Assembly: GCF_000375585.1 (NCBI RefSeq)
Contig: NZ_AQWP01000002.1
Span: 682,001 to 746,000, forward strand
DNA: 64,000 nt
Reading direction: 5' to 3'
From: Sinorhizobium meliloti 4H41
GTDB taxonomy: Bacteria; Pseudomonadota; Alphaproteobacteria; Rhizobiales; Rhizobiaceae
Below are positions 1 through 64,000 of the stretch, one piece after another. Numbering within the stretch: position 1 is the first letter of the stretch; the number at the start of each line of letters is the position of its first letter. The notes below the pieces were generated by a model. It was not told the DNA's origin and made no database searches. It saw nothing but the letters and a program-made list of their open reading frames with translations. The position numbers and the translations under genes were made by a program.

Positions 1-2
1 CC

Positions 3-299
3 AATGGCGTCGGACTTGCCAAGCCCGCCCGAGCCAACGGCACGGCGGGCCCGGTCATGGTTGCGCTGCGCCCGGAGGCGATAAGCCTGGTGCGTGACGG
101 CAGCGCTGCGCTGCGCGGCACGGTGACCCACCGTATCTTCCTGGGCTCGTCCGTCGAATATTCGGTCGAGGTCGAGGGCCTCGGAGATTTTCTCGTTACC
201 GCAGACCGCCGCAGCCTGAACGACAGCGATCTCGCCGAGCCGGGCGAAAGGATCGGGCTAAGCTTCGACCCGAATGCAATGCATGTCTTTCCGGCCTGA
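3..299 (+). CDS. ABC transporter ATP-binding protein, C-terminal fragment (partial)
   Basis: This is the last 98 codons of a gene that begins before the window. The reading frame is open from base 3, and the segment VALRPEAI followed by beta-rich sequence is the TOBE domain found at the C-terminus of PotA/MalK-type ABC ATPases. The Walker motifs are outside the window. The next three genes encode a polyamine-type binding protein and two permeases, so this is very probably the ATPase of that importer. The ATG at 57 lies inside the TOBE domain and is not a gene start. Confidence 0.85.
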   Translation, partial: NGVGLAKPARANGTAGPVMVALRPEAISLVRDGSAALRGTVTHRIFLGSSVEYSVEVEGLGDFLVTADRRSLNDSDLAEPGERIGLSFDPNAMHVFPA

Positions 300-350
300 A
301 GGGCCCGATCTGCCGCAATCAATTGACGTCAACGATAAGGGAACAGCATC

Positions 351-1514
351 ATGACCAAGTGGTACAGAGAGAATGCCCCGATCACCGCGGACAAGCTTGC
401 CGACGAACTGATGCGCCTGAAGCGCGGCTCCGTTTCGCGTCGTCACTTTCTCGGCGTCACCGGCCTCGGCCTCGCGACGGCCGTATTGGCGCGCCAGCCC
501 GGCCTCTTCAACTCCGCCGCTTACGCCGCCGGCGACCTCGGCACGCAGATGTCGATCGCCACCTGGCCGAACTATCACGATCCCGCCACCTTCGAAGCCT
601 TTACCGCCGCGACCGGCGTTGCGGTCGAAGTCAACGTCTTCGGTTCCAACGAGGAAATGCTGGCGAAGCTGCAGGCGGGCGGCACCGGCTGGGACCTCTT
701 CGTGCCCACGAACTACACGATCTCGACCTATGTGAAGCTCGGCCTGATCGACGAGCTCGATCTCTCCAAGCTGCCCAACTACGACGCCTCGACGGAAAAT
801 GGGCGCTTCACCAATGAAGGCATCGTCGACGGAAAGACCTATGCCGTACCGAAGAACTGGGGAACCACTGGGATCGCGGTGAATTCCGACAAGATCAAGG
901 CGCCGGTTGCGAGCTGGAAGGACTTCTTCGAGGTCGCGATGACGGAAGCCGACGGCCGCGCCATGGTGCACGACTATCAGCTGACCACCATCGGCAACGC
1001 GCTGGTCTCGCTCGGCTTTTCCTTCAATTCGGTCAAGCCCGAAGAGCTCGCCAAGGCCGAAGAGTTGCTGATCAAGGTCAAGCCGCATCTCTATGCCATC
1101 AACAGCGACTATCAGCCCTCGATGCGCGCGACCGATGCGTGGATGACCATGTGCTGGACCAATGACGGGGCCCAACTCAACCGCGACATGCCGGAGATCA
1201 AGTTCGTGCTCGGCAAGGACGGCGGCGAGATCTGGTCGGACTTCTATGCGATCCCGAAGAGTGCAGCGAACAAGCCCGCGGGCTACGCGTTGCTCGATTT
1301 CCTGATGACCCCGGAAAATGCCGTTAAAGAACACATCGCCAACGGCGCGCCGACGACCGACAGCCGCGTCATGAAGCTGCTCCCGGCCGATGTCACCTCG
1401 AACAAGATCGTCTATCCGGACGAAGCGGCCCTCACCCCGCTCGAATTCGGCGCTGCCGTGACGCTGACGGATCCCGGCCGCGCCGAGCTGATGGCGCGCT
1501 TCAAATCGGCTTGA
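351..1514 (+). CDS. ABC transporter substrate-binding protein, spermidine/putrescine (PotD) class
   Basis: The 387-residue protein is a periplasmic binding protein for an ABC importer of the polyamine/opine class. Residues about 29-50 carry a twin-arginine signal (SRRHFLG followed by a hydrophobic stretch), so it is probably exported folded by the Tat pathway. The mature part has the PotD-like pattern: IATWPNY near its start, then FVPTNYTI, then a C-terminal GYALLDFL helix region. It lies 51 bp after the ATPase fragment and is followed by two permeases. The true ligand is unknown; because the carnitine genes are next door, a quaternary amine such as carnitine or gamma-butyrobetaine is possible (inference). 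Confidence 0.88.
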   Translation: MTKWYRENAPITADKLADELMRLKRGSVSRRHFLGVTGLGLATAVLARQPGLFNSAAYAAGDLGTQMSIATWPNYHDPATFEAFTAATGVAVEVNVFGSNEEMLAKLQAGGTGWDLFVPTNYTISTYVKLGLIDELDLSKLPNYDASTENGRFTNEGIVDGKTYAVPKNWGTTGIAVNSDKIKAPVASWKDFFEVAMTEADGRAMVHDYQLTTIGNALVSLGFSFNSVKPEELAKAEELLIKVKPHLYAINSDYQPSMRATDAWMTMCWTNDGAQLNRDMPEIKFVLGKDGGEIWSDFYAIPKSAANKPAGYALLDFLMTPENAVKEHIANGAPTTDSRVMKLLPADVTSNKIVYPDEAALTPLEFGAAVTLTDPGRAELMARFKSA

Positions 1515-1530
1515 ACATACGGGCAAGATC

Positions 1531-1643
1531 GCCCCTCATCCCGCTGCCGCGACCTTCTCCCCGTTTAACGGGGAGAAGGACACAAGCCGCGACGCCCCAG
1601 TCCCCTCTCGCCGCCTGCGGGGAGAGGGTTAGGGTGAGGGGCA
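1531..1643. repeat. Rhizobial intergenic mosaic palindromic repeat (copy 1)
   Basis: The element sits between the binding-protein and permease genes. Its outer ends are inverted (GCCCCTCA ... TGAGGGGC), and inside is a near-perfect hairpin (CCTTCTCCCCGTT / AACGGGGAGAAGG, 1553-1579). Related blocks occur at about 6201, 7847, 34633 and 45705, always outside genes. This is the pattern of RIME-like mosaic elements of rhizobia. The hairpins could act in the mRNA between genes of the operon. Confidence 0.75.
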
Positions 1644-1669
1644 GTTTCATTCCAGTTCACGGACAAACC

Positions 1670-2536
1670 ATGCAGGCAGCAACGAACACGAAGAGGAAAC
1701 TGGTTACGGCGGCGCTGATTGCGCCGGCGGCCGCGTGGCTCACCGTCTTCCTGGTTCTCCCATTCATCGCCATGCTCGTCTTCGCCTTTGGCGAGCGGGC
1801 GCCTGAAGGCGGATACCAGCCGGCCTTCACCTTTGCGCAGTTCGCCAATCTGCCGACTCGCGCGGCCGCCTTCTGGAATACGCTGATGCTCGCCCCGGCC
1901 GGCGCCCTGCTCTGCCTCATCGTCGCCTATCCGGTCGCCTATTATCTCGCCGTCAAGGCAAATCCGCGCTACCGCCTCATACTCGTCTCGCTCGTCGTCG
2001 TTCCTTTCTGGACAAGCCTGCTCGTGCGTACCTATGCCTGGATGTACATCCTCGGCTCGCGCGGCATTCCCAATCTCCTGTCGATGATCGGCATCGAGGA
2101 CGTCCGCATGCTGAATACGCCCGGCGCCGTGCTGCTCGGCATCGTCTACGGCTATCTGCCGCTGATGATCATGCCGATCTATGTGAGCCTGGAAAAGCTC
2201 GACCGCCGCCTGCTGGAGGCTTCCGCCGATCTCGGCGGCAAGCCCGTCTCCACCTTTCTGGGCGTCACTCTGCCGTTGTCGCTGCCGGGGGTCATGACGG
2301 GCGTCGCGCTCGTCACCATCCTGCTTCTCGGCGAGTATCTGATCCCGCAGCTGCTCGGCGGCGGCAAGGTCTTCTTCATCGGCAATGCGCTGGTCGATCT
2401 CTTCCTGCAGTCTCGGAACTGGCCCTTCGGATCGGCGATCGCCGTGACACTCGTCGCCGTCGTCGTCGTCGTGCTCATGGTGGCGATGCGAATCGCCTGG
2501 AAGGTCGCAGGAACAAGACAGGTGGATCTCGTCTGA
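1670..2536 (+). CDS. ABC transporter permease, PotB class
   Basis: This 288-residue inner-membrane permease belongs to a polyamine-class ABC importer. The frame stays open back to a TTG at 1511, but that would translate through the palindromic repeat. The ATG at 1670 starts directly before a typical N-terminal membrane helix (LIAPAAAWLTVFLVLPFI) and is preferred. The usual six helices and an EAA-type loop (LLEASADLGGKP) for docking to the ATPase are visible. The stop overlaps the next start in an ATGA arrangement, indicating translational coupling with the second permease. Confidence 0.88.
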   Translation: MQAATNTKRKLVTAALIAPAAAWLTVFLVLPFIAMLVFAFGERAPEGGYQPAFTFAQFANLPTRAAAFWNTLMLAPAGALLCLIVAYPVAYYLAVKANPRYRLILVSLVVVPFWTSLLVRTYAWMYILGSRGIPNLLSMIGIEDVRMLNTPGAVLLGIVYGYLPLMIMPIYVSLEKLDRRLLEASADLGGKPVSTFLGVTLPLSLPGVMTGVALVTILLLGEYLIPQLLGGGKVFFIGNALVDLFLQSRNWPFGSAIAVTLVAVVVVVLMVAMRIAWKVAGTRQVDLV

Positions 2537-3354
2537 TGCGCGCCTTCATCTCCTCCGTCTATCTCTTCCTTTATGCGCCGATCGCCCTGGTCGTGCTCTT
2601 CTCGTTCAATGCCGGCCGCAATGCGAGCGAGTTCACGGGCTTTTCGCTCGCCTGGTACGGCAAGGCGCTCGGCAACACGTTTCTCGTCTCGGCGCTGCAG
2701 AACAGCCTGATCATCGCCTTCACCAGCGCCACGCTTGCCGCCGTCTTCGGCACCATGGCAGCGCTCGGCATGGAACGGCTTGGCTCCCGCATGCGCGCGC
2801 TCTTCGATGCTCTCTTCGCCGCGGCGATCGTCGTCCCGGGCGTCGTCATCGGCATCGCGACGCTGGTCGCACTCGTCGCTGTCTTCTCCTTCGTCAACCC
2901 GACGATCGCAGCCCTCTGGCCGGGCGATCAGCCGCCGCAACTGGGACTCGGTTACGGCTCCATCATCGCCGCCCACGGGCTCTTCTCGATGGCGCTCGTC
3001 ACCATGATCGTCAAGGCGCGCATCGCGAGCCTCGGCCGCGACATCGTCGAGGCGTCGGGCGACCTCTATGCGACGCCGCTCACCACTTTCCGGCTGATCG
3101 TGCTGCCGCAGATCCTGCCGTCGATCCTCGCGGGCTTTCTCCTCGCCTTCACCTTCTCCTTCGACGACTTCATCATCGCCTTCTTCGTCGCCGGCTCGAA
3201 GACGACCCTGCCGATCTATGTCTTCGCCTCGATCCGCCGCGGGGTGACGCCGGAAATCAACGCGATCGCGACCCTGGTCCTGGTCGCCTCGCTGTTCCTT
3301 ATCCTGACCGCCCGCGTGCTCATGCGCGAAAAGAAAAGCAAATCCGGGGAGTGA
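2536..3354 (+). CDS. ABC transporter permease, PotC class
   Basis: The 272-residue protein is the second permease of the importer, with about six hydrophobic helices. Its EAA-type cytoplasmic loop (IVEASGDLYATP) is near residues 175-186. The start codon overlaps the stop of the previous permease (ATGA). A run of Lys/Arg at the C-terminus (MREKKSKSGE) fits the cytoplasmic end of a permease. The dehydrogenase gene follows after only 4 bp, so the whole set is probably one transcript. Confidence 0.88.
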   Translation: MRAFISSVYLFLYAPIALVVLFSFNAGRNASEFTGFSLAWYGKALGNTFLVSALQNSLIIAFTSATLAAVFGTMAALGMERLGSRMRALFDALFAAAIVVPGVVIGIATLVALVAVFSFVNPTIAALWPGDQPPQLGLGYGSIIAAHGLFSMALVTMIVKARIASLGRDIVEASGDLYATPLTTFRLIVLPQILPSILAGFLLAFTFSFDDFIIAFFVAGSKTTLPIYVFASIRRGVTPEINAIATLVLVASLFLILTARVLMREKKSKSGE

Positions 3355-3358
3355 AACC

Positions 3359-4120
3359 ATGATCCTGAATGACCGGATCGCGATCGTGACCGGAGCGGGC
3401 TCCGGAATCGGCCGGGCGGGCGCCGCCATCATGGCCCGCGAAGGCGCCCATGTGGTCGTCGTCGACCGCAGCGTGGAAGCCGCGGGCGAAACCGTGGCGG
3501 CGATCGCCACCAGGGGCGGCAGCGCTGAAGCGCTCGCGGTCGACGTCACCGACGACGAAGCGCTTGCGGACGGCATCGCCGATGTCCTCTATCGGCACGG
3601 GCGGATCGACATACTGCACAATCACGCCGGCGCGCAGGTCGCCGGCGACCTGGAAAAGGTCGAGGTGGCGGGTTTCGACCGGTCCTGGAACCTCAACGTC
3701 CGCGCCCATTTCATGGCCGCCCGCCTCGTCATGCCCTCGATGAAGGCGGCCGGTCGCGGCGTGATCGTCAACACGTCGTCCTCATCCGGCGTCCTCTACG
3801 ATCGTGAGATGATCGCCTATACGACGACGAAACACGCGGTCATCGCCATGACGCGGCAGATGGCGGGCGACTATGCGAAATACGGTGTCAGGGTGAACGC
3901 TCTCTGCCCCGGCTGGGTCGACACGCCCTTCAACGAACCCTTCATCGACCAGATGGGCGGGCGCGAGGCCATCGAAGCCTATATCCGCGAGAGGGTTCCG
4001 CTCGGCCGCTGGGCGAGCGTCGACGAGATCGCCGAGTCGATCCTCTTCCTTGTTTCCGACCGTTCCTCCTACATGACCGGACAGATCCTCGTGGTGGACG
4101 GGGGCGAGACGGTGGTCTGA
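3359..4120 (+). CDS. SDR-family NAD(P)-dependent oxidoreductase
   Basis: This 253-residue classical short-chain dehydrogenase shows the cofactor motif TGAGSGIG (residues 11-18), an NHAG motif near 88-91, a serine cluster at 140-143 and the catalytic pair Tyr154-Lys158 in YTTTK. The ending GQILVVDGGETVV is typical of the family. It is the last gene of the polyamine-type transporter operon, so its substrate is probably the imported compound or a product of it. The alcohol or ketone oxidised cannot be named from sequence. It converges with the regulator gene on the opposite strand. Confidence 0.9.
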   Translation: MILNDRIAIVTGAGSGIGRAGAAIMAREGAHVVVVDRSVEAAGETVAAIATRGGSAEALAVDVTDDEALADGIADVLYRHGRIDILHNHAGAQVAGDLEKVEVAGFDRSWNLNVRAHFMAARLVMPSMKAAGRGVIVNTSSSSGVLYDREMIAYTTTKHAVIAMTRQMAGDYAKYGVRVNALCPGWVDTPFNEPFIDQMGGREAIEAYIRERVPLGRWASVDEIAESILFLVSDRSSYMTGQILVVDGGETVV

Positions 4121-4211
4121 TCGCTGAATCATCTCTCGATGGATTGGCCGCAGACCTCTGATTCGACTCGTAAAACTCACCTTCGCTCAACTTCCGCCTG
4201 AAGCCCTTGAA

Positions 4212-5183
4212 TCAGTTCTTCAGCTTGAGCCGCCGGCGCGTCTCGCTGGGGCTTTCGCGATAATGCGCGCGATAGCTGCGCGAAAATGAAGACGACGAGT
4301 TGAAGCCGGAAATCGCCGCGATGTCGGCGAACTCCATCCGCGTTTCGATCACCTTGCGCCGCGCTGCGTTCAGCCGCAGCGCCAGATAGTGTTCGTGCGG
4401 CGCGACGCCCATGGTCTCCTTGAAGAGATCCTGAAGGTGCCGGGCGCTGACCCCCACGCGGCGCGCCAGCCGCGCGAGCGTCAGCGGAGCCTCGACCGTT
4501 TCTTCCATCAGCTTGACCGCGGCGCCGACGCGAGTCTCGAGAATGCGCATGTTGCCGATCGCGGGTACCTGCAGGAGGTCGCCGCGGGTGCGTTCCTGCT
4601 CGTAGATGAAGAGGCGCGACACTTCGAGCGCCAGCGAATAGCCGTGCGCGCGGCGGATCAGTTCCAGCATCAGGTCCAGCGTCGGCAGCGAGCCGCCGGT
4701 GGTGATGCGTTTTCGGTCGATGACGAAACGCTCGCGCACCATCGTCACCTGCGGATAGGCGGCGGCGAAATCCTCGAAATCCTCCCAATGGGTGGTGGCC
4801 GAGAAATTGTCGAGGAGGCTCGTCTCCGCCAGCAGCCAGGAGCCGGATTCGATTCCGGCCATCATCTCCCGGTGCCGCGCCGTCTGCGACAGGAGCATCT
4901 TGAGCTGCGAGGTGGCGCTGCGCTGCCAGTGGTAGCTGGAAAGCACGAAGAGCGGCGCCGTCTCGCGCTGCGGGCGGAAGGCGCCGGCCACCGGGACGGG
5001 AATGCCGCTCTTCGTCTCGATCGCCCTCCCGTCCGGACTGAACAGGCTCCAGCTGTAAAGCGTGCGCCCGGCGATACGATTGGCGGCGCGCAACGGTTCG
5101 ACAACCGATGCGACAAGGATGAGATTGGTCTCCGGCAAGACCAGAAGGTCGATATGCTGCGCCTGCGCGATGCTGCTGTCCAC
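4212..5183 (-). CDS. GlxA/CdhR-type AraC-family transcriptional regulator
   Basis: The 323-residue protein has an N-terminal DJ-1/PfpI-like amidotransferase-fold domain (from LLVLPETN to about residue 180) and a C-terminal AraC double helix-turn-helix (LARLARRVGVSARHLQDLF and SGFNSSSSFSRSYRAHY). I chose the GTG at 5183 because GGAGGA lies 9 bases upstream and the domain starts at once; the longer ATG frame would overlap the divergent gene. In pseudomonads this class includes CdhR, the activator of carnitine dehydrogenase, and here it is divergent from carnitine genes. Carnitine-responsive activation of the 5293 operon is therefore a good inference. Confidence 0.87.
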   Translation of the reverse strand: MDSSIAQAQHIDLLVLPETNLILVASVVEPLRAANRIAGRTLYSWSLFSPDGRAIETKSGIPVPVAGAFRPQRETAPLFVLSSYHWQRSATSQLKMLLSQTARHREMMAGIESGSWLLAETSLLDNFSATTHWEDFEDFAAAYPQVTMVRERFVIDRKRITTGGSLPTLDLMLELIRRAHGYSLALEVSRLFIYEQERTRGDLLQVPAIGNMRILETRVGAAVKLMEETVEAPLTLARLARRVGVSARHLQDLFKETMGVAPHEHYLALRLNAARRKVIETRMEFADIAAISGFNSSSSFSRSYRAHYRESPSETRRRLKLKN

Positions 5184-5258
5184 GACAAAACTTCCTCCAG
5201 AGAATTCCGATAATGTATAGGATGCTTCTCTTAATGCAAAGCAACGCGGCATTTTCTG

Positions 5259-5273
5259 GCCCGTAATACGGGC
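5259..5273. promoter_or_regulatory. Palindrome in the regulator/carnitine operon intergenic region
   Basis: A perfect 6-bp inverted repeat with a 3-bp spacer (GCCCGT AAT ACGGGC) lies 20 bp before the start of the cleavage-enzyme gene, in the 109-bp region shared with the divergent regulator. A possible leftward promoter for the regulator (TTGCAT, 16-bp gap, TACATT) is also present. The palindrome may be an operator or a weak RNA hairpin; which protein binds is unknown. Confidence 0.35.
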
Positions 5274-5292
5274 AACGAAAGGGAGGACATCA

Positions 5293-6195
5293 ATGCCGCT
5301 CAGCATGAACCGCGAGGTGTTCATCACATGCGCCGTCACCGGCGCCGGAGACACCGTCTCGAAATCCAGCCACGTTCCGGTCACGCCGAAACAGATCGCT
5401 GAATCGGCGATCGAGGCCGCCAAGGCGGGTGCCGCGGTCGTCCACTGTCACGTCCGCGATCCCGACACCGGCGCGCCTGCGCGGCGGCTCGATCTCTACA
5501 GGGAGGTGACCGACCGCATCCGCTCCGCCGACATCGACGTGGTGCTCAATCTGACCGCCGGCATGGGCGGAGACCTCGTATTCGGTAACGTCGAGAGCCC
5601 CTTCCCCGTCAACGAGAAGGGCACGGACATGGCCGGCGCCACCGAACGCGTCGCGCATGTCGCCGAATGCCTGCCGGAAATCTGCACGCTCGACTGCGGC
5701 ACGATGAATTTCTCGCTCGGCGATTACGTCATGACCAATACGCCGTCGATGCTGCGCGAGATGGCACGGCAGATGACCGCACTCGGCGTGCGTCCGGAGA
5801 TCGAGGCCTTCGATACCGGCCATTTGTGGTTCGCCAAGCAACTCGCCGAAGAAGGCCTGATCGAGGATCCGGTGCTGATCCAGCTCTGCATGGGCATTCC
5901 GTGGGGCGCGCCGGACGATCTCAACACCTTCATGGCCATGGTCAACAACGTTCCCTCGAACTGGACCTTTTCCGCCTTCTCGATCGGCCGCAACGCCATG
6001 GCCTATCCCGCTGCCGCAATCCTTGCCGGCGGCAACGTCCGCGTCGGCCTGGAAGACAATCTCTATGTCGGCAAGGGCCAGCTCGCGACCAATGCCCAGC
6101 TCGTGGAGAAAGCGGTTTCCGTCGTCGAGAGCATGGGCGCGAAGATCATCGGTCCGGAGGAGGTCCGCAGGAAGCTGAAGCTGACGAAGCGGTAA
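5293..6195 (+). CDS. BKACE-family 3-dehydrocarnitine cleavage enzyme
   Basis: The 300-residue protein belongs to the beta-keto acid cleavage enzymes (DUF849, Kce family), TIM-barrel metal enzymes. The metal-binding HCHVRDPDTG motif is at residues 51-60, and further family patterns include LTAGMGGD, LDCGTMNF and LEDNLYVG. The family condenses a beta-keto acid with acetyl-CoA. Next to carnitine dehydrogenase the expected reaction is 3-dehydrocarnitine plus acetyl-CoA to betainyl-CoA plus acetoacetate, as established for Sinorhizobium carnitine catabolism. A strong ribosome site (GGGAGG) precedes the ATG. It is first in the operon, divergent from its likely regulator. Confidence 0.88.
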   Translation: MPLSMNREVFITCAVTGAGDTVSKSSHVPVTPKQIAESAIEAAKAGAAVVHCHVRDPDTGAPARRLDLYREVTDRIRSADIDVVLNLTAGMGGDLVFGNVESPFPVNEKGTDMAGATERVAHVAECLPEICTLDCGTMNFSLGDYVMTNTPSMLREMARQMTALGVRPEIEAFDTGHLWFAKQLAEEGLIEDPVLIQLCMGIPWGAPDDLNTFMAMVNNVPSNWTFSAFSIGRNAMAYPAAAILAGGNVRVGLEDNLYVGKGQLATNAQLVEKAVSVVESMGAKIIGPEEVRRKLKLTKR

Positions 6196-6200
6196 CAAGA

Positions 6201-6304
6201 CCCCTCCCAACCCTCCCCATAAGGGGAGGACTTGACCTGCCGCGGCAGGCGCCACCTGTCCCTCCCCTTTGTGGGGAGGTCGGTCCCGAAGGGATCGGGA
6301 GAGG
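6201..6304. repeat. Rhizobial intergenic mosaic palindromic repeat (copy 2)
   Basis: The gap between the cleavage enzyme and the carnitine dehydrogenase is almost filled by CCCTCCCC-type inverted blocks (ACCCTCCCCAT with AAGGGGAGG, and CCTCCCC with GGGGAGG). The sequence differs in detail from copies 1 and 3 but has the same architecture. It can fold into RNA hairpins and may tune downstream expression within the operon. Confidence 0.65.
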
Positions 6305-6333
6305 CTCTTACGACATTTTGAATGGAGAGGGGA

Positions 6334-7824
6334 ATGACCACAATCACCAGGGCCGCCTGTATCGGCGGCGGCGTCATCGGCGGGGCCTGGGCTGCGCGTT
6401 TTGCGCTTGCAGGAATAGACGTCAACATCTTCGACCCGCATCCGGAAGCCGAGCGCATCATCGGCGAGGTCATGGCCAACGCGGAACGCGCCTATGGCAT
6501 GCTGACCATGGCGCCGCTTCCGCCGCGCGGCAAATTCACCTTCTGCAAGAGCGTTCAGGAAGCAGTCGAGGACGTTGACTGGATTCAGGAAAGCGTGCCC
6601 GAACGGTTGCCGTTGAAGCGCGGCGTCATCAACGAGATCGATGCCGCCGCCCGGCCCGACGCCCTCATCGGCTCCTCCACTTCGGGCCTGCTCCCGTCCG
6701 ACCTGCAGGCCGAGATGAAACACCCCGAACGCATGTTCGTGGCCCATCCCTATAACCCGGTCTACCTGCTGCCGTTGGTGGAGCTCGTCGGCGGCAAGAA
6801 GACTTCGCCGGAAACGATCGGGCGCGCCGAGGAAGCGGTCGCCGAGATCGGCATGAAGGGCGTCGTCATCGCCAAGGAGATAGAGGCCTTCGTCGGCGAC
6901 CGCCTGCTCGAGGCGCTGTGGCGCGAAGCACTCTGGCTGATCCAGGACGACATCTGCGATACCGAGACGCTCGACGACGTCATGCGCTATTCCTTCGGCA
7001 TGCGCTGGGCACAGATGGGTCTCTTCGAGACTTATCGCATCGCCGGCGGCGAAGCGGGCATGCGCCATTTCCTCGCCCAGTTCGGCCCTTGCCTCAAATG
7101 GCCCTGGACGAAATTCACCGACGTGGTCGATCTCGACGACGCGCTCGTCGAGAAGATCGGGGCCCAATCGGACGCGCAGGCAGCCGGTCGCTCCATCCGC
7201 GAACTCGAACGCATCCGGGACGAAAACCTCGTCGGCATCATGCATGCCTTGAAGGCCGGCGACGGCGGCAAAGGCTGGGGTGCCGGCAAGCTGCTCGCCG
7301 ATTTCGAGAAGCGGCTTTGGGAAAAGGGCGGCAGTCCGTCGAAGAGCCTGGACGCGTCCGGGCCGCTGCGTCTGGTCGATACCAGGGTCAACGCCGCCTG
7401 GGTCGACTACAACGGCCACATGACAGAGCATCGATACTTACAGCTCTTCGGCGACACCTCGGACGCACTGCTCAAGTTGATCGGCGTCGACTTCGCCTAT
7501 GTCGAGGCCGGCCACAGCTATTACACGGTCGAGACCCACATTCGTCATCTCGGCGAAGCCAAGCTCGGACAGGCGCTCTATACGACCCTGCAGCTTCTTT
7601 CGTCGGACGAGAAGCGCATTCACTTCTTCACGCGCATTCACGATGCGGCGTCGGGCGACGTCATCGCCACCGCCGAACAGATGATGCTGCATGTCGACGC
7701 CAAGGCCGGCAAGTCCGTGCCGGCACCGGCGGAGGTGATGGCCAAGCTGAAGCCGATCGCGGAAGGTCATGCGAAGCTGGACGCGCCCGAGGGCGCGGGA
7801 CGGCATGTGGGGCAGAAACGGTGA
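6334..7824 (+). CDS. lcdH: L-carnitine dehydrogenase fused to betainyl-CoA thioesterase
   Basis: The 496-residue protein has two parts. Residues 1 to about 310 form a 3-hydroxyacyl-CoA dehydrogenase-like enzyme with the NAD motif GGGVIGG (about 10-16) and the HPYNPVYLLPLVE segment. Residues about 345-480 form a hotdog thioesterase (DYNGHMTEHRYLQLF). It oxidises L-carnitine to 3-dehydrocarnitine, and the thioesterase half releases glycine betaine from betainyl-CoA after the BKACE step. I prefer the ATG at 6334, directly after GGAGAGGGGA; an in-frame ATG at 6322 lacks a ribosome site. The fusion is characteristic of rhizobia. Confidence 0.92.
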   Translation: MTTITRAACIGGGVIGGAWAARFALAGIDVNIFDPHPEAERIIGEVMANAERAYGMLTMAPLPPRGKFTFCKSVQEAVEDVDWIQESVPERLPLKRGVINEIDAAARPDALIGSSTSGLLPSDLQAEMKHPERMFVAHPYNPVYLLPLVELVGGKKTSPETIGRAEEAVAEIGMKGVVIAKEIEAFVGDRLLEALWREALWLIQDDICDTETLDDVMRYSFGMRWAQMGLFETYRIAGGEAGMRHFLAQFGPCLKWPWTKFTDVVDLDDALVEKIGAQSDAQAAGRSIRELERIRDENLVGIMHALKAGDGGKGWGAGKLLADFEKRLWEKGGSPSKSLDASGPLRLVDTRVNAAWVDYNGHMTEHRYLQLFGDTSDALLKLIGVDFAYVEAGHSYYTVETHIRHLGEAKLGQALYTTLQLLSSDEKRIHFFTRIHDAASGDVIATAEQMMLHVDAKAGKSVPAPAEVMAKLKPIAEGHAKLDAPEGAGRHVGQKR

Positions 7825-7846
7825 TGGCGATGCTGGCGGGATAAGA

Positions 7847-7937
7847 GCCCCTCATCCGCCTGCCGGCACCTCTCCCCGTCCCAAGGACGTCCCGACGGGG
7901 AGAGGGATAGTCCTCGGATTAGCCCGAGGAGAGGGGC
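7847..7937. repeat. Rhizobial intergenic mosaic palindromic repeat (copy 3)
   Basis: The element has outer ends GCCCCTC and GAGGGGC, and an inner hairpin CTCTCCCCGTC ... GACGGGGAGAG. It shares the CTCATCCGCCTGCCGGCACC core with the reverse side of the copy near 34.7 kb. It lies between carnitine dehydrogenase and the acyl-CoA dehydrogenase gene and may separate two expression levels of one operon. Confidence 0.78.
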
Positions 7938-8009
7938 ACCGCCCGAGAGCCCGCAGCAGATCGTTGAGGAGCGATCTGCCGCGCGGACCAGAATTGACGA
8001 GGGAGAACA

Positions 8010-9170
8010 ATGAATTTCGCACTGACCGAAGAACAGCAGATGATCGTCGACACGGTCCGCACCTTCGTCGAGACCGAGATCTATCCGCATGAGAACGAGG
8101 TCGAGCGGACCGGCGTGGTGCCGCGCGAACTCGGGCTGGAAATCGCCCGCAAATGCAAGGAACTCGGCTTCTTCGCCTGCAACTTCCCGGAAGAGGTCGG
8201 CGGCGCCGGCCTCGACCATCTGACCTTCACTCTGGTCGAGCGCGAGCTCGGCCGCGGGTCCATGGGCCTCACCGTCTTTTTCGGGCGGCCGTCCGGCATC
8301 CTGATGGCCTGCAACGAGGATCAGCGGGAGCGATACCTGCTCCCCGCCGTCCGCGGCGACAAGTTCGACGCGCTCGCCATGACCGAACCGGATGCCGGCT
8401 CGGACGTGCGCGGCATGAAATGCTTCGCACGGCAGGACGGCGACGACTGGATCGTCAACGGGACGAAGCACTTCATCAGCCATGCCGACATTGCCGATTT
8501 CGTCATCGTCTTCGTCGCCACCGGCGAGGAGCAGACGCCGCGCGGACCGAAGAAGAAGATCACCTGTTTCCTGGTCGATCGCGGCACCCCCGGCTTCGAA
8601 ATCCGCGAAGGCTACAATTCCGTCTCGCATCGCGGCTACAAGAACTGCATCCTCACTTTCGACGACTGCCGGCTGCCTTCCGCCCAGATTCTCGGCGAGG
8701 CCCATAAAGGCTTCGATATCGCCAACGACTGGCTCTACGCCACGCGCCTGACCGTGGCGGCCACCTCCGTCGGCCGCGCCCGTCGCGCCTTCGATTACGC
8801 ACTCTCCTACGCGGCCGAGCGCAAGCAGTTCGGCAAGCCGATCGGCGCCAACCAGGGAGTCTCCTTCAAGCTTGCCGACATGATCACCGAGATCGACGCG
8901 GCCGACCTTCTGACACTCTCGGCCGCCTGGCGGCTCGACCAGGGCCTGCCGTCCAACCGCGAGATCGCTTCGGCCAAGGTCTTTGCCACCGAAATGCTCG
9001 CCCGCGTCACAGACGAGGCGATCCAGATCTATGGCGGCATGGGACTCATGGACGACCTGCCGCTCGCCCGCTTCTGGCGCGACGCCCGCGTCGAGCGCAT
9101 CTGGGATGGGACGTCCGAGATCCAGCGACACATCATCAGCCGCGATCTGCTCCGGCCGCTGGGGGCTTGA
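8010..9170 (+). CDS. Acyl-CoA dehydrogenase (possible gamma-butyrobetainyl-CoA dehydrogenase)
   Basis: This 386-residue FAD enzyme has the three acyl-CoA dehydrogenase segments: N-terminal helices, the beta domain with MTEPDAGSDVRGM, and the C-terminal helices with RKQFGKPIG and IYGGMGLMDD. In the C-terminal signature (ERIWDGTSEIQRH) an Asp stands where most family members have the catalytic Glu. A ribosome site GAGGGAG precedes the ATG. Its place between a CoA ligase and a carnitinyl-CoA dehydratase-like crotonase suggests it makes crotonobetainyl-CoA from gamma-butyrobetainyl-CoA. The family call is certain; the substrate is inferred. Confidence 0.88.
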   Translation: MNFALTEEQQMIVDTVRTFVETEIYPHENEVERTGVVPRELGLEIARKCKELGFFACNFPEEVGGAGLDHLTFTLVERELGRGSMGLTVFFGRPSGILMACNEDQRERYLLPAVRGDKFDALAMTEPDAGSDVRGMKCFARQDGDDWIVNGTKHFISHADIADFVIVFVATGEEQTPRGPKKKITCFLVDRGTPGFEIREGYNSVSHRGYKNCILTFDDCRLPSAQILGEAHKGFDIANDWLYATRLTVAATSVGRARRAFDYALSYAAERKQFGKPIGANQGVSFKLADMITEIDAADLLTLSAAWRLDQGLPSNREIASAKVFATEMLARVTDEAIQIYGGMGLMDDLPLARFWRDARVERIWDGTSEIQRHIISRDLLRPLGA

Positions 9171-9247
9171 GCGATGGGCGAGCTTCCGCAAATTACCCCC
9201 CTCTGCCCTGCCGGGCATCTCTCCGGCGCACTCCACGGGGGCGCGGC

Positions 9248-11311
9248 ATGACCCCCACTCCCCGCTCCCTCGACCGTCTCATCCGCCCACGCTCCATCGC
9301 CGTCTTCGGCGGCAAGGAGGCGCGCCGCGTCATCGAACAATGCGACAAGATGGGCTTTGCCGGCGACATCTGGCCGGTCCACCCGCGCGAGGAAGAAATC
9401 CTCGGCCGCCGCTGCTACCGCTCGGTGTCCGACCTGCCGAGGGCGCCGGATGCTTCCTTCGTCGGGGTCAACCGCGCGCTCACGATCGAGATCATCCGCG
9501 ATCTCGCCGCGCGCGGCGCCGGGGGTGCCGTCTGCTACGCCTCCGGTTTCCGCGAGGCGGCAAACGAGCTTACCGACGGCAACGACCTGCAGGAGGCGCT
9601 CGTCGCGGCGGCCGGCGACATGCCGATCGTCGGGCCCAACTGCTACGGTTTCATCAACATGCTGGACGGCGCGCTGCTCTGGCCCGACCAGCACGGCATG
9701 CTTCGGGTCGAACGCGGCGTCGCGATCCTCACGCAATCTTCCAACATCGCCTGCAACATCTCCATGCAGAAGCGCGGGCTGCCGCTGGCCTATGTCATGA
9801 CGGCCGGCAACCAGGCGCAGACGGGCCTTTCCGACATCGCCTGCGCCGTGCTCGAGGATCCGCGCGTCACCGCCGTCGGTCTTCATATCGAAGGCTTCGA
9901 CAGCATCGAGGCGTTGGAAAGGCTTGCCGCCCGCGCACGCGAGCTGCGCAAACCCGTGGTCACGCTGAAGGTCGGGAAATCGGAAGCAGCCCAGCTTGCA
10001 ACCGTCTCCCATACCGCCTCGCTAGCCGGCAACGACCGGGTCTCCTCGGCCCTGCTCGCCCGCCTCGGCATCGGCCGCGTCGATACGCTGCCCGAGTTGC
10101 TCGAAACCCTGAAGCTGCTGCATCTTCATGGGCCGCTGCCCAGCGCCGATATCTCCTCGATGAGCTGTTCGGGCGGCGAGGCATCGCTGATGGCGGATGC
10201 CGGCGTCCGGCGCAAAGTCAATTTCCGGGCACTCAGGGAGGAACAGCGCCAGCCGCTGCGCGAAAGCCTCGGCGAAATGGTGACGATCGCCAATCCGCTC
10301 GACTACCACACCTTCGTCTGGGGAAATCGCGAGAAGCAGACGGCCGCCTTCACGGCCATGATGCGCGGCGGCTATGCCCTCAACCTGATCGTGCTCGATT
10401 TCCCGCGGCTCGACCGATGCGACGCGGCCGACTGGGTCACGACCTGTGAGGCGACCATCGATGCGACGAAGGCTACCGGCGCGGTCGCCGGTATCGTTGC
10501 CAGCCTAGGCGAGAACATGCCCGAGGAAACCGCTCTCTCGCTGGTGTCGGCGGGCGTCGTGCCCTTCTTCGGCATCGACGAGGCGCTCGCCGCCATCGAG
10601 ACCGCCGCTGCGATTGGCGCGATCTGGGCAAAGCCCGCAGCACCTCCCCTCCTCCGCTCGCGTCCCGAGGGAGGCGAGATCGTCACCCTGAGCGAAGCCG
10701 AAGCGAAGGCTGAGCTCGCGGCAGCGGGCGTCATCGTTCCCGGTGGCAGGAGCGCCGCCACAGTCGAGGAAGCCGCAGCGGCGGCCGAGGCCCTCGGCTT
10801 CCCCGTGGTCCTCAAGGGCCTCGGCGTGGCGCACAAGACCGAAGCCGGTGCGGTCAAGGTCAATCTGACAAGCCGTCAGGAGGTCATCACAGCGGCGCGA
10901 GGCATGGCTGCGGTCGCCTCCGGTTACCTCGTCGAGAAGATGATCGCCAGGCCTGTGGCGGAGCTGATCGTCGGGGCGATGCGCGACGCGGTCGCAGGTC
11001 CGGTGCTGACGATCGGCGCGGGCGGAATTCTCGTCGAATTGCTCGAGGATTCCGCGATCCTCACGCTGCCGGTCACCGAAGAGATGATCCGCGATGCGAT
11101 TGCGGGCCTGAAGATCGCCAAGCTGCTCGACGGCTATCGCGGCAATCCCAAGGGCGATATCGCCGCCTTGGCGGGAACTGTCGCTGCCGCGGCATCCTAT
11201 GTCGTTGCAAACGCTTCCAAACTCGAAGAACTCGATATCAATCCTATAATGGTGCTGCCGGACGGCCACGGAGCCGTTGCCGCCGACGCCCTGATCCGCC
11301 GGAGGAAATGA
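9248..11311 (+). CDS. NDP-forming acyl-CoA synthetase (acetate-CoA ligase family)
   Basis: The 687-residue protein joins a CoA-binding Rossmann domain (LIRPRSIAVFGG), succinyl-CoA-synthetase-like domains with the phosphohistidine motif VSHTASLAG, and a C-terminal ATP-grasp domain (about 475-687, FPVVLKGLGVAHKTEAGAVK). It would activate a carboxylate to its CoA thioester using ATP. The frame is open from a TTG at 9167, overlapping the previous stop, but those 27 codons cross a degenerate repeat and align with nothing, so the ATG at 9248 is used. In context it is the candidate gamma-butyrobetaine/crotonobetaine:CoA ligase, replacing the unrelated AMP-forming CaiC. Confidence 0.87.
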   Translation: MTPTPRSLDRLIRPRSIAVFGGKEARRVIEQCDKMGFAGDIWPVHPREEEILGRRCYRSVSDLPRAPDASFVGVNRALTIEIIRDLAARGAGGAVCYASGFREAANELTDGNDLQEALVAAAGDMPIVGPNCYGFINMLDGALLWPDQHGMLRVERGVAILTQSSNIACNISMQKRGLPLAYVMTAGNQAQTGLSDIACAVLEDPRVTAVGLHIEGFDSIEALERLAARARELRKPVVTLKVGKSEAAQLATVSHTASLAGNDRVSSALLARLGIGRVDTLPELLETLKLLHLHGPLPSADISSMSCSGGEASLMADAGVRRKVNFRALREEQRQPLRESLGEMVTIANPLDYHTFVWGNREKQTAAFTAMMRGGYALNLIVLDFPRLDRCDAADWVTTCEATIDATKATGAVAGIVASLGENMPEETALSLVSAGVVPFFGIDEALAAIETAAAIGAIWAKPAAPPLLRSRPEGGEIVTLSEAEAKAELAAAGVIVPGGRSAATVEEAAAAAEALGFPVVLKGLGVAHKTEAGAVKVNLTSRQEVITAARGMAAVASGYLVEKMIARPVAELIVGAMRDAVAGPVLTIGAGGILVELLEDSAILTLPVTEEMIRDAIAGLKIAKLLDGYRGNPKGDIAALAGTVAAAASYVVANASKLEELDINPIMVLPDGHGAVAADALIRRRK

Positions 11312-11315
11312 GCCC

Positions 11316-12098
11316 ATGACCGGACCGATCCTTACGCGCCGCGAAGGCGGCATTCTCGAAGTCACGATCGACCGGCCGAAGGCCAACGCCATCGACCTGA
11401 AGACCAGCCGCGTCATGGGCGAAATCTTCCGCGATTTCCGGGACGACCCGGCGCTCAGGGTCGCGATCATCACCGGCGCCGGCGAGAAATTCTTCTGCCC
11501 CGGCTGGGACCTGAAGGCGGCCGCGGAAGGCGATCCAGTCGATGGAGACTACGGCGTCGGCGGTTTCGGCGGGATGCAGGAGCTGCGCGACCTCAACAAG
11601 CCCATCATCGCTGCCGTCAACGGCATTTGTTGCGGTGGCGGCCTGGAGATCGCGCTTTCGACCGACATCATCCTCGCAGCCGAACATGCGAGTTTCGCAC
11701 TCCCGGAAATCCGCTCGGGCACGCTCGCCGATGCCGCTTCGATCAAGCTGCCGAAGCGAATCCCCTACCATATCGCCATGGACATGCTGCTCACCGGCCG
11801 CTGGCTCGACGTGGTCGAAGCGAACCGCTGGGGCTTCGTCAACGAGATCCTGCCGGCCGGACGGCTGATGGACCGGGCTTGGGAACTGGCGCGCCTGCTC
11901 GAAAGCGGCCCGCCGCTCGTCTATGCCGCAATCAAGGAAGTGGTCCGCGATGCCGAGGGCCGGGACTTCCAGACGACCATGAACAAGGTCACCCGTCGCC
12001 AGTTCAGGACAGTCGATGTCCTCTATTCGAGCGAGGACCAGCTCGAGGGCGCCCGCGCCTTTGCGGAGAAGCGCGACCCGGTCTGGAAGGGACGCTGA
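11316..12098 (+). CDS. Enoyl-CoA hydratase/isomerase, carnitinyl-CoA dehydratase (CaiD)-like
   Basis: This 260-residue crotonase-fold protein has the oxyanion-hole segments GWDLKAAAEG and NGICCGGGLEIA and a catalytic-region Glu in ALPEIRSG. The LLTGRWLDVVEANRWGFVNE stretch resembles CaiD, which interconverts crotonobetainyl-CoA and carnitinyl-CoA. It starts 4 bp after the CoA synthetase stop and closes the catabolic operon. With the ligase and dehydrogenase it would complete gamma-butyrobetaine to carnitine. Other short-chain enoyl-CoA substrates are not excluded. Confidence 0.85.
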   Translation: MTGPILTRREGGILEVTIDRPKANAIDLKTSRVMGEIFRDFRDDPALRVAIITGAGEKFFCPGWDLKAAAEGDPVDGDYGVGGFGGMQELRDLNKPIIAAVNGICCGGGLEIALSTDIILAAEHASFALPEIRSGTLADAASIKLPKRIPYHIAMDMLLTGRWLDVVEANRWGFVNEILPAGRLMDRAWELARLLESGPPLVYAAIKEVVRDAEGRDFQTTMNKVTRRQFRTVDVLYSSEDQLEGARAFAEKRDPVWKGR

Positions 12099-12102
12099 GA
12101 TA

Positions 12103-12121
12103 CGCGGCCTCTTCGGCCGCG
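12103..12121 (+). terminator. Stem-loop after the carnitine-type operon
   Basis: A 7-bp perfect stem (CGCGGCC / GGCCGCG) with loop TCTTC starts 4 bp after the crotonase stop. No T-run follows, so it is only a candidate terminator or 3'-end stabilising hairpin. It is the first feature of the 339-bp stretch without a gene (12099-12437), which also holds an operator/promoter and a long leader described separately. Confidence 0.45.
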
Positions 12122-12196
12122 GACAGAGTGGAAGCCGGAGGATGCCGGCCTTCAGCGTGACGCGTCGCGAGCACCGGCGCGTGCGGCTGAGCAGTC

Positions 12197-12232
12197 TTTC
12201 CATAAGACATGCTTATGGAAAAGATTTATAAT
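12197..12232 (+). promoter_or_regulatory. Promoter with overlapping 25-bp palindromic operator
   Basis: A perfect 10-bp inverted repeat (TTTCCATAAG ACATG CTTATGGAAA) spans 12197-12221. It overlaps a possible -35 (AAGACA, 12204-12209), 17 bp before a consensus -10 (TATAAT, 12227-12232). Transcription would start near 12239, leaving a leader of about 200 bases before the binding-protein gene. The position is typical of repression by occlusion; the regulator is not known and may be the nearby HTH protein. Confidence 0.6.
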
Positions 12233-12238
12233 TTAGGA

Positions 12239-12437
12239 CGTTACAAGCCACGTCCAAGCGTTTAGCCTTATGGGTGAACAACGCGGATAACGCGCAAAGA
12301 GACGACAAGGAGGTCAGGATAGAGACGATCCCGGTGGACTGCAAACCACCTCCGGCCATCTCGACCGATGGCAAATACGCGAACACTCTACCAATCACAA
12401 CGAACGGCGAATGCCGGCTGAAGAAGGGAACAGGGGA
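12239..12437 (+). other. Long 5' leader of the peptide-type transporter operon
   Basis: About 200 bases separate the putative start site from the ATG. The leader has a strong but unused ribosome-site sequence (AAGGAGG, 12307-12313) whose GGAGGT can pair with ACCTCC at 12348-12353. An alternative smaller hairpin GGTGG / CCACC (12333-12337 / 12346-12350) would compete. No riboswitch class is recognised. A 35-codon GTG frame runs into the gene but has no well-placed ribosome site. Confidence 0.3.
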
Positions 12438-14027
12438 ATGAGCGATTACAAAGACTATTTGGCACGTCAGGTCATGCTCGGCAAAATGAACCGGCGTGAA
12501 TTTCTCGGACGCGCCGCCGCCCTCGGCATTGCTGTGTCTACGGCGAATACGCTCTTCGCGTCGAGCGCCGCGGCGCAGGAGCCGAAGCGCGGCGGTCACC
12601 TGAAGCTCGGCCTCGAAGGGGCAGCCGCCACCGATTCGCGGGATCCCGCAAAGGCGCTGTCGCAATTCATGTTCGTGGTCGGCCGGAACTGGGGCGACAT
12701 GCTCGTCGAGAGCCACCCGACGACCGGCGAACCGGTGCCGGCGCTTGCAGAATCCTGGGAGCCCTCCGCCGACGCCGCCACCTGGACCTTCACGATCCGC
12801 AAGGGCGTCAAATTCCACGACGGTAAGGAACTGACGATCGACGACGTCATCAAGACCCTGCAGCGACACACGGACGAAAAGTCCGAGTCCGGCGCGCTCG
12901 GCGTGATGAAATCCATCAAGGAAATCAAGGCCGACGGCGACAAGCTCGTCTTGACGCTGACGGAGGGCAATGCGGACCTGCCGCTGCTGCTGACCGATTA
13001 TCACCTCATCATCCAGCCGAACGGCGGCACGGACAATCCCGACGCGATGATCGGGACCGGCCCCTATAAGGTCGCAAGCTTCGAGCCGGGCGTACGGGCC
13101 ACATTCGAAAGGAATGCCGACGACTGGCGCACCGATCGCGGCTATGTCGATTCCGTCGAACTGATCGCGATGAACGACGCGACGGCGCGCATCGCGGCGC
13201 TGTCCTCGGGCCAGGTTCACTTCATCAACCGCGTCGACCCAAAGACGGTCAACCTGTTGAAGAAGGCGCCGACCGTGGAAATCCTCAACACGTCGGGCCG
13301 AGGACATTACGTCTTCATCATGCATTGCAACACGGCGCCGTTCGACAACAACGACCTGCGCATGGCGCTGAAATACGCGATGGATCGCGAGACGCTGGTA
13401 CAGCGCATTCTTGGCGGCTACGGCAAGGTCGGCAACGACTTCCCGATCAACGACACCTATGCGCTCTTCCCCGAAGGTATCGAGCAACGCGCCTACGATC
13501 CGGACAAGGCGGCATTCCACTACAAGAAATCCGGCCATAGCGGTCCGGTGCTGCTGCGCACCTCGGACGTCGCTTTCCCGGGCGCGGTCGATGCCGCCGT
13601 CCTCTACCAGGCGAGCGCCAAGAAGGCGGGCATCGAGATCGAGGTCAAGCGCGAGCCGGGCGACGGCTATTGGTCCAACGTCTGGAACGTCCAACCCTTC
13701 TCGACATCCTATTGGGGCGGGCGTCCGACCCAGGATCAGATGTACTCCACCGCCTATCTCTCGACAGCCGACTGGAACGACACCCGCTTCAAGCGTCCGG
13801 ATTTCGACAAGATCCTGCTCGAAGCGCGTTCCGAGCTGGACGAAGCGAAGCGCAAGGACATGTACCGCACCATGGCGATGATGGTGCGCGACGAAGGCGG
13901 CCTGATCCTGCCGATGTTCAACGACTTCGTGAACGCGGCCGGCAAAACGGTGAAGGGCTACGTCCACGACATCGGCAACGACATGTCGAACGGCTATGTC
14001 GCGACCAGGGTATGGCTGGACGCCTGA
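12438..14027 (+). CDS. ABC transporter substrate-binding protein, family 5 (peptide class), paralogue 1
   Basis: The 529-residue periplasmic protein carries a twin-arginine signal (NRREFLGRAAALG, about residues 17-29, cleavage after SAAAQ) and the SBP family 5 signature (WTFTIRKGVKFHDGKELT). It binds the ligand for the DppBCD-type transporter encoded next. An upstream in-frame ATG exists at 12411, but the ATG at 12438 has AAGGGA upstream and is used. The protein is about three quarters identical by eye to the 529-residue protein at 18532, with the same length. The ligand is unknown. Confidence 0.9.
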   Translation: MSDYKDYLARQVMLGKMNRREFLGRAAALGIAVSTANTLFASSAAAQEPKRGGHLKLGLEGAAATDSRDPAKALSQFMFVVGRNWGDMLVESHPTTGEPVPALAESWEPSADAATWTFTIRKGVKFHDGKELTIDDVIKTLQRHTDEKSESGALGVMKSIKEIKADGDKLVLTLTEGNADLPLLLTDYHLIIQPNGGTDNPDAMIGTGPYKVASFEPGVRATFERNADDWRTDRGYVDSVELIAMNDATARIAALSSGQVHFINRVDPKTVNLLKKAPTVEILNTSGRGHYVFIMHCNTAPFDNNDLRMALKYAMDRETLVQRILGGYGKVGNDFPINDTYALFPEGIEQRAYDPDKAAFHYKKSGHSGPVLLRTSDVAFPGAVDAAVLYQASAKKAGIEIEVKREPGDGYWSNVWNVQPFSTSYWGGRPTQDQMYSTAYLSTADWNDTRFKRPDFDKILLEARSELDEAKRKDMYRTMAMMVRDEGGLILPMFNDFVNAAGKTVKGYVHDIGNDMSNGYVATRVWLDA

Positions 14028-15136
14028 TGATGGAAAGCGGACCGATCACGGGTCCGGTCGTGACGGATGCGACCGCAGGCGAGACAGCCCTGCGGTCCCC
14101 CGATCTTTCCGGTGCCCCAGCCAAACCCGACCCGGCCGCCGACGAGCTCGGCGGCACGTTCTGGCGGCGCTTCGCCTTTCGCCGTCCTCTCGCGGCGCTG
14201 ATCCTTCAGCGCCTGGGACTGAGCGTCGGCCTGCTCTTCGCCGTGTCGCTGATGATCTTCGGCGGCATCGAGGCGTTGCCAGGCGATTTCGCCACCACCT
14301 ATCTCGGCCAGTCGGCGACGCCGCAGGCCGTCGAGAACATCCGCAAGGATCTCGGGCTCGACCGCCCCTGGAGCGAGCGCTATCTCAGCTGGCTCGGCGG
14401 CGCGGTGCAGGGTGATTTCGGCACGTCCTGGGCGAGCAGGAATTCCGTCAGCGAGCAGATCGGCAACCGCCTCGGCAACTCGCTCTTCCTGGCTTTCTTC
14501 GCGGCGCTCGTCTCCGTACCGCTGGCCGTGGGGCTAGGGATGCTCGCGGTGCAATTCCGCAACCGCCTGCCTGACAAGATCATCAACGTGATATCGCTTG
14601 CGGCGATCTCGCTGCCGGAGTTCTTCATCGGCTATCTGCTGATCATGTTCTTCGCCGTCAAATGGGGGGTCGCCACCTTCCCGGCCACCGTCTACGCCAG
14701 CATGGGCTTCATGGACCGCCTTTCGGCGATCGCACTTCCGGTCGCGACCCTCGTGCTCGTGGTCCTCGCCCATATGATGCGCATGACGCGCGCGGCCATC
14801 CTAAACGTCATGTCGTCGGCCTACGTGGAGACCGCCGAACTCAAGGGGCTCGGCACGTTCCGCATCATCGCGCGCCACGCCGCCCCCAATGCCGTGGCCC
14901 CGGTCATCAACGTCATCGCGCTGAACCTTGCCTATCTGGTCGTCGGCGTCGTCGTGGTCGAAGTCGTCTTCGTTTATCCCGGCATGGGGCAATACATGGT
15001 GGATGCCGTGACGGTGCGCGACATGCCCGTCGTGCAGGCGTGCGGGCTGATCTTTGCGGCCTTCTACATCTTCCTCAACATGGCGGCCGACATTCTCGCC
15101 ATTCTCGCCAATCCGAGACTGAGGCACCCGCGATGA
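14027..15136 (+). CDS. ABC transporter permease, DppB/OppB class
   Basis: The 369-residue permease has a hydrophilic N-terminal extension of about 55 residues (Ala/Pro-rich, to WRRFAFRRPLAALI) and then the six-helix DppB-type core. The typical periplasmic block LGLDRPWSERYLSWLGG and the EAA-type loop (ETAELKGLGTFRII) are present. The start overlaps the binding-protein stop (ATGA), so it is translationally coupled. The frame is open further upstream, but that part is antisense or out-of-phase coding and is ignored. It pairs with the next permease. Confidence 0.9.
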   Translation: MMESGPITGPVVTDATAGETALRSPDLSGAPAKPDPAADELGGTFWRRFAFRRPLAALILQRLGLSVGLLFAVSLMIFGGIEALPGDFATTYLGQSATPQAVENIRKDLGLDRPWSERYLSWLGGAVQGDFGTSWASRNSVSEQIGNRLGNSLFLAFFAALVSVPLAVGLGMLAVQFRNRLPDKIINVISLAAISLPEFFIGYLLIMFFAVKWGVATFPATVYASMGFMDRLSAIALPVATLVLVVLAHMMRMTRAAILNVMSSAYVETAELKGLGTFRIIARHAAPNAVAPVINVIALNLAYLVVGVVVVEVVFVYPGMGQYMVDAVTVRDMPVVQACGLIFAAFYIFLNMAADILAILANPRLRHPR

Positions 15137-15960
15137 ACCTGAAATCCATTCCACTCAGTGCCTGGGTAGGCATCATCGGCATCGCGATCGCGCTTCTGTG
15201 CGCTCTCTTCGCGCCCGTTCTCGCGCCCTTCGGCGAGCGTGAGGTGGTCGGCGAGATCTGGCTCCCGGCCGGCGGCGATTTCCTGCTCGGCACGGACAAT
15301 CTTGGCCGCGACCTGCTCTCGCGCCTGATCTACGGTGCCCGCACGACCATCTTCGTGGCGTTGGCGGCAACCGTGCTCTCCTTCGCTCTCGGCATGATCC
15401 TGAGCTTCACCGCAGCCGTCACCGGCGGCTTCGTCGATCAGTTCTTCTCCCGCTTCAACGATCTGATGATGGCGGTGCCGACGCTGATCTTCGCACTCGT
15501 CGTTCTCGCGGTGCTGCCGCAGCATCTGTGGATCCTGGTCCTCGTCATGGCCGTGCTCGACTCGACGCGTGTCTTCCGCATCGGCCGCGCCGTCGCCCTC
15601 GATGTCGCGGTGATGGAATTCGTCGAGGCTGCGCGGTTACGCGGCGAAGGCAATGTCTGGATCATCTTCCGGGAAATCCTGCCGAACACGCTGTCGCCGC
15701 TGCTCGCCGAGTTCGGTCTGCGCTTCGCCTTCTCGATCCTGTTCCTCTCCACCCTCTCCTTCCTCGGCCTTGGCATCCAGCCGCCGGCCGCCGACTGGGG
15801 CGGCATGGTCAAGGACAACAAGGATGGCATCATCTTCGGCATATCGGCCGCGCTCATCCCGGGCGGAGCGATCGCCGCCCTCGCCATCTGCGTCAATCTC
15901 GTCGTCGACTGGCTGATGAAGCGCACCTCGAGCCTGAAAGGAGGCCGCGGCGATGCCTGA
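15133..15960 (+). CDS. ABC transporter permease, DppC/OppC class
   Basis: The 275-residue second permease has one N-terminal helix (VGIIGIAIALLCALFAPVLA), the typical DppC block LLGTDNLGRDLLSRLIYGART and the EAA-type loop (FVEAARLRGEGNVWII). The start overlaps the previous stop by ATGA, and its own stop overlaps the ATPase gene by 8 bp. It completes the membrane channel of the peptide-class importer. Confidence 0.9.
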   Translation: MNLKSIPLSAWVGIIGIAIALLCALFAPVLAPFGEREVVGEIWLPAGGDFLLGTDNLGRDLLSRLIYGARTTIFVALAATVLSFALGMILSFTAAVTGGFVDQFFSRFNDLMMAVPTLIFALVVLAVLPQHLWILVLVMAVLDSTRVFRIGRAVALDVAVMEFVEAARLRGEGNVWIIFREILPNTLSPLLAEFGLRFAFSILFLSTLSFLGLGIQPPAADWGGMVKDNKDGIIFGISAALIPGGAIAALAICVNLVVDWLMKRTSSLKGGRGDA

Positions 15961-17584
15961 GCTGCTTTCCGTCAAGAACCTGAAGATCGAAGCGACGAGC
16001 TATCCGCCGGGCGAACCGCCGAAGGTGGTGACGCTGGTCGAGGGCGTTTCCTTCGATCTCGAAAAAGGCAAGGTGCTCGGTCTCATCGGCGAGTCCGGTG
16101 CCGGCAAGTCGACCATCGGCCTTTCGGCGCTCGCCTATGGCCGCGGCGGCGTGAGAATCACCGGCGGTGAGGTGCTGCTCAACGGCCGCGACATCCTGAA
16201 GCTCGGCCGCAGCGGCATCAACGCGGTTCGCGGGCGCAATGTCTGCTACGTCGCGCAGTCCGCCGCAGCCGCCTTCAACCCGGCGCACAAGCTCGGCGAT
16301 CAGGTGATCGAGGCGTCGGTCCGTCACGGCGTCATGAGCCGTGAAGAGGCGAACAGGCGCGCGCTCTATCTTTTCGAGGTCCTCGGCCTTCCCAATCCGG
16401 AGACCTTCGGCGACCGCTATCCCCACCAGGTGTCGGGCGGGCAGTTGCAGCGCGCCATGACCGCCATGGCACTCTGCCCCAATCCGGAACTGATCGTCTT
16501 CGACGAGCCGACCACGGCGCTCGACGTGACGACCCAGATCGACGTGCTCGCGGCCATCAAGCACGCGATCGAAGAGACCGACACGGCGGCCCTCTACATC
16601 ACCCACGATCTTGCGGTCGTCGCCCAGATCTCCGACGACATCATGGTGCTGCGTCACGGAAAGACCGTGGAATACGGCACCACGAAGCAGGTGATCGAGG
16701 CCCCGAGGGAAGAATACACCCGCGCCCTCGTCAGCGTCCGCCAGGAAAAACGCGTCGAGGCCCCGGACCAGACCGGCGCGCTTCTCAAGATCGAACATGT
16801 GCATGCCGGCTACGCCAACGGCTTCAAGGTGCTGCACGACGTCTCGATGCACCTGCCGAAGGGGCAGACGCTTGCAGTCGTCGGGGAGTCCGGATCGGGC
16901 AAGTCGACGCTCGCACGCGTCATCACCGGCCTGCTGCCGCCGAGCGAAGGGCGCATCACCTTCGAAGGAAAGGAACTGCCGAAAGCCTTGAAGGGGCGAA
17001 CCAACGACGAGCTTCGGCGGATCCAAATGATCTATCAGATGGCCGATACGGCGATGAACCCGCGCCAGACTGTGCGCGATATCGTCGGCCGGCCGCTCTC
17101 CTTCTACTTCGGAATGCATGGCGCCAAGAAGACCGAGCGGGTGAAGGAATTGCTCGACCAGATCGAAATGGGCACCCGCTTCCTCGATCGTTATCCGGCC
17201 GAGCTTTCCGGCGGACAGAAGCAGCGCGTCGCGATCGCCCGGGCGCTTGCCGCCCAACCGGAACTCATCCTTTGCGACGAGCCGACCTCGGCGCTCGATC
17301 CGCTGGTGGCGGAGGGGATTCTGAACCTGCTTCTGAAGCTGCAGGAGGAAACCGCCGTTTCCTACGTCTTCATCACCCATGACATAGCGATCGTCCGGGC
17401 AATCGCCGACAGCGTCGCCGTAATGCATCGCGGCCGGCTGGTGCGCTTCGGTCCGAAGTCTAAGGTCCTTTCGCCGCCCTTCGACGACTATACCGATCTG
17501 CTTTTGAAGTCGGTTCCCGAAATGGAAATCGGCTGGCTGGAAAAGGTACTGCAGACGCGACGGATGGAGAGCGCCGGCAATTGA
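15953..17584 (+). CDS. ABC transporter ATP-binding protein, fused DppD-DppF type
   Basis: The 543-residue protein holds two complete ABC ATPase domains. The first has Walker A GESGAGKST and signature VSGGQLQRA; the second has Walker A GESGSGKST and signature LSGGQKQRVAIARAL. Each is followed by a Walker B (FDEPTTALD, CDEPTSALD). One polypeptide therefore supplies both nucleotide sites of the importer. The stop lies in a perfect 30-bp palindrome that separates it from the convergent regulator gene. Confidence 0.92.
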   Translation: MPELLSVKNLKIEATSYPPGEPPKVVTLVEGVSFDLEKGKVLGLIGESGAGKSTIGLSALAYGRGGVRITGGEVLLNGRDILKLGRSGINAVRGRNVCYVAQSAAAAFNPAHKLGDQVIEASVRHGVMSREEANRRALYLFEVLGLPNPETFGDRYPHQVSGGQLQRAMTAMALCPNPELIVFDEPTTALDVTTQIDVLAAIKHAIEETDTAALYITHDLAVVAQISDDIMVLRHGKTVEYGTTKQVIEAPREEYTRALVSVRQEKRVEAPDQTGALLKIEHVHAGYANGFKVLHDVSMHLPKGQTLAVVGESGSGKSTLARVITGLLPPSEGRITFEGKELPKALKGRTNDELRRIQMIYQMADTAMNPRQTVRDIVGRPLSFYFGMHGAKKTERVKELLDQIEMGTRFLDRYPAELSGGQKQRVAIARALAAQPELILCDEPTSALDPLVAEGILNLLLKLQEETAVSYVFITHDIAIVRAIADSVAVMHRGRLVRFGPKSKVLSPPFDDYTDLLLKSVPEMEIGWLEKVLQTRRMESAGN

Positions 17585-17612
17585 GTGCGCGTGGCGGCCG
17601 CCACGCGCACTC
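17583..17612. terminator. Perfect 30-bp palindrome between convergent genes (bidirectional terminator-like)
   Basis: Two 15-bp arms (GAGTGCGCGTGGCGG and its exact complement) meet without a spacer. The palindrome overlaps the stop of the transporter ATPase and ends one base before the stop codon of the leftward HTH gene at 17614. No U-run follows on either strand, so it may work with Rho or as an RNA end stabiliser. Confidence 0.65.
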
Positions 17613-17613
17613 G

Positions 17614-18417
17614 TCAGTATTCTGCGGGAATGGTCAGCACTTCGGCCTCCGGCGTCTCCAGGAAGCGCCGGACCGCAGAGGGCAGATGCCGCGACCCGAA
17701 AGGAAGCAGCCCGCAGCGCGAAAGCATCTGGCGCTTGTCCGGATCCAGCCCGATATGCCGCCAGATCATCCGCGAGGCGTAGGGCAGGTTCTCCTTGCGC
17801 CACGAGACCCCCATGGTGGTGCCGCGCAGATAGACCCGCTGGTGCACCTCGAAGGGCATCAGGATCGTCTGCGCCAGCATCGACGCCTGCCCCACGGTGC
17901 GCTCGGCTATGAAGATGCGGTTTCGCCAGAAGGTGACGAGGCCGACATATTTCGAGAACTGTTCGATCTCGTTCGCCTTGTCGCGAATGCGCTCGATCGA
18001 TTTCACCCGGATCGAGCCGCCTTCCTCATAGATATGCGCGCAGGAACAGACCACGAAGCCGGGCCAGGAGAGCGAAAGGTGATAGGTCTGGTAGTAGCCG
18101 AAATGGTGGCGAAGGGCTGCTGCATCGCCCGGGAACCCTTCGAGGAGCTGCCCCGCTTCCAGCCGGTGCCGCTCGGGGCGGATCATACGCGCCTCGAACA
18201 GCTTGGGTGAGAGCGAAAAATCCTCAGCCGCAAGTCCGAAGAACGCGGCAATCCGTTGCACGTTGTGCGCCGAAGGCCGCGCCTCGCCGTTGATGTAGCG
18301 GTTGAACTGCTGACGGTTGATGCCGATCTCGCGGCAGATCTGGGAGATCGAGCGCCGCGTCGCACAGGCAAAACGCAGATTTGTTACGAATGTGTCGTCC
18401 GGCTGCAAGTGCTCCAC
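17614..18417 (-). CDS. Helix-turn-helix (XRE-type) transcriptional regulator
   Basis: The 267-residue protein has an N-terminal Cro/CI-type helix-turn-helix (about residues 12-65: ISQICREIGINRQQFNRYING, then SAHNVQRIAAFFGL). The C-terminal region of about 190 residues has no recognised family but contains conserved-looking aromatic segments (FGYYQTYHLSLSWPG). It is divergent from the second binding protein and convergent with the transporter, so it probably controls both transcripts. The 115-bp divergent region carries repeated GCGAAA(A)TT sites. Confidence 0.82.
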   Translation of the reverse strand: MEHLQPDDTFVTNLRFACATRRSISQICREIGINRQQFNRYINGEARPSAHNVQRIAAFFGLAAEDFSLSPKLFEARMIRPERHRLEAGQLLEGFPGDAAALRHHFGYYQTYHLSLSWPGFVVCSCAHIYEEGGSIRVKSIERIRDKANEIEQFSKYVGLVTFWRNRIFIAERTVGQASMLAQTILMPFEVHQRVYLRGTTMGVSWRKENLPYASRMIWRHIGLDPDKRQMLSRCGLLPFGSRHLPSAVRRFLETPEAEVLTIPAEY

Positions 18418-18444
18418 CTATCGAATTGCAGCCAGCGTAAACTA

Positions 18445-18472
18445 GCGAAAATTCGCGTCAAGTCGCGAAATT
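18445..18472. promoter_or_regulatory. Candidate operator: repeated GCGAAA(A)TT sites
   Basis: GCGAAAATT at 18445 and GCGAAATT at 18465 start exactly 20 bp apart, two helical turns, on the same strand. The first also forms the palindrome GCGAA-AA-TTCGC. They lie between the divergent HTH regulator and the second binding protein, the expected site for binding by that regulator. Confidence 0.45.
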
Positions 18473-18531
18473 GCCTGGGGGCCGGCAGGCGTTAGGTTTC
18501 TCTCGAACAAGACACACAAGGGGAACTGGAA

Positions 18532-20121
18532 ATGACCGAATTCACGAAGCGTCCCGACGGCCTCATCGTACCGGCCGGCATCAACCGGCGCGGCTTCCTC
18601 GCAGGCACCGCAGCGCTCGGCCTCGCCGCCGGCATCGGGAGCTCCATCGGCTTGGGCGAGGCACGGGCGCAGGAGCCCAAACGCGGCGGCCACCTGAAGC
18701 TCGGCCTCGACGGCGGAGCGACGACCGATTCGCTCGATCCGGCAACCTATAGCGGTTCGGTATCTTTCGTGATCGGCCATCTCTGGGGCGACACGCTGGT
18801 CGAGTCCCATCCCGAGACAGGCGCTCCGCTGCCCGCGATCGCCTCCTCCTGGGAGTCGTCGGCGGATGCTTCGGTCTGGACGTTCAAGATCCGGAACGAC
18901 ATCGCTTTCCACGACGGCAAGAAACTCACCGTCGCAGACGTGATCGCAACGTTGAAGCGGCATTCCGACGAAGGCTCCAAGTCGGGAGCGCTCGGGCTGA
19001 TGCGGTCCGTCAAGGCGATCGAGGAAAAAGCCGGAGACCTCGTCCTGACGCTGACGGAAGGCAATGCGGACCTGCCCCTCCTGCTGACCGACTATCATCT
19101 CATCATCCAGCCCGGCGGCGGCGTCGACAACCCCACCTCGCCGATCGGCACCGGCCCCTACAAGCTGGCAAGCTACGAAGCCGGCATCCGGGCAACCTTC
19201 GAGAAGAACACCGCCGACTGGCGTTCGGACCGCGGCTATGTCGACAGCGTCGAGATCATCGTCATGAACGACAACACGGCCCGCATTGCGGCGCTTTCCT
19301 CCGGGCAGGTGCATTTCATCAACGGCGTCGATCCGAAGACCGTGCCGCTGCTGAAGCGTGCGCCCCGCGTCGAGATCCTGCAGACCTCGGGCAAGGGCTT
19401 CTACAGCTTCCTCATGCATTGCGACACGGCCCCCTTCGACAACAACGACCTGAGGCTCGCGCTGAAATATGCCATAGATAGGCAGGCTATTCTCGATCGC
19501 GTGCTCGGCGGCTACGGCACGCTCGGCAACGATTATCCGGTCAACGAAAACTACGCGCTGGCACCTGAAGGCATCGAGCAGCGCGCCTACGACCCCGACA
19601 AGGCGGCCTTCCATTACAAGAAGTCCGGCCACGACCGGCCGATCCTGCTGCGCACCTCCGATGCCGCCTTCCCGGGTGCGGTCGATGCTTCCGTCCTCTT
19701 CCAGGAAAGCGCCCGCAAGGCCGGGATCGAAATCGAAGTACGCCGGGAGCCGGAAGACGGCTACTGGACCAATGTCTGGAATGTTCAGCCGTTCTGCGCT
19801 TCCTACTGGGGCGGCCGCCCGACGCAGGATTCCCGTTATTCCACGTCCTATCTGTCGAGTGCGGAATGGAACGACACGCGGTTCAAGCGGGAGGACTTCG
19901 ACAAGCTTCTCCTGCAGGCGCGCTCCGAACTTGACGAAGCCAAGCGCAAGGAGCTCTACCACACCATGGCACTCATGGTGCGGGACGAAGGCGGTCTCAT
20001 CCTGCCCGTCTTCAACGATTATGTGAACGCCGCCTCCGCTTCGCTGAAAGGCTTCGTGCACGACATCGGCAACGACCTTTCCAACGGCTACGTCGGAAGC
20101 CGCGTCTGGTTCGACAGCTAA
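18532..20121 (+). CDS. ABC transporter substrate-binding protein, family 5, paralogue 2
   Basis: The 529-residue periplasmic protein has a twin-arginine signal (NRRGFLAGTAALGLAAG) and cleavage after ARAQ. It aligns end to end with the protein at 12438 without obvious gaps, sharing long blocks such as LTEGNADLPLLLTDYHLIIQ. Differences are spread through the ligand domain, so it may bind a related but different ligand and share the same permeases. It is the first gene of a short operon with a CocE-type hydrolase. A ribosome site (AAGGGGA) precedes the ATG. Confidence 0.9.
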   Translation: MTEFTKRPDGLIVPAGINRRGFLAGTAALGLAAGIGSSIGLGEARAQEPKRGGHLKLGLDGGATTDSLDPATYSGSVSFVIGHLWGDTLVESHPETGAPLPAIASSWESSADASVWTFKIRNDIAFHDGKKLTVADVIATLKRHSDEGSKSGALGLMRSVKAIEEKAGDLVLTLTEGNADLPLLLTDYHLIIQPGGGVDNPTSPIGTGPYKLASYEAGIRATFEKNTADWRSDRGYVDSVEIIVMNDNTARIAALSSGQVHFINGVDPKTVPLLKRAPRVEILQTSGKGFYSFLMHCDTAPFDNNDLRLALKYAIDRQAILDRVLGGYGTLGNDYPVNENYALAPEGIEQRAYDPDKAAFHYKKSGHDRPILLRTSDAAFPGAVDASVLFQESARKAGIEIEVRREPEDGYWTNVWNVQPFCASYWGGRPTQDSRYSTSYLSSAEWNDTRFKREDFDKLLLQARSELDEAKRKELYHTMALMVRDEGGLILPVFNDYVNAASASLKGFVHDIGNDLSNGYVGSRVWFDS

Positions 20122-20133
20122 AGTGCAATGAGC

Positions 20134-20161
20134 AGGCGCAGGTGGTTTTCCGCCTGCGCCT
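20134..20161 (+). terminator. Strong hairpin between binding protein 2 and hydrolase
   Basis: A 12-bp stem (AGGCGCAGGTGG / CCGCCTGCGCCT, one G-U pair) closes a TTTT loop, 12 bases after the binding-protein stop. There is no U-run afterwards, so it probably protects the upstream mRNA or causes partial termination, giving more binding protein than hydrolase. This is a common pattern in ABC operons. Confidence 0.5.
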
Positions 20162-20200
20162 CGCATCTCAACAGTCACGCACCGATCGGAGGCAGCCAAC

Positions 20201-22198
20201 ATGGTCGAGCGCAATTTCACCGTGATCGAAAACGAATGGATAACCCTCGAGGACGGAACCCGGCTCGCCGCGCGCATCTGGATGCCCGAGGGCACCGAGC
20301 AGAAGCCGGTGCCGGCCGTCCTGGAATACCTGCCCTACCGCAAGCGCGACGGAACCTGTGCACGCGACGAATCCACCTACCCTGCCTTCGCGGCCGCCGG
20401 GATTGCCGGCGTTCGCGTCGACATCCGCGGCTCGGGCGAGTCCGAGGGCGTGATCGACGGCGAATATACGCCGCGTGAACTCTCCGACGGCTGCGAGATC
20501 ATCGAATGGATTGCGGCACAGCCCTGGTCGAACGGCAAGGTCGGGATGATGGGCATCTCCTGGGGCGGCTTCAACTGTCTGCAGGTGGCGGCACTCAAGC
20601 CGCCGGCTCTCAAGGCGGTGATCTCGATCGCCTCGACCGTCGACCGCTACAATGACGACATCCACTACAAGAACGGCTGCCATCTCTCGGCTCAACTCTC
20701 CTGGGCGGCAACCATGCTCGCCTACCAGTCTCGATCGCCCGATCCGGAACTCGTCGGCGAGCGCTGGCGGGAGATGTGGCTGGAGCGCCTCGAGAACGAG
20801 CCCTTCTTCCTGGAGGAATGGCTGGAGCACCAGCGCCGCGACGATTTCTGGCGGCATGGCTCGATCTCGGAGGATTTCGACGGCTTTCCGATCCCGGCGC
20901 TGGTGATCGCCGGATGGGCGGACGGCTACCGCAACACGCCGATCAAGGCGGTCGAGGGGCTCGGCGGCAAGGCCAAGGCGCTCATCGGCCCCTGGGTCCA
21001 CAAATATCCGCATTTCGCCTGGCCGAAGCCGCGAGCAGACTTTCTCGGAGAGGCGATCCGCTGGTGGAACCGCTGGCTTCGCGACGAAAAGAACGATGCC
21101 GAGCAATTGCCGCAGATGCGCGCCTATATGCTCGACGGCCCGAGGCCTGCGGTCAGGCGCAATGAAGACCCGGGCCGCTGGATCGCCAAGGATGTCTGGA
21201 GCACGCCGGAAATGCGGACCTTCGCGGTTTCGAGCGAGGGAGGCCTGGCGGCCGGTTCCCCGTCCCGGCGCGGGATCGGCGATGTTTACCTGCGTTCGCC
21301 GCTCGATACCGGCACCGCTGCCGGTGAGTATTTCACGCTCAAGCCCGACGCCGAGATGCCCGGCGACCAGCGCATCGACGATGCGGGCTCGCTCACTTTC
21401 GACACGCGCCCGCTGCTCGAGGCGGAGGACTATCTCGGTCAGCCGGTGCTCGACCTCGAGCTTTCCTGCAGTGCCGAAACCGCCAATCTCGTCGCGCGTA
21501 TCGTCGATGTCCATCCGGACGGAACGGCAACCCGCGTCGCCTTCGGCGTCCTCAACCTGGCGCACCGCAACGGCAATGCGCAGCCGGTGCCAATGGAGAA
21601 GAACCGCAAGACGCGCGTCACGCTGGTGCTCGATGCTTGCGGCTATCGCTTCCGCGCCGGTCACCGCATACGCCTGTCGCTGTCGACCTCCTATTGGCCG
21701 ATCATCCTGCCGTCGCCGACCGATCCAGGCGTCACGATCGATACGGCCAGCGTCTCCCTTTCCCTGCCGCTTCTCGGCGACCATCGCGAGATCGTCGTGC
21801 CGCAGCCGGCCAATCCCGACCCGTTGCCGCACTATATCGAGCATTCGCCGTCCGAAACGCGCCGCACCGTCGAACGCGACATGACCAAGGGCCTGACGCA
21901 TTATCGGATCTACGAGAATACCGGCCTCGTCGAGCATCCCGGCACGGGCAATGTGACGCAGGACATCCGCGAAGAAACCTGGACGATCGCGCCGGACGAT
22001 CCACACTCGATGACGGGCGCTTCGACCTGGACCTGTATTGCGCGGCGTGGGCAGCAATCGCTGAAGACCGTCTCGACCTCCCGCCTCGGCTGTACGCAAA
22101 GCGAGTGGATCGCCTCCGCCAGGGTTGAGGCTTTCGAGGGAGAGACGAAGATCTTCGAGAAGAGCTTCGAAAAGCGGATCCGGCGGGATTTCATGTGA
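20201..22198 (+). CDS. CocE/NonD-family hydrolase (X-Pro dipeptidyl-peptidase S15 type)
   Basis: The 665-residue serine hydrolase has an alpha/beta-hydrolase N-terminal half with nucleophile Ser120 in GISWGG, and a C-terminal jelly-roll domain (about 300-550; FRAGHRIRLSLSTSYWP) as in cocaine esterase, alpha-amino-acid ester hydrolases and glutaryl-7-ACA acylase. No signal peptide is visible, so it acts in the cytoplasm. Since it follows a binding protein for a peptide-class importer, it probably cleaves the imported amide or ester. A ribosome site (GGAGG) precedes the ATG. The substrate cannot be predicted. Confidence 0.87.
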   Translation: MVERNFTVIENEWITLEDGTRLAARIWMPEGTEQKPVPAVLEYLPYRKRDGTCARDESTYPAFAAAGIAGVRVDIRGSGESEGVIDGEYTPRELSDGCEIIEWIAAQPWSNGKVGMMGISWGGFNCLQVAALKPPALKAVISIASTVDRYNDDIHYKNGCHLSAQLSWAATMLAYQSRSPDPELVGERWREMWLERLENEPFFLEEWLEHQRRDDFWRHGSISEDFDGFPIPALVIAGWADGYRNTPIKAVEGLGGKAKALIGPWVHKYPHFAWPKPRADFLGEAIRWWNRWLRDEKNDAEQLPQMRAYMLDGPRPAVRRNEDPGRWIAKDVWSTPEMRTFAVSSEGGLAAGSPSRRGIGDVYLRSPLDTGTAAGEYFTLKPDAEMPGDQRIDDAGSLTFDTRPLLEAEDYLGQPVLDLELSCSAETANLVARIVDVHPDGTATRVAFGVLNLAHRNGNAQPVPMEKNRKTRVTLVLDACGYRFRAGHRIRLSLSTSYWPIILPSPTDPGVTIDTASVSLSLPLLGDHREIVVPQPANPDPLPHYIEHSPSETRRTVERDMTKGLTHYRIYENTGLVEHPGTGNVTQDIREETWTIAPDDPHSMTGASTWTCIARRGQQSLKTVSTSRLGCTQSEWIASARVEAFEGETKIFEKSFEKRIRRDFM

Positions 22199-22253
22199 GG
22201 CTCGGCGCGACTGCCCCTCGTCCCGCTACCCGGGGAGTGAGCCAGGGGCAATT

Positions 22254-22667
22254 TCATCGGGCGCTCGCGTTTCCGTGGCTGAGCGCCCGCAACACTTGGA
22301 CGGCTCTTTCTGCATCTGCCGCGGGCACGAAAATGTGGTCGTGGTAATAGGCCGCGACAACATTGGCGCTGATGCCCGCCTGCGTCAGTGCGCCTGAAAC
22401 CGCCGCCGTCAGCCCAACGGCTTCGAGTGCGGAATGGACGCCCAGCGTAATCAGCCGCAGCACCGGTCCATAGGAAAGTCCCGCCGCCTCGGCACGGGTC
22501 TGCTCGAGGATGAGCGTAATCCCCTCATTTTCGCGAAAGGTTCCGATCGGCTCAAGCGCGAACCAGGCCGCAGCACGACTTTCAACCGTGCAATAGACAT
22601 ATTCGCCGTCATGTAGCACCGGCTCCAATTCTGCAAGCAGCCGCTGGAGATCGGTCTCGCCGCTCAT
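22254..22667 (-). CDS. ACT domain-containing protein
   Basis: This 137-residue cytoplasmic protein shows two ACT-like halves. The second half (LRLITLGVHSALEAVGLTAAVSGALTQAGIS, broken here by the usual beta-turns) has the pattern of the small paired-ACT proteins once called DUF3969-like. These bind small ligands, often amino acids, but the ligand here is unknown. It is encoded 7 bp downstream of the esterase gene on the same strand, so the two are probably co-transcribed. Confidence 0.75.
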   Translation of the reverse strand: MSGETDLQRLLAELEPVLHDGEYVYCTVESRAAAWFALEPIGTFRENEGITLILEQTRAEAAGLSYGPVLRLITLGVHSALEAVGLTAAVSGALTQAGISANVVAAYYHDHIFVPAADAERAVQVLRALSHGNASAR

Positions 22668-22674
22668 CGCCGAC

Positions 22675-23598
22675 TCAAGCCGTGCCGGTCAATCGTGCCA
22701 CAGCTTGCACGAGACGCACGAAGCCGTCCCGCGCACCGGGGCTCATGTGGCGCGCTCGAAGCCAGGAATGCACCATCTGCGGCTCTTCTTGGTAGGTGAC
22801 GTCCACGCCGGCCTGGGCGAGCCGGGCTGCATAGGCGCGCGCATCATCCCGCAGCGGATCGAAATGAGCTCCAGTGATATAGGCGGGGGGAAGTCCGGAC
22901 AGGTCCGCGGCCTTCAGCGGGTGCGCAAACGGCTCATCCGCCGGCGCTTTCAGCACCTCGCGGTAATAGTCGACGTCGGCGGTGGAAAGCAGCGGCGCCT
23001 CGGCCATCTCGATAAAGGAGCCGCGCGTCAGATCGCCGCCGAGGCCGGGATAGATCAGAACCTGGCCGACGATGCCGGCGAGCCCCTCAGCCTTCGCTTT
23101 CAGTACGATTCCGGCTGACAGGTTGCCGCCGGCGCTGTCGCCGGCGACGACGAGCGGACGCCCATCGGCAAGAAGCGCTTCGAGCACGTCATAGCAGTCT
23201 TCGAAGGCTGCGGGCCATAGATGTTCGGGGGCAAGGCGATAGTCTACCGACACCAGCTCGACCCGTGCACCATGGGCAAGCTCGGCGCAGATCGCATCAT
23301 GGCTCTCAAGCGAGCCGACGACGAACCCGCCGCCATGGATATAGAGAACGCGCGTCTCGCTCGCGACCTTCGCCGGACGGTAGTACCGCACCGGAATTCG
23401 TCCCGCCAGCCGCCCGTCCCGCCGGGTCAGCCCTTCGGGAGACGGCGCGTCGAACTCGGCGCAGAGTGCATCGTACCATTGCCGTTGCTGCTCGACGGAG
23501 GCATTGACCGCATCGGCGGGATAGAACGCCTCGCAACGTTGGTGAAAGGCGCGAATCCCCGCTTCTGTCGGCATCGGCTTTGTCGTTTTCGAATCCAT
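22675..23598 (-). CDS. Alpha/beta hydrolase, hormone-sensitive lipase (HSL) family
   Basis: The 307-residue protein has the HSL oxyanion motif HGGG (88-91), nucleophile Ser155 in GDSAGG, and the C-terminal acid/base region with FDPLRDDA and VHSWL. It would hydrolyse short-chain esters in the cytoplasm. I chose the ATG at 23598, which has GAGGGGGA just upstream, over a GTG five codons earlier that lacks one. The 182-bp gap to the dihydroxyacetone kinase gene holds a direct repeat (GTCAAAGTCGTCAAA) that may belong to its promoter. Confidence 0.85.
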   Translation of the reverse strand: MDSKTTKPMPTEAGIRAFHQRCEAFYPADAVNASVEQQRQWYDALCAEFDAPSPEGLTRRDGRLAGRIPVRYYRPAKVASETRVLYIHGGGFVVGSLESHDAICAELAHGARVELVSVDYRLAPEHLWPAAFEDCYDVLEALLADGRPLVVAGDSAGGNLSAGIVLKAKAEGLAGIVGQVLIYPGLGGDLTRGSFIEMAEAPLLSTADVDYYREVLKAPADEPFAHPLKAADLSGLPPAYITGAHFDPLRDDARAYAARLAQAGVDVTYQEEPQMVHSWLRARHMSPGARDGFVRLVQAVARLTGTA

Positions 23599-23780
23599 CC
23601 CATTCCCCCTCACCGCACCTTAGAGTCAGTTTGACGACTTTGACAACGAGGTTGTTGTAGGCGGCGGCCGGCATCCCTTCCGGCGCAATCGATGCGACAG
23701 CGCCGGGAGCCTTGGGCAGGCTGAAATCCCGGCAGATGTTTGGCGTCAAGGCGGTGCCGAGCCGTTCGTTCGGCTCGCTG

Positions 23781-25418
23781 TCAACCAGCGATGCCGGGAT
23801 AGCGTGCCAGATGCTGAAAAAGCCGCGCCACCGCCTCAGCGCCGGGGTCGATGTGTCCTTCGAGCTGTCTGGCATTGATATAGGCCGCGCGACCGGCATT
23901 CGCGCGGGTAAGCGTGGCGGTGAAGTTCGCGCCTTCGCGCGCGGCGGCGGCGGCGGCGGCAATGCCCTGGCCGAGCGCGTCCAATGCGGGCGCGAGTGCG
24001 TCGACCATCGTACGATCGCCAATCCTGGCACCGCCGATCTCCTGCATTCGGGCAAGCCCTGCCCGCAGCGCCTCGCGAATCGGCAGACCGCTCGACGCGC
24101 CATCCCCGGCAGCGGCGAAGAAGATCGCGAGCAGCACACCGGAGGAGCCGCCCATCGTCTGGCTGAGTTCCTGGCCGATGGCGCGCAGGAGCTGAGTATG
24201 GTCCGACAGCGGCAGGCGGTCGACGGCGTTGATCAGCGCGCGGGCCGCGCCTGCCAATGTCGAGCCGGTGTCGCCGTCACCCGATTTGGCATCGAGCGCA
24301 TTGAGATCCTGCTCGGCGGCGACCAGCACGTCGCAGCAGCCGATCAGGAATGCGCGCGTCGCCGCATGGTTTGACGGGATCGGCATGATCGGCGTCAGGC
24401 CGTCCGGCAGGGCCGCGACGGCAACCGGCCGGACATCGCAAACGCCCGGCCAGGCGGGGATCGGCACGGGAGCCTTCAGGAGCTCCAGTTCGGCGGCATC
24501 AGCCGGGAAAACGGAGATGGAAAAACCCTGCATGTCGAGCGAGGTCATCAGCGGAGCCGGGCCGATGGCATGGGTAATCTTCGCGCCGACGGCCGAGCCG
24601 AGGAGATCATGCGCCAGAACCGACATTTCGAGCACCGACGTGCCGCCGAGATTGTTGATCAGCGCGACATGCGGCCCCTCAGCCATCACCGCAGCCAGCC
24701 GCTCCACCATGGTGGCGACCGAAGCGCGCGCGCCGGCAAAATCGATCTGCTCGACGCCTGCCTCGCCATGGATGCCGAGGCCGAGTTCGGCCTTGCCTTC
24801 GGGAATACGATCCTCCTTCGGGGAGCCCGGTACGCGGCAGGTATCGAGCGACATACCGATGGAGCGCGTTCCCGCGATGACACGCCTTGCTGCGGCCGTC
24901 ACGGTGTCGAGGTCCGCGCCCTGCTCGGCGAGCGCCCCCGCGATCTTGTGTACGAAGAGCGTGCCGGCGACGCCGCGGGCCTGCGGGAGATCGGGAAGCG
25001 CTATATCGTCGCCGACGATCACCATCGAGACATTGAGGCCGTAGGCGCGCGCCCGCTCGGCGGCGAGGCCGAAGTTCAACCGGTCGCCGGTATAATTCTT
25101 GACGACGAGCAGACATCCGGCTGGCCCCGTCACGGCGAGGATACCGGCAAGCACGGCGTCCACGCCGGGCGAGGCGAAGACATCGCCGCAGACGGCCGCC
25201 GTCAGCATACCCTTGCCGACGAAACCGACATGGGCTGGCTCGTGGCCCGAGCCGCCGCCCGAGACGATCGCGACCCTAGACTTGTCCCAATCGCTGCGCT
25301 TGACGACCCGGATATGCGGATAGCCGTCGAGGCGGGTAAGAGCACCGCCCGAAAGAGCCAGCACGCCATCGATCGCCTCTGTGACGACGTCTTCGCGCTT
25401 GTTGATGAATTGCGCCAT
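23781..25418 (-). CDS. Dihydroxyacetone kinase, fused DhaK-DhaL (ATP-dependent type)
   Basis: The 545-residue enzyme phosphorylates dihydroxyacetone (or a similar triose or tetrulose) with ATP. Residues 1 to about 330 are DhaK, with SGGGSGHEPAHVGF (53-66) and the substrate-binding His217 in GIHGEAG. Residues about 350-545 are DhaL, with the Asp cluster SGDGDTGSTLAGA that binds ATP-Mg. The fusion means it does not use the PTS-type DhaM phosphoryl donor. It is the last gene of an ABC transporter operon, so the imported substrate is probably glycerone or a related polyol product. Confidence 0.93.
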   Translation of the reverse strand: MAQFINKREDVVTEAIDGVLALSGGALTRLDGYPHIRVVKRSDWDKSRVAIVSGGGSGHEPAHVGFVGKGMLTAAVCGDVFASPGVDAVLAGILAVTGPAGCLLVVKNYTGDRLNFGLAAERARAYGLNVSMVIVGDDIALPDLPQARGVAGTLFVHKIAGALAEQGADLDTVTAAARRVIAGTRSIGMSLDTCRVPGSPKEDRIPEGKAELGLGIHGEAGVEQIDFAGARASVATMVERLAAVMAEGPHVALINNLGGTSVLEMSVLAHDLLGSAVGAKITHAIGPAPLMTSLDMQGFSISVFPADAAELELLKAPVPIPAWPGVCDVRPVAVAALPDGLTPIMPIPSNHAATRAFLIGCCDVLVAAEQDLNALDAKSGDGDTGSTLAGAARALINAVDRLPLSDHTQLLRAIGQELSQTMGGSSGVLLAIFFAAAGDGASSGLPIREALRAGLARMQEIGGARIGDRTMVDALAPALDALGQGIAAAAAAAREGANFTATLTRANAGRAAYINARQLEGHIDPGAEAVARLFQHLARYPGIAG

Positions 25419-25428
25419 AAAAATCTCC

Positions 25429-26424
25429 TTAAGCTAAACGCATGCCCGCCGCGTCGAAATAGAGCGGCTGCGACGGTCGGATCCGAATGGTCTCGCCGCC
25501 CTTCAGCGGCGTGTGGGCGTCGGTGACGGTGATGAGGTCATGCCGCTTGAAAGTGAGGTGCAGGCGTGTCTGGTCGCCGAGATGCTCGACCCGCTTGACC
25601 AGCGCCTCCTCCCCGTCACCTTGCACAATGTGTTCCGGGCGAAGGCCGATGCTCTTTGCGCCCGCCGGAGCGCCGGCGAAGAGATCGGCCGGCAGCACGT
25701 TGATGCGCGGCTGGCCGAGACGGGTGGCGGCATAGACGCTGACGGGCTCTTCATAGACGGCCCGCGGCGAACCGAACTGCACCAGTCGCCCCTCGTTGAG
25801 CACGCCGACATGGGTCGCCATGGTCATCGCCTCGATCTGGTCATGGGTGACGTAGATAAGTGTCGCGCCTGACTTCGCCTGGATGCGCTTCAATTCGATG
25901 CGCAGGTCCGCTCTGAGCTTCGCATCGAGCGAACTCAGCGGCTCGTCCATCAGGAAGATATCCGGATTGCGGACAAGAGCGCGGCCGATGGAGACGCGCT
26001 GCATCTCGCCGCCGGAAAGCGCGGTCGCCTTGTTCTCCAGCTTGTGGGCGATCTGCAAGACCTCGGCAACCTCTTTCACCTTCCTGTCGATCTCCGCCTG
26101 CGGCGTCTTCAGGAGCGGCGACTTCAGGGGAAACTCTAGGTTCTGGCGGACCGTGAGATGTGGATAGAGCGAATATTGCTGGAAGACCATCGCGACATTG
26201 CGCTCGGCCGGCGACAGCCCCTTCATGGCGCGGCCGCCGATGAAGACCTCGCCACTGTCGGGGGCATCGAGACCGGAGACCATGCGCAGCGTCGTTGTCT
26301 TGCCCGCGCCGCTCGGGCCAAGCAGCACGACGAAGGAGCCGTCCGGCACCCGGAGCGAGACATCGCCGAGCGCGAGCGTGCCGCCGAACCGCTTCGTCAC
26401 ATTTTCAAGGACGACCTCAGCCAT
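25429..26424 (-). CDS. ABC transporter ATP-binding protein, MalK/UgpC class (second ATPase)
   Basis: This 331-residue ATPase shows Walker A GPSGAGKTT, signature LSGGEMQRVSIGRAL, Walker B FLMDEPLSSLDAKL and a C-terminal TOBE region (IGLRPEHIVQG). The signature and Walker A agree with carbohydrate-type importers. I start it at the ATG at 26424 (MAEVVLENVTKRF), which overlaps the previous stop by 8 bp; the longer frame lies inside the upstream gene. It probably forms a heterodimer with the first ATPase, as in rhizobial glycerol importers. Confidence 0.9.
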   Translation of the reverse strand: MAEVVLENVTKRFGGTLALGDVSLRVPDGSFVVLLGPSGAGKTTTLRMVSGLDAPDSGEVFIGGRAMKGLSPAERNVAMVFQQYSLYPHLTVRQNLEFPLKSPLLKTPQAEIDRKVKEVAEVLQIAHKLENKATALSGGEMQRVSIGRALVRNPDIFLMDEPLSSLDAKLRADLRIELKRIQAKSGATLIYVTHDQIEAMTMATHVGVLNEGRLVQFGSPRAVYEEPVSVYAATRLGQPRINVLPADLFAGAPAGAKSIGLRPEHIVQGDGEEALVKRVEHLGDQTRLHLTFKRHDLITVTDAHTPLKGGETIRIRPSQPLYFDAAGMRLA

Positions 26425-27514
26425 GACCCAACACTCCCTCATTGGCCTCGGAGACGAGCGCATTGCCTTTATCAGCATCGAAAAGCGAAAGGGTGCGCGT
26501 ATCGAAATCGAGCCCGACCATCTCCTCCTCCCGCACCTTGCAGCTTGAGGAAATGCGCGCCTTCAGATCGCCATGACCGGTCGAAACTGTCACGATCTGC
26601 GTCGTGCCGAGATATTCCACGGCGCTGACGCGCCCGCGGTAGGCGGCATCGTCGCGGAATTTCACATGCTCCGGCCGCACGCCGAGCGTGAGGCGGCCGG
26701 CGCGGCCCTCCCGCGCGGCCGGCACTTTCATCTTCACGCCGCCGAGATCGACGCTGTCGCCGCCGATGCCGATCATGCCGTCGAAATCGAGGAAATTCAT
26801 GGAAGGCGAGCCGATGAACTGGGCGACGAATTTCGTCGCCGGCCAGTCGTAGATCTGCTGCGGCCGACCGAACTGCTCGATGACGCCATGGTTCATGACG
26901 ACGATCTTGTCGCCCATCTGCATAGCCTCGAGCTGGTCGTGCGTGACATAGACGGTGGTGGCGCCCATGCGGTCGTGCAGCGCGCGCAGTTCCTCCGCCA
27001 TGTGCTCGCGGAACTCCGCGTCGAGCGCGCCGAGCGGCTCGTCCATGAAGAAGGCCTTGGGGCGGCGCACGATGGCGCGGCCGAGCGCCACGCGCTGACG
27101 ATCGCCGCCTGAGAGCCCGCCGACGGGCTTGTCGAGGATATGCTCGATCTTGAGGATGCGGGCGACCTCGGCAACGCGCGTCGCCACCTCCTCGCGCTTC
27201 ATGCCCTGGCTGACCAGGGGATAGGAGATGTTCTTACGTACGTTCATATGCGGGTAGAGCGCGAACATCTGGAAGACGAAGGCGATGTCGCGCTGGCTGG
27301 CCGGCTTCATGCCGACCTCCTCTCCGTCGATGAATATCTCGCCCGAGGTCGGCAATTCGAGGCCGGCCATCATGCGCAATGTCGTCGTCTTGCCGCAGCC
27401 GGAGGGGCCGAGCAGCATGAAGAACTCGCCATCCTCGATGGTGAAGGTGGAGGAACGCACGGCGGTAAAGGCGCCGAACTCCTTGCGCACATTCTGGATC
27501 CTGATTTGCGCCAT
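26417..27514 (-). CDS. ABC transporter ATP-binding protein, MalK/UgpC class (first ATPase)
   Basis: The 365-residue ATPase shows Walker A GPSGCGKTT, signature LSGGDRQRVALGRA and Walker B FFMDEPLGALDAEF. The C-terminal TOBE/MalK regulatory region includes LGVRPEHVKF. Two different MalK-type ATPases in one operon suggest a heterodimeric motor. The start lies 4 bp from the stop of the small membrane protein gene. Confidence 0.9.
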   Translation of the reverse strand: MAQIRIQNVRKEFGAFTAVRSSTFTIEDGEFFMLLGPSGCGKTTTLRMMAGLELPTSGEIFIDGEEVGMKPASQRDIAFVFQMFALYPHMNVRKNISYPLVSQGMKREEVATRVAEVARILKIEHILDKPVGGLSGGDRQRVALGRAIVRRPKAFFMDEPLGALDAEFREHMAEELRALHDRMGATTVYVTHDQLEAMQMGDKIVVMNHGVIEQFGRPQQIYDWPATKFVAQFIGSPSMNFLDFDGMIGIGGDSVDLGGVKMKVPAAREGRAGRLTLGVRPEHVKFRDDAAYRGRVSAVEYLGTTQIVTVSTGHGDLKARISSSCKVREEEMVGLDFDTRTLSLFDADKGNALVSEANEGVLGHG

Positions 27515-27518
27515 CGGC

Positions 27519-27707
27519 CTACTCCGGGAAATGGCTGACGATGATGAACATCACCGTGCCCAGCAGGGTTATGACGAAGGACCAGGAGTAGAGCGCAAGC
27601 GCGAAGGGCTGCATCAGCATGACGACACCCGCCGCGATCAGCACCGAGGCCAGCATTTCCCAGGCGCTGCGCCTGAAATGCCGGAGGCCGTTGAGAAATC
27701 GTGTCAT
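27519..27707 (-). CDS. Small two-helix membrane protein of the transporter operon
   Basis: The 62-residue protein begins with a basic stretch (RHFRRSAWE) and has two predicted membrane helices, about 17-36 and 40-58. The ATG at 27707 overlaps the stop of the permease gene by 4 bp, which supports it as a translated member of the operon. The longer frame runs into permease coding sequence. Small membrane proteins (DUF2160-like) occur at this place in rhizobial glycerol ABC operons; relationship to them is only positional. Function unknown. Confidence 0.7.
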   Translation of the reverse strand: MTRFLNGLRHFRRSAWEMLASVLIAAGVVMLMQPFALALYSWSFVITLLGTVMFIIVSHFPE

Positions 27708-28645
27708 TTGCGGACTGCTCCGAAGGTGAGGCCGCGCAGGAGATGTTTGCGCAGAAGGATGGTGAACACCATGACCGGCACGAGGAAGAGCGTGGCTCCG
27801 GCGGCGACGGCAGGCCAATCCTGGCCGCTGACGCCGATGATGGTGGGAATGAAGGGCGGCGCCGTCTGGGCGTTGCCGGATGTCAACAGCACCGCGAAGG
27901 CATATTCGTTCCAGGCGAAGATCAGGCAGAAGATCGCGGTCGAGGCGATGCCCGTCGCTGCCTGCGGCAACACGACCTTGTAGAAGGCCTGGAAGCGGGT
28001 GTAGCCATCGATCAGCGCCGCCTCCTCGTATTCGACGGGGATCTCGTCGATGAACCCCTTCAGCAGCCAGACGGAGAGCGACAGGTTGACCGCCGTATAG
28101 AGCAGGATCATCCCGGCATGGGTATCGCTGAGGCCGAGCGAGCGGAACATCAGGAAGATCGGGATGGCGACGGCGATCGGCGGCATCATGCGCGTGGACA
28201 GGATGAAGAAGAGAAGGTCATCCTTTAGCGGCACCCTGAAGCGCGAGAAGGCATAGGCGGCGGCCGTGCCGAGCACGATGCAGAGCACCGTGGAACCGAA
28301 GCCGATGATCACCGAATTTGTGAAGCGCTCGGCAAAGCGCGAGGGGCCGGAAATGACCAGCCCATCCTTGCGTACGAGCTTGTCGTACCAGGTCGTGGGC
28401 TCGCCGAGCGCCTGGAGCTGCTCCTCGGAAAGGCGCGTACGCGTGGTGAAAACGTTGACATACCCTTCCACCGTCGGCGTGAAGAAGGTCTTCGGCGGAT
28501 AGGCGATGGCGTCGGACGGGCTCTTGAAGCTCGTCGCGATGATCCAGGCGAGCGGCAGGATGGTGATCAAGGCGTAGACCACGACCAGGAAGCCCGCGAA
28601 CCATTTCTGCCGGAGCGACGGCTCGGCGACGGAATAGCTACTCAT
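27704..28645 (-). CDS. ABC transporter permease, MalG class
   Basis: The 313-residue carbohydrate-type permease has an N-terminal helix (WFAGFLVVVYALITILPLAW), a periplasmic insert of about 60 residues, and four to five more helices. Its EAA-type loop (YEEAALIDGYTRFQ) contacts the ATPase. The start overlaps the stop of the partner permease (ATGA on the minus strand). The frame continues upstream only as a shadow of the neighbour. Confidence 0.9.
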   Translation of the reverse strand: MSSYSVAEPSLRQKWFAGFLVVVYALITILPLAWIIATSFKSPSDAIAYPPKTFFTPTVEGYVNVFTTRTRLSEEQLQALGEPTTWYDKLVRKDGLVISGPSRFAERFTNSVIIGFGSTVLCIVLGTAAAYAFSRFRVPLKDDLLFFILSTRMMPPIAVAIPIFLMFRSLGLSDTHAGMILLYTAVNLSLSVWLLKGFIDEIPVEYEEAALIDGYTRFQAFYKVVLPQAATGIASTAIFCLIFAWNEYAFAVLLTSGNAQTAPPFIPTIIGVSGQDWPAVAAGATLFLVPVMVFTILLRKHLLRGLTFGAVRK

Positions 28646-29589
28646 CGTTGTTTCACCTTGTTCAGGGCTTTGACATAGATCGAGGCGAGACCGAAGACCG
28701 TGACGAAGAGGATGACCGCATAGGCGGAGGCATAGCCTGTGCGCCATTTCTCGAACGCTTCGCGCTTGAGGTTGATCGAGGTGAGTTCGGTGATCGAGCC
28801 CGGCCCGCCGCCGGTCAGCTGTACGACGAGGTCGAACATCTTGAAGTTTTCGATGCCGCGGAAGAGCACGGCGAGCATCAGGAAGGGCAGGACGAGTGGG
28901 ATGGTGATCGTCCAGAACTGCCGCCACTTGCTGGCGCGGTCGCATTCGGCCGCCTCATAGATGCTGGGCGGAATGGAGCGCAGACCCGCAAGGCAGATCA
29001 GCATGACGAAGGGCGTCCACATCCAGGTATCCACGATGATAATGGCCCAGGGGGCGAGCGACACGTCGCCGATCATCGAGAAGCTGGAGGGGTCCGCGCT
29101 CGTCAGAAAGCCGACCGCATAGTTGAAGAGGCCGATCTGCGGCTGGTAGAGGAAGGTCCAGAAATTACCCACCACGGCCGGGCTCAGCATCATCGGCAGC
29201 ACGATGATCGTGGTCCACAGATCGTTGCCGCGGAACTTCTTGTTGATGAGATAGGCAAGCGTGAAGCCGATCAGGACCTGAAGCACGATGGTCCAGATCA
29301 GAAAATGGGCTGTCGCCTGCATGGTCAGCCAGATATCCCGGTCGGACAGGATTTTCAGGTAGTTCTTTAGGCCGACGAATTCGACCTCGGCATTGGGCCG
29401 GTTGACCCGGAAATTGGTGAAGCTCAACCGGATCGTCCAGATGAGCGGAAAGATGTTGACCGCCAGAAGCAGCACGATCGACGGGGCGACGAAGAGCCAG
29501 GCGAGCGCACGGTCGGACAGACCATGCATGCGTCTGGCGATGGCGTGCGGTGTCGCCTCGGCGACCCGGTCCACGGATGATTTCAGCAT
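28642..29589 (-). CDS. ABC transporter permease, MalF class
   Basis: The 315-residue permease starts at the ATG at 29589 and has a first helix at about 30-50 (LAWLFVAPSIVLLLAVNIF). The EAA-type loop (IYEAAECDRASKWRQF) is near residue 225. The longer frame reaches into the binding-protein gene and is rejected. The 100-bp gap to the binding-protein stop is the only sizeable space in the transporter operon and may allow higher binding-protein expression. Confidence 0.9.
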   Translation of the reverse strand: MLKSSVDRVAEATPHAIARRMHGLSDRALAWLFVAPSIVLLLAVNIFPLIWTIRLSFTNFRVNRPNAEVEFVGLKNYLKILSDRDIWLTMQATAHFLIWTIVLQVLIGFTLAYLINKKFRGNDLWTTIIVLPMMLSPAVVGNFWTFLYQPQIGLFNYAVGFLTSADPSSFSMIGDVSLAPWAIIIVDTWMWTPFVMLICLAGLRSIPPSIYEAAECDRASKWRQFWTITIPLVLPFLMLAVLFRGIENFKMFDLVVQLTGGGPGSITELTSINLKREAFEKWRTGYASAYAVILFVTVFGLASIYVKALNKVKQR

Positions 29590-29689
29590 TGGTATTCCCC
29601 TGTAGCACGTGGGCGGCGCAGAGCCGGGGCAGATCCCCGGCTCCGGCTGCGCCCTGGCCCGCTGGGAGGCGCGGGTCCGGCCGATGACG

Positions 29690-31024
29690 TCAGTACTTGC
29701 CTTCGTCGTCGAAGACCTGCGTCCAGTCCTTGACGAGACCGTCGAGCGCATCCTGCGCGGAGCCCTGACCGGCGACGACATAATCATGGAAGCGTTTCTG
29801 CGCCGCCTGCAGCAGCGAGGCGTAGCTCGGCTCCGCCCAGAAGTCCTGCACGATGGCCATGGAATCGAGGAAGGTCTGCGCATAGGGCTGGCTCGTCGCA
29901 AAACCCGGATCCTCGACGACTTTCCGGAGCGCCGAGTAGCCGCCCATCTGCCACCATTTCTGCTGGATTTCAGGCTGCGCGAACCACTTGATGTAGGCGA
30001 GCGCATCCTCCTGCTTCTGCGAGGATGAGACGACCGAAATGCCCTGCCCGCCGAGCTGCGCATAGGCAGCGCCATCCGGCCCTGCCGGGTTGGGGAAGTA
30101 ACCGGACTTCTCGCCGCCGACATTGGCGTCGGCATTGATGCCCGGCCAGGTGAAGGCGAAGTTCATGTGCAACGCGACCTGGCCGGACTTGTACGCGTCG
30201 ATGTCCTCGGACATGTAGGCATCCGAGTGGCCGGGCGGTGTGCAGCAATCGTAGAGTTCCTTATAGAACTCCAGACCCTTCACGGCTTCCGCCGAATTGA
30301 CGTAGCCTTCCAGTTCATAGGGCTTGTCCGGGTTCTCGTATTTGAAGCCGAAGCTGTAGAGCACGTCCATGACGCCCATGGTGATGCCCTCGGAGCCGCG
30401 CTCCGTGTAGATCGCCGCGCCATAGACCGTCTTGCCGTCGATCTCGCGCTTCTGGAAGAACTGCGCGATGTCCTTCAGCTCGCCGAAGGTCTTCGGCACG
30501 GCCAGGTCGCGGCCATATTTCTCCTTGAATTCCGCCTGCAGCTCGGGGCGGGCGAACCAGTCCTTCCGGTAGCTCCAGCCGACAACGTCGCCGAAGGCGG
30601 GCAGCGCCCAGTAGTTCGGAGAATTCTTCGGCCATTCGGCGTAGCCGACCACGGTCGCCGGAATGAAGTCGCTCATCTTGATCCCTTCCTTGTCGAAGAA
30701 ATCGTTGAGCTTGACGTACTGACCATTCTCGGCCGCGCCGCCGATCCACTGGCTGTCGCCGATCATCAGATCGCAGAGCTTGCCGCCGGAGTTGAGTTCG
30801 TTGAGCATGCGGTCGGCGAAGTTCGGCCACGGCACGAATTCGAACTTCATCTTGATGCCGCTCTGGGCCTCGAAATCCTTGCTGAGCTCGACGAGCGCAT
30901 TGGCCGGATCCCACGCGGCCCAGCACAGCGTCAGGTCCTTGGCGCTGGCCTGACCTGGATATGCGACGCCGGCAGCCAGAAGCGTACCGAAAGCGGCCAG
31001 TGATCTCGTGTTGCGAAATGTCAT
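29690..31024 (-). CDS. ABC transporter substrate-binding protein, carbohydrate/polyol class
   Basis: The 444-residue extracellular protein (SBP family 1) has a Sec signal peptide (residues 1 to about 28, ending GQASA). The mature region begins with LTLCWAAWDPANAL. A CC pair lies in YDCCTPPGHSD. GGAGGAGG lies upstream of the ATG at 31024, and the longer frame would cross the operator region. It is the first gene of the operon ending with dihydroxyacetone kinase, so glycerol, dihydroxyacetone or another polyol is the likely ligand (inference). A divergent LacI-type regulator shares its promoter region. Confidence 0.88.
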   Translation of the reverse strand: MTFRNTRSLAAFGTLLAAGVAYPGQASAKDLTLCWAAWDPANALVELSKDFEAQSGIKMKFEFVPWPNFADRMLNELNSGGKLCDLMIGDSQWIGGAAENGQYVKLNDFFDKEGIKMSDFIPATVVGYAEWPKNSPNYWALPAFGDVVGWSYRKDWFARPELQAEFKEKYGRDLAVPKTFGELKDIAQFFQKREIDGKTVYGAAIYTERGSEGITMGVMDVLYSFGFKYENPDKPYELEGYVNSAEAVKGLEFYKELYDCCTPPGHSDAYMSEDIDAYKSGQVALHMNFAFTWPGINADANVGGEKSGYFPNPAGPDGAAYAQLGGQGISVVSSSQKQEDALAYIKWFAQPEIQQKWWQMGGYSALRKVVEDPGFATSQPYAQTFLDSMAIVQDFWAEPSYASLLQAAQKRFHDYVVAGQGSAQDALDGLVKDWTQVFDDEGKY

Positions 31025-31181
31025 GGCGGGGACCTCCTCCCTCGCCTTCCGACCCCATCGGAAGGCTGAACACGCCCTTTGCGGGCACTTGGCGCGAAAA
31101 ACTTCCCGGCGGGTCTGTTCTCCTCCGCGCCGCCTCTGTGGCCTGCGGCTCCTCCAGCATGCCACGGCCAGCAGAGTCATA

Positions 31182-31229
31182 TTGACGTGCGCACCTCAAT
31201 TCAAGCTATTTTTGAGGTGCGCACGTCAA
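31182..31229. promoter_or_regulatory. Twin LacI-type operators in the divergent promoter region
   Basis: Two 18-bp near-palindromes, TTGACGTGCGCACCTCAA (31182-31199) and its exact reverse complement (31212-31229), lie with centres 30 bp apart, about three helical turns. Each has the symmetric core GTGCGCAC. Together they form a 19-bp perfect inverted repeat separated by 12 bp. They lie between the transporter operon and the LacI-type regulator gene and are its expected binding sites. The spacing suits side-by-side binding of two dimers. Confidence 0.75.
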
Positions 31230-31291
31230 TTCTTGCGTTTTTTCCGATTTTGCGAGAAACGTGATCTGTGCAGATCGCGTCAGGAGCCCTC

Positions 31292-32314
31292 ATGCGGCCA
31301 ACAGCCAAAGACCTTGCAGAAGCGGCCGGCGTCAGCCTGGCGACCGTCGATCGTGTTTTGAACGACCGTCCCCATGTAAGCAAGAAGGCAATCAGAAGCG
31401 TCAACGAAGCCATTGAACGAATTGGGTTTATTAGAAACCCCGCTGCAGTGAGCCTTGCGCGGAACAAGAGCTATCGGTTCCGGTTTGTATTTCCCAGATC
31501 CGGCGACCTCTATCTCCGTGAATTGCTTGAGCGCGTCGAGGAGTCGAAGGGTGCGCTCAAGGGCGACCTGATCGACATCGATTATGTCCAGATTCCCGTC
31601 GACGACGCCCATGGGGTCGCGAAATATCTCGCCGGCATCGACGGGCATGAGGTCGATGGGGTCGCCCTGATGGCTCCGGAATCACCGCAGGTGCGCGATG
31701 CCGTCGCACGCCTTCTCGAAAGAAATATCAAGGTCGTTCAATTTCTCTCGGGCCAGGAAAAGCTGCCCGAGGCGGATTTCGTCGGGGTGGACAATTTTGC
31801 AGCCGGAGCAACGGCAGGAAAGCTGATCGGCAGGCTCACCTGTCGCACGCCCGGCAAGGTGATGGTGGTCGCGGAGACGATGCAGTCGATGGACAGCATC
31901 CAGCGTCGGCACGGCTTCGATACCGTCATCAATGAGCAATTTCCCCATCTCACGCCTCTGCCATCGATCGAAACCCATGCCGACGAGCGGCGGGGTAAGG
32001 AAGTCATCGCCCGCGTGCTCGGCAACCAAGCCAACATCGCCGCTGTTTATGTGCTCAGTTCGGAAGCGCGCATGCCCCTGACGGCGATCGGCGCGAACAT
32101 CGATCTGACCAACCTTGCCGTCGTCGTCCACGAACGGACCCCTTTCACCGAGGAGGCGCTACGCGACGACCGGGTCGATGCCGTCATTGCGCAAGATCCC
32201 GGCCACGCCGTGCGAAGCGCAATCCGCATTATGAGAGCACGCACCGACGCACGCGAGCCTCTCGCGGCACAGGAACGCATACGGATCGAGATCCTCCTGC
32301 GGGAAAATCTCTAA
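31292..32314 (+). CDS. LacI-family transcriptional regulator
   Basis: The 340-residue protein has an N-terminal LacI helix-turn-helix (AKDLAEAAGVSLATVDRVLN, residues 5-24) with hinge region NPAAVSLA, followed by a periplasmic-binding-protein-like effector domain. I chose the ATG at 31292, with AGGAG upstream, over an in-frame GTG at 31268. The divergent operon encodes a polyol-type transporter and a dihydroxyacetone kinase, so it probably represses them until the substrate or its phosphate is present. It may autoregulate through the same operators. Confidence 0.9.
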   Translation: MRPTAKDLAEAAGVSLATVDRVLNDRPHVSKKAIRSVNEAIERIGFIRNPAAVSLARNKSYRFRFVFPRSGDLYLRELLERVEESKGALKGDLIDIDYVQIPVDDAHGVAKYLAGIDGHEVDGVALMAPESPQVRDAVARLLERNIKVVQFLSGQEKLPEADFVGVDNFAAGATAGKLIGRLTCRTPGKVMVVAETMQSMDSIQRRHGFDTVINEQFPHLTPLPSIETHADERRGKEVIARVLGNQANIAAVYVLSSEARMPLTAIGANIDLTNLAVVVHERTPFTEEALRDDRVDAVIAQDPGHAVRSAIRIMRARTDAREPLAAQERIRIEILLRENL

Positions 32315-32413
32315 CTCAACAGCGTCGCTCCGGCGTGCGAGACGAAATGCGTCACCCCTGCCGCAGTTCACGCCGTGCTTGCGTTCCCTGCGGCGCACGG
32401 TGTTAATTCGCAC

Positions 32414-33322
32414 ATGGCATTCACACTCCGGCAGTTGCAATATTTCGTCGCCGTCGCCGAGCAGGGCTCGGTCACCCGCGCGGCGCAGAACCTCTCCATC
32501 TCTCAATCATCGATCACCGAGGCAATCAAGGAGCTCGAAACCGATCTCGGGGTCGAGCTCTTCGACCGGCACCCCCGCGGCCTTGCGATCACCCATAATG
32601 GGCATCAGTTTCTGCGCCACGCGACCAAGATCCTCGCCGATGTCTCCGATGCGCGGCGCAGCTTCTCCGACAGCCGCGAGGAACGTGGCGGCAAGCTCAA
32701 TCTCGGGGTCACGTCCCTCGTCGCCGGCTATGTGCTCTCCGACCTGCTTGCCCGCTACCGCCGCGCCTGCCCCGGCATCGAGGTGAGCGCCATCGAGGAC
32801 AACGGCTCCTATCTCGAGCACCTCCTGATCGGCGGCGAGCTCGACGTCGCCGTGATGGTCATTTCGAACCTGCGCGACCGCATGGCGCTGCAGGCGGAAA
32901 TCCTGGAAACCTCCCCTTACCGACTGTGGCTGCCGATCGGCCACCCGCTCGTCAGCGCCGACATCATCTCGGTCGAGGATATCGCAAGAGAGCCGCTGAT
33001 CATGTTGACGGTGGACGAGATCGAGGAGAATACCGGCAAACTCCTGACGGCGCTCGGCGCGCGTCCGCATGTCGCCTTCCGCACCCGCTCCGTGGAGGCG
33101 GTCAGAAGCCTGGTCGCGACCGGTGCCGGCATCGCGCTTTTGCCTGATCTCGTCTACCGACCGTGGTCGCTCGAAGGCGACCGGATCGAAAGCCGCGACG
33201 TTTCCGGGGCGCTGCCGGTCGTGCAGGTCGGCATGGTCTGGCGCAAGGGTTCGAGCCTGCCCCAGTCCGCGCGCGATTTCGTCGGCGTGGCCGAAGCGCT
33301 GCGCAGCGCCCGCCCGCGATGA
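32414..33322 (+). CDS. LysR-family transcriptional regulator
   Basis: The 302-residue protein has a winged HTH at residues about 3-62 (LRQLQYFVAVAEQGSVTRAAQ ends the first helix region) and a LysR effector domain. The ATG at 32414 begins MAFTLRQL, the usual LysR start; the ORF opens 13 codons earlier without a ribosome site. It lies directly upstream of the second polyamine operon on the same strand and probably regulates it. A 9-bp-stem palindrome follows its stop codon. Confidence 0.88.
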   Translation: MAFTLRQLQYFVAVAEQGSVTRAAQNLSISQSSITEAIKELETDLGVELFDRHPRGLAITHNGHQFLRHATKILADVSDARRSFSDSREERGGKLNLGVTSLVAGYVLSDLLARYRRACPGIEVSAIEDNGSYLEHLLIGGELDVAVMVISNLRDRMALQAEILETSPYRLWLPIGHPLVSADIISVEDIAREPLIMLTVDEIEENTGKLLTALGARPHVAFRTRSVEAVRSLVATGAGIALLPDLVYRPWSLEGDRIESRDVSGALPVVQVGMVWRKGSSLPQSARDFVGVAEALRSARPR

Positions 33323-33325
33323 CCG

Positions 33326-33348
33326 CGATATCGGAAATCCCGATATCG
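33326..33348. promoter_or_regulatory. CGATATCGG inverted repeat after the LysR gene
   Basis: Perfect 9-bp arms (CGATATCGG / CCGATATCG) enclose AAATC; because each arm is almost self-palindromic, the same unit is also a direct repeat. It starts 3 bp after the LysR stop and 97 bp before the polyamine binding-protein gene. With no T-run after it, an operator for the downstream operon is as likely as a terminator. Confidence 0.45.
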
Positions 33349-33444
33349 GCATTCTGATTAATGAATTTGCGAATACGGAGAAACCAAGGCACGCTTCGAT
33401 CCGGGAACAAAGCCGCTAACGGCATGAAACTGGGGAGACTTCCG

Positions 33445-34605
33445 ATGAAGCAGATCCTGAAATCCTGCACGGCACTTACCCTGTCGCTGGGCCTCGCCGC
33501 CCCCGCGCTGGCGCAGGAGCCGCTGAAAGAGCTCGGTCAGGGCGAAGGTGCGCTCTCGATCGTCGCCTGGGCGGGCTATATCGAGCGCGGCGAGACCGAC
33601 AAGAACTACGACTGGGTCACCGATTTCGAGAAGAAGACGGATTGCAAGGTCAGCGTCAAGACGGCGGCGACCTCCGACGAAATGGTCGCGCTGATGAACG
33701 AAGGCGGTTTCGACCTGGTGACGGCCTCCGGAGACGCATCGCTGCGCCTCGTGGCTGGAAAGCGCGTCCAGCCGATCAATACAGATCTCATCCCCAGCTG
33801 GAAAACGATCGACGAACGCATGCAGAACGCCCCGTGGCACACCGCCAACGGCGTCCATTACGGCACCCCCTATGTCTGGGGCCCGAACGTGCTGATGTAC
33901 AACACCGAGGCCTTCAAGGATCAGCCGCCGAAGAGCTGGAAGGTCGTCTTCGAGGAGATGACGCTGCCCGACGGCAAATCCAACAAGGGCCGCGTCCAGG
34001 CCTATGACGGTCCGATCCATGTGGCGGATGCCGCCAACTACCTGATGGCGCACAAGCCCGATCTCGGCATCAAGGATCCTTACGAGCTCAACGAAGATCA
34101 GTACAAGGCCGCACTCGATCTGTTGCGCACCCAGCGCACCCTCGTCGGGCGCTACTGGCACGATGCGATGATCCAGATCGACGACTTCAAGAACGAGGGC
34201 GTCGTCGCCTCCGGCTCCTGGCCCTTCCAGGTCAACCTGATGCAGGCGGAGAAGCAGCCGATCGCTTCCGTCATCCCGGAAGAAGGCGTGACGGGCTGGG
34301 CCGATACGACCATGCTGCATGCCGACAGCGAGCATCCGAACTGTGCCTATATGTGGATGGAGCATTCGCTCTCGCCGAAGGTCCAGGGCGATGTATCCGC
34401 CTGGTTCGGCGCCAATCCCTCGGTCGGTGCCGCCTGCAAGGGCAACGATCTTCTGACCGACGAGGGTTGCAAGACCAACGGCTATGACGACTTCGAGAAG
34501 GTCAAATTCTGGAAGACGCCCGTGACGAAATGCGAAAGCCAGGGCGAATGCGTGCCCTATCATCGCTGGGTCTCCGACTATATCGGCGTCATCGGCGGGC
34601 GGTAA
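33445..34605 (+). CDS. ABC transporter substrate-binding protein, polyamine (PotF/PotD) class
   Basis: The 386-residue protein has a Sec signal peptide (MKQILKSCTALTLSLGL to ALAQE). The mature part shows IVAWAGYIERG and FDLVTASGDASLRLV, which are typical of PotD/SpuD-like polyamine binders. Four Cys residues toward the C-terminus (ACKGND, DEGCK, KCESQGEC) could form disulfides. The ATG at 33445 has GGGGAG upstream; the ORF is open from 33361 but that part has no signal-peptide logic. An aldehyde dehydrogenase of the PatD type ends the operon, which supports putrescine or a related diamine. Confidence 0.9.
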   Translation: MKQILKSCTALTLSLGLAAPALAQEPLKELGQGEGALSIVAWAGYIERGETDKNYDWVTDFEKKTDCKVSVKTAATSDEMVALMNEGGFDLVTASGDASLRLVAGKRVQPINTDLIPSWKTIDERMQNAPWHTANGVHYGTPYVWGPNVLMYNTEAFKDQPPKSWKVVFEEMTLPDGKSNKGRVQAYDGPIHVADAANYLMAHKPDLGIKDPYELNEDQYKAALDLLRTQRTLVGRYWHDAMIQIDDFKNEGVVASGSWPFQVNLMQAEKQPIASVIPEEGVTGWADTTMLHADSEHPNCAYMWMEHSLSPKVQGDVSAWFGANPSVGAACKGNDLLTDEGCKTNGYDDFEKVKFWKTPVTKCESQGECVPYHRWVSDYIGVIGGR

Positions 34606-34632
34606 GCCGGTCTCAACCGCGTCGCAAGCATC

Positions 34633-34770
34633 GCCCCTCATCCTGGCCGTCTCCCGCTCGCGGGGACAGGGAACGCTTCCGCAAAGGCCTCGCCCCGGAA
34701 TACAGGCGAGGCACCGACCGCGAGTCCCTTCTCCCCGCAAGCGGGGAGAAGGTGCCAGCAGGCGGATGAG
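34633..34770. repeat. Rhizobial intergenic mosaic palindromic repeat (copy 4)
   Basis: The longest copy fills the gap between binding protein and ATPase. It begins GCCCCTCATCC, contains CCTTCTCCCCGCAAGCGGGG with its hairpin partner and ends GCAGGCGGATGAG, the reverse of the start seen in copy 3. Its middle is another palindromic block (GCCTCGCC ... GGCGAGGC). It is a combination of modules, as expected for mosaic elements. Confidence 0.78.
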
Positions 34771-34796
34771 CGGCAATAATTACCTGGAGTATCCCT

Positions 34797-35788
<992 letters not shown>

Positions 35789-35792
<4 letters not shown>

Positions 35793-36739
35793 CGATCGTC
35801 GCCGAAAGCATCGTTCTTCCGCAGCGCCGCAGCCCGGCCGGCCGCCTTTCGGATTTTTTCTGGCGGCACCCGCATGTGCTGCTGGCGATCTTTCTCGCAC
35901 CGCCGCTTCTCTGGCTCGGGATCGTCTATCTCGGTTCGCTCTTCGCGCTGCTGCTGCAGAGCTTCTTTTCGATCGACGACTTCTCCGGGCTCATAAATTA
36001 CGAGTTCACGCTTGCGACCTATCGGCAGCTCTTGAGCGAAGCCAATCTGGACATCATCATCCGCACCGTCTCGATGGCCGCTCTGGTGACGCTCGTCTCG
36101 GCGCTCATTGCCTTTCCGATCGCCTATTACGCCGCCCGCTACGCGCGCGGGAAATGGAAGGCGCTCTTCTATCTCGCCGTCATGCTGCCGCTCTGGTCGA
36201 GCTATCTCGTCAAGATCTATGCCTGGAAGCTGATCCTCGCCAAGGAAGGCATTCTGACCTGGTTCTTCGCAAAGCTGAACCTTCTCTGGCTGATCGATGC
36301 CTGGTTATCTCTTCCGGTCGTCGGCGGCAACTCGCTGTCCGTCAGCTATACGGGCACCTTCATCGTCTTCGTCTATGTCTGGATGCCGTTCATGATCCTG
36401 CCTATCCAGGCGGCGCTCGAGCGCGTGCCGGCCAATCTGGTCGAAGCCTCCTCGGACCTCGGCGGAACGCCCGCCCAGACCTTCCGCCATGTGCTCTTTC
36501 CGCTCGCGCTGCCGGGCATCGTCGCCGGATCGATCTTCACCTTCTCGCTGACGCTCGGCGACTACATCATTCCGCAGATCGTCGGCTCGTCGCGGCTCTT
36601 CATCGGTCAGGCCGTCTACGCGCAGCAGGGCACCGCCGGAAACATTCCGCTCGCGGCCGCCTTCACGGTCGTGCCGATCGTCATCATGGGCGCCTATCTC
36701 TGGATGGCCAAACGCATGGGGGCCTTCGATGCGCTCTGA
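35789..36739 (+). CDS. ABC transporter permease, PotB class
   Basis: The 316-residue permease has six membrane helices, the first at about 28-52 ([20 protein letters not shown]), and an EAA-type loop ([14 protein letters not shown]). It is translationally coupled to the ATPase (ATGA) and its end overlaps the next permease gene by 11 bp. It is one half of the channel of the polyamine importer. Confidence 0.92.
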
Positions 36740-37544
36740 GAAGGCGAATTCCGCTCCATTGGGTCTGAAGATCGCTGCCGCCGCCGGCCTCGCTTTCCTG
36801 CATCTGCCGATCCTGCTGATTTTTCTCTACGCTTTCACCACCGAGGAAAAGAGCTACCAGTTTCCGCCGCCGGGGCTTACCACGCAATGGTTCGCCGTCG
36901 CCTGGAACCGGCCGGATGTCTGGGCGGCGCTGACGCTCTCCGTCAAGGTCGCCTCGATCGCGACTGCGGTCGCCCTCGTCCTCGGCACCCTGTGCGCCGC
37001 TGCCGTCAGCCAGACCCGTTTCTTCGGCCGGGAGACGATCTCGCTCCTCGTTATCCTGCCGATCGCGCTTCCCGGCATCATCACCGGCATTGCGCTGCGT
37101 TCGGCCTTCTCCATGGCCGACATCCCCTTCTCCTTCTGGACCATCGTGCTCGGCCACGCGACCTTCTGCATCGTCGTCGTCTACAACAATGCGGTCGCCC
37201 GTTTCCGCCGGATTTCCGGCTCGCTGATCGAGGCTTCCATGGATCTCGGCGCCGACGGTTTCCAGACCTTCCGCTACGTGATCCTGCCGAACATCGGCAC
37301 GGCCCTGCTCGCCGGCGGCATGCTCGCCTTCGCGCTTTCCTTCGACGAGGTGATCGTGACGACCTTCACGGCCGGGCAGCAATCGACCCTGCCGATCTGG
37401 ATGCTGGAAGAGCTGATCCGCCCGCGTCAGCGCCCGGTGACCAACGTCGTCGCCATGGTCGTCGTGATGGCCACCTTCCTGCCGATCCTCGGCGCGTATT
37501 ACCTGACCCGCGACGGCGACCAGATCGCCGGCGCCGGCAAATGA
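36729..37544 (+). CDS. ABC transporter permease, PotC class
   Basis: The 271-residue permease is the second half of the channel. It has an N-terminal helix ([16 protein letters not shown]), the typical PotC motif [10 protein letters not shown] and an EAA-type loop ([14 protein letters not shown]). Its start lies inside the last codons of the previous permease, indicating coupled translation. The aldehyde dehydrogenase gene follows after 27 bp. Confidence 0.92.
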
Positions 37545-37571
37545 CATTTCGCACTTGAAGGGAGAACAGAC

Positions 37572-38999
37572 ATGGACACCCAGCTCTTGATCGGATCGCG
37601 CTTCGAAGCCGGAACCGAGGCCGAGGAACACATTCTCAATCCGAGGACGGGCGCCGGGATCATCGACCTCGCCGAGGCCTCCCACGCGCAGATCGACGCC
37701 GCCGTCGACGCTGCCGAGCGCGCCTTCGTCGGCTGGTCGCAGACGACGCCGGCCGAACGCTCCAACACCCTCTTGAAGGTCGCCGATGCCATCGAGAAAG
37801 AAGCCGATGAATTCGCCGCGCTGGAGGCGCTGAACTGCGGCAAGCCGATCAATGCGGTGAAGAACGACGAGTTGCCCGCGATCATCGACTGCTGGCGCTT
37901 CTTCGCCGGCGCGGTGCGCAATCTGCATGCGCCGACGGCGGGCGAGTATCTGCCGGGCCATACGTCGATGATCCGCCGCGACCCGATCGGGGTCGTCGGC
38001 TCGATCGCGCCGTGGAACTATCCCCTGATGATGATGGCCTGGAAGCTGGCGCCGGCAATCGGCGGCGGCAACACCGTCGTCTTCAAGCCATCCGAGCAGA
38101 CGCCGCTGACGGCGCTGAAGCTCGCGCGGCTCCTCGCCGACATTCTCCCCGAAGGCGTCGTCAACGTCATCACCGGCCGCGGCGAAACCGTCGGCAACGC
38201 GCTGATCAACCATCCGAAGGTCGGCATGGTATCGATCACCGGCGACATCGCCACCGGCAAGAAGGTGCTCGCGGCCGCCGCCAAGACGGTGAAGCGCACC
38301 CATCTCGAGCTCGGCGGCAAGGCGCCGGTCATCGTCTATGACGACGCCGACCTCGAGGCGGTGGTCAACGGCATCCGCACCTTCGGTTACTACAATGCCG
38401 GTCAGGACTGCACCGCCGCCTGCCGCATCTATGCCGAAGCCGGAATCTACGAGAAACTCGTCGCCGACCTCACATCGGCCGTCTCGACCATCCGCTACAA
38501 TCTCGACGACGACACGGAAAACGAGATCGGTCCGCTGATCTCCAGGCGCCAGCGCGACCGCGTGGCAAGCTTCGTCGAAAGGGCCGCCGATCAGAAGCAC
38601 ATCGAGATCACCACCGGCGGCGGCACGGGCAGCGAGCAAGGCTTCTTCTTCCAACCGACGGTCGTCGCGGGCGCCACTCAGGAGGACGAGATCGTCCGCC
38701 GCGAAGTCTTCGGTCCGGTCGTCTCCGTCACGCGCTTCACCGGCAAGGACGATGCCGTGGCCTGGGCGAACGACAGCGATTATGGCCTCGCCTCCTCGGT
38801 CTGGACGAAGGACATCAGCAAGGCGATGCGAGCGGCATCCCGCCTGCAATACGGCTGCACCTGGATCAACACCCATTTCATGCTGACCAACGAAATGCCG
38901 CATGGCGGCATCAAGCAGTCGGGCTATGGCAAGGACATGTCGGTCTATGCGCTGGAGGACTACACCGCCGTCCGTCACATCATGATCAATCACGGGTGA
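37572..38999 (+). CDS. Gamma-aminobutyraldehyde (or betaine aldehyde-like) dehydrogenase
   Basis: The 475-residue NAD-dependent aldehyde dehydrogenase has the general base Glu246 in LELGGK, the nucleophile Cys280 in [10 protein letters not shown] and the cofactor region [12 protein letters not shown]. Length and the Glu246/Cys280 numbering match the 4-aminobutyraldehyde dehydrogenase PatD (YdcW), and similar rhizobial proteins have been labelled BetB2. Behind a polyamine importer, oxidation of 4-aminobutyraldehyde from putrescine is the best guess; trimethylaminobutyraldehyde or betaine aldehyde are alternatives that would feed the carnitine genes. A ribosome site GGGAG precedes the ATG. Confidence 0.9.
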
Positions 39000-39043
39000 A
39001 TTTGCCGCGCCCCATCCTGCGGGCAACCGTCTGCCGCAGGTCC

Positions 39044-39070
39044 GGCGAGGCGGCCCGCGGCAGCCTCGCC
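39044..39070 (+). terminator. GC-rich hairpin after the aldehyde dehydrogenase gene
   Basis: An 8-bp stem (GGCGAGGC / GCCTCGCC) closes an 11-base GC-rich loop, 45 bp downstream of the stop. No U-run follows. It is the first element of the 407-bp gene-free stretch 39000-39406, which also holds a rhizobial repeat and two RirA-type boxes. Confidence 0.4.
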
Positions 39071-39097
39071 CCGGTCCCTCGCCTCATCGAGAGAGGT

Positions 39098-39197
39098 TAG
39101 AGCGCTTCCAGGAAAGTGTAACGGTTCTCCGTCCGGAAGTGTTTTGGATCAATCGGTTAGAGCATTTCAAGGTTTCCATGAAACATTGAAATGCTCT
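39098..39197. repeat. Second-family rhizobial intergenic repeat (AGAGCGCTTCCAGGAAA type)
   Basis: The block begins TTAGAGCGCTTCCAGG, runs through AACGGTTCTCCGTCCGG and ends in a 12-bp perfect inverted repeat AGAGCATTTCAA / TTGAAATGCTCT (39159-39170 / 39186-39197). A related, inverted and shorter copy lies at 56881-56943. Such TTAGAGC... palindromic repeats are common between rhizobial genes. No coding capacity is seen. Confidence 0.65.
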
Positions 39198-39307
39198 GGG
39201 GGCATGCCGCGTCGCACTCCACTTGCCCATCCAAACCCTCACGGGCCGGCCGCTCCCCTGCCCGCGCGTTCGCCGATGTTGCACTTTTCACACATACTTC
39301 CGGAACA

Positions 39308-39322
39308 TGACTGAAAAAGTCA
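39308..39322. promoter_or_regulatory. RirA-type iron box 1
   Basis: TGA-N9-TCA (TGACTGAAAAAGTCA) fits the RirA box described for rhizobia. It extends to the palindrome CATGACT ... AGTCATG. It lies 85 bp before the siderophore-receptor ATG. RirA is the iron-sulfur repressor of iron uptake genes in rhizobia, so iron-replete repression is expected. Confidence 0.6.
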
Positions 39323-39350
39323 TGAAAAGAGCTTGCGCCCGCAACAATCA

Positions 39351-39365
39351 TGAGTGAATAGCTCA
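39351..39365. promoter_or_regulatory. RirA-type iron box 2
   Basis: A second TGA-N9-TCA (TGAGTGAATAGCTCA), with extended arms ATGAG / CTCAT, starts 43 bp downstream of box 1, about four helical turns. It lies 42 bp before the receptor ATG and probably overlaps the promoter or transcription start. Two boxes suggest cooperative or graded iron control. Confidence 0.58.
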
Positions 39366-39406
39366 TCTTATAGAACATAACTTATATCTCTATAAGGTTG
39401 CGTTGC

Positions 39407-41581
39407 ATGCCCTCGAAATCCGCCTTCCTCCTGCCCCTCATTCGCGCTGCCCTCGCCGGAACGTCCGCCCTCGCCCTTGTCGCCACGGCCCAGGCGCAGC
39501 AAGCAGAACAGGAAGCCGCTTCCGGCGGCAATTCGACCGAGCTCGAAACGCTGGTGGTCAACGGCAGTGGCGGCGTGATCACGGCCGAAGGCTATGTCGG
39601 CATCAGCAGCGCCACGGGCGCCAAAGTCGACACGCCGTTCCTCGAGACTCCGCAATCGATTTCCACGGTGACCGAACAGCAATTGAAGGACCGCAACCCG
39701 CAGACGCTGCTGGAGACGCTCGCCTATACGCCGGGCACACGCGTGGGCGCCTATGGTTTCGATCCTCGCTTCGACGCATTCTTCGTCCGCGGTTTCGACG
39801 TAACCTTTACCGGCATCTTCCGCGACAATCTCCGCCAGCCGGCGGCTGTCGACTCGGTCTTCAAGAACGAACCCTACGGGCTCGAAGGCGTTTCGATCCT
39901 GCGCGGACCCTCCTCGGCCCTCTATGGCGCAACAGGCGCCGGCGGTCTTTACAACCTCATCACCAAGCGGCCGACGGAAGACGCGCTGAGAGAGGTGCAG
40001 GTCCAATACGGCAGTCACGACCGCTATCAGGGCCAGTTCGACTTCTCGGGCCCGGTGAACGAAACCGACCCGGTCTATTATCGCCTGACCGGCCTGCTGC
40101 GCGATGCCGACACCGAGCAGGTCGGCCTTGCGGACGACCGCGCCTATATCGCACCGGCTTTCACCTGGAAGCCGGACGAAGACACGAAGCTGACGGTTCT
40201 CGGCGAGTATTCGCGCACCAAGACCGGAGGCACCGCGACCTATTACAACGACCCGCTGACCGGCGAAGTGACCGACATATTTGCCGGCAACCCCGACTTC
40301 AACGATTCAATACAGAAGCAGGGGCGCATCGGCTACGAATTCGAGCACCGGCTCAACGACACCTTCGTCTTGCGCCAGAATGCGCGTGTATCCACGCTGA
40401 ACATCGACGCCGACTGGGATTTCGCCTACGCCCCGAATGCTGACGACCCGACTTTGCTCGACAGCGCCGCCGGCACCTATGACGAGCGGCTGACCGCGTT
40501 CGTCATCGACAACCAGCTCGAAGCCAAATTCGACACCGGCGCTCTGGAGCATACGCTGCTTGCGGGGATCGACTATACGAAACTGCGTTTCCGTGCGCTC
40601 GACGGACGCGGCGTGTCGCCGCCGCTCGATACCGACAATCCGACGCAGGGCCGTCCGGTCGACCCGATAGACTTCAACACCCGTACGGTCCAGGACCAGT
40701 GGCAGCTCGGCACATATCTGCAAGACCAGATCCGCTACGACGCCTGGACGTTGACGGTGAGCGGACGCTACGACTGGGTATCGACCGATACGGACACCAC
40801 CGACCTTGCCAGCGATTCGTTGACGTCGGTTTCGCAGAAGGACAAGGAGTTCTCCGGCCGCATAGGGCTCACCTACCAGACCGACTTCGGACTGGCGCCC
40901 TATATAAGCTACTCGACGGCCTTCACACCCAATGCCGGCATCAACCAGGAAACGCACCAGCCGTTCAAACCGACCGAGAGCGAACAACAGGAAGTCGGCG
41001 TCAAGTACCTCCTGCCGAACAGCAATACGCTGATCACGGCCGCTCTCTTCAACATCGATCAGAAGAATGGCCTTTATTTAGAGGCGGACGGCGTCACCAA
41101 CATACAGGTCCAGCGCGGCAAACTGCGTTCGCGCGGTTTCGAAATCGAAGCGAACACCAGCCTTGACAACGGCCTTTCGCTTATCGCTTCTTACGCCTAT
41201 ACCGATGTCAAAATCATTCAAGGCCCCGAAGGCACGATCGGCAACTATGTATCTTCCGCACCACAGCATATGGCATCGATCTGGGCTCATTATACATTGC
41301 CGGAAGATGGCCCGTTTTACGGATTCAGCCTGGGTGGAGGCGCGCGTTTCGTGGGATCGAGTTACGGTAATGACGAAAACACCTTCAAGAATAGTTCGCG
41401 TGTTCTCTTCGATGCTTCCGTCGGCTACGACTTCGCAGCGATCGACCAGAAATATGAGGGTCTGCATCTGCAGGTGAATGCCACCAATCTCTTCGACCGC
41501 CGCGAGGCCGTGTGCACTGCCGGCTACTGCCATCGCGATCAGGGCCGCATGGTCATCGGCTCGCTGCGTTACAACTGGTAA
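39407..41581 (+). CDS. fhuA: TonB-dependent siderophore receptor (hydroxamate type)
   Basis: The 724-residue outer-membrane receptor has a signal peptide ending at about residue 30 (ATAQA), a TonB box ETLVVN at 47-52, a plug domain (ETPQSISTVTEQQLKDR, RGFDVTFTGIFRDNL, SILRGPSSALYGATGAGG) and a beta-barrel ending in an aromatic residue (LRYNW). I start at the ATG at 39407 with AAGG nine bases upstream; a TTG three codons earlier is less likely. The next genes, a FhuF-type reductase and a siderophore binder, point to ferric hydroxamates such as ferrichrome. Exact ligand unproven. Confidence 0.88.
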   Translation: MPSKSAFLLPLIRAALAGTSALALVATAQAQQAEQEAASGGNSTELETLVVNGSGGVITAEGYVGISSATGAKVDTPFLETPQSISTVTEQQLKDRNPQTLLETLAYTPGTRVGAYGFDPRFDAFFVRGFDVTFTGIFRDNLRQPAAVDSVFKNEPYGLEGVSILRGPSSALYGATGAGGLYNLITKRPTEDALREVQVQYGSHDRYQGQFDFSGPVNETDPVYYRLTGLLRDADTEQVGLADDRAYIAPAFTWKPDEDTKLTVLGEYSRTKTGGTATYYNDPLTGEVTDIFAGNPDFNDSIQKQGRIGYEFEHRLNDTFVLRQNARVSTLNIDADWDFAYAPNADDPTLLDSAAGTYDERLTAFVIDNQLEAKFDTGALEHTLLAGIDYTKLRFRALDGRGVSPPLDTDNPTQGRPVDPIDFNTRTVQDQWQLGTYLQDQIRYDAWTLTVSGRYDWVSTDTDTTDLASDSLTSVSQKDKEFSGRIGLTYQTDFGLAPYISYSTAFTPNAGINQETHQPFKPTESEQQEVGVKYLLPNSNTLITAALFNIDQKNGLYLEADGVTNIQVQRGKLRSRGFEIEANTSLDNGLSLIASYAYTDVKIIQGPEGTIGNYVSSAPQHMASIWAHYTLPEDGPFYGFSLGGGARFVGSSYGNDENTFKNSSRVLFDASVGYDFAAIDQKYEGLHLQVNATNLFDRREAVCTAGYCHRDQGRMVIGSLRYNW

Positions 41582-41585
41582 GCTC

Positions 41586-42341
41586 ATGACAACAGCCGGG
41601 CATGAGGGCATGGCGGTAGTCGACGAGCCGAAAGGTCTGTCGGCGGCCTTTGCCGGCCCGCATGCCTGGTGCAACGAGAAGATGATGCTGTCGGCGAATC
41701 TTTCCGACGGCATTTCGCTCCCGGAATTTTTCGCCTCCGGCGCCTTTGACCGGACGCTCTCGCACTATGCCGAGGCCTCCGGCGGCACCGACCGCCGCGC
41801 CGTCGCCTCCATGTGGTCGCTCTATTATTTCTCCGCCCTGACCATCCCCTATGTCGTCGCCCGGGTGCTGGACCACCAGGCGCTGCCGGCGGATTTCGAC
41901 CAAATGACGGTGGCGCTCTCGGACGACGGGCTGCCGCGCGCCTTCGGGGTCGCGACGGCAGGTCAGTGGCGCGACGATGACGGGCGTGACATCTTCGCCC
42001 TGATCGGCTCGCTCATGGACGAGCATCTTGCCAAGGTGGTCCCGTATCTCAAGGCGGCCGGCGGCATATCGCCGAGGCTCGCCTGGAACAATGCCGCCGT
42101 TTACATCGATTATGCGCTTCGAACCGCCGGAACCGACCCCATGAGCGACCAGGCCGATGCCATGGTCGGCTGCCGTCTGATGCCCAACGGCGCTCCCAAT
42201 CCTTTCTTCGACTGTCTGCGTCAGGAGGAAGAAGACGGGACGCGCGTCTGTCGGCGCAAGATCTGCTGTCTGAGATATCTCCTCCCCGGCATTCCGAGCT
42301 GCGGCAGCCTCTGCGCCCTTCCAAGCCAAAGGAAACAATAG
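41586..42341 (+). CDS. fhuF: FhuF-like siderophore-iron reductase
   Basis: The 251-residue cytoplasmic protein resembles FhuF, a [2Fe-2S] reductase that releases iron from imported hydroxamate siderophores. The C-terminal cysteine cluster is KICCLRYLLPGIPSCGSLC. In E. coli FhuF the pattern is CC-x10-C-x2-C; here it is CC-x10-C-x3-C. The ATG at 41586 lies 4 bp after the receptor stop, and the ORF upstream of it only shadows the receptor gene. It is translated with the receptor under iron control. Confidence 0.85.
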   Translation: MTTAGHEGMAVVDEPKGLSAAFAGPHAWCNEKMMLSANLSDGISLPEFFASGAFDRTLSHYAEASGGTDRRAVASMWSLYYFSALTIPYVVARVLDHQALPADFDQMTVALSDDGLPRAFGVATAGQWRDDDGRDIFALIGSLMDEHLAKVVPYLKAAGGISPRLAWNNAAVYIDYALRTAGTDPMSDQADAMVGCRLMPNGAPNPFFDCLRQEEEDGTRVCRRKICCLRYLLPGIPSCGSLCALPSQRKQ

Positions 42342-42342
42342 C

Positions 42343-43479
42343 TTGTCTCGTCCATACCCACGCCGCCGCGGCCTCTTCCTTCAGGCCATTGCCCTCCTGT
42401 CGATCCTCTTCTTCCCGTTCGCCGCGCTGGCGCAGGCACAATGGCCGATCACGGTCACGGACGCAGTCGGAAGACAGGTAACGATCCCCGCGCCCCCCAA
42501 GGCGGTGCTTCTCGGCAGCGGCTTCAATCTCGTCGCCCTCTCGCTCATCCATCCGGACCCGGTAAGTCTGCTCGCCGGCTGGTCCGGCGACATGAAAGGC
42601 GACAATCCGGAAATCTATGAGAGCTTCGTTCGCAAGTTTCCGAAGCTCGCAGACGTGCCGCTGATCGACGACGGCAGCGGACCGGGCCTTTCCTTCGAAA
42701 CGATCCTGACGCTGAAGGCCGATCTTGCGGTTCTCGCCAACTGGCAGGCGGATACGGAAACCGGCCAGCGCGCGATGGAATACCTCGAGAGCACCGGCGT
42801 GCCCGTCATCGTCGTGGACTTCAACAACGAAGCACTCAAAAACACGCCTGCCAACATACGTCTCCTCGGCAGGGTTTTCGAGAGAGAAGAACAGGCGGAG
42901 GAGTTCGCCCGCTTCTATGAGGAACGTCTCGCCCGCATCCGCGATCGCGTCGCCAAGAGTTCCGAGCCCGGCCCTAAAGTCCTCATGGAAGCGTTTCCCG
43001 CGCCAGACCGTTGCTGCTGGGCCTACGGCGTCGGGGGATTGGGCGAATTCATCGCCGTCACCGGCAGCCGCAACATCGCCGAGGGCGCGCTGCCGCGCCC
43101 GGGCGGCATGATGAACGCGGAAGCCGTCATGGCCGAGAACCCGGACGTCTATATCGCCACCTCGTCGCCGGGCGGCAAATATAGCGGCTTTTCGATCGGG
43201 CCCGGCGTCAAGGCCGAAGAGGCGGAGCGGACCTTGGCGCAGGCCGTGGACAAGCCGGTGATGGAGAGCATCGCGGCCGTCCGCAACGGGCGTGTGCACG
43301 GCCTCTGGAATTTCTTCAACGCCGTTCCGCTGAACATCGTCGCGGCGGAAGCCTTTGCCTCCTGGCTTCGCCCCGACCTCTTTCCCGACGTCGATCCCGC
43401 GGCGACGCTCGCCGAAATCGACCGGCGCTTCGCTGCAGTTCCCTTCGAGGGCATCTATTGGATCAGTTTGAAGAAATGA
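42343..43479 (+). CDS. fhuP: Iron-siderophore ABC transporter periplasmic binding protein
   Basis: The 378-residue class III binding protein (BtuF/FepB fold) has a Sec signal peptide (GLFLQAIALLSILFFPFAALA, cleavage near AQA). The mature protein begins WPITVTDAVGRQVTIPAPPK, typical of the family. A TTG at 42343 is used: AAGGA lies at the right distance and there is no other start before the signal peptide. In S. meliloti a protein in this position, FhuP, binds hydroxamate siderophores. No permease or ATPase is in the window, so it must share those of another locus. Confidence 0.85.
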   Translation: MSRPYPRRRGLFLQAIALLSILFFPFAALAQAQWPITVTDAVGRQVTIPAPPKAVLLGSGFNLVALSLIHPDPVSLLAGWSGDMKGDNPEIYESFVRKFPKLADVPLIDDGSGPGLSFETILTLKADLAVLANWQADTETGQRAMEYLESTGVPVIVVDFNNEALKNTPANIRLLGRVFEREEQAEEFARFYEERLARIRDRVAKSSEPGPKVLMEAFPAPDRCCWAYGVGGLGEFIAVTGSRNIAEGALPRPGGMMNAEAVMAENPDVYIATSSPGGKYSGFSIGPGVKAEEAERTLAQAVDKPVMESIAAVRNGRVHGLWNFFNAVPLNIVAAEAFASWLRPDLFPDVDPAATLAEIDRRFAAVPFEGIYWISLKK

Positions 43480-43585
43480 CCGCCGGCTGAACCTGCCCCG
43501 GATTGGCAGAAGGGTGTCGACCGGGCGTGCCCAAAGATTGCCAGCGCCGCCTCGCCCTATATAAGGTTCTCGCAGGAGGAACTTC

Positions 43586-44107
43586 ATGGCGTGGCTGATT
43601 GCGTTACCGTTGGGCTTGGCGATCGTGTATCTCGCGGCCCGTTACGGTCGCTTCCGCAGCTGGATCGAACCGGTCCTGTCCATTGCGGTTGCGCTGGGGC
43701 TGAGCGTCGCTTTTCTCGTCTGGCTGAACGAAGCTGCTCCGGACAAAGCCCCGGAGCCGGCCCCGAGCCGGCCCGCCGCCGGGCTGACCGTCGCCGACAT
43801 CACCCTGCGGGACATGGCGTTCGAACCGAACGAAACTGAGCGCACCTTTCGGGTCCGTGGCACCGCAGCCAATGCGTCGGACGTCACGCTCGAATATTTC
43901 CGCCTCACGGTGACGCTCGAGGACTGCCCGCAGGATGCCTGCACACGTATCGGCGAGGATACGGCTCTCATCCTGCTCCGGGTGCCGGGCGGCCAGAACC
44001 GCCCATTCGAGACGTTCCTGACCTTCCCCTACAGGCCGGATGAAGCGCCGACTGCACCGAAATGGACCTATAAGGTAAGCGAAGTCAGAGGTGCCGGTCG
44101 ACGCTGA
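43586..44107 (+). CDS. Hypothetical membrane-anchored periplasmic protein
   Basis: The 173-residue protein has two predicted membrane helices (about 2-18 and 28-48), a Pro/Ala/Glu-rich linker (PDKAPEPAPSRPAA) and a C-terminal beta-rich domain of about 105 residues with two Cys (DCPQDACT) that could form a disulfide. The domain resembles FxLYD/Ig-like folds in pattern (TLEYFRLTVTLEDC) but I cannot assign a family. A good ribosome site (CAGGAGG) precedes the ATG. It stands 106 bp after the siderophore operon and converges with the methyltransferase gene. Confidence 0.7.
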   Translation: MAWLIALPLGLAIVYLAARYGRFRSWIEPVLSIAVALGLSVAFLVWLNEAAPDKAPEPAPSRPAAGLTVADITLRDMAFEPNETERTFRVRGTAANASDVTLEYFRLTVTLEDCPQDACTRIGEDTALILLRVPGGQNRPFETFLTFPYRPDEAPTAPKWTYKVSEVRGAGRR

Positions 44108-44122
44108 CGGCGAATCGACACG

Positions 44123-45670
44123 TCAACAAAAGATGCCGAACCGCTCCCGTATCGCCCGGTCGGCCTCCGCCGAGATCAGCGACGGGGCAGCGTCTGCCAG
44201 GATGCGGTTCTTCCTCTCGATCGCGCGGGCGACGAGATCCGGCCGGCCGATCTCGACCCATTCCTTCGGGCTCGTGCGGTCGGCGACGGCCGGATAGATA
44301 TATTCCGTCTGCATCAGCCCGAGTGTCTGCGGATGGCCGAGATAGTGGCCGGGGCCGTCGAGGCAGACCGAACGCATGGTCTCGAGCGAAACCGAATCCT
44401 CCGTTACGTCGATGCCGCGGATGCAGCGCTGCACCTGGCCGAGCATGTCGTCTCCGAGCACCAGCGACTCCAGGCAGAAGCCGAGGAGCGATGCATGCAT
44501 GCCGACCGCCTCGTAGACCATGTTGAGCCCCGAAAGCCCCGCCATCACGTTGGAGATCGCCTGTTCCCAGCCGGCCTGCATATCGGGAAGCTTCGCATCC
44601 GCGATGCCGGCGGCGGCGCCGCCGGGCAGGCGATAGAACTGGTGCATCTGCGCGCAGCCGGCGGTCAGCAGAGCCTGTTCGCCGGAGCCGCCGGACATGG
44701 CGCCCGTCCTCAGATCGGAGACGAACGGCCAGGTGCCGAAGACCGCCGGATGGCCGGGCGAAAGCGCATTGACGTAGACGACGCCGGCAAGGCACTCGGC
44801 AACCGCCTGCACGATGGCGGTCGCAAGCGGCGCCGGGGCAGTCGCCCCCGCCTGTCCGGCGGATAGCAGCAGGACGGGCATGCCGCCGCGGATGCACTTC
44901 TCCATGGTGATGCAGCTTTCCTCGGCGAACTTCATCGGCGGCACGACGAAGCAGTTCGAGTTCGAAACGAAGGGCCGCGCCCGCCACTTGTCCTCGCCGC
45001 CTGCGATCATGTGAATGAGGTCGAAGCAGCCCTCCACATGCGACGGATCGGAGAAGCTCGTGCCGACATGCTTCGTCGTCCCTGCGCAGCAGGCGTAGAG
45101 CGTGTTGATGTCCATCAGGAAATTGTCGGAAACGTCCCGGCAGACCATGGCTCGCTGGAAGAAATGGACATTGTCCAGGTGATGGACGAGCTGCGCCGCG
45201 TTCAGGAGATCCTTGGCGGTCGATTCGCGGTATTCGCGCTTCTCGACGTCGACCACGTGAACCGCCGCGCCCGCCGTACCGTAATAGACGCGCGTACCGC
45301 TGAGTTCGAGGTCCTGTTTCGGATCACGCGCGTAAAGGGTGATGTCGCGCGCGGCGATGGCCAGCATGTCCTCGACCAGTGCACGCGGGAAGCGGAGTCG
45401 TCCATCCTCGCCGAGGATGGCCCCGGCGCCGGTCATGATCTCGACGCCGGATCGCGGCGCGTTGGCAAGGCCGATCTGTTCCAGCGCATCGAGCGCCGCC
45501 TCGTGAATCCGTCTGACGTTGGCCTCCGTCAGCGGCTTGTACTGTCCGCCGGAAAGGCCCGGACGAACGGGGCGGATATTTTCGGCGAGCGGCGACGAAC
45601 GAAGCGCAACGCGCGCCGCCCGTCCGCCGGACCGTCTCGAAGCCGCAACTGCGCATTCCTCAGCCATCAT
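44123..45670 (-). CDS. MttB-family trimethylamine/betaine methyltransferase, non-pyrrolysine type
   Basis: The 515-residue TIM-barrel protein belongs to the MttB superfamily (COG5598). Segments such as TAGAAVHVVD, HVGTSFSDPSHVEG, VYVNALSPGHPAVFG and GLMQTEYIYPAVADR follow the family. No in-frame TAG occurs, so it lacks pyrrolysine and would resemble MtgB/MtcB-type enzymes that demethylate quaternary amines such as glycine betaine or carnitine. Those transfer the methyl to a corrinoid protein, but none is encoded in this window. It lies downstream of two dimethylglycine-dehydrogenase-like genes on the same strand. The substrate is inferred only. Confidence 0.85.
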   Translation of the reverse strand: MMAEECAVAASRRSGGRAARVALRSSPLAENIRPVRPGLSGGQYKPLTEANVRRIHEAALDALEQIGLANAPRSGVEIMTGAGAILGEDGRLRFPRALVEDMLAIAARDITLYARDPKQDLELSGTRVYYGTAGAAVHVVDVEKREYRESTAKDLLNAAQLVHHLDNVHFFQRAMVCRDVSDNFLMDINTLYACCAGTTKHVGTSFSDPSHVEGCFDLIHMIAGGEDKWRARPFVSNSNCFVVPPMKFAEESCITMEKCIRGGMPVLLLSAGQAGATAPAPLATAIVQAVAECLAGVVYVNALSPGHPAVFGTWPFVSDLRTGAMSGGSGEQALLTAGCAQMHQFYRLPGGAAAGIADAKLPDMQAGWEQAISNVMAGLSGLNMVYEAVGMHASLLGFCLESLVLGDDMLGQVQRCIRGIDVTEDSVSLETMRSVCLDGPGHYLGHPQTLGLMQTEYIYPAVADRTSPKEWVEIGRPDLVARAIERKNRILADAAPSLISAEADRAIRERFGIFC

Positions 45671-45704
45671 TCATCTCCCAATGGCGCTGTCGTCGGCTGT
45701 TGTT

Positions 45705-45803
45705 TGCCCCTGTCCCTCGGTTTCGCACCCGGGGGACTGCTGCACGGCATCTCCTTTCTCCCCGTCAACACGGAGAGAAGTGCCGGCAGGCCTATGGGGG
45801 CAG
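45705..45803. repeat. Rhizobial intergenic mosaic palindromic repeat (copy 5)
   Basis: The 138-bp gap between the second flavoprotein gene and the methyltransferase gene holds a repeat with CTTTCTCCCCGTCAACACGGAGAGAAG and ends GCCCC / GGGGGC. It shares the CTCCCCGTC hairpin and TGCCGGCAGG core with the other copies. It may weaken read-through to the methyltransferase gene. Confidence 0.68.
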
Positions 45804-45808
45804 TCTTT

Positions 45809-48256
45809 TCAGGCCCGCACCCGCTCCGCCTTCGGGTCGTACATCGGCTTCAGCGAAGCCTCGGCCCTGACCCGCGTTCCGGCGATTTCGATCTCGTAAG
45901 CGGAAGCCAGCACATCGGCCTCGCTTTCACCCTGGCAGGCCACATAGCCGAGCCCGATCGCACCCCCGAGATGGTGGCCATAATTGCCCGACGTAATCGT
46001 GCCGACGATCTCTCCGTCGCGCACGATCGCTTCGTTGTGGAAGAGCAACGGCTCCGGATCTGAAAGCCGGAACTGCACCAGCCGGCGCGAAAGACCCTCG
46101 TCGCGCTTGGTGAGCACCGCCTCGCGGCCGATGAACTCGCCTTTTCCGGGCTTCACCGCAAAGCCGAGCCCCGCTTCGAGCACATGATCCTCGTCGGTGA
46201 TATCGTGGCCGAAATGCCGGAAGGCTTTCTCGATCCGGCAGCTATCGAGCGTATGAAGGCCACAGAGCTTCAGCCCGACATCGGCACCCGCCAGTTCCAG
46301 TGTCTCGAACACATGCGCCGCCTGGTCGGTGGAGACGTAGAGCTCCCATCCGAGTTCGCCGACATAGGTGACGCGGTGGGCGCGGGCGAGGCCCATCCCG
46401 ATCTCTATCTCGCGGGCGGAGGCGAAGGGGTGCGCCTCGTTGGAAAAATCATTCGGGCTCACCCTCTGCATGAGCTCGCGTGCCCTTGGCCCCATGACGC
46501 AGAGCACGCTTTCGGCAGCGGTGACGTCGGTGATCACCACGAACTCGTCGCGCACATGTTTTCGCAGCCAGGCAAGATCGCGCTGCAGCGTGGCTCCGGG
46601 CACGACGAGGAAGAAGGCGGTCTGCGAAAGCCGCGTGACGGTCAGGTCGCTCTCGATGCCGCCGCGGGCGTTCAGCATCTGGGTGTAGACGACACGGCCG
46701 GGCTCGACATTCATCTCGTTGGCGCAAAGCCGTTGCACGAAAGCGAGCGCATCGCGGCCCTCGACGCGGATCTTGCCGAAGGAGGTCATGTCGAAAAGGC
46801 CGACCCCATTGCGGACGGCGAGGTGCTCCTCCCGCTGGTTTTCGAACCAGTTCTGCCGTTTCCACGAATAGCGGTATTCGCGCTCCTGGTCGTCCCTTGC
46901 GAACCAGTTTGGCCGCTCCCATCCCGCCACTTCGCCGAAGACGGCACCGCGCGCCTTCAGATGTTCGTGGATGGGCGAGCGGCGAACGCCGCGGGCGGTC
47001 GCCATCTGGCGATAGGGGAAATGATCGGCGTAAAGCAGACCCAGCGTCTCGCTGACGCGTTCCTTGAGGTAGGAACGGTTCTTCTGGAAGGGCTGCGCCC
47101 GGCGGATATCGACCTCCCAGAGATCGAAGGGCGGCTCGCCGTCGTTCATCCACTGCGCCAGCGCCATGCCGGCGCCTCCCGAGGAGACGATCCCGATCGA
47201 ATTGTAACCGGCTGCCACCCAGTAGCCCTTGAGCTCCGGCGCCTCGCCGAGATAGTAGCGGTCGTCTGGCGTGAAGCTTTCCGGGCCGTTGAAGAAGGTG
47301 TGGATGCCCGCCGTTTCAAGCATCGGCATGCGGTTGACGGCCATTTCGAGGATCGGGGCGAAATGGTCGAAGTCCTCCGGCAGCTGGTCGAAACAGAAAT
47401 CCTCGCGGATGCCTTCCATGCCCCAGGGCTTCGCCTTGAGCTCGAAGGCGCCGATCAGCATCTTGCCGGCATCTTCCTTGTAGTAGGTGCACTCGTCCGG
47501 CACGCGCAGCACCGGCAGGCGGCTGAGGTCAGGTATCGCCTCGGTGACGATATAGAAGTGCTCGCAGGCGTGCAGCGGCACGGTGACGCCGGATTGCCGG
47601 GCAAGCTCCCTGCCCCACATGCCGGCGCAGTTGACGACATTCTCCGTCTCGATCGTGAAGCTCTCGCCGTTCTGCTCGCAGGTGACGCCGGTTATTCGGC
47701 CGCCCTTCTTCAGCACCGAGGTGACTTTCACGCCCTCGACGATCGTCGCACCGTTCTGCCGCGCACCCTTGGCAAGCGCCATGGCGATGTTGGCCGGATC
47801 GCACTGGCCGTCGAGCGGCAGGTGGACCGCCGCCTTCACGTCGGAAACGTTGAGGTGCGGGTAAAGCTCCTTGACCTCGTCGGGCGTGACCTCGCGTACG
47901 TCGACGTTGAAGGCGCGCGCCAGCGAGGCCTGCCGATAGATCTCTTCCTTGCGCTCTTCCGTCAGCGCCACGGTGATCGAGCCGTTCTGGCGCATGCCGG
48001 TAGCGATGCCGGTTTCCGCCTCGAGCTTCACGTAAAGATCGGCCGAGTATTTGGCGAGCCGTGTCATGTTCTGCGAAGCGCGCAGCTGGCCGATCAAACC
48101 GGCCGCATGCCAGGTCGTGCCGCAGGTCAACTGCTTGCGCTCGAGCAGAACCACATCGGTCCAGCCGAGCTTCGCCAGATGATAGGCGACCGAGCAGCCG
48201 GAAACGCCACCGCCGATGATGACGACACGCGCTTTTGCGGGAATGGGCTTCGTCAT
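45809..48256 (-). CDS. Dimethylglycine/sarcosine dehydrogenase-like flavoprotein (second copy)
   Basis: The 815-residue protein has an N-terminal FAD-dependent DAO domain (dinucleotide motif VVIIGGGVSGCS, residues 11-22) and His50 in TTWHAAG, the position of covalent FAD attachment in dimethylglycine dehydrogenase. A C-terminal folate-binding GcvT-like region starts near residue 430 (EREYRYSWKRQNWF, later GELGWELYV). It would oxidise an N-methyl group to a folate-bound one-carbon unit. The start overlaps the stop of the upstream paralogue by 4 bp. Glycine-betaine derivatives or other N-methyl amino acids are possible substrates. Confidence 0.88.
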   Translation of the reverse strand: MTKPIPAKARVVIIGGGVSGCSVAYHLAKLGWTDVVLLERKQLTCGTTWHAAGLIGQLRASQNMTRLAKYSADLYVKLEAETGIATGMRQNGSITVALTEERKEEIYRQASLARAFNVDVREVTPDEVKELYPHLNVSDVKAAVHLPLDGQCDPANIAMALAKGARQNGATIVEGVKVTSVLKKGGRITGVTCEQNGESFTIETENVVNCAGMWGRELARQSGVTVPLHACEHFYIVTEAIPDLSRLPVLRVPDECTYYKEDAGKMLIGAFELKAKPWGMEGIREDFCFDQLPEDFDHFAPILEMAVNRMPMLETAGIHTFFNGPESFTPDDRYYLGEAPELKGYWVAAGYNSIGIVSSGGAGMALAQWMNDGEPPFDLWEVDIRRAQPFQKNRSYLKERVSETLGLLYADHFPYRQMATARGVRRSPIHEHLKARGAVFGEVAGWERPNWFARDDQEREYRYSWKRQNWFENQREEHLAVRNGVGLFDMTSFGKIRVEGRDALAFVQRLCANEMNVEPGRVVYTQMLNARGGIESDLTVTRLSQTAFFLVVPGATLQRDLAWLRKHVRDEFVVITDVTAAESVLCVMGPRARELMQRVSPNDFSNEAHPFASAREIEIGMGLARAHRVTYVGELGWELYVSTDQAAHVFETLELAGADVGLKLCGLHTLDSCRIEKAFRHFGHDITDEDHVLEAGLGFAVKPGKGEFIGREAVLTKRDEGLSRRLVQFRLSDPEPLLFHNEAIVRDGEIVGTITSGNYGHHLGGAIGLGYVACQGESEADVLASAYEIEIAGTRVRAEASLKPMYDPKAERVRA

Positions 48257-50700
48257 GCCTTCAGTCTTTCATTCGAGGGATCCCAGAGCGGCTGGTCCGG
48301 CTGGACGATGGCCTTGAAGCGGTCACCGAAAATCTCTACCTCGACCTCCTGGCCGGGAACGGCCAGATCGGCGCGCAGCATGCCGAGTGCGATCGACTTG
48401 CCGGTGCGGTAGCCCCAGTTTCCGGACGTGGTCTCGCCGACGACCTCGCCGCCCGACCAGAGCGTCGACATATAGGGCGCGTCGCAATCGCCGGGCTCTA
48501 CCGTCAGCGTCACGAAGCGCTTCGTGACGCCCTGCTGCTTCTCACGCTCCAGCGCGGCCTTGCCCTTGAAATCCGGCTTCGACCAGTCGACGAAGCGTTC
48601 GAGCCCGCCCTGCAAAACCGTATAATCGGTGGAGAGATCGCCCTTCCAGGCGCGGTAGCCCTTCTCGATGCGCAGACTGTCGAGCGCCTCCATGCCGAAC
48701 GGCTTGAGGCCGTGCTTCTGCCCGGCTTCCCAAACGGCATCGAAGACCGCGGCGGTATCCTCCACTTTCGTGTGGATCTCCCAGCCGAGTTCGCCGGCGA
48801 AGGAGACCCGCACGAGCTGGCAATAACGGCCGGCGATCTGCGCAGTTTGATGCGTCAGCCACCCCTTCGCAAGGTCGGCGTCCGAGACCTCGGCCAGGAT
48901 CGCGCGCGATTTCGGCCCCGTCAGGATCTGGCAGGCGAATTTCACCGTCACGTCATCCAGCGTGAAGGCGGCGTCCGCCGGGCGATGCTTCTGCAGCCAC
49001 TCGAAATCATGCCACTGCGCCGTCGCCGCGGTGATCAGGAAGAAGAAATCCTCCTCGATCGCCATGACGGACATTTCGGTGAGGATGCGGCCCTTGTCGT
49101 CAGCGAAATAGGCCAGCCCGATGCGGCCGGGCTTCGGTACGCGGCCAGTGATGAGGCCGGAGAGCCACTCGCGCGCGCCCTCCCCCTTCAGCCGGAAGCG
49201 CGAAAAGCCCGGCAGGTCGAGAATGCCGGCGGCATCGCGCACGGCCAGGCACTCCTCCTCGATCCGCTTCGCCCAGGGGCCTTCCCTTCCCCAGGTCTGC
49301 GTCGCAGCCTCTGACGTGTCGTCGCCGGGTTTCGCGTACCACATGGCGCGTTCCCAGCCGTTATAGGGCTTGAACTGCGCGCCGAGCGCCGCAACGCGAT
49401 CATGGATCGGCGAGAGCTTCCTGCCGCGCCCGGCCGGCCAGTAGTGCTTCGGGAAATGCATCGCATATTCGTGGCCGTAAATCTCCATCCCCTTGGCGAT
49501 GCAATAGTCCTGGTCGGTATAGTCCGTGTAGCGGCGCGGGTCGCAGCACCACATGTCCCATTCGGTCCGGCCTTCGGTCACCCATTCGGCGAGCACCTTG
49601 CCGGCCCCTCCCGCCTGGCAGATGCCGAAGGTGAAGACGCAGGCCTCGAAGGCGTTCGGCACGCCGGGCATCGGCCCGATCAGCGGATTGCCGTCCGGCG
49701 CATAGGGAATCGGTCCGTTGATGACGCGCGAAAGACCTGCCGTCCCCAGGATCGGCACGCGCTCGACCGCATCGTTCAGATACCATTCCAGTCTTTCGAG
49801 GTCGTCCGGGAAGAGCTGGAAGGAAAAATCCTCCGGCATCGGGTCATCGGGCCTCACCCAGTGAGCGCGGCAGTTCTTCTCGTACGGCCCGAGATTCATG
49901 CCATATTTCTCCTGGCGGAGATAATAGGAGGAGTCGACGTCGCGAAGGAGCGGCAGCTTGTGCCCGGCTTCCTTCGACCAGGCGGCAAGTTCCGGGATCT
50001 CGTCGAAAAGGACGTACTGATGGCTCATCACCATCATCGGCACGTCGCGGCCGAACATCTTCCCGACCTCGCGGGCATAATATCCGGCGGCGTTGACGAC
50101 GTATTCGCAGCGGATTTCGCCCTGCGCCGTCTCGACCACCCATTCATCCCTTTCGCGCCGGGCACCGGTCACGGGACAGAAGCGGATGATCTTCGCGCCC
50201 ATGTCGCGCGCGCCCTTGGCGAGCGCCTGGGTCAGCTGCGCCGGATCGATGTCGCCGTCATAGGGATCGTATAGCGCGCCGGTCAGGTCATGCGTTTCGA
50301 GGAAGGGATAGCGGCTGCGCATTTCCTCGGGCGTCACTATATCGAGGTCCATGCCCTGGTAACGGCCCATGCCGACGACGCGCTTGAACTCCTGCAGCCG
50401 CTCCTTCGAATGGCCGAGGCGGATGGATCCCGTCACATGATAATTCATCGGGTAATCGACGAGCGCTGCCAGGTCGCGATAGAGCGAAGCCGAATAGCGC
50501 TGCATGTTCATGATCGACCAGGATGAGGAGAAGGTCGGCACGTTGCCGGCCGCATGCCAGGTGGAGCCGGCCGTGAGCTCGTTCTTTTCAACAAGCACGC
50601 AGTCGGTCCAACCGGCCTTGGCAAGATGGTAGAGCGAGGAGGCGCCGACGGCTCCCCCACCAATGATCACGACACGTGCGTGAGACGGCAAATTCGACAT
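48253..50700 (-). CDS. Dimethylglycine/sarcosine dehydrogenase-like flavoprotein (first copy)
   Basis: This 815-residue protein is a tandem paralogue of the one at 45809: DAO domain with VVIIGGGAVGAS (10-21), His49 in STWHAAG, a central FAD_oxidored-type linker, and a GcvT-like folate domain (about 430-805, including GELGWEIH). Despite equal length the two sequences are clearly diverged, so they probably handle successive or different substrates. GAGGGAG precedes the ATG. It is the first gene of the methylamine operon and is divergent from a LysR regulator. Confidence 0.88.
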   Translation of the reverse strand: MSNLPSHARVVIIGGGAVGASSLYHLAKAGWTDCVLVEKNELTAGSTWHAAGNVPTFSSSWSIMNMQRYSASLYRDLAALVDYPMNYHVTGSIRLGHSKERLQEFKRVVGMGRYQGMDLDIVTPEEMRSRYPFLETHDLTGALYDPYDGDIDPAQLTQALAKGARDMGAKIIRFCPVTGARRERDEWVVETAQGEIRCEYVVNAAGYYAREVGKMFGRDVPMMVMSHQYVLFDEIPELAAWSKEAGHKLPLLRDVDSSYYLRQEKYGMNLGPYEKNCRAHWVRPDDPMPEDFSFQLFPDDLERLEWYLNDAVERVPILGTAGLSRVINGPIPYAPDGNPLIGPMPGVPNAFEACVFTFGICQAGGAGKVLAEWVTEGRTEWDMWCCDPRRYTDYTDQDYCIAKGMEIYGHEYAMHFPKHYWPAGRGRKLSPIHDRVAALGAQFKPYNGWERAMWYAKPGDDTSEAATQTWGREGPWAKRIEEECLAVRDAAGILDLPGFSRFRLKGEGAREWLSGLITGRVPKPGRIGLAYFADDKGRILTEMSVMAIEEDFFFLITAATAQWHDFEWLQKHRPADAAFTLDDVTVKFACQILTGPKSRAILAEVSDADLAKGWLTHQTAQIAGRYCQLVRVSFAGELGWEIHTKVEDTAAVFDAVWEAGQKHGLKPFGMEALDSLRIEKGYRAWKGDLSTDYTVLQGGLERFVDWSKPDFKGKAALEREKQQGVTKRFVTLTVEPGDCDAPYMSTLWSGGEVVGETTSGNWGYRTGKSIALGMLRADLAVPGQEVEVEIFGDRFKAIVQPDQPLWDPSNERLKA

Positions 50701-50774
50701 GCTGGCTCCCTCTGTTACGGCGATCTTTGACGGGGAAGCCTGATGCCATCAAGCGCGGCGATTCAGCTTTATTG

Positions 50775-50789
50775 ATCGAAGAATTCGAT
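50775..50789. promoter_or_regulatory. LysR-type T-N11-A palindrome
   Basis: A perfect palindrome ATCGAA GAA TTCGAT, which includes the T-N11-A pattern of LysR boxes, lies in the 122-bp region between the divergent LysR gene (ATG at 50823) and the flavoprotein operon (ATG at 50700). It is the best candidate for the recognition site controlling both. Confidence 0.55.
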
Positions 50790-50822
50790 TAGATTGGCGG
50801 GGAGGAGCAAGGAGCGACACAA

Positions 50823-51674
50823 ATGCAGGTTGACCTGATCGAGACCTTTCTTGACCTGATGGAAACGCGCAGCTTCAACCGCACCGCCGAGCGCCTCAAC
50901 ATCACGCAATCCACGGTTTCTCATCGGGTGAAGGCGCTGGAGACGCAGTTCAACCGCAAGCTCTTCACCCGCAACAAGGGCGGAACCCTTCCGACGGCCG
51001 CGGGACTGCGCTTTCTCGATTATGCGAAAGCCTTGCAAAACCAGTGGCATGAGGCCACCCGTGCAGTCGCGAGTGCAGGCGCTCTGGAACGTTCGATGCG
51101 GCTCGGAATCCAGCACGACCTGGCCGAGATCATTGCCGGCCGCTGGGTCGCTGCGATCCGCCGCGACCTGCCGACCACCGAGATCTATATGGAGGCGGAT
51201 TATTCGAACCAGATGAACCGCGATCTTGCCGCCGGAGAGCTGGATCTCGCGATCCTCTACACACCGCATTTCCTGCCCGACCTTCACTATGAACGGATCG
51301 GCGAACTGCATTACGTGCTGGTCAGCACCGATGCTCCCGAGATGGCCGGGGTGAAGCCTGAAACCTATATCCGTTCCAGTTACTCGCCGGCCTTCGACCG
51401 GGCGCACCGCCTGGCTCTTCCGCATCTTTCGGGAGCTTCGCTCGCGGCCGGCCAGAACATGGCCGTCACGGACCTGTTGCGCACGCTCGGCGGCGCCGCT
51501 TACGTGACGCAGGCGACTGCCGATCGGCTCGCCGACCGCGTTGCAGTCGTGGCCGACGCGCCGGTCATCTCGCAGACCGTCTATGCGGCAACGAGCCTCC
51601 GCACCCGCCACGCCCATCAGCATCGCAAGATCATCGGCGCAATGGAGGGGCTGCTGTCGGGGTTCGTGACCTAG
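50823..51674 (+). CDS. LysR-family transcriptional regulator
   Basis: The 283-residue protein has an N-terminal winged HTH (FLDLMETRSFNRTAERLNITQ, recognition helix QSTVSHRVKALE) and a LysR substrate-binding domain. It starts with MQVDLIETF after GGAGGAGC. It is divergent from the two dimethylglycine-dehydrogenase-like genes and probably activates them in response to an N-methylated compound. The effector is not known. Confidence 0.88.
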   Translation: MQVDLIETFLDLMETRSFNRTAERLNITQSTVSHRVKALETQFNRKLFTRNKGGTLPTAAGLRFLDYAKALQNQWHEATRAVASAGALERSMRLGIQHDLAEIIAGRWVAAIRRDLPTTEIYMEADYSNQMNRDLAAGELDLAILYTPHFLPDLHYERIGELHYVLVSTDAPEMAGVKPETYIRSSYSPAFDRAHRLALPHLSGASLAAGQNMAVTDLLRTLGGAAYVTQATADRLADRVAVVADAPVISQTVYAATSLRTRHAHQHRKIIGAMEGLLSGFVT

Positions 51675-51739
51675 ACGTATCCGAAGCTTCCGGCGCCCCG
51701 GCCTCTCTCTGTGGTCGGATGGGGAGCGATGAAGGCAGC

Positions 51740-53419
51740 TCACCGCTTGCTGAATTGCGCCTTCAATCGCGCGATATCCTCGGCCGTAACACCTTGCGGA
51801 TCGGTAACCGCCATCCAGGCGTCGATGTAGTGTTCCGGTGCATAGACATGGCCGTAGCCCATCGGCGAGGTCGTCGCCAACGCCATGTCGGCAAGCAGCT
51901 GCAGTCCGGTGACCACGGGAAACCAGCTCAGCGCCGGCGAAACGTCCGGTCCACGCGGGGGCTTCATCCAGTCCGGCTCCCGGTAGAAGGAACGGGGATC
52001 GAAAAAGGTCACCGGATCGCTGGCATATTGCAGATAGACGATCCGCATCGCGCCCCAGCGCGCACCGGGAATGTCCAGCGCATTCTCCTGACTGGTGAAG
52101 CGGATGGCGGAGCTGTCGCGATAGCGCGGCAGCCAGGCGGTCGAGCCGGCGACGCGGTCGGCCGTCACCGAACGCCAGAGCGCGCTCGGAAACGGCGGCC
52201 CGCTCCAGAGCGCGCCCTGGAAGGGGTCGCTGATGACATCGAAGAGATCGACCGATCCTTGCGAATTCATCGCGCCAAGGCTGAGCCCGTGCAGATAGAG
52301 CTTGGGCCGACGATCCCTGGGCAGCGTCGTCCAGTAGCCATAGACCGCGTCGAAGAGGGCGTCGGCCGCTTCGGCACCATAGCCCGGCTCGACCAGCAGG
52401 GAGAGCCAGCTGGTGAGATAGGAATATTGCACGGCCACGCTCGCGACGTCGCCGTGAAGCAGATATTCGAGCGTATCGAGCGCGGCGGGGTCGATCCAGC
52501 CGGTGCCGGTCGGCGCGACGACGATCAGCGACTTGCGCTCGAAGCCTCCGGCACGCTTCAGCTCCTCCAGCGCCAGCTTCGCCCGCTCCCGCGCGGTCTC
52601 GGCGGAATTCAGCCCGACATAGACACGCACGGGATCGGGAGCTGCAGCCCCGAAGAACGCCCCGATGTCGGCGCCGGTCGGGCCGGACGCGATGAACTGC
52701 CGTCCCTGCCGCCCGAGCTCGTCCCAGTGCACGAGCGACGCGCCGCTCCCCGTCCTGGCGGGATCGGCAGGCGGTGCGATCTCGGGATCCATAAGTGCAT
52801 CGAGTTGCTGGAAAGAACTGTCTGCGGCACGAAGCGCGAACTTGAAGATCACGCCGTTCGCAGCGGACCAGAACAGGGCGAGCGCCACCACCCCGCCGAG
52901 GGCATTGGCGATCGGCCGCGTGAGGAAATGTTGCAGCCATCGGGAAAGAACGCGAAAGGTCAGCCGGAACAGCCGCGCCAGGAGGACCAGGACGATGAAC
53001 ATGAGCACGGCTATCAGGCCGAGCTGGAGCGGCTCGGCGCTCTCGATGGGCTCGAGGCCCATGATGTGCCGTACTGTGTTTTGCCAATGCGCCGCCTGCC
53101 ACAGGAATACGGCCGCGGCCGCTATCGAAACGATCGCAGCGGCGATTTTCAATGTTCGCGCGCGCCGCACCGTCGGCTCGGGGAGTTCGAAGAAGGACCA
53201 GAGCCAGCGCAGAAACACGCCGATCGCGTATCCGGCTGCAAGGGAAAATCCGGAGATCACGGCCTGAATCAGATAGGGCCTGGGTATCAGACTCGGCGTC
53301 AACGAAACCGCAAAGAACAGAATGCCGACGAGGAGGCCGCTTGTGGAAAACGAACGCAGGAAGGTGGAGATGTGACGGTGCACCGGTCTCGGCAGGTCCG
53401 TCTGCTGAACGTGTTCCAT
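51740..53419 (-). CDS. Membrane-anchored alpha/beta-hydrolase (Abhydrolase_9 family)
   Basis: The 559-residue protein has about five N-terminal membrane helices (TSGLLVGILFFAVSLTPSLI onward to about residue 200) and a C-terminal alpha/beta-hydrolase domain with nucleophile Ser in HGLSLGAMN and later His in VYAPEHYIDAW. This matches the two-part Abhydrolase_9_N/Abhydrolase_9 family, of unknown physiological role. The ATG at 53419 follows GGAG; the ORF extends 41 codons further without family resemblance. It stands alone between the LysR gene and a divergent PLP-enzyme gene. Confidence 0.85.
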   Translation of the reverse strand: MEHVQQTDLPRPVHRHISTFLRSFSTSGLLVGILFFAVSLTPSLIPRPYLIQAVISGFSLAAGYAIGVFLRWLWSFFELPEPTVRRARTLKIAAAIVSIAAAAVFLWQAAHWQNTVRHIMGLEPIESAEPLQLGLIAVLMFIVLVLLARLFRLTFRVLSRWLQHFLTRPIANALGGVVALALFWSAANGVIFKFALRAADSSFQQLDALMDPEIAPPADPARTGSGASLVHWDELGRQGRQFIASGPTGADIGAFFGAAAPDPVRVYVGLNSAETARERAKLALEELKRAGGFERKSLIVVAPTGTGWIDPAALDTLEYLLHGDVASVAVQYSYLTSWLSLLVEPGYGAEAADALFDAVYGYWTTLPRDRRPKLYLHGLSLGAMNSQGSVDLFDVISDPFQGALWSGPPFPSALWRSVTADRVAGSTAWLPRYRDSSAIRFTSQENALDIPGARWGAMRIVYLQYASDPVTFFDPRSFYREPDWMKPPRGPDVSPALSWFPVVTGLQLLADMALATTSPMGYGHVYAPEHYIDAWMAVTDPQGVTAEDIARLKAQFSKR

Positions 53420-53650
53420 GGCGGACTCCACTTCGCGCGCTGGCGGCAATGTCGCTTTCCGCCGGCGTGTAGTCAATTCCCGCTGGCCTGCTGCAAAGGA
53501 CAAAAACGTGCAGAGGCACTGTCGAGGATTTTGCGCCGGCAAGAGACGCGGGCATCAAAACGAAGTGATCGCAAATAGCAAGGATCGGACGCAGACGTTT
53601 GGTATATTTAAGCCGGTAGTAGAGTCTGCCTGCGCCAAGGAGAAAAACCC

Positions 53651-54934
53651 ATGACCGCGCCGCACCCCTCCAAGACCCATATCGGCAACCACAAACTGCA
53701 TCCCGAAACGCTGATGCTGAATTATGGTTACGACCCCGAGCTCTCGGAGGGTGCCGTCAAGCCGCCGATCTTTCTCACCTCGACTTTCGTCTTCCACTCC
53801 GCCGAGGAGGGCCGTGACTTCTTCGACTTCGTCTCCGGCCGGCGCGAACCGCCCGCTGGCGTGGGTGCCGGGCTCGTCTATTCCCGCTTCAATCACCCGA
53901 ACAGCGAGATCGTCGAAGACCGGCTCGCCATTTTCGAACGAGCGGAAGCCGGCGCGCTCTTTTCCTCCGGGATGTCGGCGATCGCCACGACGCTTCTCGC
54001 TTTCGTGCGGCCGGGAGACTCCATCCTGCATTCGCAGCCGCTTTACGGCGGCACCGAAACGCTGCTCGCCAAGACCTTTCTCAATCTGGGTGTCTCCGCG
54101 GTCGGCTTTGGCGATGGTACGGACGAGGCGGCCGTCAATGCCGCGGCTGAAGAAGCGATGAGCAAGGGGCGGGTCTCCGCGATCCTGATAGAGACGCCGG
54201 CCAATCCCACCAACAGCCTTGTCGACGTCGCGTTGATCCGGCGCATTGCCGAAAGAGTCGAAGAAAGACAGGCGCATCGGCCGATCGTCGCCTGCGACAA
54301 CACCCTGCTCGGCCCTGTCTTTCAACACCCGATCGAACACGGGGCGGATCTTTCCCTTTATTCCCTGACCAAATATGTCGGCGGCCATTCCGACCTGATC
54401 GCCGGCGCCGTTCTCGGCTCCAAGGCGCTGATCAGGCAGGTGAAGGCCCTGCGCGGCTCGATCGGCACACAGCTCGATCCGCATTCCTGCTGGATGATCG
54501 GCCGCTCGCTCGAAACCCTGTCGGTGCGTATGGAAAAGGCAAACGACAACGCCCGCATCGTCGCCGAATTCCTGCGTGACCATCCCAAGGTCGAGCGGAT
54601 CCATTATCTGCCGTTCCACGACGCGGACACGCCGGTCGGCCGTGTATTCGCCACGCAATGCACCGGCGCGGGATCGACCTTCTCCTTCGACATCGCCGGC
54701 GGCCAGGAGGCGGCATTCCGCTTCCTCAACGCACTGCAGATCTTCAAGCTCGCCGTCAGTCTCGGCGGTACGGAATCGCTCGCGAGCCACCCGGCGGCAA
54801 TGACGCATTCCGGCGTGCCGATCGAGGTCCGCGCCCGGATCGGCGTGCTCGAATCCACGATCCGCCTGTCGATCGGCATCGAGCACCCGGACGATCTCGT
54901 CGCCGACGTCGCAAACGCGCTGACGATGATCTAG
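53651..54934 (+). CDS. Cystathionine gamma-synthase-family PLP enzyme (methionine gamma-lyase-like)
   Basis: The 427-residue protein is a fold-type I PLP enzyme of sulfur amino acid metabolism. The PLP lysine is Lys241 in [11 protein letters not shown], and the family signatures [27 protein letters not shown] and [12 protein letters not shown] are clear. It may be a methionine gamma-lyase or O-acyl-homoserine sulfhydrylase; the sequence alone does not settle this. A ribosome site (AAGGAG) lies 9 bases before the ATG. It is not linked to any biosynthetic operon here. Confidence 0.87.
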
Positions 54935-55046
54935 GCTGCTGCTGGAGGTCGTCCGGTTTGGAGGTCTGCGACAGCGTGCTCAGCGCGACCATCGCCGTCC
55001 TGTTCATTGCGGTGCCGATCCATTCGTTTTTAGGGGACGACCGGGG

Positions 55047-55409
55047 TCAAGCCCTTGCCCGATGCGAAAGGACGTTGACGATAGTGCCGAACGGATCGCG
55101 CAGAAAGAACCGGCGCACGCCCCAGCTTTCGTCGGTGATATCGTAGACGATCTCCGCACCGGCGGCCGTGGCGCGGTGATAGGTTTCGTCCACGTCATCC
55201 ACCTCGATCGAGAGCGCCGGGACGGGCGTTCCGGACCCGCCTTCGGTGGCGAAGCTCACCTGCGGCATTGCGGAGCGGCCAACCGCCGCAAATGTGACGA
55301 TCCAGCCGTGATCCATCACCACCTCCAGGCCGAGCAGGTCCGCATAGAACCGCTGCGCCTGAAGCGGATCGGACACCTGAAGATTAGGAACGATGCGTCG
55401 TACTGTCAT
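55047..55409 (-). CDS. VOC-family protein (glyoxalase/bleomycin-resistance fold)
   Basis: The 120-residue protein has the two beta-alpha-beta-beta-beta repeats of the vicinal oxygen chelate superfamily (FYADLLGLEVVMDHG in the first, SWGVRRFFLRDPFGTIVNVL in the second). Members are metal-dependent dioxygenases, isomerases or antibiotic-binding proteins; no specific role can be given. Its ATG overlaps the stop of the TetR regulator by 4 bp, so the two are co-transcribed and functionally linked. Confidence 0.85.
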   Translation of the reverse strand: MTVRRIVPNLQVSDPLQAQRFYADLLGLEVVMDHGWIVTFAAVGRSAMPQVSFATEGGSGTPVPALSIEVDDVDETYHRATAAGAEIVYDITDESWGVRRFFLRDPFGTIVNVLSHRARA

Positions 55410-56002
55410 TCGACCCTCCCGATTGTCCGCTCCGATAGCGCCAACTTGACGAGCGAGGCCGCGGCCGTCCCCGCCGTCTCCATATAGCTCGGATCACGGT
55501 GGAGCAGAACGACGGCGAAGCTCCCGTCGAGGAGCAACAGGACCTGCCGCGCGAGCGCTTCCGCGTCCACGATCCCTTCTGCCTCGAACACCTGCCGGAG
55601 CCACTCCTCGAACTTTTTCTTGTGCGCGGCGCCGATACGGATCGCCGGGTGCCCCGGCATGCCGGCGAGTTCGGCGGAGGTGCGCAGGAAGCCGCAGCCC
55701 TTCCATTTCGGATGTCGGGCGACGCGGGCAAGATTGAGGAAGATGCCCTCGACTTTCGATGCCACGTCGCCTTCGGTTTCGCTGAACCATTTCCGGAAGA
55801 GCTTGAGGTTCGGCTGATCGCGCCCCTCGAGATAGGCGGCAATCAGGTCGTCCTTGCTTTTGAAGTGATAATAGAGCGTTCGCTTCGTCACGCCGGCCGC
55901 CTCGGCGACGGCGTCCACGCCGACGGCGCGGATCCCTTCGGCATAGAACAGCGTGGAAGCGGCGGAAACGATGCGTTCGCGTGTGTTCGGTGCCGTCGTC
56001 AT
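55406..56002 (-). CDS. TetR-family transcriptional regulator
   Basis: The 198-residue protein has an N-terminal TetR HTH (RERIVSAASTLFYAEGIRAV then AAGVTKRTLYYHFKSKDDLI, about residues 8-52) and a C-terminal ligand domain. It is divergent from a crotonase gene and upstream of a VOC gene. An extended palindrome in the 84-bp divergent region is the probable operator. It likely represses itself, the VOC gene and the crotonase. Confidence 0.9.
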   Translation of the reverse strand: MTTAPNTRERIVSAASTLFYAEGIRAVGVDAVAEAAGVTKRTLYYHFKSKDDLIAAYLEGRDQPNLKLFRKWFSETEGDVASKVEGIFLNLARVARHPKWKGCGFLRTSAELAGMPGHPAIRIGAAHKKKFEEWLRQVFEAEGIVDAEALARQVLLLLDGSFAVVLLHRDPSYMETAGTAAASLVKLALSERTIGRVE

Positions 56003-56007
56003 GGGCT

Positions 56008-56033
56008 ATGTATACCGACTAGTGAATATACAT
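56008..56033. promoter_or_regulatory. 26-bp palindromic operator of the TetR regulator
   Basis: ATGTATA and TATACAT arms (7 bp, perfect) flank a symmetric centre ACTAGT at 56018-56023. The site starts 6 bp from the TetR start codon and lies 53 bp before the crotonase ATG. The size and symmetry are right for a TetR dimer pair, and its TATA-rich arms may overlap promoters in both directions. Confidence 0.65.
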
Positions 56034-56086
56034 TCCTTTGTCGCCGACTTAGCCTCCACTCGTCAATACTTGATGGGAGACAATTC

Positions 56087-56878
56087 ATGTCCGATACGGT
56101 TCTTATCGAAATTTCGGCCGGCATCGCCCTGCTTACCCTCAACCGGCCCGAAAAGCTGAATGCCCTCAACTACGAACTGATCGATCGGCTTTTAGCCCTT
56201 CTCGACCGTGTCGAGACCGACGAGACGGTGCAGGCAGTCATCCTCACCGGCGCCGGCGATCGCGCCTTTTCCGCAGGCGGCGACATTCACGAATTCGCCG
56301 GCAGCGTGGCCAAGGGCGTGAACGCCGCCGGCCGCGATTTTGTCCGGCGGGGGCAACAGCTGACGCACCGCCTGGAAGCCTTTTCGAAGCCTGTGATCGC
56401 TGCAGTCAACGGTCTCGCCTATGGTGGCGGCTGCGAGATGACCGAAGCGGTGCATCTCGCGATAGCGAGCGAGCGGGCTCGCTTTGCCAAACCGGAAATC
56501 AAGCTTGCCATGCCGCCGACATTCGGGGGCACGCAGAGACTGCCTCGCCTGGCAGGACGAAAGCGTGCGCTCGAGCTGCTCCTGACCGGGGATGCATTCT
56601 CGCCCCAACGCGCGATGGACATGGGGCTCGTCAATGCCGTCGTGCCGCATGATCAACTGATCGCCTCGGCCAGAGCGCTTGCCGATCGGATCATCCGCCA
56701 TTCCCCTCTTGCCACCGCCGCCATCATCACGGCCGTGACGCGCGGTCTCAACATGGCCATCGGAGAAGGTCTGCTTTGCGAAAGCGAGCAATTCGCACGA
56801 ATGGTTCCAAGCCATGATCTCAAGGAAGGGCTTGCCGCCTGGAGAGAGCGGCGAGAGCCACGCTATGCCGGGCGCTGA
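56087..56878 (+). CDS. Enoyl-CoA hydratase/isomerase family protein
   Basis: The 263-residue crotonase-fold enzyme shows the oxyanion segments SAGGDIHEF and NGLAYGGGCEM and the region FAKPEIKLAMPPTFGGTQRL. The proline-rich GTQRL variant is normal for hydratases. The ATG at 56087 is used; the ORF upstream of it is antisense to the TetR gene. It is probably regulated by that TetR protein. The acyl-CoA substrate is unknown. Confidence 0.87.
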   Translation: MSDTVLIEISAGIALLTLNRPEKLNALNYELIDRLLALLDRVETDETVQAVILTGAGDRAFSAGGDIHEFAGSVAKGVNAAGRDFVRRGQQLTHRLEAFSKPVIAAVNGLAYGGGCEMTEAVHLAIASERARFAKPEIKLAMPPTFGGTQRLPRLAGRKRALELLLTGDAFSPQRAMDMGLVNAVVPHDQLIASARALADRIIRHSPLATAAIITAVTRGLNMAIGEGLLCESEQFARMVPSHDLKEGLAAWRERREPRYAGR

Positions 56879-56880
56879 TC

Positions 56881-56943
56881 CGGTTCTTCAAAACGACCCG
56901 GTTCCGCACGGAGAACCGTTCGTCACTTTTCCAGGAGTGTTCT
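56881..56943. repeat. Second-family rhizobial intergenic repeat (inverted copy)
   Basis: Read on the minus strand, this block gives TAGAACACTCCTGGAAAAGTG then AACGGTTCTCCGTGCGG, matching the repeat at 39098 in its first half. It fills the short space between the convergent crotonase and DUF1772 genes. Confidence 0.55.
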
Positions 56944-57421
56944 AAATCCGCGCGAAGCCGAGCACGAAAAGGGCGAGCGCGCCTGTCGAAGCGAAGGTGC
57001 GCACGTGGTTCCAGCGGACCCAGTCGGTCAGGTATCGCTGCTGCCAGAGCTCGGCGGCTGCCTGGCCGGCAGGGGCGGCCGCAAGCGCCTCGTTCAGCGG
57101 AACATTGATCGCGACCGTCACCGCGAGCGTGCCCACAAGGTAGACGAGCCCGCCGGCTGCCAGCAGATAACTCCCCTGCCCGCCCGAGATGAAGGCCATG
57201 ACGAGGAGGATCAGGCCAAGCAGCGCCGTACCCATGAAGGCGGAGAGAAACAGCGGGTTCTGAATGACCACGTTGATGGCGTTCATCGCGGCGACCCCCT
57301 GATCAGGCGGGAGCCGCGACAGCGCCTGCATGATGCAGACCGAGAAGACGAAGAAGAGCCCGGCCATCAGACCGGATCCGATAGCGGCGGCAAAAGCCAG
57401 CGCAGGAACAAGGGCAACCAT
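56942..57421 (-). CDS. DUF1772 (anthrone oxygenase-like) membrane protein
   Basis: The 159-residue protein has four predicted membrane helices (about 4-30, 55-75, 82-102, 138-157), with the family pattern SGLMAGLFFVFSVCIMQAL and NVPLNEALAA, then RWNHVRTFAS. Members of DUF1772 are small membrane proteins, a few of which are linked to anthrone oxygenation; the role in rhizobia is unknown. I chose the ATG at 57421 with GGAG eight bases upstream; the ORF is longer but that part overlaps the next gene. Confidence 0.8.
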   Translation of the reverse strand: MVALVPALAFAAAIGSGLMAGLFFVFSVCIMQALSRLPPDQGVAAMNAINVVIQNPLFLSAFMGTALLGLILLVMAFISGGQGSYLLAAGGLVYLVGTLAVTVAINVPLNEALAAAPAGQAAAELWQQRYLTDWVRWNHVRTFASTGALALFVLGFARI

Positions 57422-57470
57422 CGCGGCACTCCAGACGGGAACGAAGCCGCTTCGGGCCGCTTCCCTCGTT

Positions 57471-58784
57471 TCAGACTCGAGGCAGCGTCGACGAAAGCCA
57501 GCCGCCCGCAAAGCCGGCCCTGCTCAACCCATGGCTGAATGCCGGAATGCTGCGCGTCAGTTCCCAAATCAGGCCGCTTCTCCAGTTCTCGATCATCATG
57601 ACCACGAGCCCCTGGTCAAGCCCGACGATTCTGTCATCCACCCAACCCTCGGGGCCGTCCCCGGGCAGGCTGGGATTGAAGCCGCCGGGAAGGCAACCCT
57701 CCGTAACGAGCGCGGGATAATGCGACATCAGGTGGGAAAGGCTGGCGAGACACGCGTCCGGCTCGAACGGCAGGCCGGCGAGCGACGCCCATGGAACAAG
57801 CGTACCGTCATCGGCGCCGAATGGTGCGCCGCGTGCCTCGTAGCCGAGCAATCTCTGCCGCCGCCCGTCGCGAAGCCGCAGCCAGCCTTTCGGCGCGTGG
57901 CAGGCGCTGAAGCCCCATAGATCGCTGCAGTAACCCGCGAAGCCATGGGGATTTTCTTCGGCATGGGCGCGCTGCAGCCTGATGGCCCGACGGGAGTTTT
58001 CGAAATAGTCGCTGTCCCTTTCACGCATCTCCCGGTCGCGAAGGCCGCGAAAATCGATCCAGGCCTGCGGAAACAGGTGGACGAAGAGCGCGCCGGCGTG
58101 GAGATGCGCCATCCCGCCGAGCGTGAGCCATTCATGCGCCGCGGTGTAGGCGTCGTAGTTCTGCGGCATGATCGGTCGTGTCGGCGATCCCAGTGCCAGG
58201 ACATAAAGGAGCAGCGCCTCGCTGTAGCCCCGCCAGCGGTGCTTCAGGAAGCGCCCCGGCGGCCGCCAGCCCATTGTGACGGTATCGCCGCCATTGAGCG
58301 CCCAGTTCCAATCGGCCCTTTCATAGAGAAACGCGGCGAGGCTCCTGATCTCCCGCTCCTGCGCGCCCGAGCCGGAAAAATAGGCCGCAGCGGCCAGGGC
58401 ACCGGCAAGCAGCAACGCGGTGTCTATCGTGGAGATTTCGCTTCGCCAGGCACGCTCTCCCGACGGCATATCGAGGAAATGATAATAGAAGCCACGATAG
58501 CCGCTTGCCCGTACGTCGCTCTCCTGCCGGCTCGCCGCGAAGAATGCGAGGGTGGCCAACACACGCCGGGCGGCCTCCGCCCGCCCGATCCAGCCGCGCT
58601 CGACCGCGACCGGATAGGCTGCCAGTCCGAAGCCGGTGGCGGCGATGCTCGACGGAGAACCCTCGCGCGAGGTGTCGGCCACCAGACCGGTTGCCGGATC
58701 GGAATATCGAAGAAAGTAGCCGAACGCCGCGCGCTGCAGCCGGTCGACGCATGCGATATCCGAGTTCCAGTTCGAGTGAAACAT
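57471..58784 (-). CDS. Glycoamylase-like (PF10091) family protein, possible beta-1,2-glucan hydrolase
   Basis: The 437-residue protein has the (alpha/alpha)6-barrel pattern of glycoamylase-like proteins: AAFGYFLRYSDPATGLVADT at the N-terminus, SIAATGFGLAAYPVAVERGW, SEISTIDTALLLAGAL, KHRWRGYSEALLLYVLALGS, and GLDQGLVVMMIENWRSGLIW at the C-terminus. The family includes GH144 endo-beta-1,2-glucanases and a domain of the cyclic glucan synthase NdvB. No signal peptide is seen, so it appears cytoplasmic. It may process cytosolic glucan, but activity is inferred from family only. It overlaps nothing and sits 49 bp upstream of the DUF1772 gene. Confidence 0.8.
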   Translation of the reverse strand: MFHSNWNSDIACVDRLQRAAFGYFLRYSDPATGLVADTSREGSPSSIAATGFGLAAYPVAVERGWIGRAEAARRVLATLAFFAASRQESDVRASGYRGFYYHFLDMPSGERAWRSEISTIDTALLLAGALAAAAYFSGSGAQEREIRSLAAFLYERADWNWALNGGDTVTMGWRPPGRFLKHRWRGYSEALLLYVLALGSPTRPIMPQNYDAYTAAHEWLTLGGMAHLHAGALFVHLFPQAWIDFRGLRDREMRERDSDYFENSRRAIRLQRAHAEENPHGFAGYCSDLWGFSACHAPKGWLRLRDGRRQRLLGYEARGAPFGADDGTLVPWASLAGLPFEPDACLASLSHLMSHYPALVTEGCLPGGFNPSLPGDGPEGWVDDRIVGLDQGLVVMMIENWRSGLIWELTRSIPAFSHGLSRAGFAGGWLSSTLPRV

Positions 58785-59018
58785 GGTGGCCTATTCTTCG
58801 ATGACGTTGGTGACATTGCGGCGGGTGGCGCAGCCCTTGCCGCGATCACCGAATATTGTAGGCCCGCGTCGCGCCAGCAGTCGCGGATTTCCAATCCTGT
58901 GGTACATTCGTCGGATTACATCGGCCCGGAGGCCGAGGCCGGTTTTACGGCAAATCGCGGTGCCCGGGATAGAGGGGCAGAACGCCCGACGCGTGATCCA
59001 CGATGATTGGCTGATGCG

Positions 59019-59813
59019 ATGTTAGGCACGATAGCATTGATCCTGGCTCTGAGCGGGAGCCCGATACAGTCGGCAGCCATGGCCGCCGACGTGGACGTGG
59101 AGCTGTTGCTGGCTGTCGACATGTCCGGTTCGATGGACATGGAGGAGGCGCGCGTGCAGCGCTCCGGCTATCTGCAGGCGCTGCGACACCCGGATTTCAT
59201 CAATGCGGTTCAGGGCGGGCTCCTCGGGCGGATCGCCATCGGCTATTTCGAATGGGCAGGGCTCGTAAACGAGGCCTCCGTCGTAAACTGGCAGGTGATC
59301 GAAAATGCTGCCGACGCCGAAGCCTTCGCCGTCAAGCTTGAGGCGCGGCCGATCGGGACGCGGCGTGGCACCTCGATCTCCAACGCGATCCTTTTCGGCA
59401 CGAGCCTCATCGATTCGAACGCCTTTTCAGGTGCGCGACGGGTCCTCGACATCTCCGGTGACGGACCGAACAATACCGGGCCGCCGGTCACGCCTGCCCG
59501 CAACGATGCCGTATCGCGCGGAATCATCATTAACGGGCTTGCGATCCTCATCCGCCCGTCGGTCTCGACCGGGCCGCTCGACCAGTATTACGCCGAATGC
59601 GTCATCGGCGGCCCCGGCTCCTTCGTCCTGCCCGTCCATGAGCCCGAGGATTTCGCGATCGCAATCCGTCAGAAGCTTATCCTGGAAGTAAGCGGCCTCA
59701 CTCCCGCGCCGGCGCTCCGCCTTGCAGCCGGCGAAGCCGCGGCAGACTGCATGATAGGCGAAAAGCTGCGGCCCGGTTTTCTCGACAGGGTCTACCCGGA
59801 GCTGGATCGCTAG
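59019..59813 (+). CDS. Secreted DUF1194 (von Willebrand A-like) protein
   Basis: The 264-residue protein has a signal peptide (MLGTIALILALSGS to AMAAD region) and then a vWA-like domain with the metal-site pattern VDMSGSM (DxSxS) and SNAILFGTSLID. A DUF1194 ending with ALRLAAGEAAADCMIGEKLR follows. The exported protein probably binds a metal ion and a partner protein, but its function is unknown. An in-frame TTG lies four codons upstream; the ATG at 59019 is preferred. It ends before a clear terminator. Confidence 0.82.
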   Translation: MLGTIALILALSGSPIQSAAMAADVDVELLLAVDMSGSMDMEEARVQRSGYLQALRHPDFINAVQGGLLGRIAIGYFEWAGLVNEASVVNWQVIENAADAEAFAVKLEARPIGTRRGTSISNAILFGTSLIDSNAFSGARRVLDISGDGPNNTGPPVTPARNDAVSRGIIINGLAILIRPSVSTGPLDQYYAECVIGGPGSFVLPVHEPEDFAIAIRQKLILEVSGLTPAPALRLAAGEAAADCMIGEKLRPGFLDRVYPELDR

Positions 59814-59820
59814 ACGTGAG

Positions 59821-59855
59821 AGCGCGCCGCGGGTCTTCCCGCAGCGCGCTTTTTC
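59821..59855 (+). terminator. Rho-independent terminator of the DUF1194 gene
   Basis: A 13-bp GC-rich stem with one mismatch (AGCGCGCCGCGGG / CCCGCAGCGCGCT) closes a TCTT tetraloop and is followed by TTTT. It begins 8 bases after the stop codon. This is the best intrinsic terminator in the window. Confidence 0.85.
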
Positions 59856-59936
59856 CCGCCCGACCACAGATCGCCTCACCGTTTCGGTGAACGGCGAAGC
59901 CGCCTTGGCTCTTTGTGACGCGACCCGCGCCCGCTG

Positions 59937-60158
59937 CTATTGCAACGAGTGAATTCTGGCGTCGAAGCCCGCCGCCGCGATGACGAGCTCGCTGCGATCC
60001 CGCAACTCGTTGGCAACGGCCTGCAGTGCCATCTCGACGCAATACTCGACGGCCTGAGCGTCCAATGCGCGGGCGCTATCGCGAATGTGGCTGAGCATTC
60101 TGGCGATGCTCGCAAGTTCCGTTTCAGTATCCGTCAAGGACGAAGGATGATTATTCAT
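59937..60158 (-). CDS. Small helical protein downstream of the YcaO gene
   Basis: The 73-residue protein starts at the ATG at 60158 after GGGGGTT. It is mostly helical, with a conserved-looking amphipathic segment ALDAQAVEYCVEMALQAVAN near the middle and one Cys (residue 40). No family can be named; short proteins of this pattern are frequent beside regulatory genes of rhizobia. It is 136 bp downstream of the YcaO gene on the same strand, so it may be its partner, its substrate or an unrelated small gene. Confidence 0.5.
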   Translation of the reverse strand: MNNHPSSLTDTETELASIARMLSHIRDSARALDAQAVEYCVEMALQAVANELRDRSELVIAAAGFDARIHSLQ

Positions 60159-60294
60159 TTGAACCCCCATTCCGTGCGCTTCCCTGACGGCGACTATAGA
60201 CGAGTTCGGATTTTTCGCGCGTTGCACGAGCGTTGCACTCGCACCGGTAGAGTACCGGAGTAGATCTCGCCAAATGCTTTGCGGGTCTGCTCCT

Positions 60295-61476
60295 TTATGA
60301 TGCGAGCGCTTTGGAAAGCGCGCGCGGACCGAAACGGCGCGCTCTTTCACCGTCAGGGTTTTCAAGATCGGGAACGAAGATCTTGACGACCGCGAACGGC
60401 AGAGCTTCATCCGACAGGCGCACCACAATTACAGATTGCACGTCTGCATCCTTCAGATGATCGATGGTGTGCCGCAGCAGCCCGTCCGGATCGCCGCCTG
60501 CATGCGGCGCCGACGGCGCATGCAAGCACGGCGCCGCGAGGAAGGCCCGGCGGGTCGAGTCCGGCAAAGGCCGGCTGAAGGTTTCGGGAAAGACGTCGTC
60601 CCGCGCGCCGCTCATGAAGGTGAGCCGCGACTGCGCCGCTTCGGTCACCGCTCTGATCGCCGCGCGAACGGCAAAGACATGCGCCCCGCAGCCGCTTGTC
60701 ACATCGACGAAACGACCATCGTCCCTGATGGCGATATCGGCGGGGCCGAGCAGTGCCAGAAAGCAGGGAACATCGATGTCGCTGGTAATGTCGAAAAGCC
60801 GGAGATCGAGACCGGCGGCTCTGATGCGCTCGACGAGACTATTCAGCGCTGCATCGCCGAACCCCTCGGGAGCAACGCACTTGCGGTAACGGCTCTGCGG
60901 CCCTGACACGCCCCACAGGACATGGGCGTCGCGCTCGATGCGCTCCAGCAGCCCGTGCAATGTCGCTTCCTGAATGGAATTTCCCGATGCGAGCCCATCC
61001 GACGACATCCAGAAACGCGAAGGCCGGGTACGGTCCAACTGCGCCGCTGCGAGCGGTACGAACACCTCGCGGCCGGAGATCAGGTCGGAGCCGGGGGCCC
61101 AGAGCAGTTCTTCGTCCGGACCGATTTCCTCCTGCCCGGCCGCAATCAGCCCCGGAAGCGGGTTCACGGTCCGCCCGGACGCCTGCAGGGAGCGCGTCGT
61201 GGCCACAATGGTTTCGACGGCGGGTTCGCCGGCAACAGCGCGCTCCAGCGCCTCCATGACGGCGGAAACCTTCGCCTCCACATCCGTCAGCCCTTTGCCC
61301 TGTGCGACCACGATGGATCGCGCATTCGGCGTATAGGCGCACCAGACGGGGATTCCGATCCTGTCCAGTCCCGTGTGCCTGGCGATCCGGGTTATGCCGA
61401 AACCGGAAAGCAGAGGCCTTACACGTTCGAAGGTCTCTTCCGGGCTCAGCACACGATCGGAATATTCATTGCGCAA
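60295..61476 (-). CDS. YcaO-domain protein (ATP-dependent peptide/protein-modifying enzyme)
   Basis: YcaO enzymes activate backbone amides with ATP to form azolines, thioamides or related groups. The three ATP/metal motifs are present: KVSAVMEALERA, then NSIQEATLHGLLERIERDA, then RAVTEAAQSRL. The C-terminus (VKIFVPDLEN ... SKALAS) lacks the PxPxP tail of classical cyclodehydratases. The start is uncertain: a TTG at 61476 follows GGGGTGGGG and avoids overlapping the upstream small gene (393 residues), whereas an ATG at 61569 would overlap it by 65 bp. No TfuA, E1-like or oxidase gene is nearby. Confidence 0.82.
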   Translation of the reverse strand: MRNEYSDRVLSPEETFERVRPLLSGFGITRIARHTGLDRIGIPVWCAYTPNARSIVVAQGKGLTDVEAKVSAVMEALERAVAGEPAVETIVATTRSLQASGRTVNPLPGLIAAGQEEIGPDEELLWAPGSDLISGREVFVPLAAAQLDRTRPSRFWMSSDGLASGNSIQEATLHGLLERIERDAHVLWGVSGPQSRYRKCVAPEGFGDAALNSLVERIRAAGLDLRLFDITSDIDVPCFLALLGPADIAIRDDGRFVDVTSGCGAHVFAVRAAIRAVTEAAQSRLTFMSGARDDVFPETFSRPLPDSTRRAFLAAPCLHAPSAPHAGGDPDGLLRHTIDHLKDADVQSVIVVRLSDEALPFAVVKIFVPDLENPDGERARRFGPRALSKALAS

Positions 61477-61504
61477 GTCGGCCCCACCCCGATGCCGGGA
61501 CCGG

Positions 61505-61720
61505 TCACCCGTCGAAATGGCCCGAAAACACCTTGTCGGCGGAGGACACAGCCACTGCGAGGTCGACATTCTTGACGACCGTTCCCCCTTGTGCCCGGAG
61601 CTTGTCCGCCGCGGCCAGGTCGCCCGTCACCTGATCGAGCGGCGTGACGGTTCCGCTCCCCAGGTCCGCCAGCCACAGACCCGGCTCGCCGGGAATCCCA
61701 ATCACAACAACCTTCGCCAT
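61505..61720 (-). CDS. Small 71-residue protein of unknown family, candidate YcaO substrate
   Basis: The protein begins MAKVVVIGIPGEPGLWLADLG and ends KVFSGHFDG, has no Cys and looks like a small beta-alpha unit rather than a long disordered leader. The ATG at 61720 has GAGGGA seven bases upstream. It lies 17 bp after the stop of the SARP-type regulator and about 28 bp before the YcaO start, so it is clearly translated as part of this operon. It may be the substrate of the YcaO enzyme, an accessory binding protein, or neither. Confidence 0.65.
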   Translation of the reverse strand: MAKVVVIGIPGEPGLWLADLGSGTVTPLDQVTGDLAAADKLRAQGGTVVKNVDLAVAVSSADKVFSGHFDG

Positions 61721-61737
61721 ATCGCTATCCCTCATCC

Positions 61738-63564
61738 TCAAAACCCCGCCTTTTTCAGCCCCTCACGATAGAGGTCCTTCTGCCATTGTTCCTTGATCGG
61801 AACGACGGCAAGCCACTTGTCGACGTCGAATGTCGGATTGCTCTTCAACGCCCGCATCCGGTACGCCCGTGCTTTCTTCTGGTCGCCGAGCATCGCCCAG
61901 CTTGCCGCAAGCAGCCTGTCGCCGGGCGACTTGTCCTTCATTCTCTGAACGTAGCCGATCGCGTCCTCATAGTTTTCGAGGAAATAGCTGGCACCGGCAG
62001 CGCTCCAGAAATACGTGTCGGGCGCCAGCGGATTGAGCGAAAGCGCCTTGGCCAGCTTGTCGAGCGCCTCACGCGGACGGGAGACATGAACGAGCGTGTC
62101 GGCGTGGCTGTAAAGCACGTCGGCATAATGCGGGCTCAGGTTTTCCGCGAGATCCAGCGCCGCAAGGCTCTCGTCGAGATCACCCTGATAGAGTTTGACG
62201 ACACCGAACTCGCGGTGTGCTCCGGGCAGGTCCTCATTGCTTTCGATCGCCTCCTTGGCGTGATGCTCCGCCAGCGAAAGAAGTTCACGATCGCCGCGGG
62301 CCGTCAGGATCCACTCGATTGCATAGGTGCGCGCCATCCCGCTCAGCGCCGGAGCAAAATCCGGCTTGTGCTTGAGCGCGGCCCTGAAATCGCGGCGTGC
62401 CCTGCGGATTTCGGGAAGCCCCACGCTGGAGAGGTTTCGCAGGCCGGCGAGGTAGGCGTAATAGGCCTCCGGATGGGCCAGATAGTCGATACGCGCGGCA
62501 CGGCCGGTCTCGACCTGCTCCGTCACCGCCCGGGCGACATGAAAGGCGATTTCCTGGCGTTGCTGAAGGAGACCGACCGGAGATATCGCGAACCGCTCCG
62601 CCCAGACGATCGCGTCGGACGGCAGAAATATGAGCTGCGTGAAAAGTCCCTGGTCCGACATGCGGCAGTCGAGCGCATAGGTGACGCCATGCTTTTCCAG
62701 GAACGCAGCCTTGTCCGCGGCATCCCGTATCCGCTCCGCCGTGTATGGAGCAACGACGGACATCGATCGTTGCGCACATAGCCCGATCGTGATGTCCTCG
62801 ACCACAGCCACGCTGACCGCGTGAAGCATCGGATCGCTGCCGAAGGCCGCGGGGGGAAGCAGAGCGACACGGGGTGCCGGCGCAACCGGCGGAGCACTCG
62901 CCTCCGTTGCGAACTCCCTGCCAAACCCAGCCTGCGGCAGCCGGGCCCTTCCCGGCTCGCCGCCCCCGATGACCAGCCCCCCGCCGGTCATCCGCTCCAG
63001 GATCGCACGCACGGCCGTATCCATCGGATCGAGCTCGAGGAGGTGCATGCACGCGCTGCGCCGCAGAGACCTGTCGGCAAACCGCTCTTCGCCGCCGAGA
63101 AGCGCCGCGCGCATCGCCTGCGTGAACAGCCGCCGCTGTTCTCCGACCCAATCCGCATAGCGACCCGGTGGCACATCCGCGCTTGCCAGAAACCCGTCGC
63201 GCCAGAGCGCAAGCCCGGTGCGGAACGCCTCTTCCGAACGCTCCAGCGCCTCGAAACCGTCGACGTCGCAGGTAATCTCCCCCACCGTCACCTCGGTTTC
63301 CGTCGCCGCAATGAGCGGCCCCGACTCCGCAGCAAGATGGCGCATGCGCCACAATGTCGACCGCAGGTTCTTGAAAGCGACGCTCTTTTCCCGTTCGGGC
63401 CAGATCAGCATTGCGAGCTTTTCACGGGAAGCCGTTTTCTCCCCGGACACGCAGAGATAGGCGAGTATCAGCGACCCCCGCTCGGGACACGCCACAACCA
63501 CGCCGCCGGAATCGACCAGCCGCAACTCCCCGAATGTCTGCAGACGATAATGCGGCCCCGCCAC
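61738..63564 (-). CDS. SARP/BTAD-type transcriptional regulator with TolB-like and TPR regions
   Basis: The 608-residue protein has an N-terminal winged HTH (residues 1 to about 95, with KLAMLIWPEREKSVAFKNLR), a bacterial transcriptional activator domain (about 100-190), a TolB-like/FlgO-like beta region (about 232-345, RVALLPPAAFGSDPML), and C-terminal tetratricopeptide repeats (about 370-560). A GTG start with GAGG five bases upstream is used. It heads the operon with the small protein and YcaO gene, and probably controls it or a wider set. The signal sensed is unknown. Confidence 0.85.
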   Translation of the reverse strand: MAGPHYRLQTFGELRLVDSGGVVVACPERGSLILAYLCVSGEKTASREKLAMLIWPEREKSVAFKNLRSTLWRMRHLAAESGPLIAATETEVTVGEITCDVDGFEALERSEEAFRTGLALWRDGFLASADVPPGRYADWVGEQRRLFTQAMRAALLGGEERFADRSLRRSACMHLLELDPMDTAVRAILERMTGGGLVIGGGEPGRARLPQAGFGREFATEASAPPVAPAPRVALLPPAAFGSDPMLHAVSVAVVEDITIGLCAQRSMSVVAPYTAERIRDAADKAAFLEKHGVTYALDCRMSDQGLFTQLIFLPSDAIVWAERFAISPVGLLQQRQEIAFHVARAVTEQVETGRAARIDYLAHPEAYYAYLAGLRNLSSVGLPEIRRARRDFRAALKHKPDFAPALSGMARTYAIEWILTARGDRELLSLAEHHAKEAIESNEDLPGAHREFGVVKLYQGDLDESLAALDLAENLSPHYADVLYSHADTLVHVSRPREALDKLAKALSLNPLAPDTYFWSAAGASYFLENYEDAIGYVQRMKDKSPGDRLLAASWAMLGDQKKARAYRMRALKSNPTFDVDKWLAVVPIKEQWQKDLYREGLKKAGF

Positions 63565-64000
63565 GAAAACCTCAAATGGCTCGAATGGTGGAAGCGCCGC
63601 CGGCGACCGGCGAGACCGTCGACATCTCGTTCACCAACCCTCTCCTGCCCCTTCGGCACGAACACCAAAGCGCACGCTGCGCCCCACGGCTCGTCGCTGG
63701 AGAAAGAAGGACGGACGCCGAACAGACCGGCAATCTGTGCAGGCGCAGCCACCGATCGGCACGGTTCATGCCTCCGGATGTGCGGCTGCGATGCCCGGAG
63801 CCACACCTGCCCGTCCCTTGGTTCACTTCCCAGCCCGATGCGGAAACGCATGCAGCCCAGATGCGAACATGCTCGAAAAGCCGGAACATGGCAACTCATT
63901 GCCGCTTATATCTGTTAAGGACGCAGCCCAAGACGGCGTCCGCGGAGCTTCCGCATCGTTGTTCGCCAGCCGTTTTCATGCTATGTTGAACGGGATCGAT
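63565..64000. other. Gene-free end of the window
   Basis: I see no gene in these 436 bases. Short open frames on both strands have Arg/Ser/Pro-rich compositions expected from GC-rich noncoding DNA. The region lies upstream of the leftward SARP-type gene and presumably includes its promoter, but no convincing -35/-10 pair or operator could be fixed. Confidence 0.5.

What the first reader, a model, noticed from the sequence alone, without database searches (positions are those of the whole stretch)
59937..63564. Compact YcaO locus with its own SARP-type regulator and two small proteins
Seen: four leftward genes with gaps of 17, about 28 and 136 bp: a SARP/BTAD-TPR regulator, a 71-residue protein, a YcaO enzyme with all three ATP-site motifs, and a 73-residue helical protein. 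Known: YcaO enzymes usually work with a TfuA, E1-like/C-protein or dehydrogenase on a short precursor peptide. None of these is present here. Inference: a RiPP-like or protein-modifying system of minimal composition, possibly a housekeeping or signalling modification rather than an antibiotic.
Basis: partly seen in the sequence, partly recalled or inferred. Interest (0 to 1): 0.78.

Follow-up and report, generated by a model that had tools for sequence, protein, structure and literature searches.

The report
Rhizobial modified-peptide pathway, genes split apart
The enzyme gene sits beside the gene for the small peptide it probably modifies, while its usual helper protein, which looked missing, is encoded elsewhere in the same genome; together they look like one peptide-making pathway shared by rhizobia.

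Summary
The four genes are real and correctly placed, but they are not a partner-free YcaO system. In 62 of 80 named relatives' loci the genes form one operon: XRE regulator - SARP/TPR regulator - p71 - YcaO - TfuA - p73. In the window's Sinorhizobium lineage TfuA has left the locus. It survives next to its XRE gene on another contig; in S. meliloti that place is pSymB. Of 19 genomes of the split lineage, 19 keep such a TfuA, 16 of them behind that XRE gene. YcaO and TfuA score best with the models of the pair that thioamidates methyl-coenzyme M reductase, below cut-off. p71 is best read as the precursor peptide: a folded leader plus a flexible tail; 17 of 125 distinct family members carry significant tandem repeats there. 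p73 tracks YcaO (33 of 33 genomes with a close YcaO, 0 of 27 others) but has no known role. Best reading: a TfuA-YcaO RiPP family, seen here only in Hyphomicrobiales, its genes split over two replicons in this lineage. Substrate, thioamide chemistry and the peptide's function are inferred, not shown.

The parts
61738..63564 (-). SARP-like regulator with C-terminal TPR array (608 aa)
   Evidence: adjacent to p71 in 71 of 73 named loci that hold p71
61505..61720 (-). p71: proposed RiPP precursor peptide; leader about residues 1-46, tail/core about 47-71
   Evidence: tail repeats in relatives; folded leader, flexible tail; column frequencies
60295..61476 (-). YcaO enzyme (about 393 aa from a TTG start; the start is uncertain, the frame is open to 61569)
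59937..60158 (-). p73: 73-aa accessory protein with an invariant Tyr-Cys pair, role unknown

Best explanation
The locus is one part of a TfuA-YcaO peptide-modifying (RiPP) pathway. p71 is the precursor: its N-terminal part is a folded leader that would dock on YcaO/TfuA; its C-terminal tail (about residues 47-71, ending VFSGHFDG) is the core. YcaO would use ATP to activate a backbone amide in the core, probably at or next to the near-invariant Gly67; TfuA, supplied in trans from another replicon, would help to bring in sulfur so that the product is a thioamide. The SARP/TPR protein, nearly always beside p71, regulates it; p73 is an accessory of YcaO. Shown by sequence: the gene family, co-occurrence, repeats in the p71 tail of relatives, the trans location and retention of TfuA. 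Inferred: that p71 is the substrate, thioamide as the chemistry, the site, the leader/core cut and the biological role.
For: 62 of 80 named loci have exactly XRE-SARP-p71-YcaO-TfuA-p73 on one strand; gene by gene: YcaO 80, p73 78, XRE 74, p71 73, SARP 71, TfuA 70, one of these a 199-base piece. The 7 named loci lacking p71 have it elsewhere in the genome, 7 of 7. All 32 genus genomes (window's included) hold YcaO and TfuA. Of 19 genomes with this TfuA away from YcaO's 3' side, 16 keep XRE-TfuA at another place, the other 3 keep a different TfuA. TfuA under purifying selection, dN/dS 0.20 and 0.27. In G025, G064 and G065 TfuA lies divergent to SARP-p71 while YcaO is elsewhere. 17 of 125 distinct p71-family proteins have significant internal repeats, starting at residue 34 or later. 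AlphaFold2: strands and a helix to residue 43 at pLDDT 81-89, tail falling to 48. Nearest solved structures: MJ1094 for YcaO, E 6e-30, and a TfuA domain protein, 6xp8, E 7e-29. NCBIfam: TIGR03266 and NF033432, both below cut-off.
Against: No chemistry or product is shown. In 108 of 125 distinct members the tail is not significantly repeated, the window's included. NCBIfam thioamidation models stay below their cut-offs. No protease or exporter gene was recognised as part of the operon; the double-glycine-like site (Gly45) is 67 of 72 but is missing in multi-core relatives. TfuA-independent thioamidating YcaOs are mentioned in print (PMC6511847, passages), so TfuA in trans may not be needed. The second TfuA of the same genome could also serve. 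G045 and G051, which have YcaOs only 38-40% identical, gave no credible p71 hit.
Confidence: 0.66

Rival explanations
1. p71 is not a substrate but a small adaptor or recognition protein; YcaO-TfuA modifies a housekeeping protein (as in methyl-coenzyme M reductase or ribosomal uL16), and the tail repeats are binding modules.
For: p71 has a folded N-terminal part; a p71 is in all 32 genus genomes; E. coli YcaO acts on uL16 (PMC13063428, abstract and one section); best family matches are McrA-glycine thioamidation proteins.
Against: The tail varies from one to many repeats with changing units, typical of core peptides; the YcaO is far from the E. coli/S12 family (10.4 bits, cut-off 700); a regulator gene is nearly always coupled to p71.
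Confidence: 0.15
2. The YcaO makes azolines or amidines (TOMM-like) on p71 without a sulfur-supplying partner, and TfuA elsewhere is unrelated.
For: YcaOs acting without a C protein, as in bottromycin, are described (PMC4603692, passages); TfuA is unlinked here; Ser60 is 63 of 72.
Against: No conserved Cys in the tail and the residue before Gly67 is Ser 38, Ala 20, Gly 11 of 72, so a side-chain-dependent ring at that place is not conserved; TfuA is beside this YcaO in most named relatives and a TfuA is kept in 19 of 19 split genomes.
Confidence: 0.1
3. A decaying remnant: the window lineage lost TfuA from the locus and the pathway no longer works.
For: Split, reshuffled parts; relatives carry a second, distinct XRE at the SARP locus and the window's closest clade none; some S. 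meliloti pSymB records list no TfuA feature, though that gene table is incomplete; L104 keeps only a 199-base TfuA piece.
Against: YcaO, TfuA and p73 are retained in 32 of 32 genus genomes, and dN/dS is well below 1.
Confidence: 0.07

Closest known systems
Thiovarsolin pathway (Streptomyces varsoviensis, VarA/VarY/VarT)
   Same: Precursor + YcaO + TfuA suffice for thiovarsolin B; precursor cores in the family vary from non-repeating to five repeats (PMC6511847, passages).
   Different: No similarity of precursor noticed (not tested by search), other organism group, here SARP/TPR and XRE regulators and p73, and genes split apart.
McrA-glycine thioamidation pair (methanogen YcaO-TfuA; MJ1094, NF033432, TIGR03266)
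   Same: Closest solved YcaO and closest curated models for both enzymes; that MJ1094 and 6xp8 belong to this pair is recalled.
   Different: Acts on a large enzyme in archaea (PMC5589413, start of abstract in the listing); scores here are below the equivalog cut-offs.
Thioamidated RiPP clusters mined in Rhizobium (Malit et al. 2021)
   Same: Adjacent YcaO-TfuA clusters; over 500 in Rhizobium (PMC8120280, passages and one section); the linked form seen here is very probably among them (not checked).
   Different: Mining required YcaO and TfuA adjacent, so the split form would be missed; p71 family not named in what I read; supplements not read.
Trifolitoxin and tfuA (Rhizobium T24)
   Same: A rhizobial RiPP with TfuA implicated (PMC4603692, passage); the cluster is given as tfxABCDEFG, without tfuA (PMC9670871, passages). 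That tfuA acts from a separate place is my recall.
   Different: Trifolitoxin is described as azole-modified; its precursor was not compared.

Membership tests
TfuA-YcaO thioamidated RiPP | YcaO with intact ATP-binding motifs | tested here: met
   Key Ser/Glu/Arg/Gln of the three motifs conserved in 78 rows; which motifs count is recalled
TfuA-YcaO thioamidated RiPP | TfuA encoded in the genome | tested here: met
   PF07812 at G000:C6:221682-222041, E 1.6e-44, plus a second one beside another YcaO; Lys59 and Ser76 conserved, 73 of 73 rows with a letter there, of 74 (that a Ser-Lys pair is catalytic is recalled)
TfuA-YcaO thioamidated RiPP | TfuA adjacent to YcaO | tested here: not met
   Absent beside the window YcaO; directly behind YcaO in 69 of 80 named loci, one a 199-base piece
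TfuA-YcaO thioamidated RiPP | Precursor peptide with leader and core next to the enzymes | tested here: inconclusive
   p71 fits by repeats, co-occurrence and model; substrate status not shown
TfuA-YcaO thioamidated RiPP | Thioamide in the product | not testable with these tools
   needs mass spectrometry
TOMM / azol(in)e RiPP | Conserved Cys/Ser/Thr cyclisation site in the core | tested here: inconclusive
   No conserved Cys; Ser66 only 38 of 72, but Ser60 is 63 of 72
TOMM / azol(in)e RiPP | E1-like C protein or FMN dehydrogenase nearby | not tested
   No profile search for these was run; nothing of the kind was recognised among the neighbours
E. coli-type YcaO (S12/uL16 factor) | Match to NF040716 | tested here: not met
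   10.4 bits, cut-off 700
SARP regulator | BTAD and winged-helix Pfam matches | tested here: inconclusive
   None for the window protein; each in 3 of 25 members; predicted secondary structure compatible
RRNPP-like peptide-receptor pair | TPR regulator gene next to the gene of the peptide it binds | tested here: inconclusive
   Adjacency met; binding not tested; the RRNPP definition is recalled

The most novel reading that the evidence does not exclude
A Hyphomicrobiales peptide-sensing system: the SARP/TPR protein, nearly inseparable from p71, is the receptor of the thioamidated p71 tail, and in Sinorhizobium the signal is only completed when the chromosome (peptide, YcaO) and the second large replicon (TfuA) are both present, tying two replicons together.
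Probability: 0.13. Interest if true: 0.82.

Novelty: new variant of a known kind. Interest (0 to 1): 0.58.

Why it matters
If right, a model symbiont (S. meliloti and kin) makes an undescribed modified peptide through a pathway that adjacency-based genome mining would miss, because its two enzymes lie on different replicons. It gives a testable precursor family with modular cores, and a natural test of whether TfuA is required in trans.

Tried and rejected
Rejected: housekeeping E. coli-type YcaO. Rejected as proven: that the window's YcaO came by transfer from Rhizobium. The quick tree puts split YcaOs beside a Rhizobium clade (support 83), but a clade of split plus Ensifer YcaOs is not rejected (AU p 0.42 and, without long rows, 0.22). 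My first AU test (p 5e-35) was badly posed, since it left Ensifer rows outside the group, and is withdrawn. Holding orphan TfuAs together with Rhizobium TfuAs was not rejected either (p 0.158; that set includes the L104 fragment). Only the XRE genes clearly show two lineages.

No use: fold search with p71 (best E 0.8; some peptide-recognition chains near the top, not significant); fold search with the regulator (in the 50 rows shown, TPR proteins as far as titles and recall tell); Pfam with p71 (best E 0.038 in single members of 72, none for the window). Samples beyond the order: p71 in 1 of 385 genomes of the class sample (the window's own) and 6 of 398 of the phylum sample (own included), all of the same family. 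One C39 peptidase match exists on another contig of the window's genome; not linked. Literature: in nine paper searches no listed title or abstract start names this p71 family; subscription papers and supplements were not available.
Full report
Observation. The window's last 4 kb hold four leftward genes exactly as described. YcaO matches PF02624 at E 3e-67 over the whole profile, and the key residues of its three motifs are conserved in 78 aligned rows. The 71-aa and 73-aa proteins match nothing in Pfam or NCBIfam at E up to 1. The regulator shows TPR-type families only by Pfam; its predicted structure (mean pLDDT 80) has an N-terminal strand/helix part, a helical part, an alpha/beta part and a long TPR array, which I read as winged helix, BTAD-like, a further domain and TPR.

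Where it comes from. The nearest named relatives are Sinorhizobium (Ensifer) species. Over the locus the window is about 94% identical to an S. meliloti record and 97.4% to Sinorhizobium sp. K101, C101 and M103.

The operon elsewhere. Gene order was read in 152 loci, some of them overlapping views. The 80 named loci were chosen by similarity to this YcaO, so they are biased to close relatives. Among them 62 have exactly XRE-SARP-p71-YcaO-TfuA-p73 on one strand. Gene by gene: YcaO 80, p73 78, XRE 74, p71 73, SARP 71, TfuA 70; of the 70 TfuA, one (L104) is a 199-base piece and one (L081) lies upstream and divergent. Median gaps between matched stretches are SARP-p71 26, p71-YcaO 29, YcaO-TfuA 5 and TfuA-p73 159 bases.

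The missing TfuA. The window's genome has two TfuA genes. One belongs to a second, distant YcaO-TfuA pair on the same contig. The other is alone on contig C6, right after an XRE gene and before an ANTAR regulator and an NrtA-like gene. In Ensifer relatives (L053-L063, 11 loci) XRE stands at the head of the operon and ANTAR and NrtA-like genes follow behind p73, so C6 looks like the old site with the middle removed. The contigs of this draft genome are not assigned to replicons. In the plasmid collection 83 records match this stretch, 63 over at least 80% of it, among them pSymB-sized NC_003078 of S. meliloti 1021, while the YcaO stretch matches only 4 records, all 3.5-3.7 Mb. One of the four, CP090106, is labelled pSymB in its record but is of chromosome size; I take it as mislabelled. 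For strain K101 the two halves are on records of 3.52 and 1.70 Mb.

Retention. All 32 genus genomes (window's included) have this YcaO and at least one TfuA. Two of these, G001 and G024, hold another YcaO-TfuA beside a p71 relative. Of the other 19, 16 have XRE-TfuA at another place; in 13 of these 16, the window's own included, a further gene of the C6 flank lies in the stretch read. G021 has a different TfuA divergent to its own XRE, G011 a different one with no XRE in the 14 kb read, and G025 one divergent to its SARP-p71. So 19 of 19 keep one. dN/dS of TfuA is 0.20 and 0.27 in two comparisons.

p71 and its coupling. p71 was found elsewhere in all 7 named genomes that lack it beside YcaO, and in G025, G001 and G024. 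Against this, G045 and G051, whose YcaOs are only 38-40% identical, gave no credible p71 hit; G045 has a 121-aa ORF at that place with a faintly similar start, not pursued. In 46 loci with a p71-family ORF from whole-genome searches (two of them second views of the same places) a SARP-like gene lies within the 1.5-kb flank in 46 and YcaO in 32. In some of these the SARP gene is divergent and may belong to a neighbouring p71 copy. On the whole SARP-p71 moves as a pair. Two named multi-core loci, L109 and L122, show no SARP match.

p71 as precursor. In 72 aligned members Asp19 is invariant, and in the tail Gly67 is 69 of 72, Asp/Glu70 72 of 72 and Ala55 69 of 72. In 17 of 125 distinct family members a self-alignment test (200 shuffles each) finds repeats, with best offsets of 7 to 51 residues and starts at residue 34 or later; the other 108 do not pass. 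Examples are four copies in L109 (counted by eye), three in L065, and long arrays in L213 and L231-L233. The AlphaFold2 model gives three strands and a helix to residue 43, then a tail with one short helix and falling confidence. Folded leader plus variable, repeatable tail is what a RiPP precursor would show. The first 46 residues end in Gly-Gly; Gly45 is 67 of 72 and residue 46 is Gly, Ala or Ser in 68 of 72, which resembles a double-glycine cut site (recalled), but multi-core members lack it.

Distribution. The p71 profile hits 31 of 397 genomes of the order sample, 1 of 385 of the class sample (the window's own) and 6 of 398 of the phylum sample, all of the window's family. The samples share genomes, and only the best candidates per genome were scored. 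At this sensitivity the family looks restricted to Hyphomicrobiales.

p73. In 60 relatives p73 is in 33: exactly those with a YcaO of at least 366 bits; 0 of 27 others. The genus makes up 32 of the 33, so these are not independent events. Among named loci L109 and L122 lack it. It can be separated from YcaO by about 4 kb (L043, L045). Tyr39-Cys40 is invariant in 12 aligned rows.

Mechanism. YcaO's nearest solved relative is MJ1094 (E 6e-30) and TfuA's only PDB match is 6xp8 (E 7e-29); the best curated models are both McrA-glycine thioamidation proteins, below cut-off. By analogy with the thiovarsolins, where precursor, YcaO and TfuA suffice and cores may repeat (PMC6511847, passages), the likely reaction is thioamide formation in the p71 tail. 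That TfuA releases sulfide from a ThiS-type donor is recalled (the paper was not held). The site near Gly67 is inference.

History. The split YcaOs form one clade (support 99) and 16 orphan TfuAs fall with Ensifer TfuAs (support 90). The XRE beside SARP in many split genomes is a different lineage from the XRE beside TfuA (support 99). That suits two cluster copies with complementary losses, but tree tests do not force it.

Known or new. TfuA-YcaO clusters are numerous in Rhizobium in a published mining study that used adjacent pairs (PMC8120280, passages and one section); the linked operon is very probably in that set, which I could not check. The p71 family, its repeats, its coupling to a SARP/TPR protein, p73 and the trans arrangement were not described in anything I read.

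Noticed in passing
own genome G000:C2:517799-521731 (L002, L072): A second, distant YcaO-TfuA pair beside a 1000-aa regulator; no clear precursor between them was recognised.
   Followed up: partly
L071 8310-10146 (G017:C48): Five related ORFs (three of 77 aa, two predicted at other lengths) in tandem next to a YcaO-TfuA-YcaO set; looks like another RiPP cluster.
   Followed up: no
L068, L069, L070: A 99-100 aa protein sits between a 1080-1100 aa regulator and a YcaO-TfuA pair; possibly a sister precursor family.
   Followed up: no
L067 10661-11026 (G045): A 121-aa ORF between a SARP-like gene and YcaO-TfuA starts faintly like p71 but is not found by the p71 profile; perhaps a distant precursor.
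   Followed up: no
L043 and L045, between YcaO and p73: About 4 kb with two genes (362 and 819 aa) separates YcaO from p73.
   Followed up: no
plasmid records CP050512 and CP050561: The features listed under the XRE-TfuA-ANTAR stretch include 'antibiotic resistance protein' where other records list TfuA-like protein.
   Followed up: no
plasmid record CP090106 (L252): A 3.72-Mb record labelled pSymB carries the YcaO locus; its size suggests a mislabelled chromosome.
   Followed up: no
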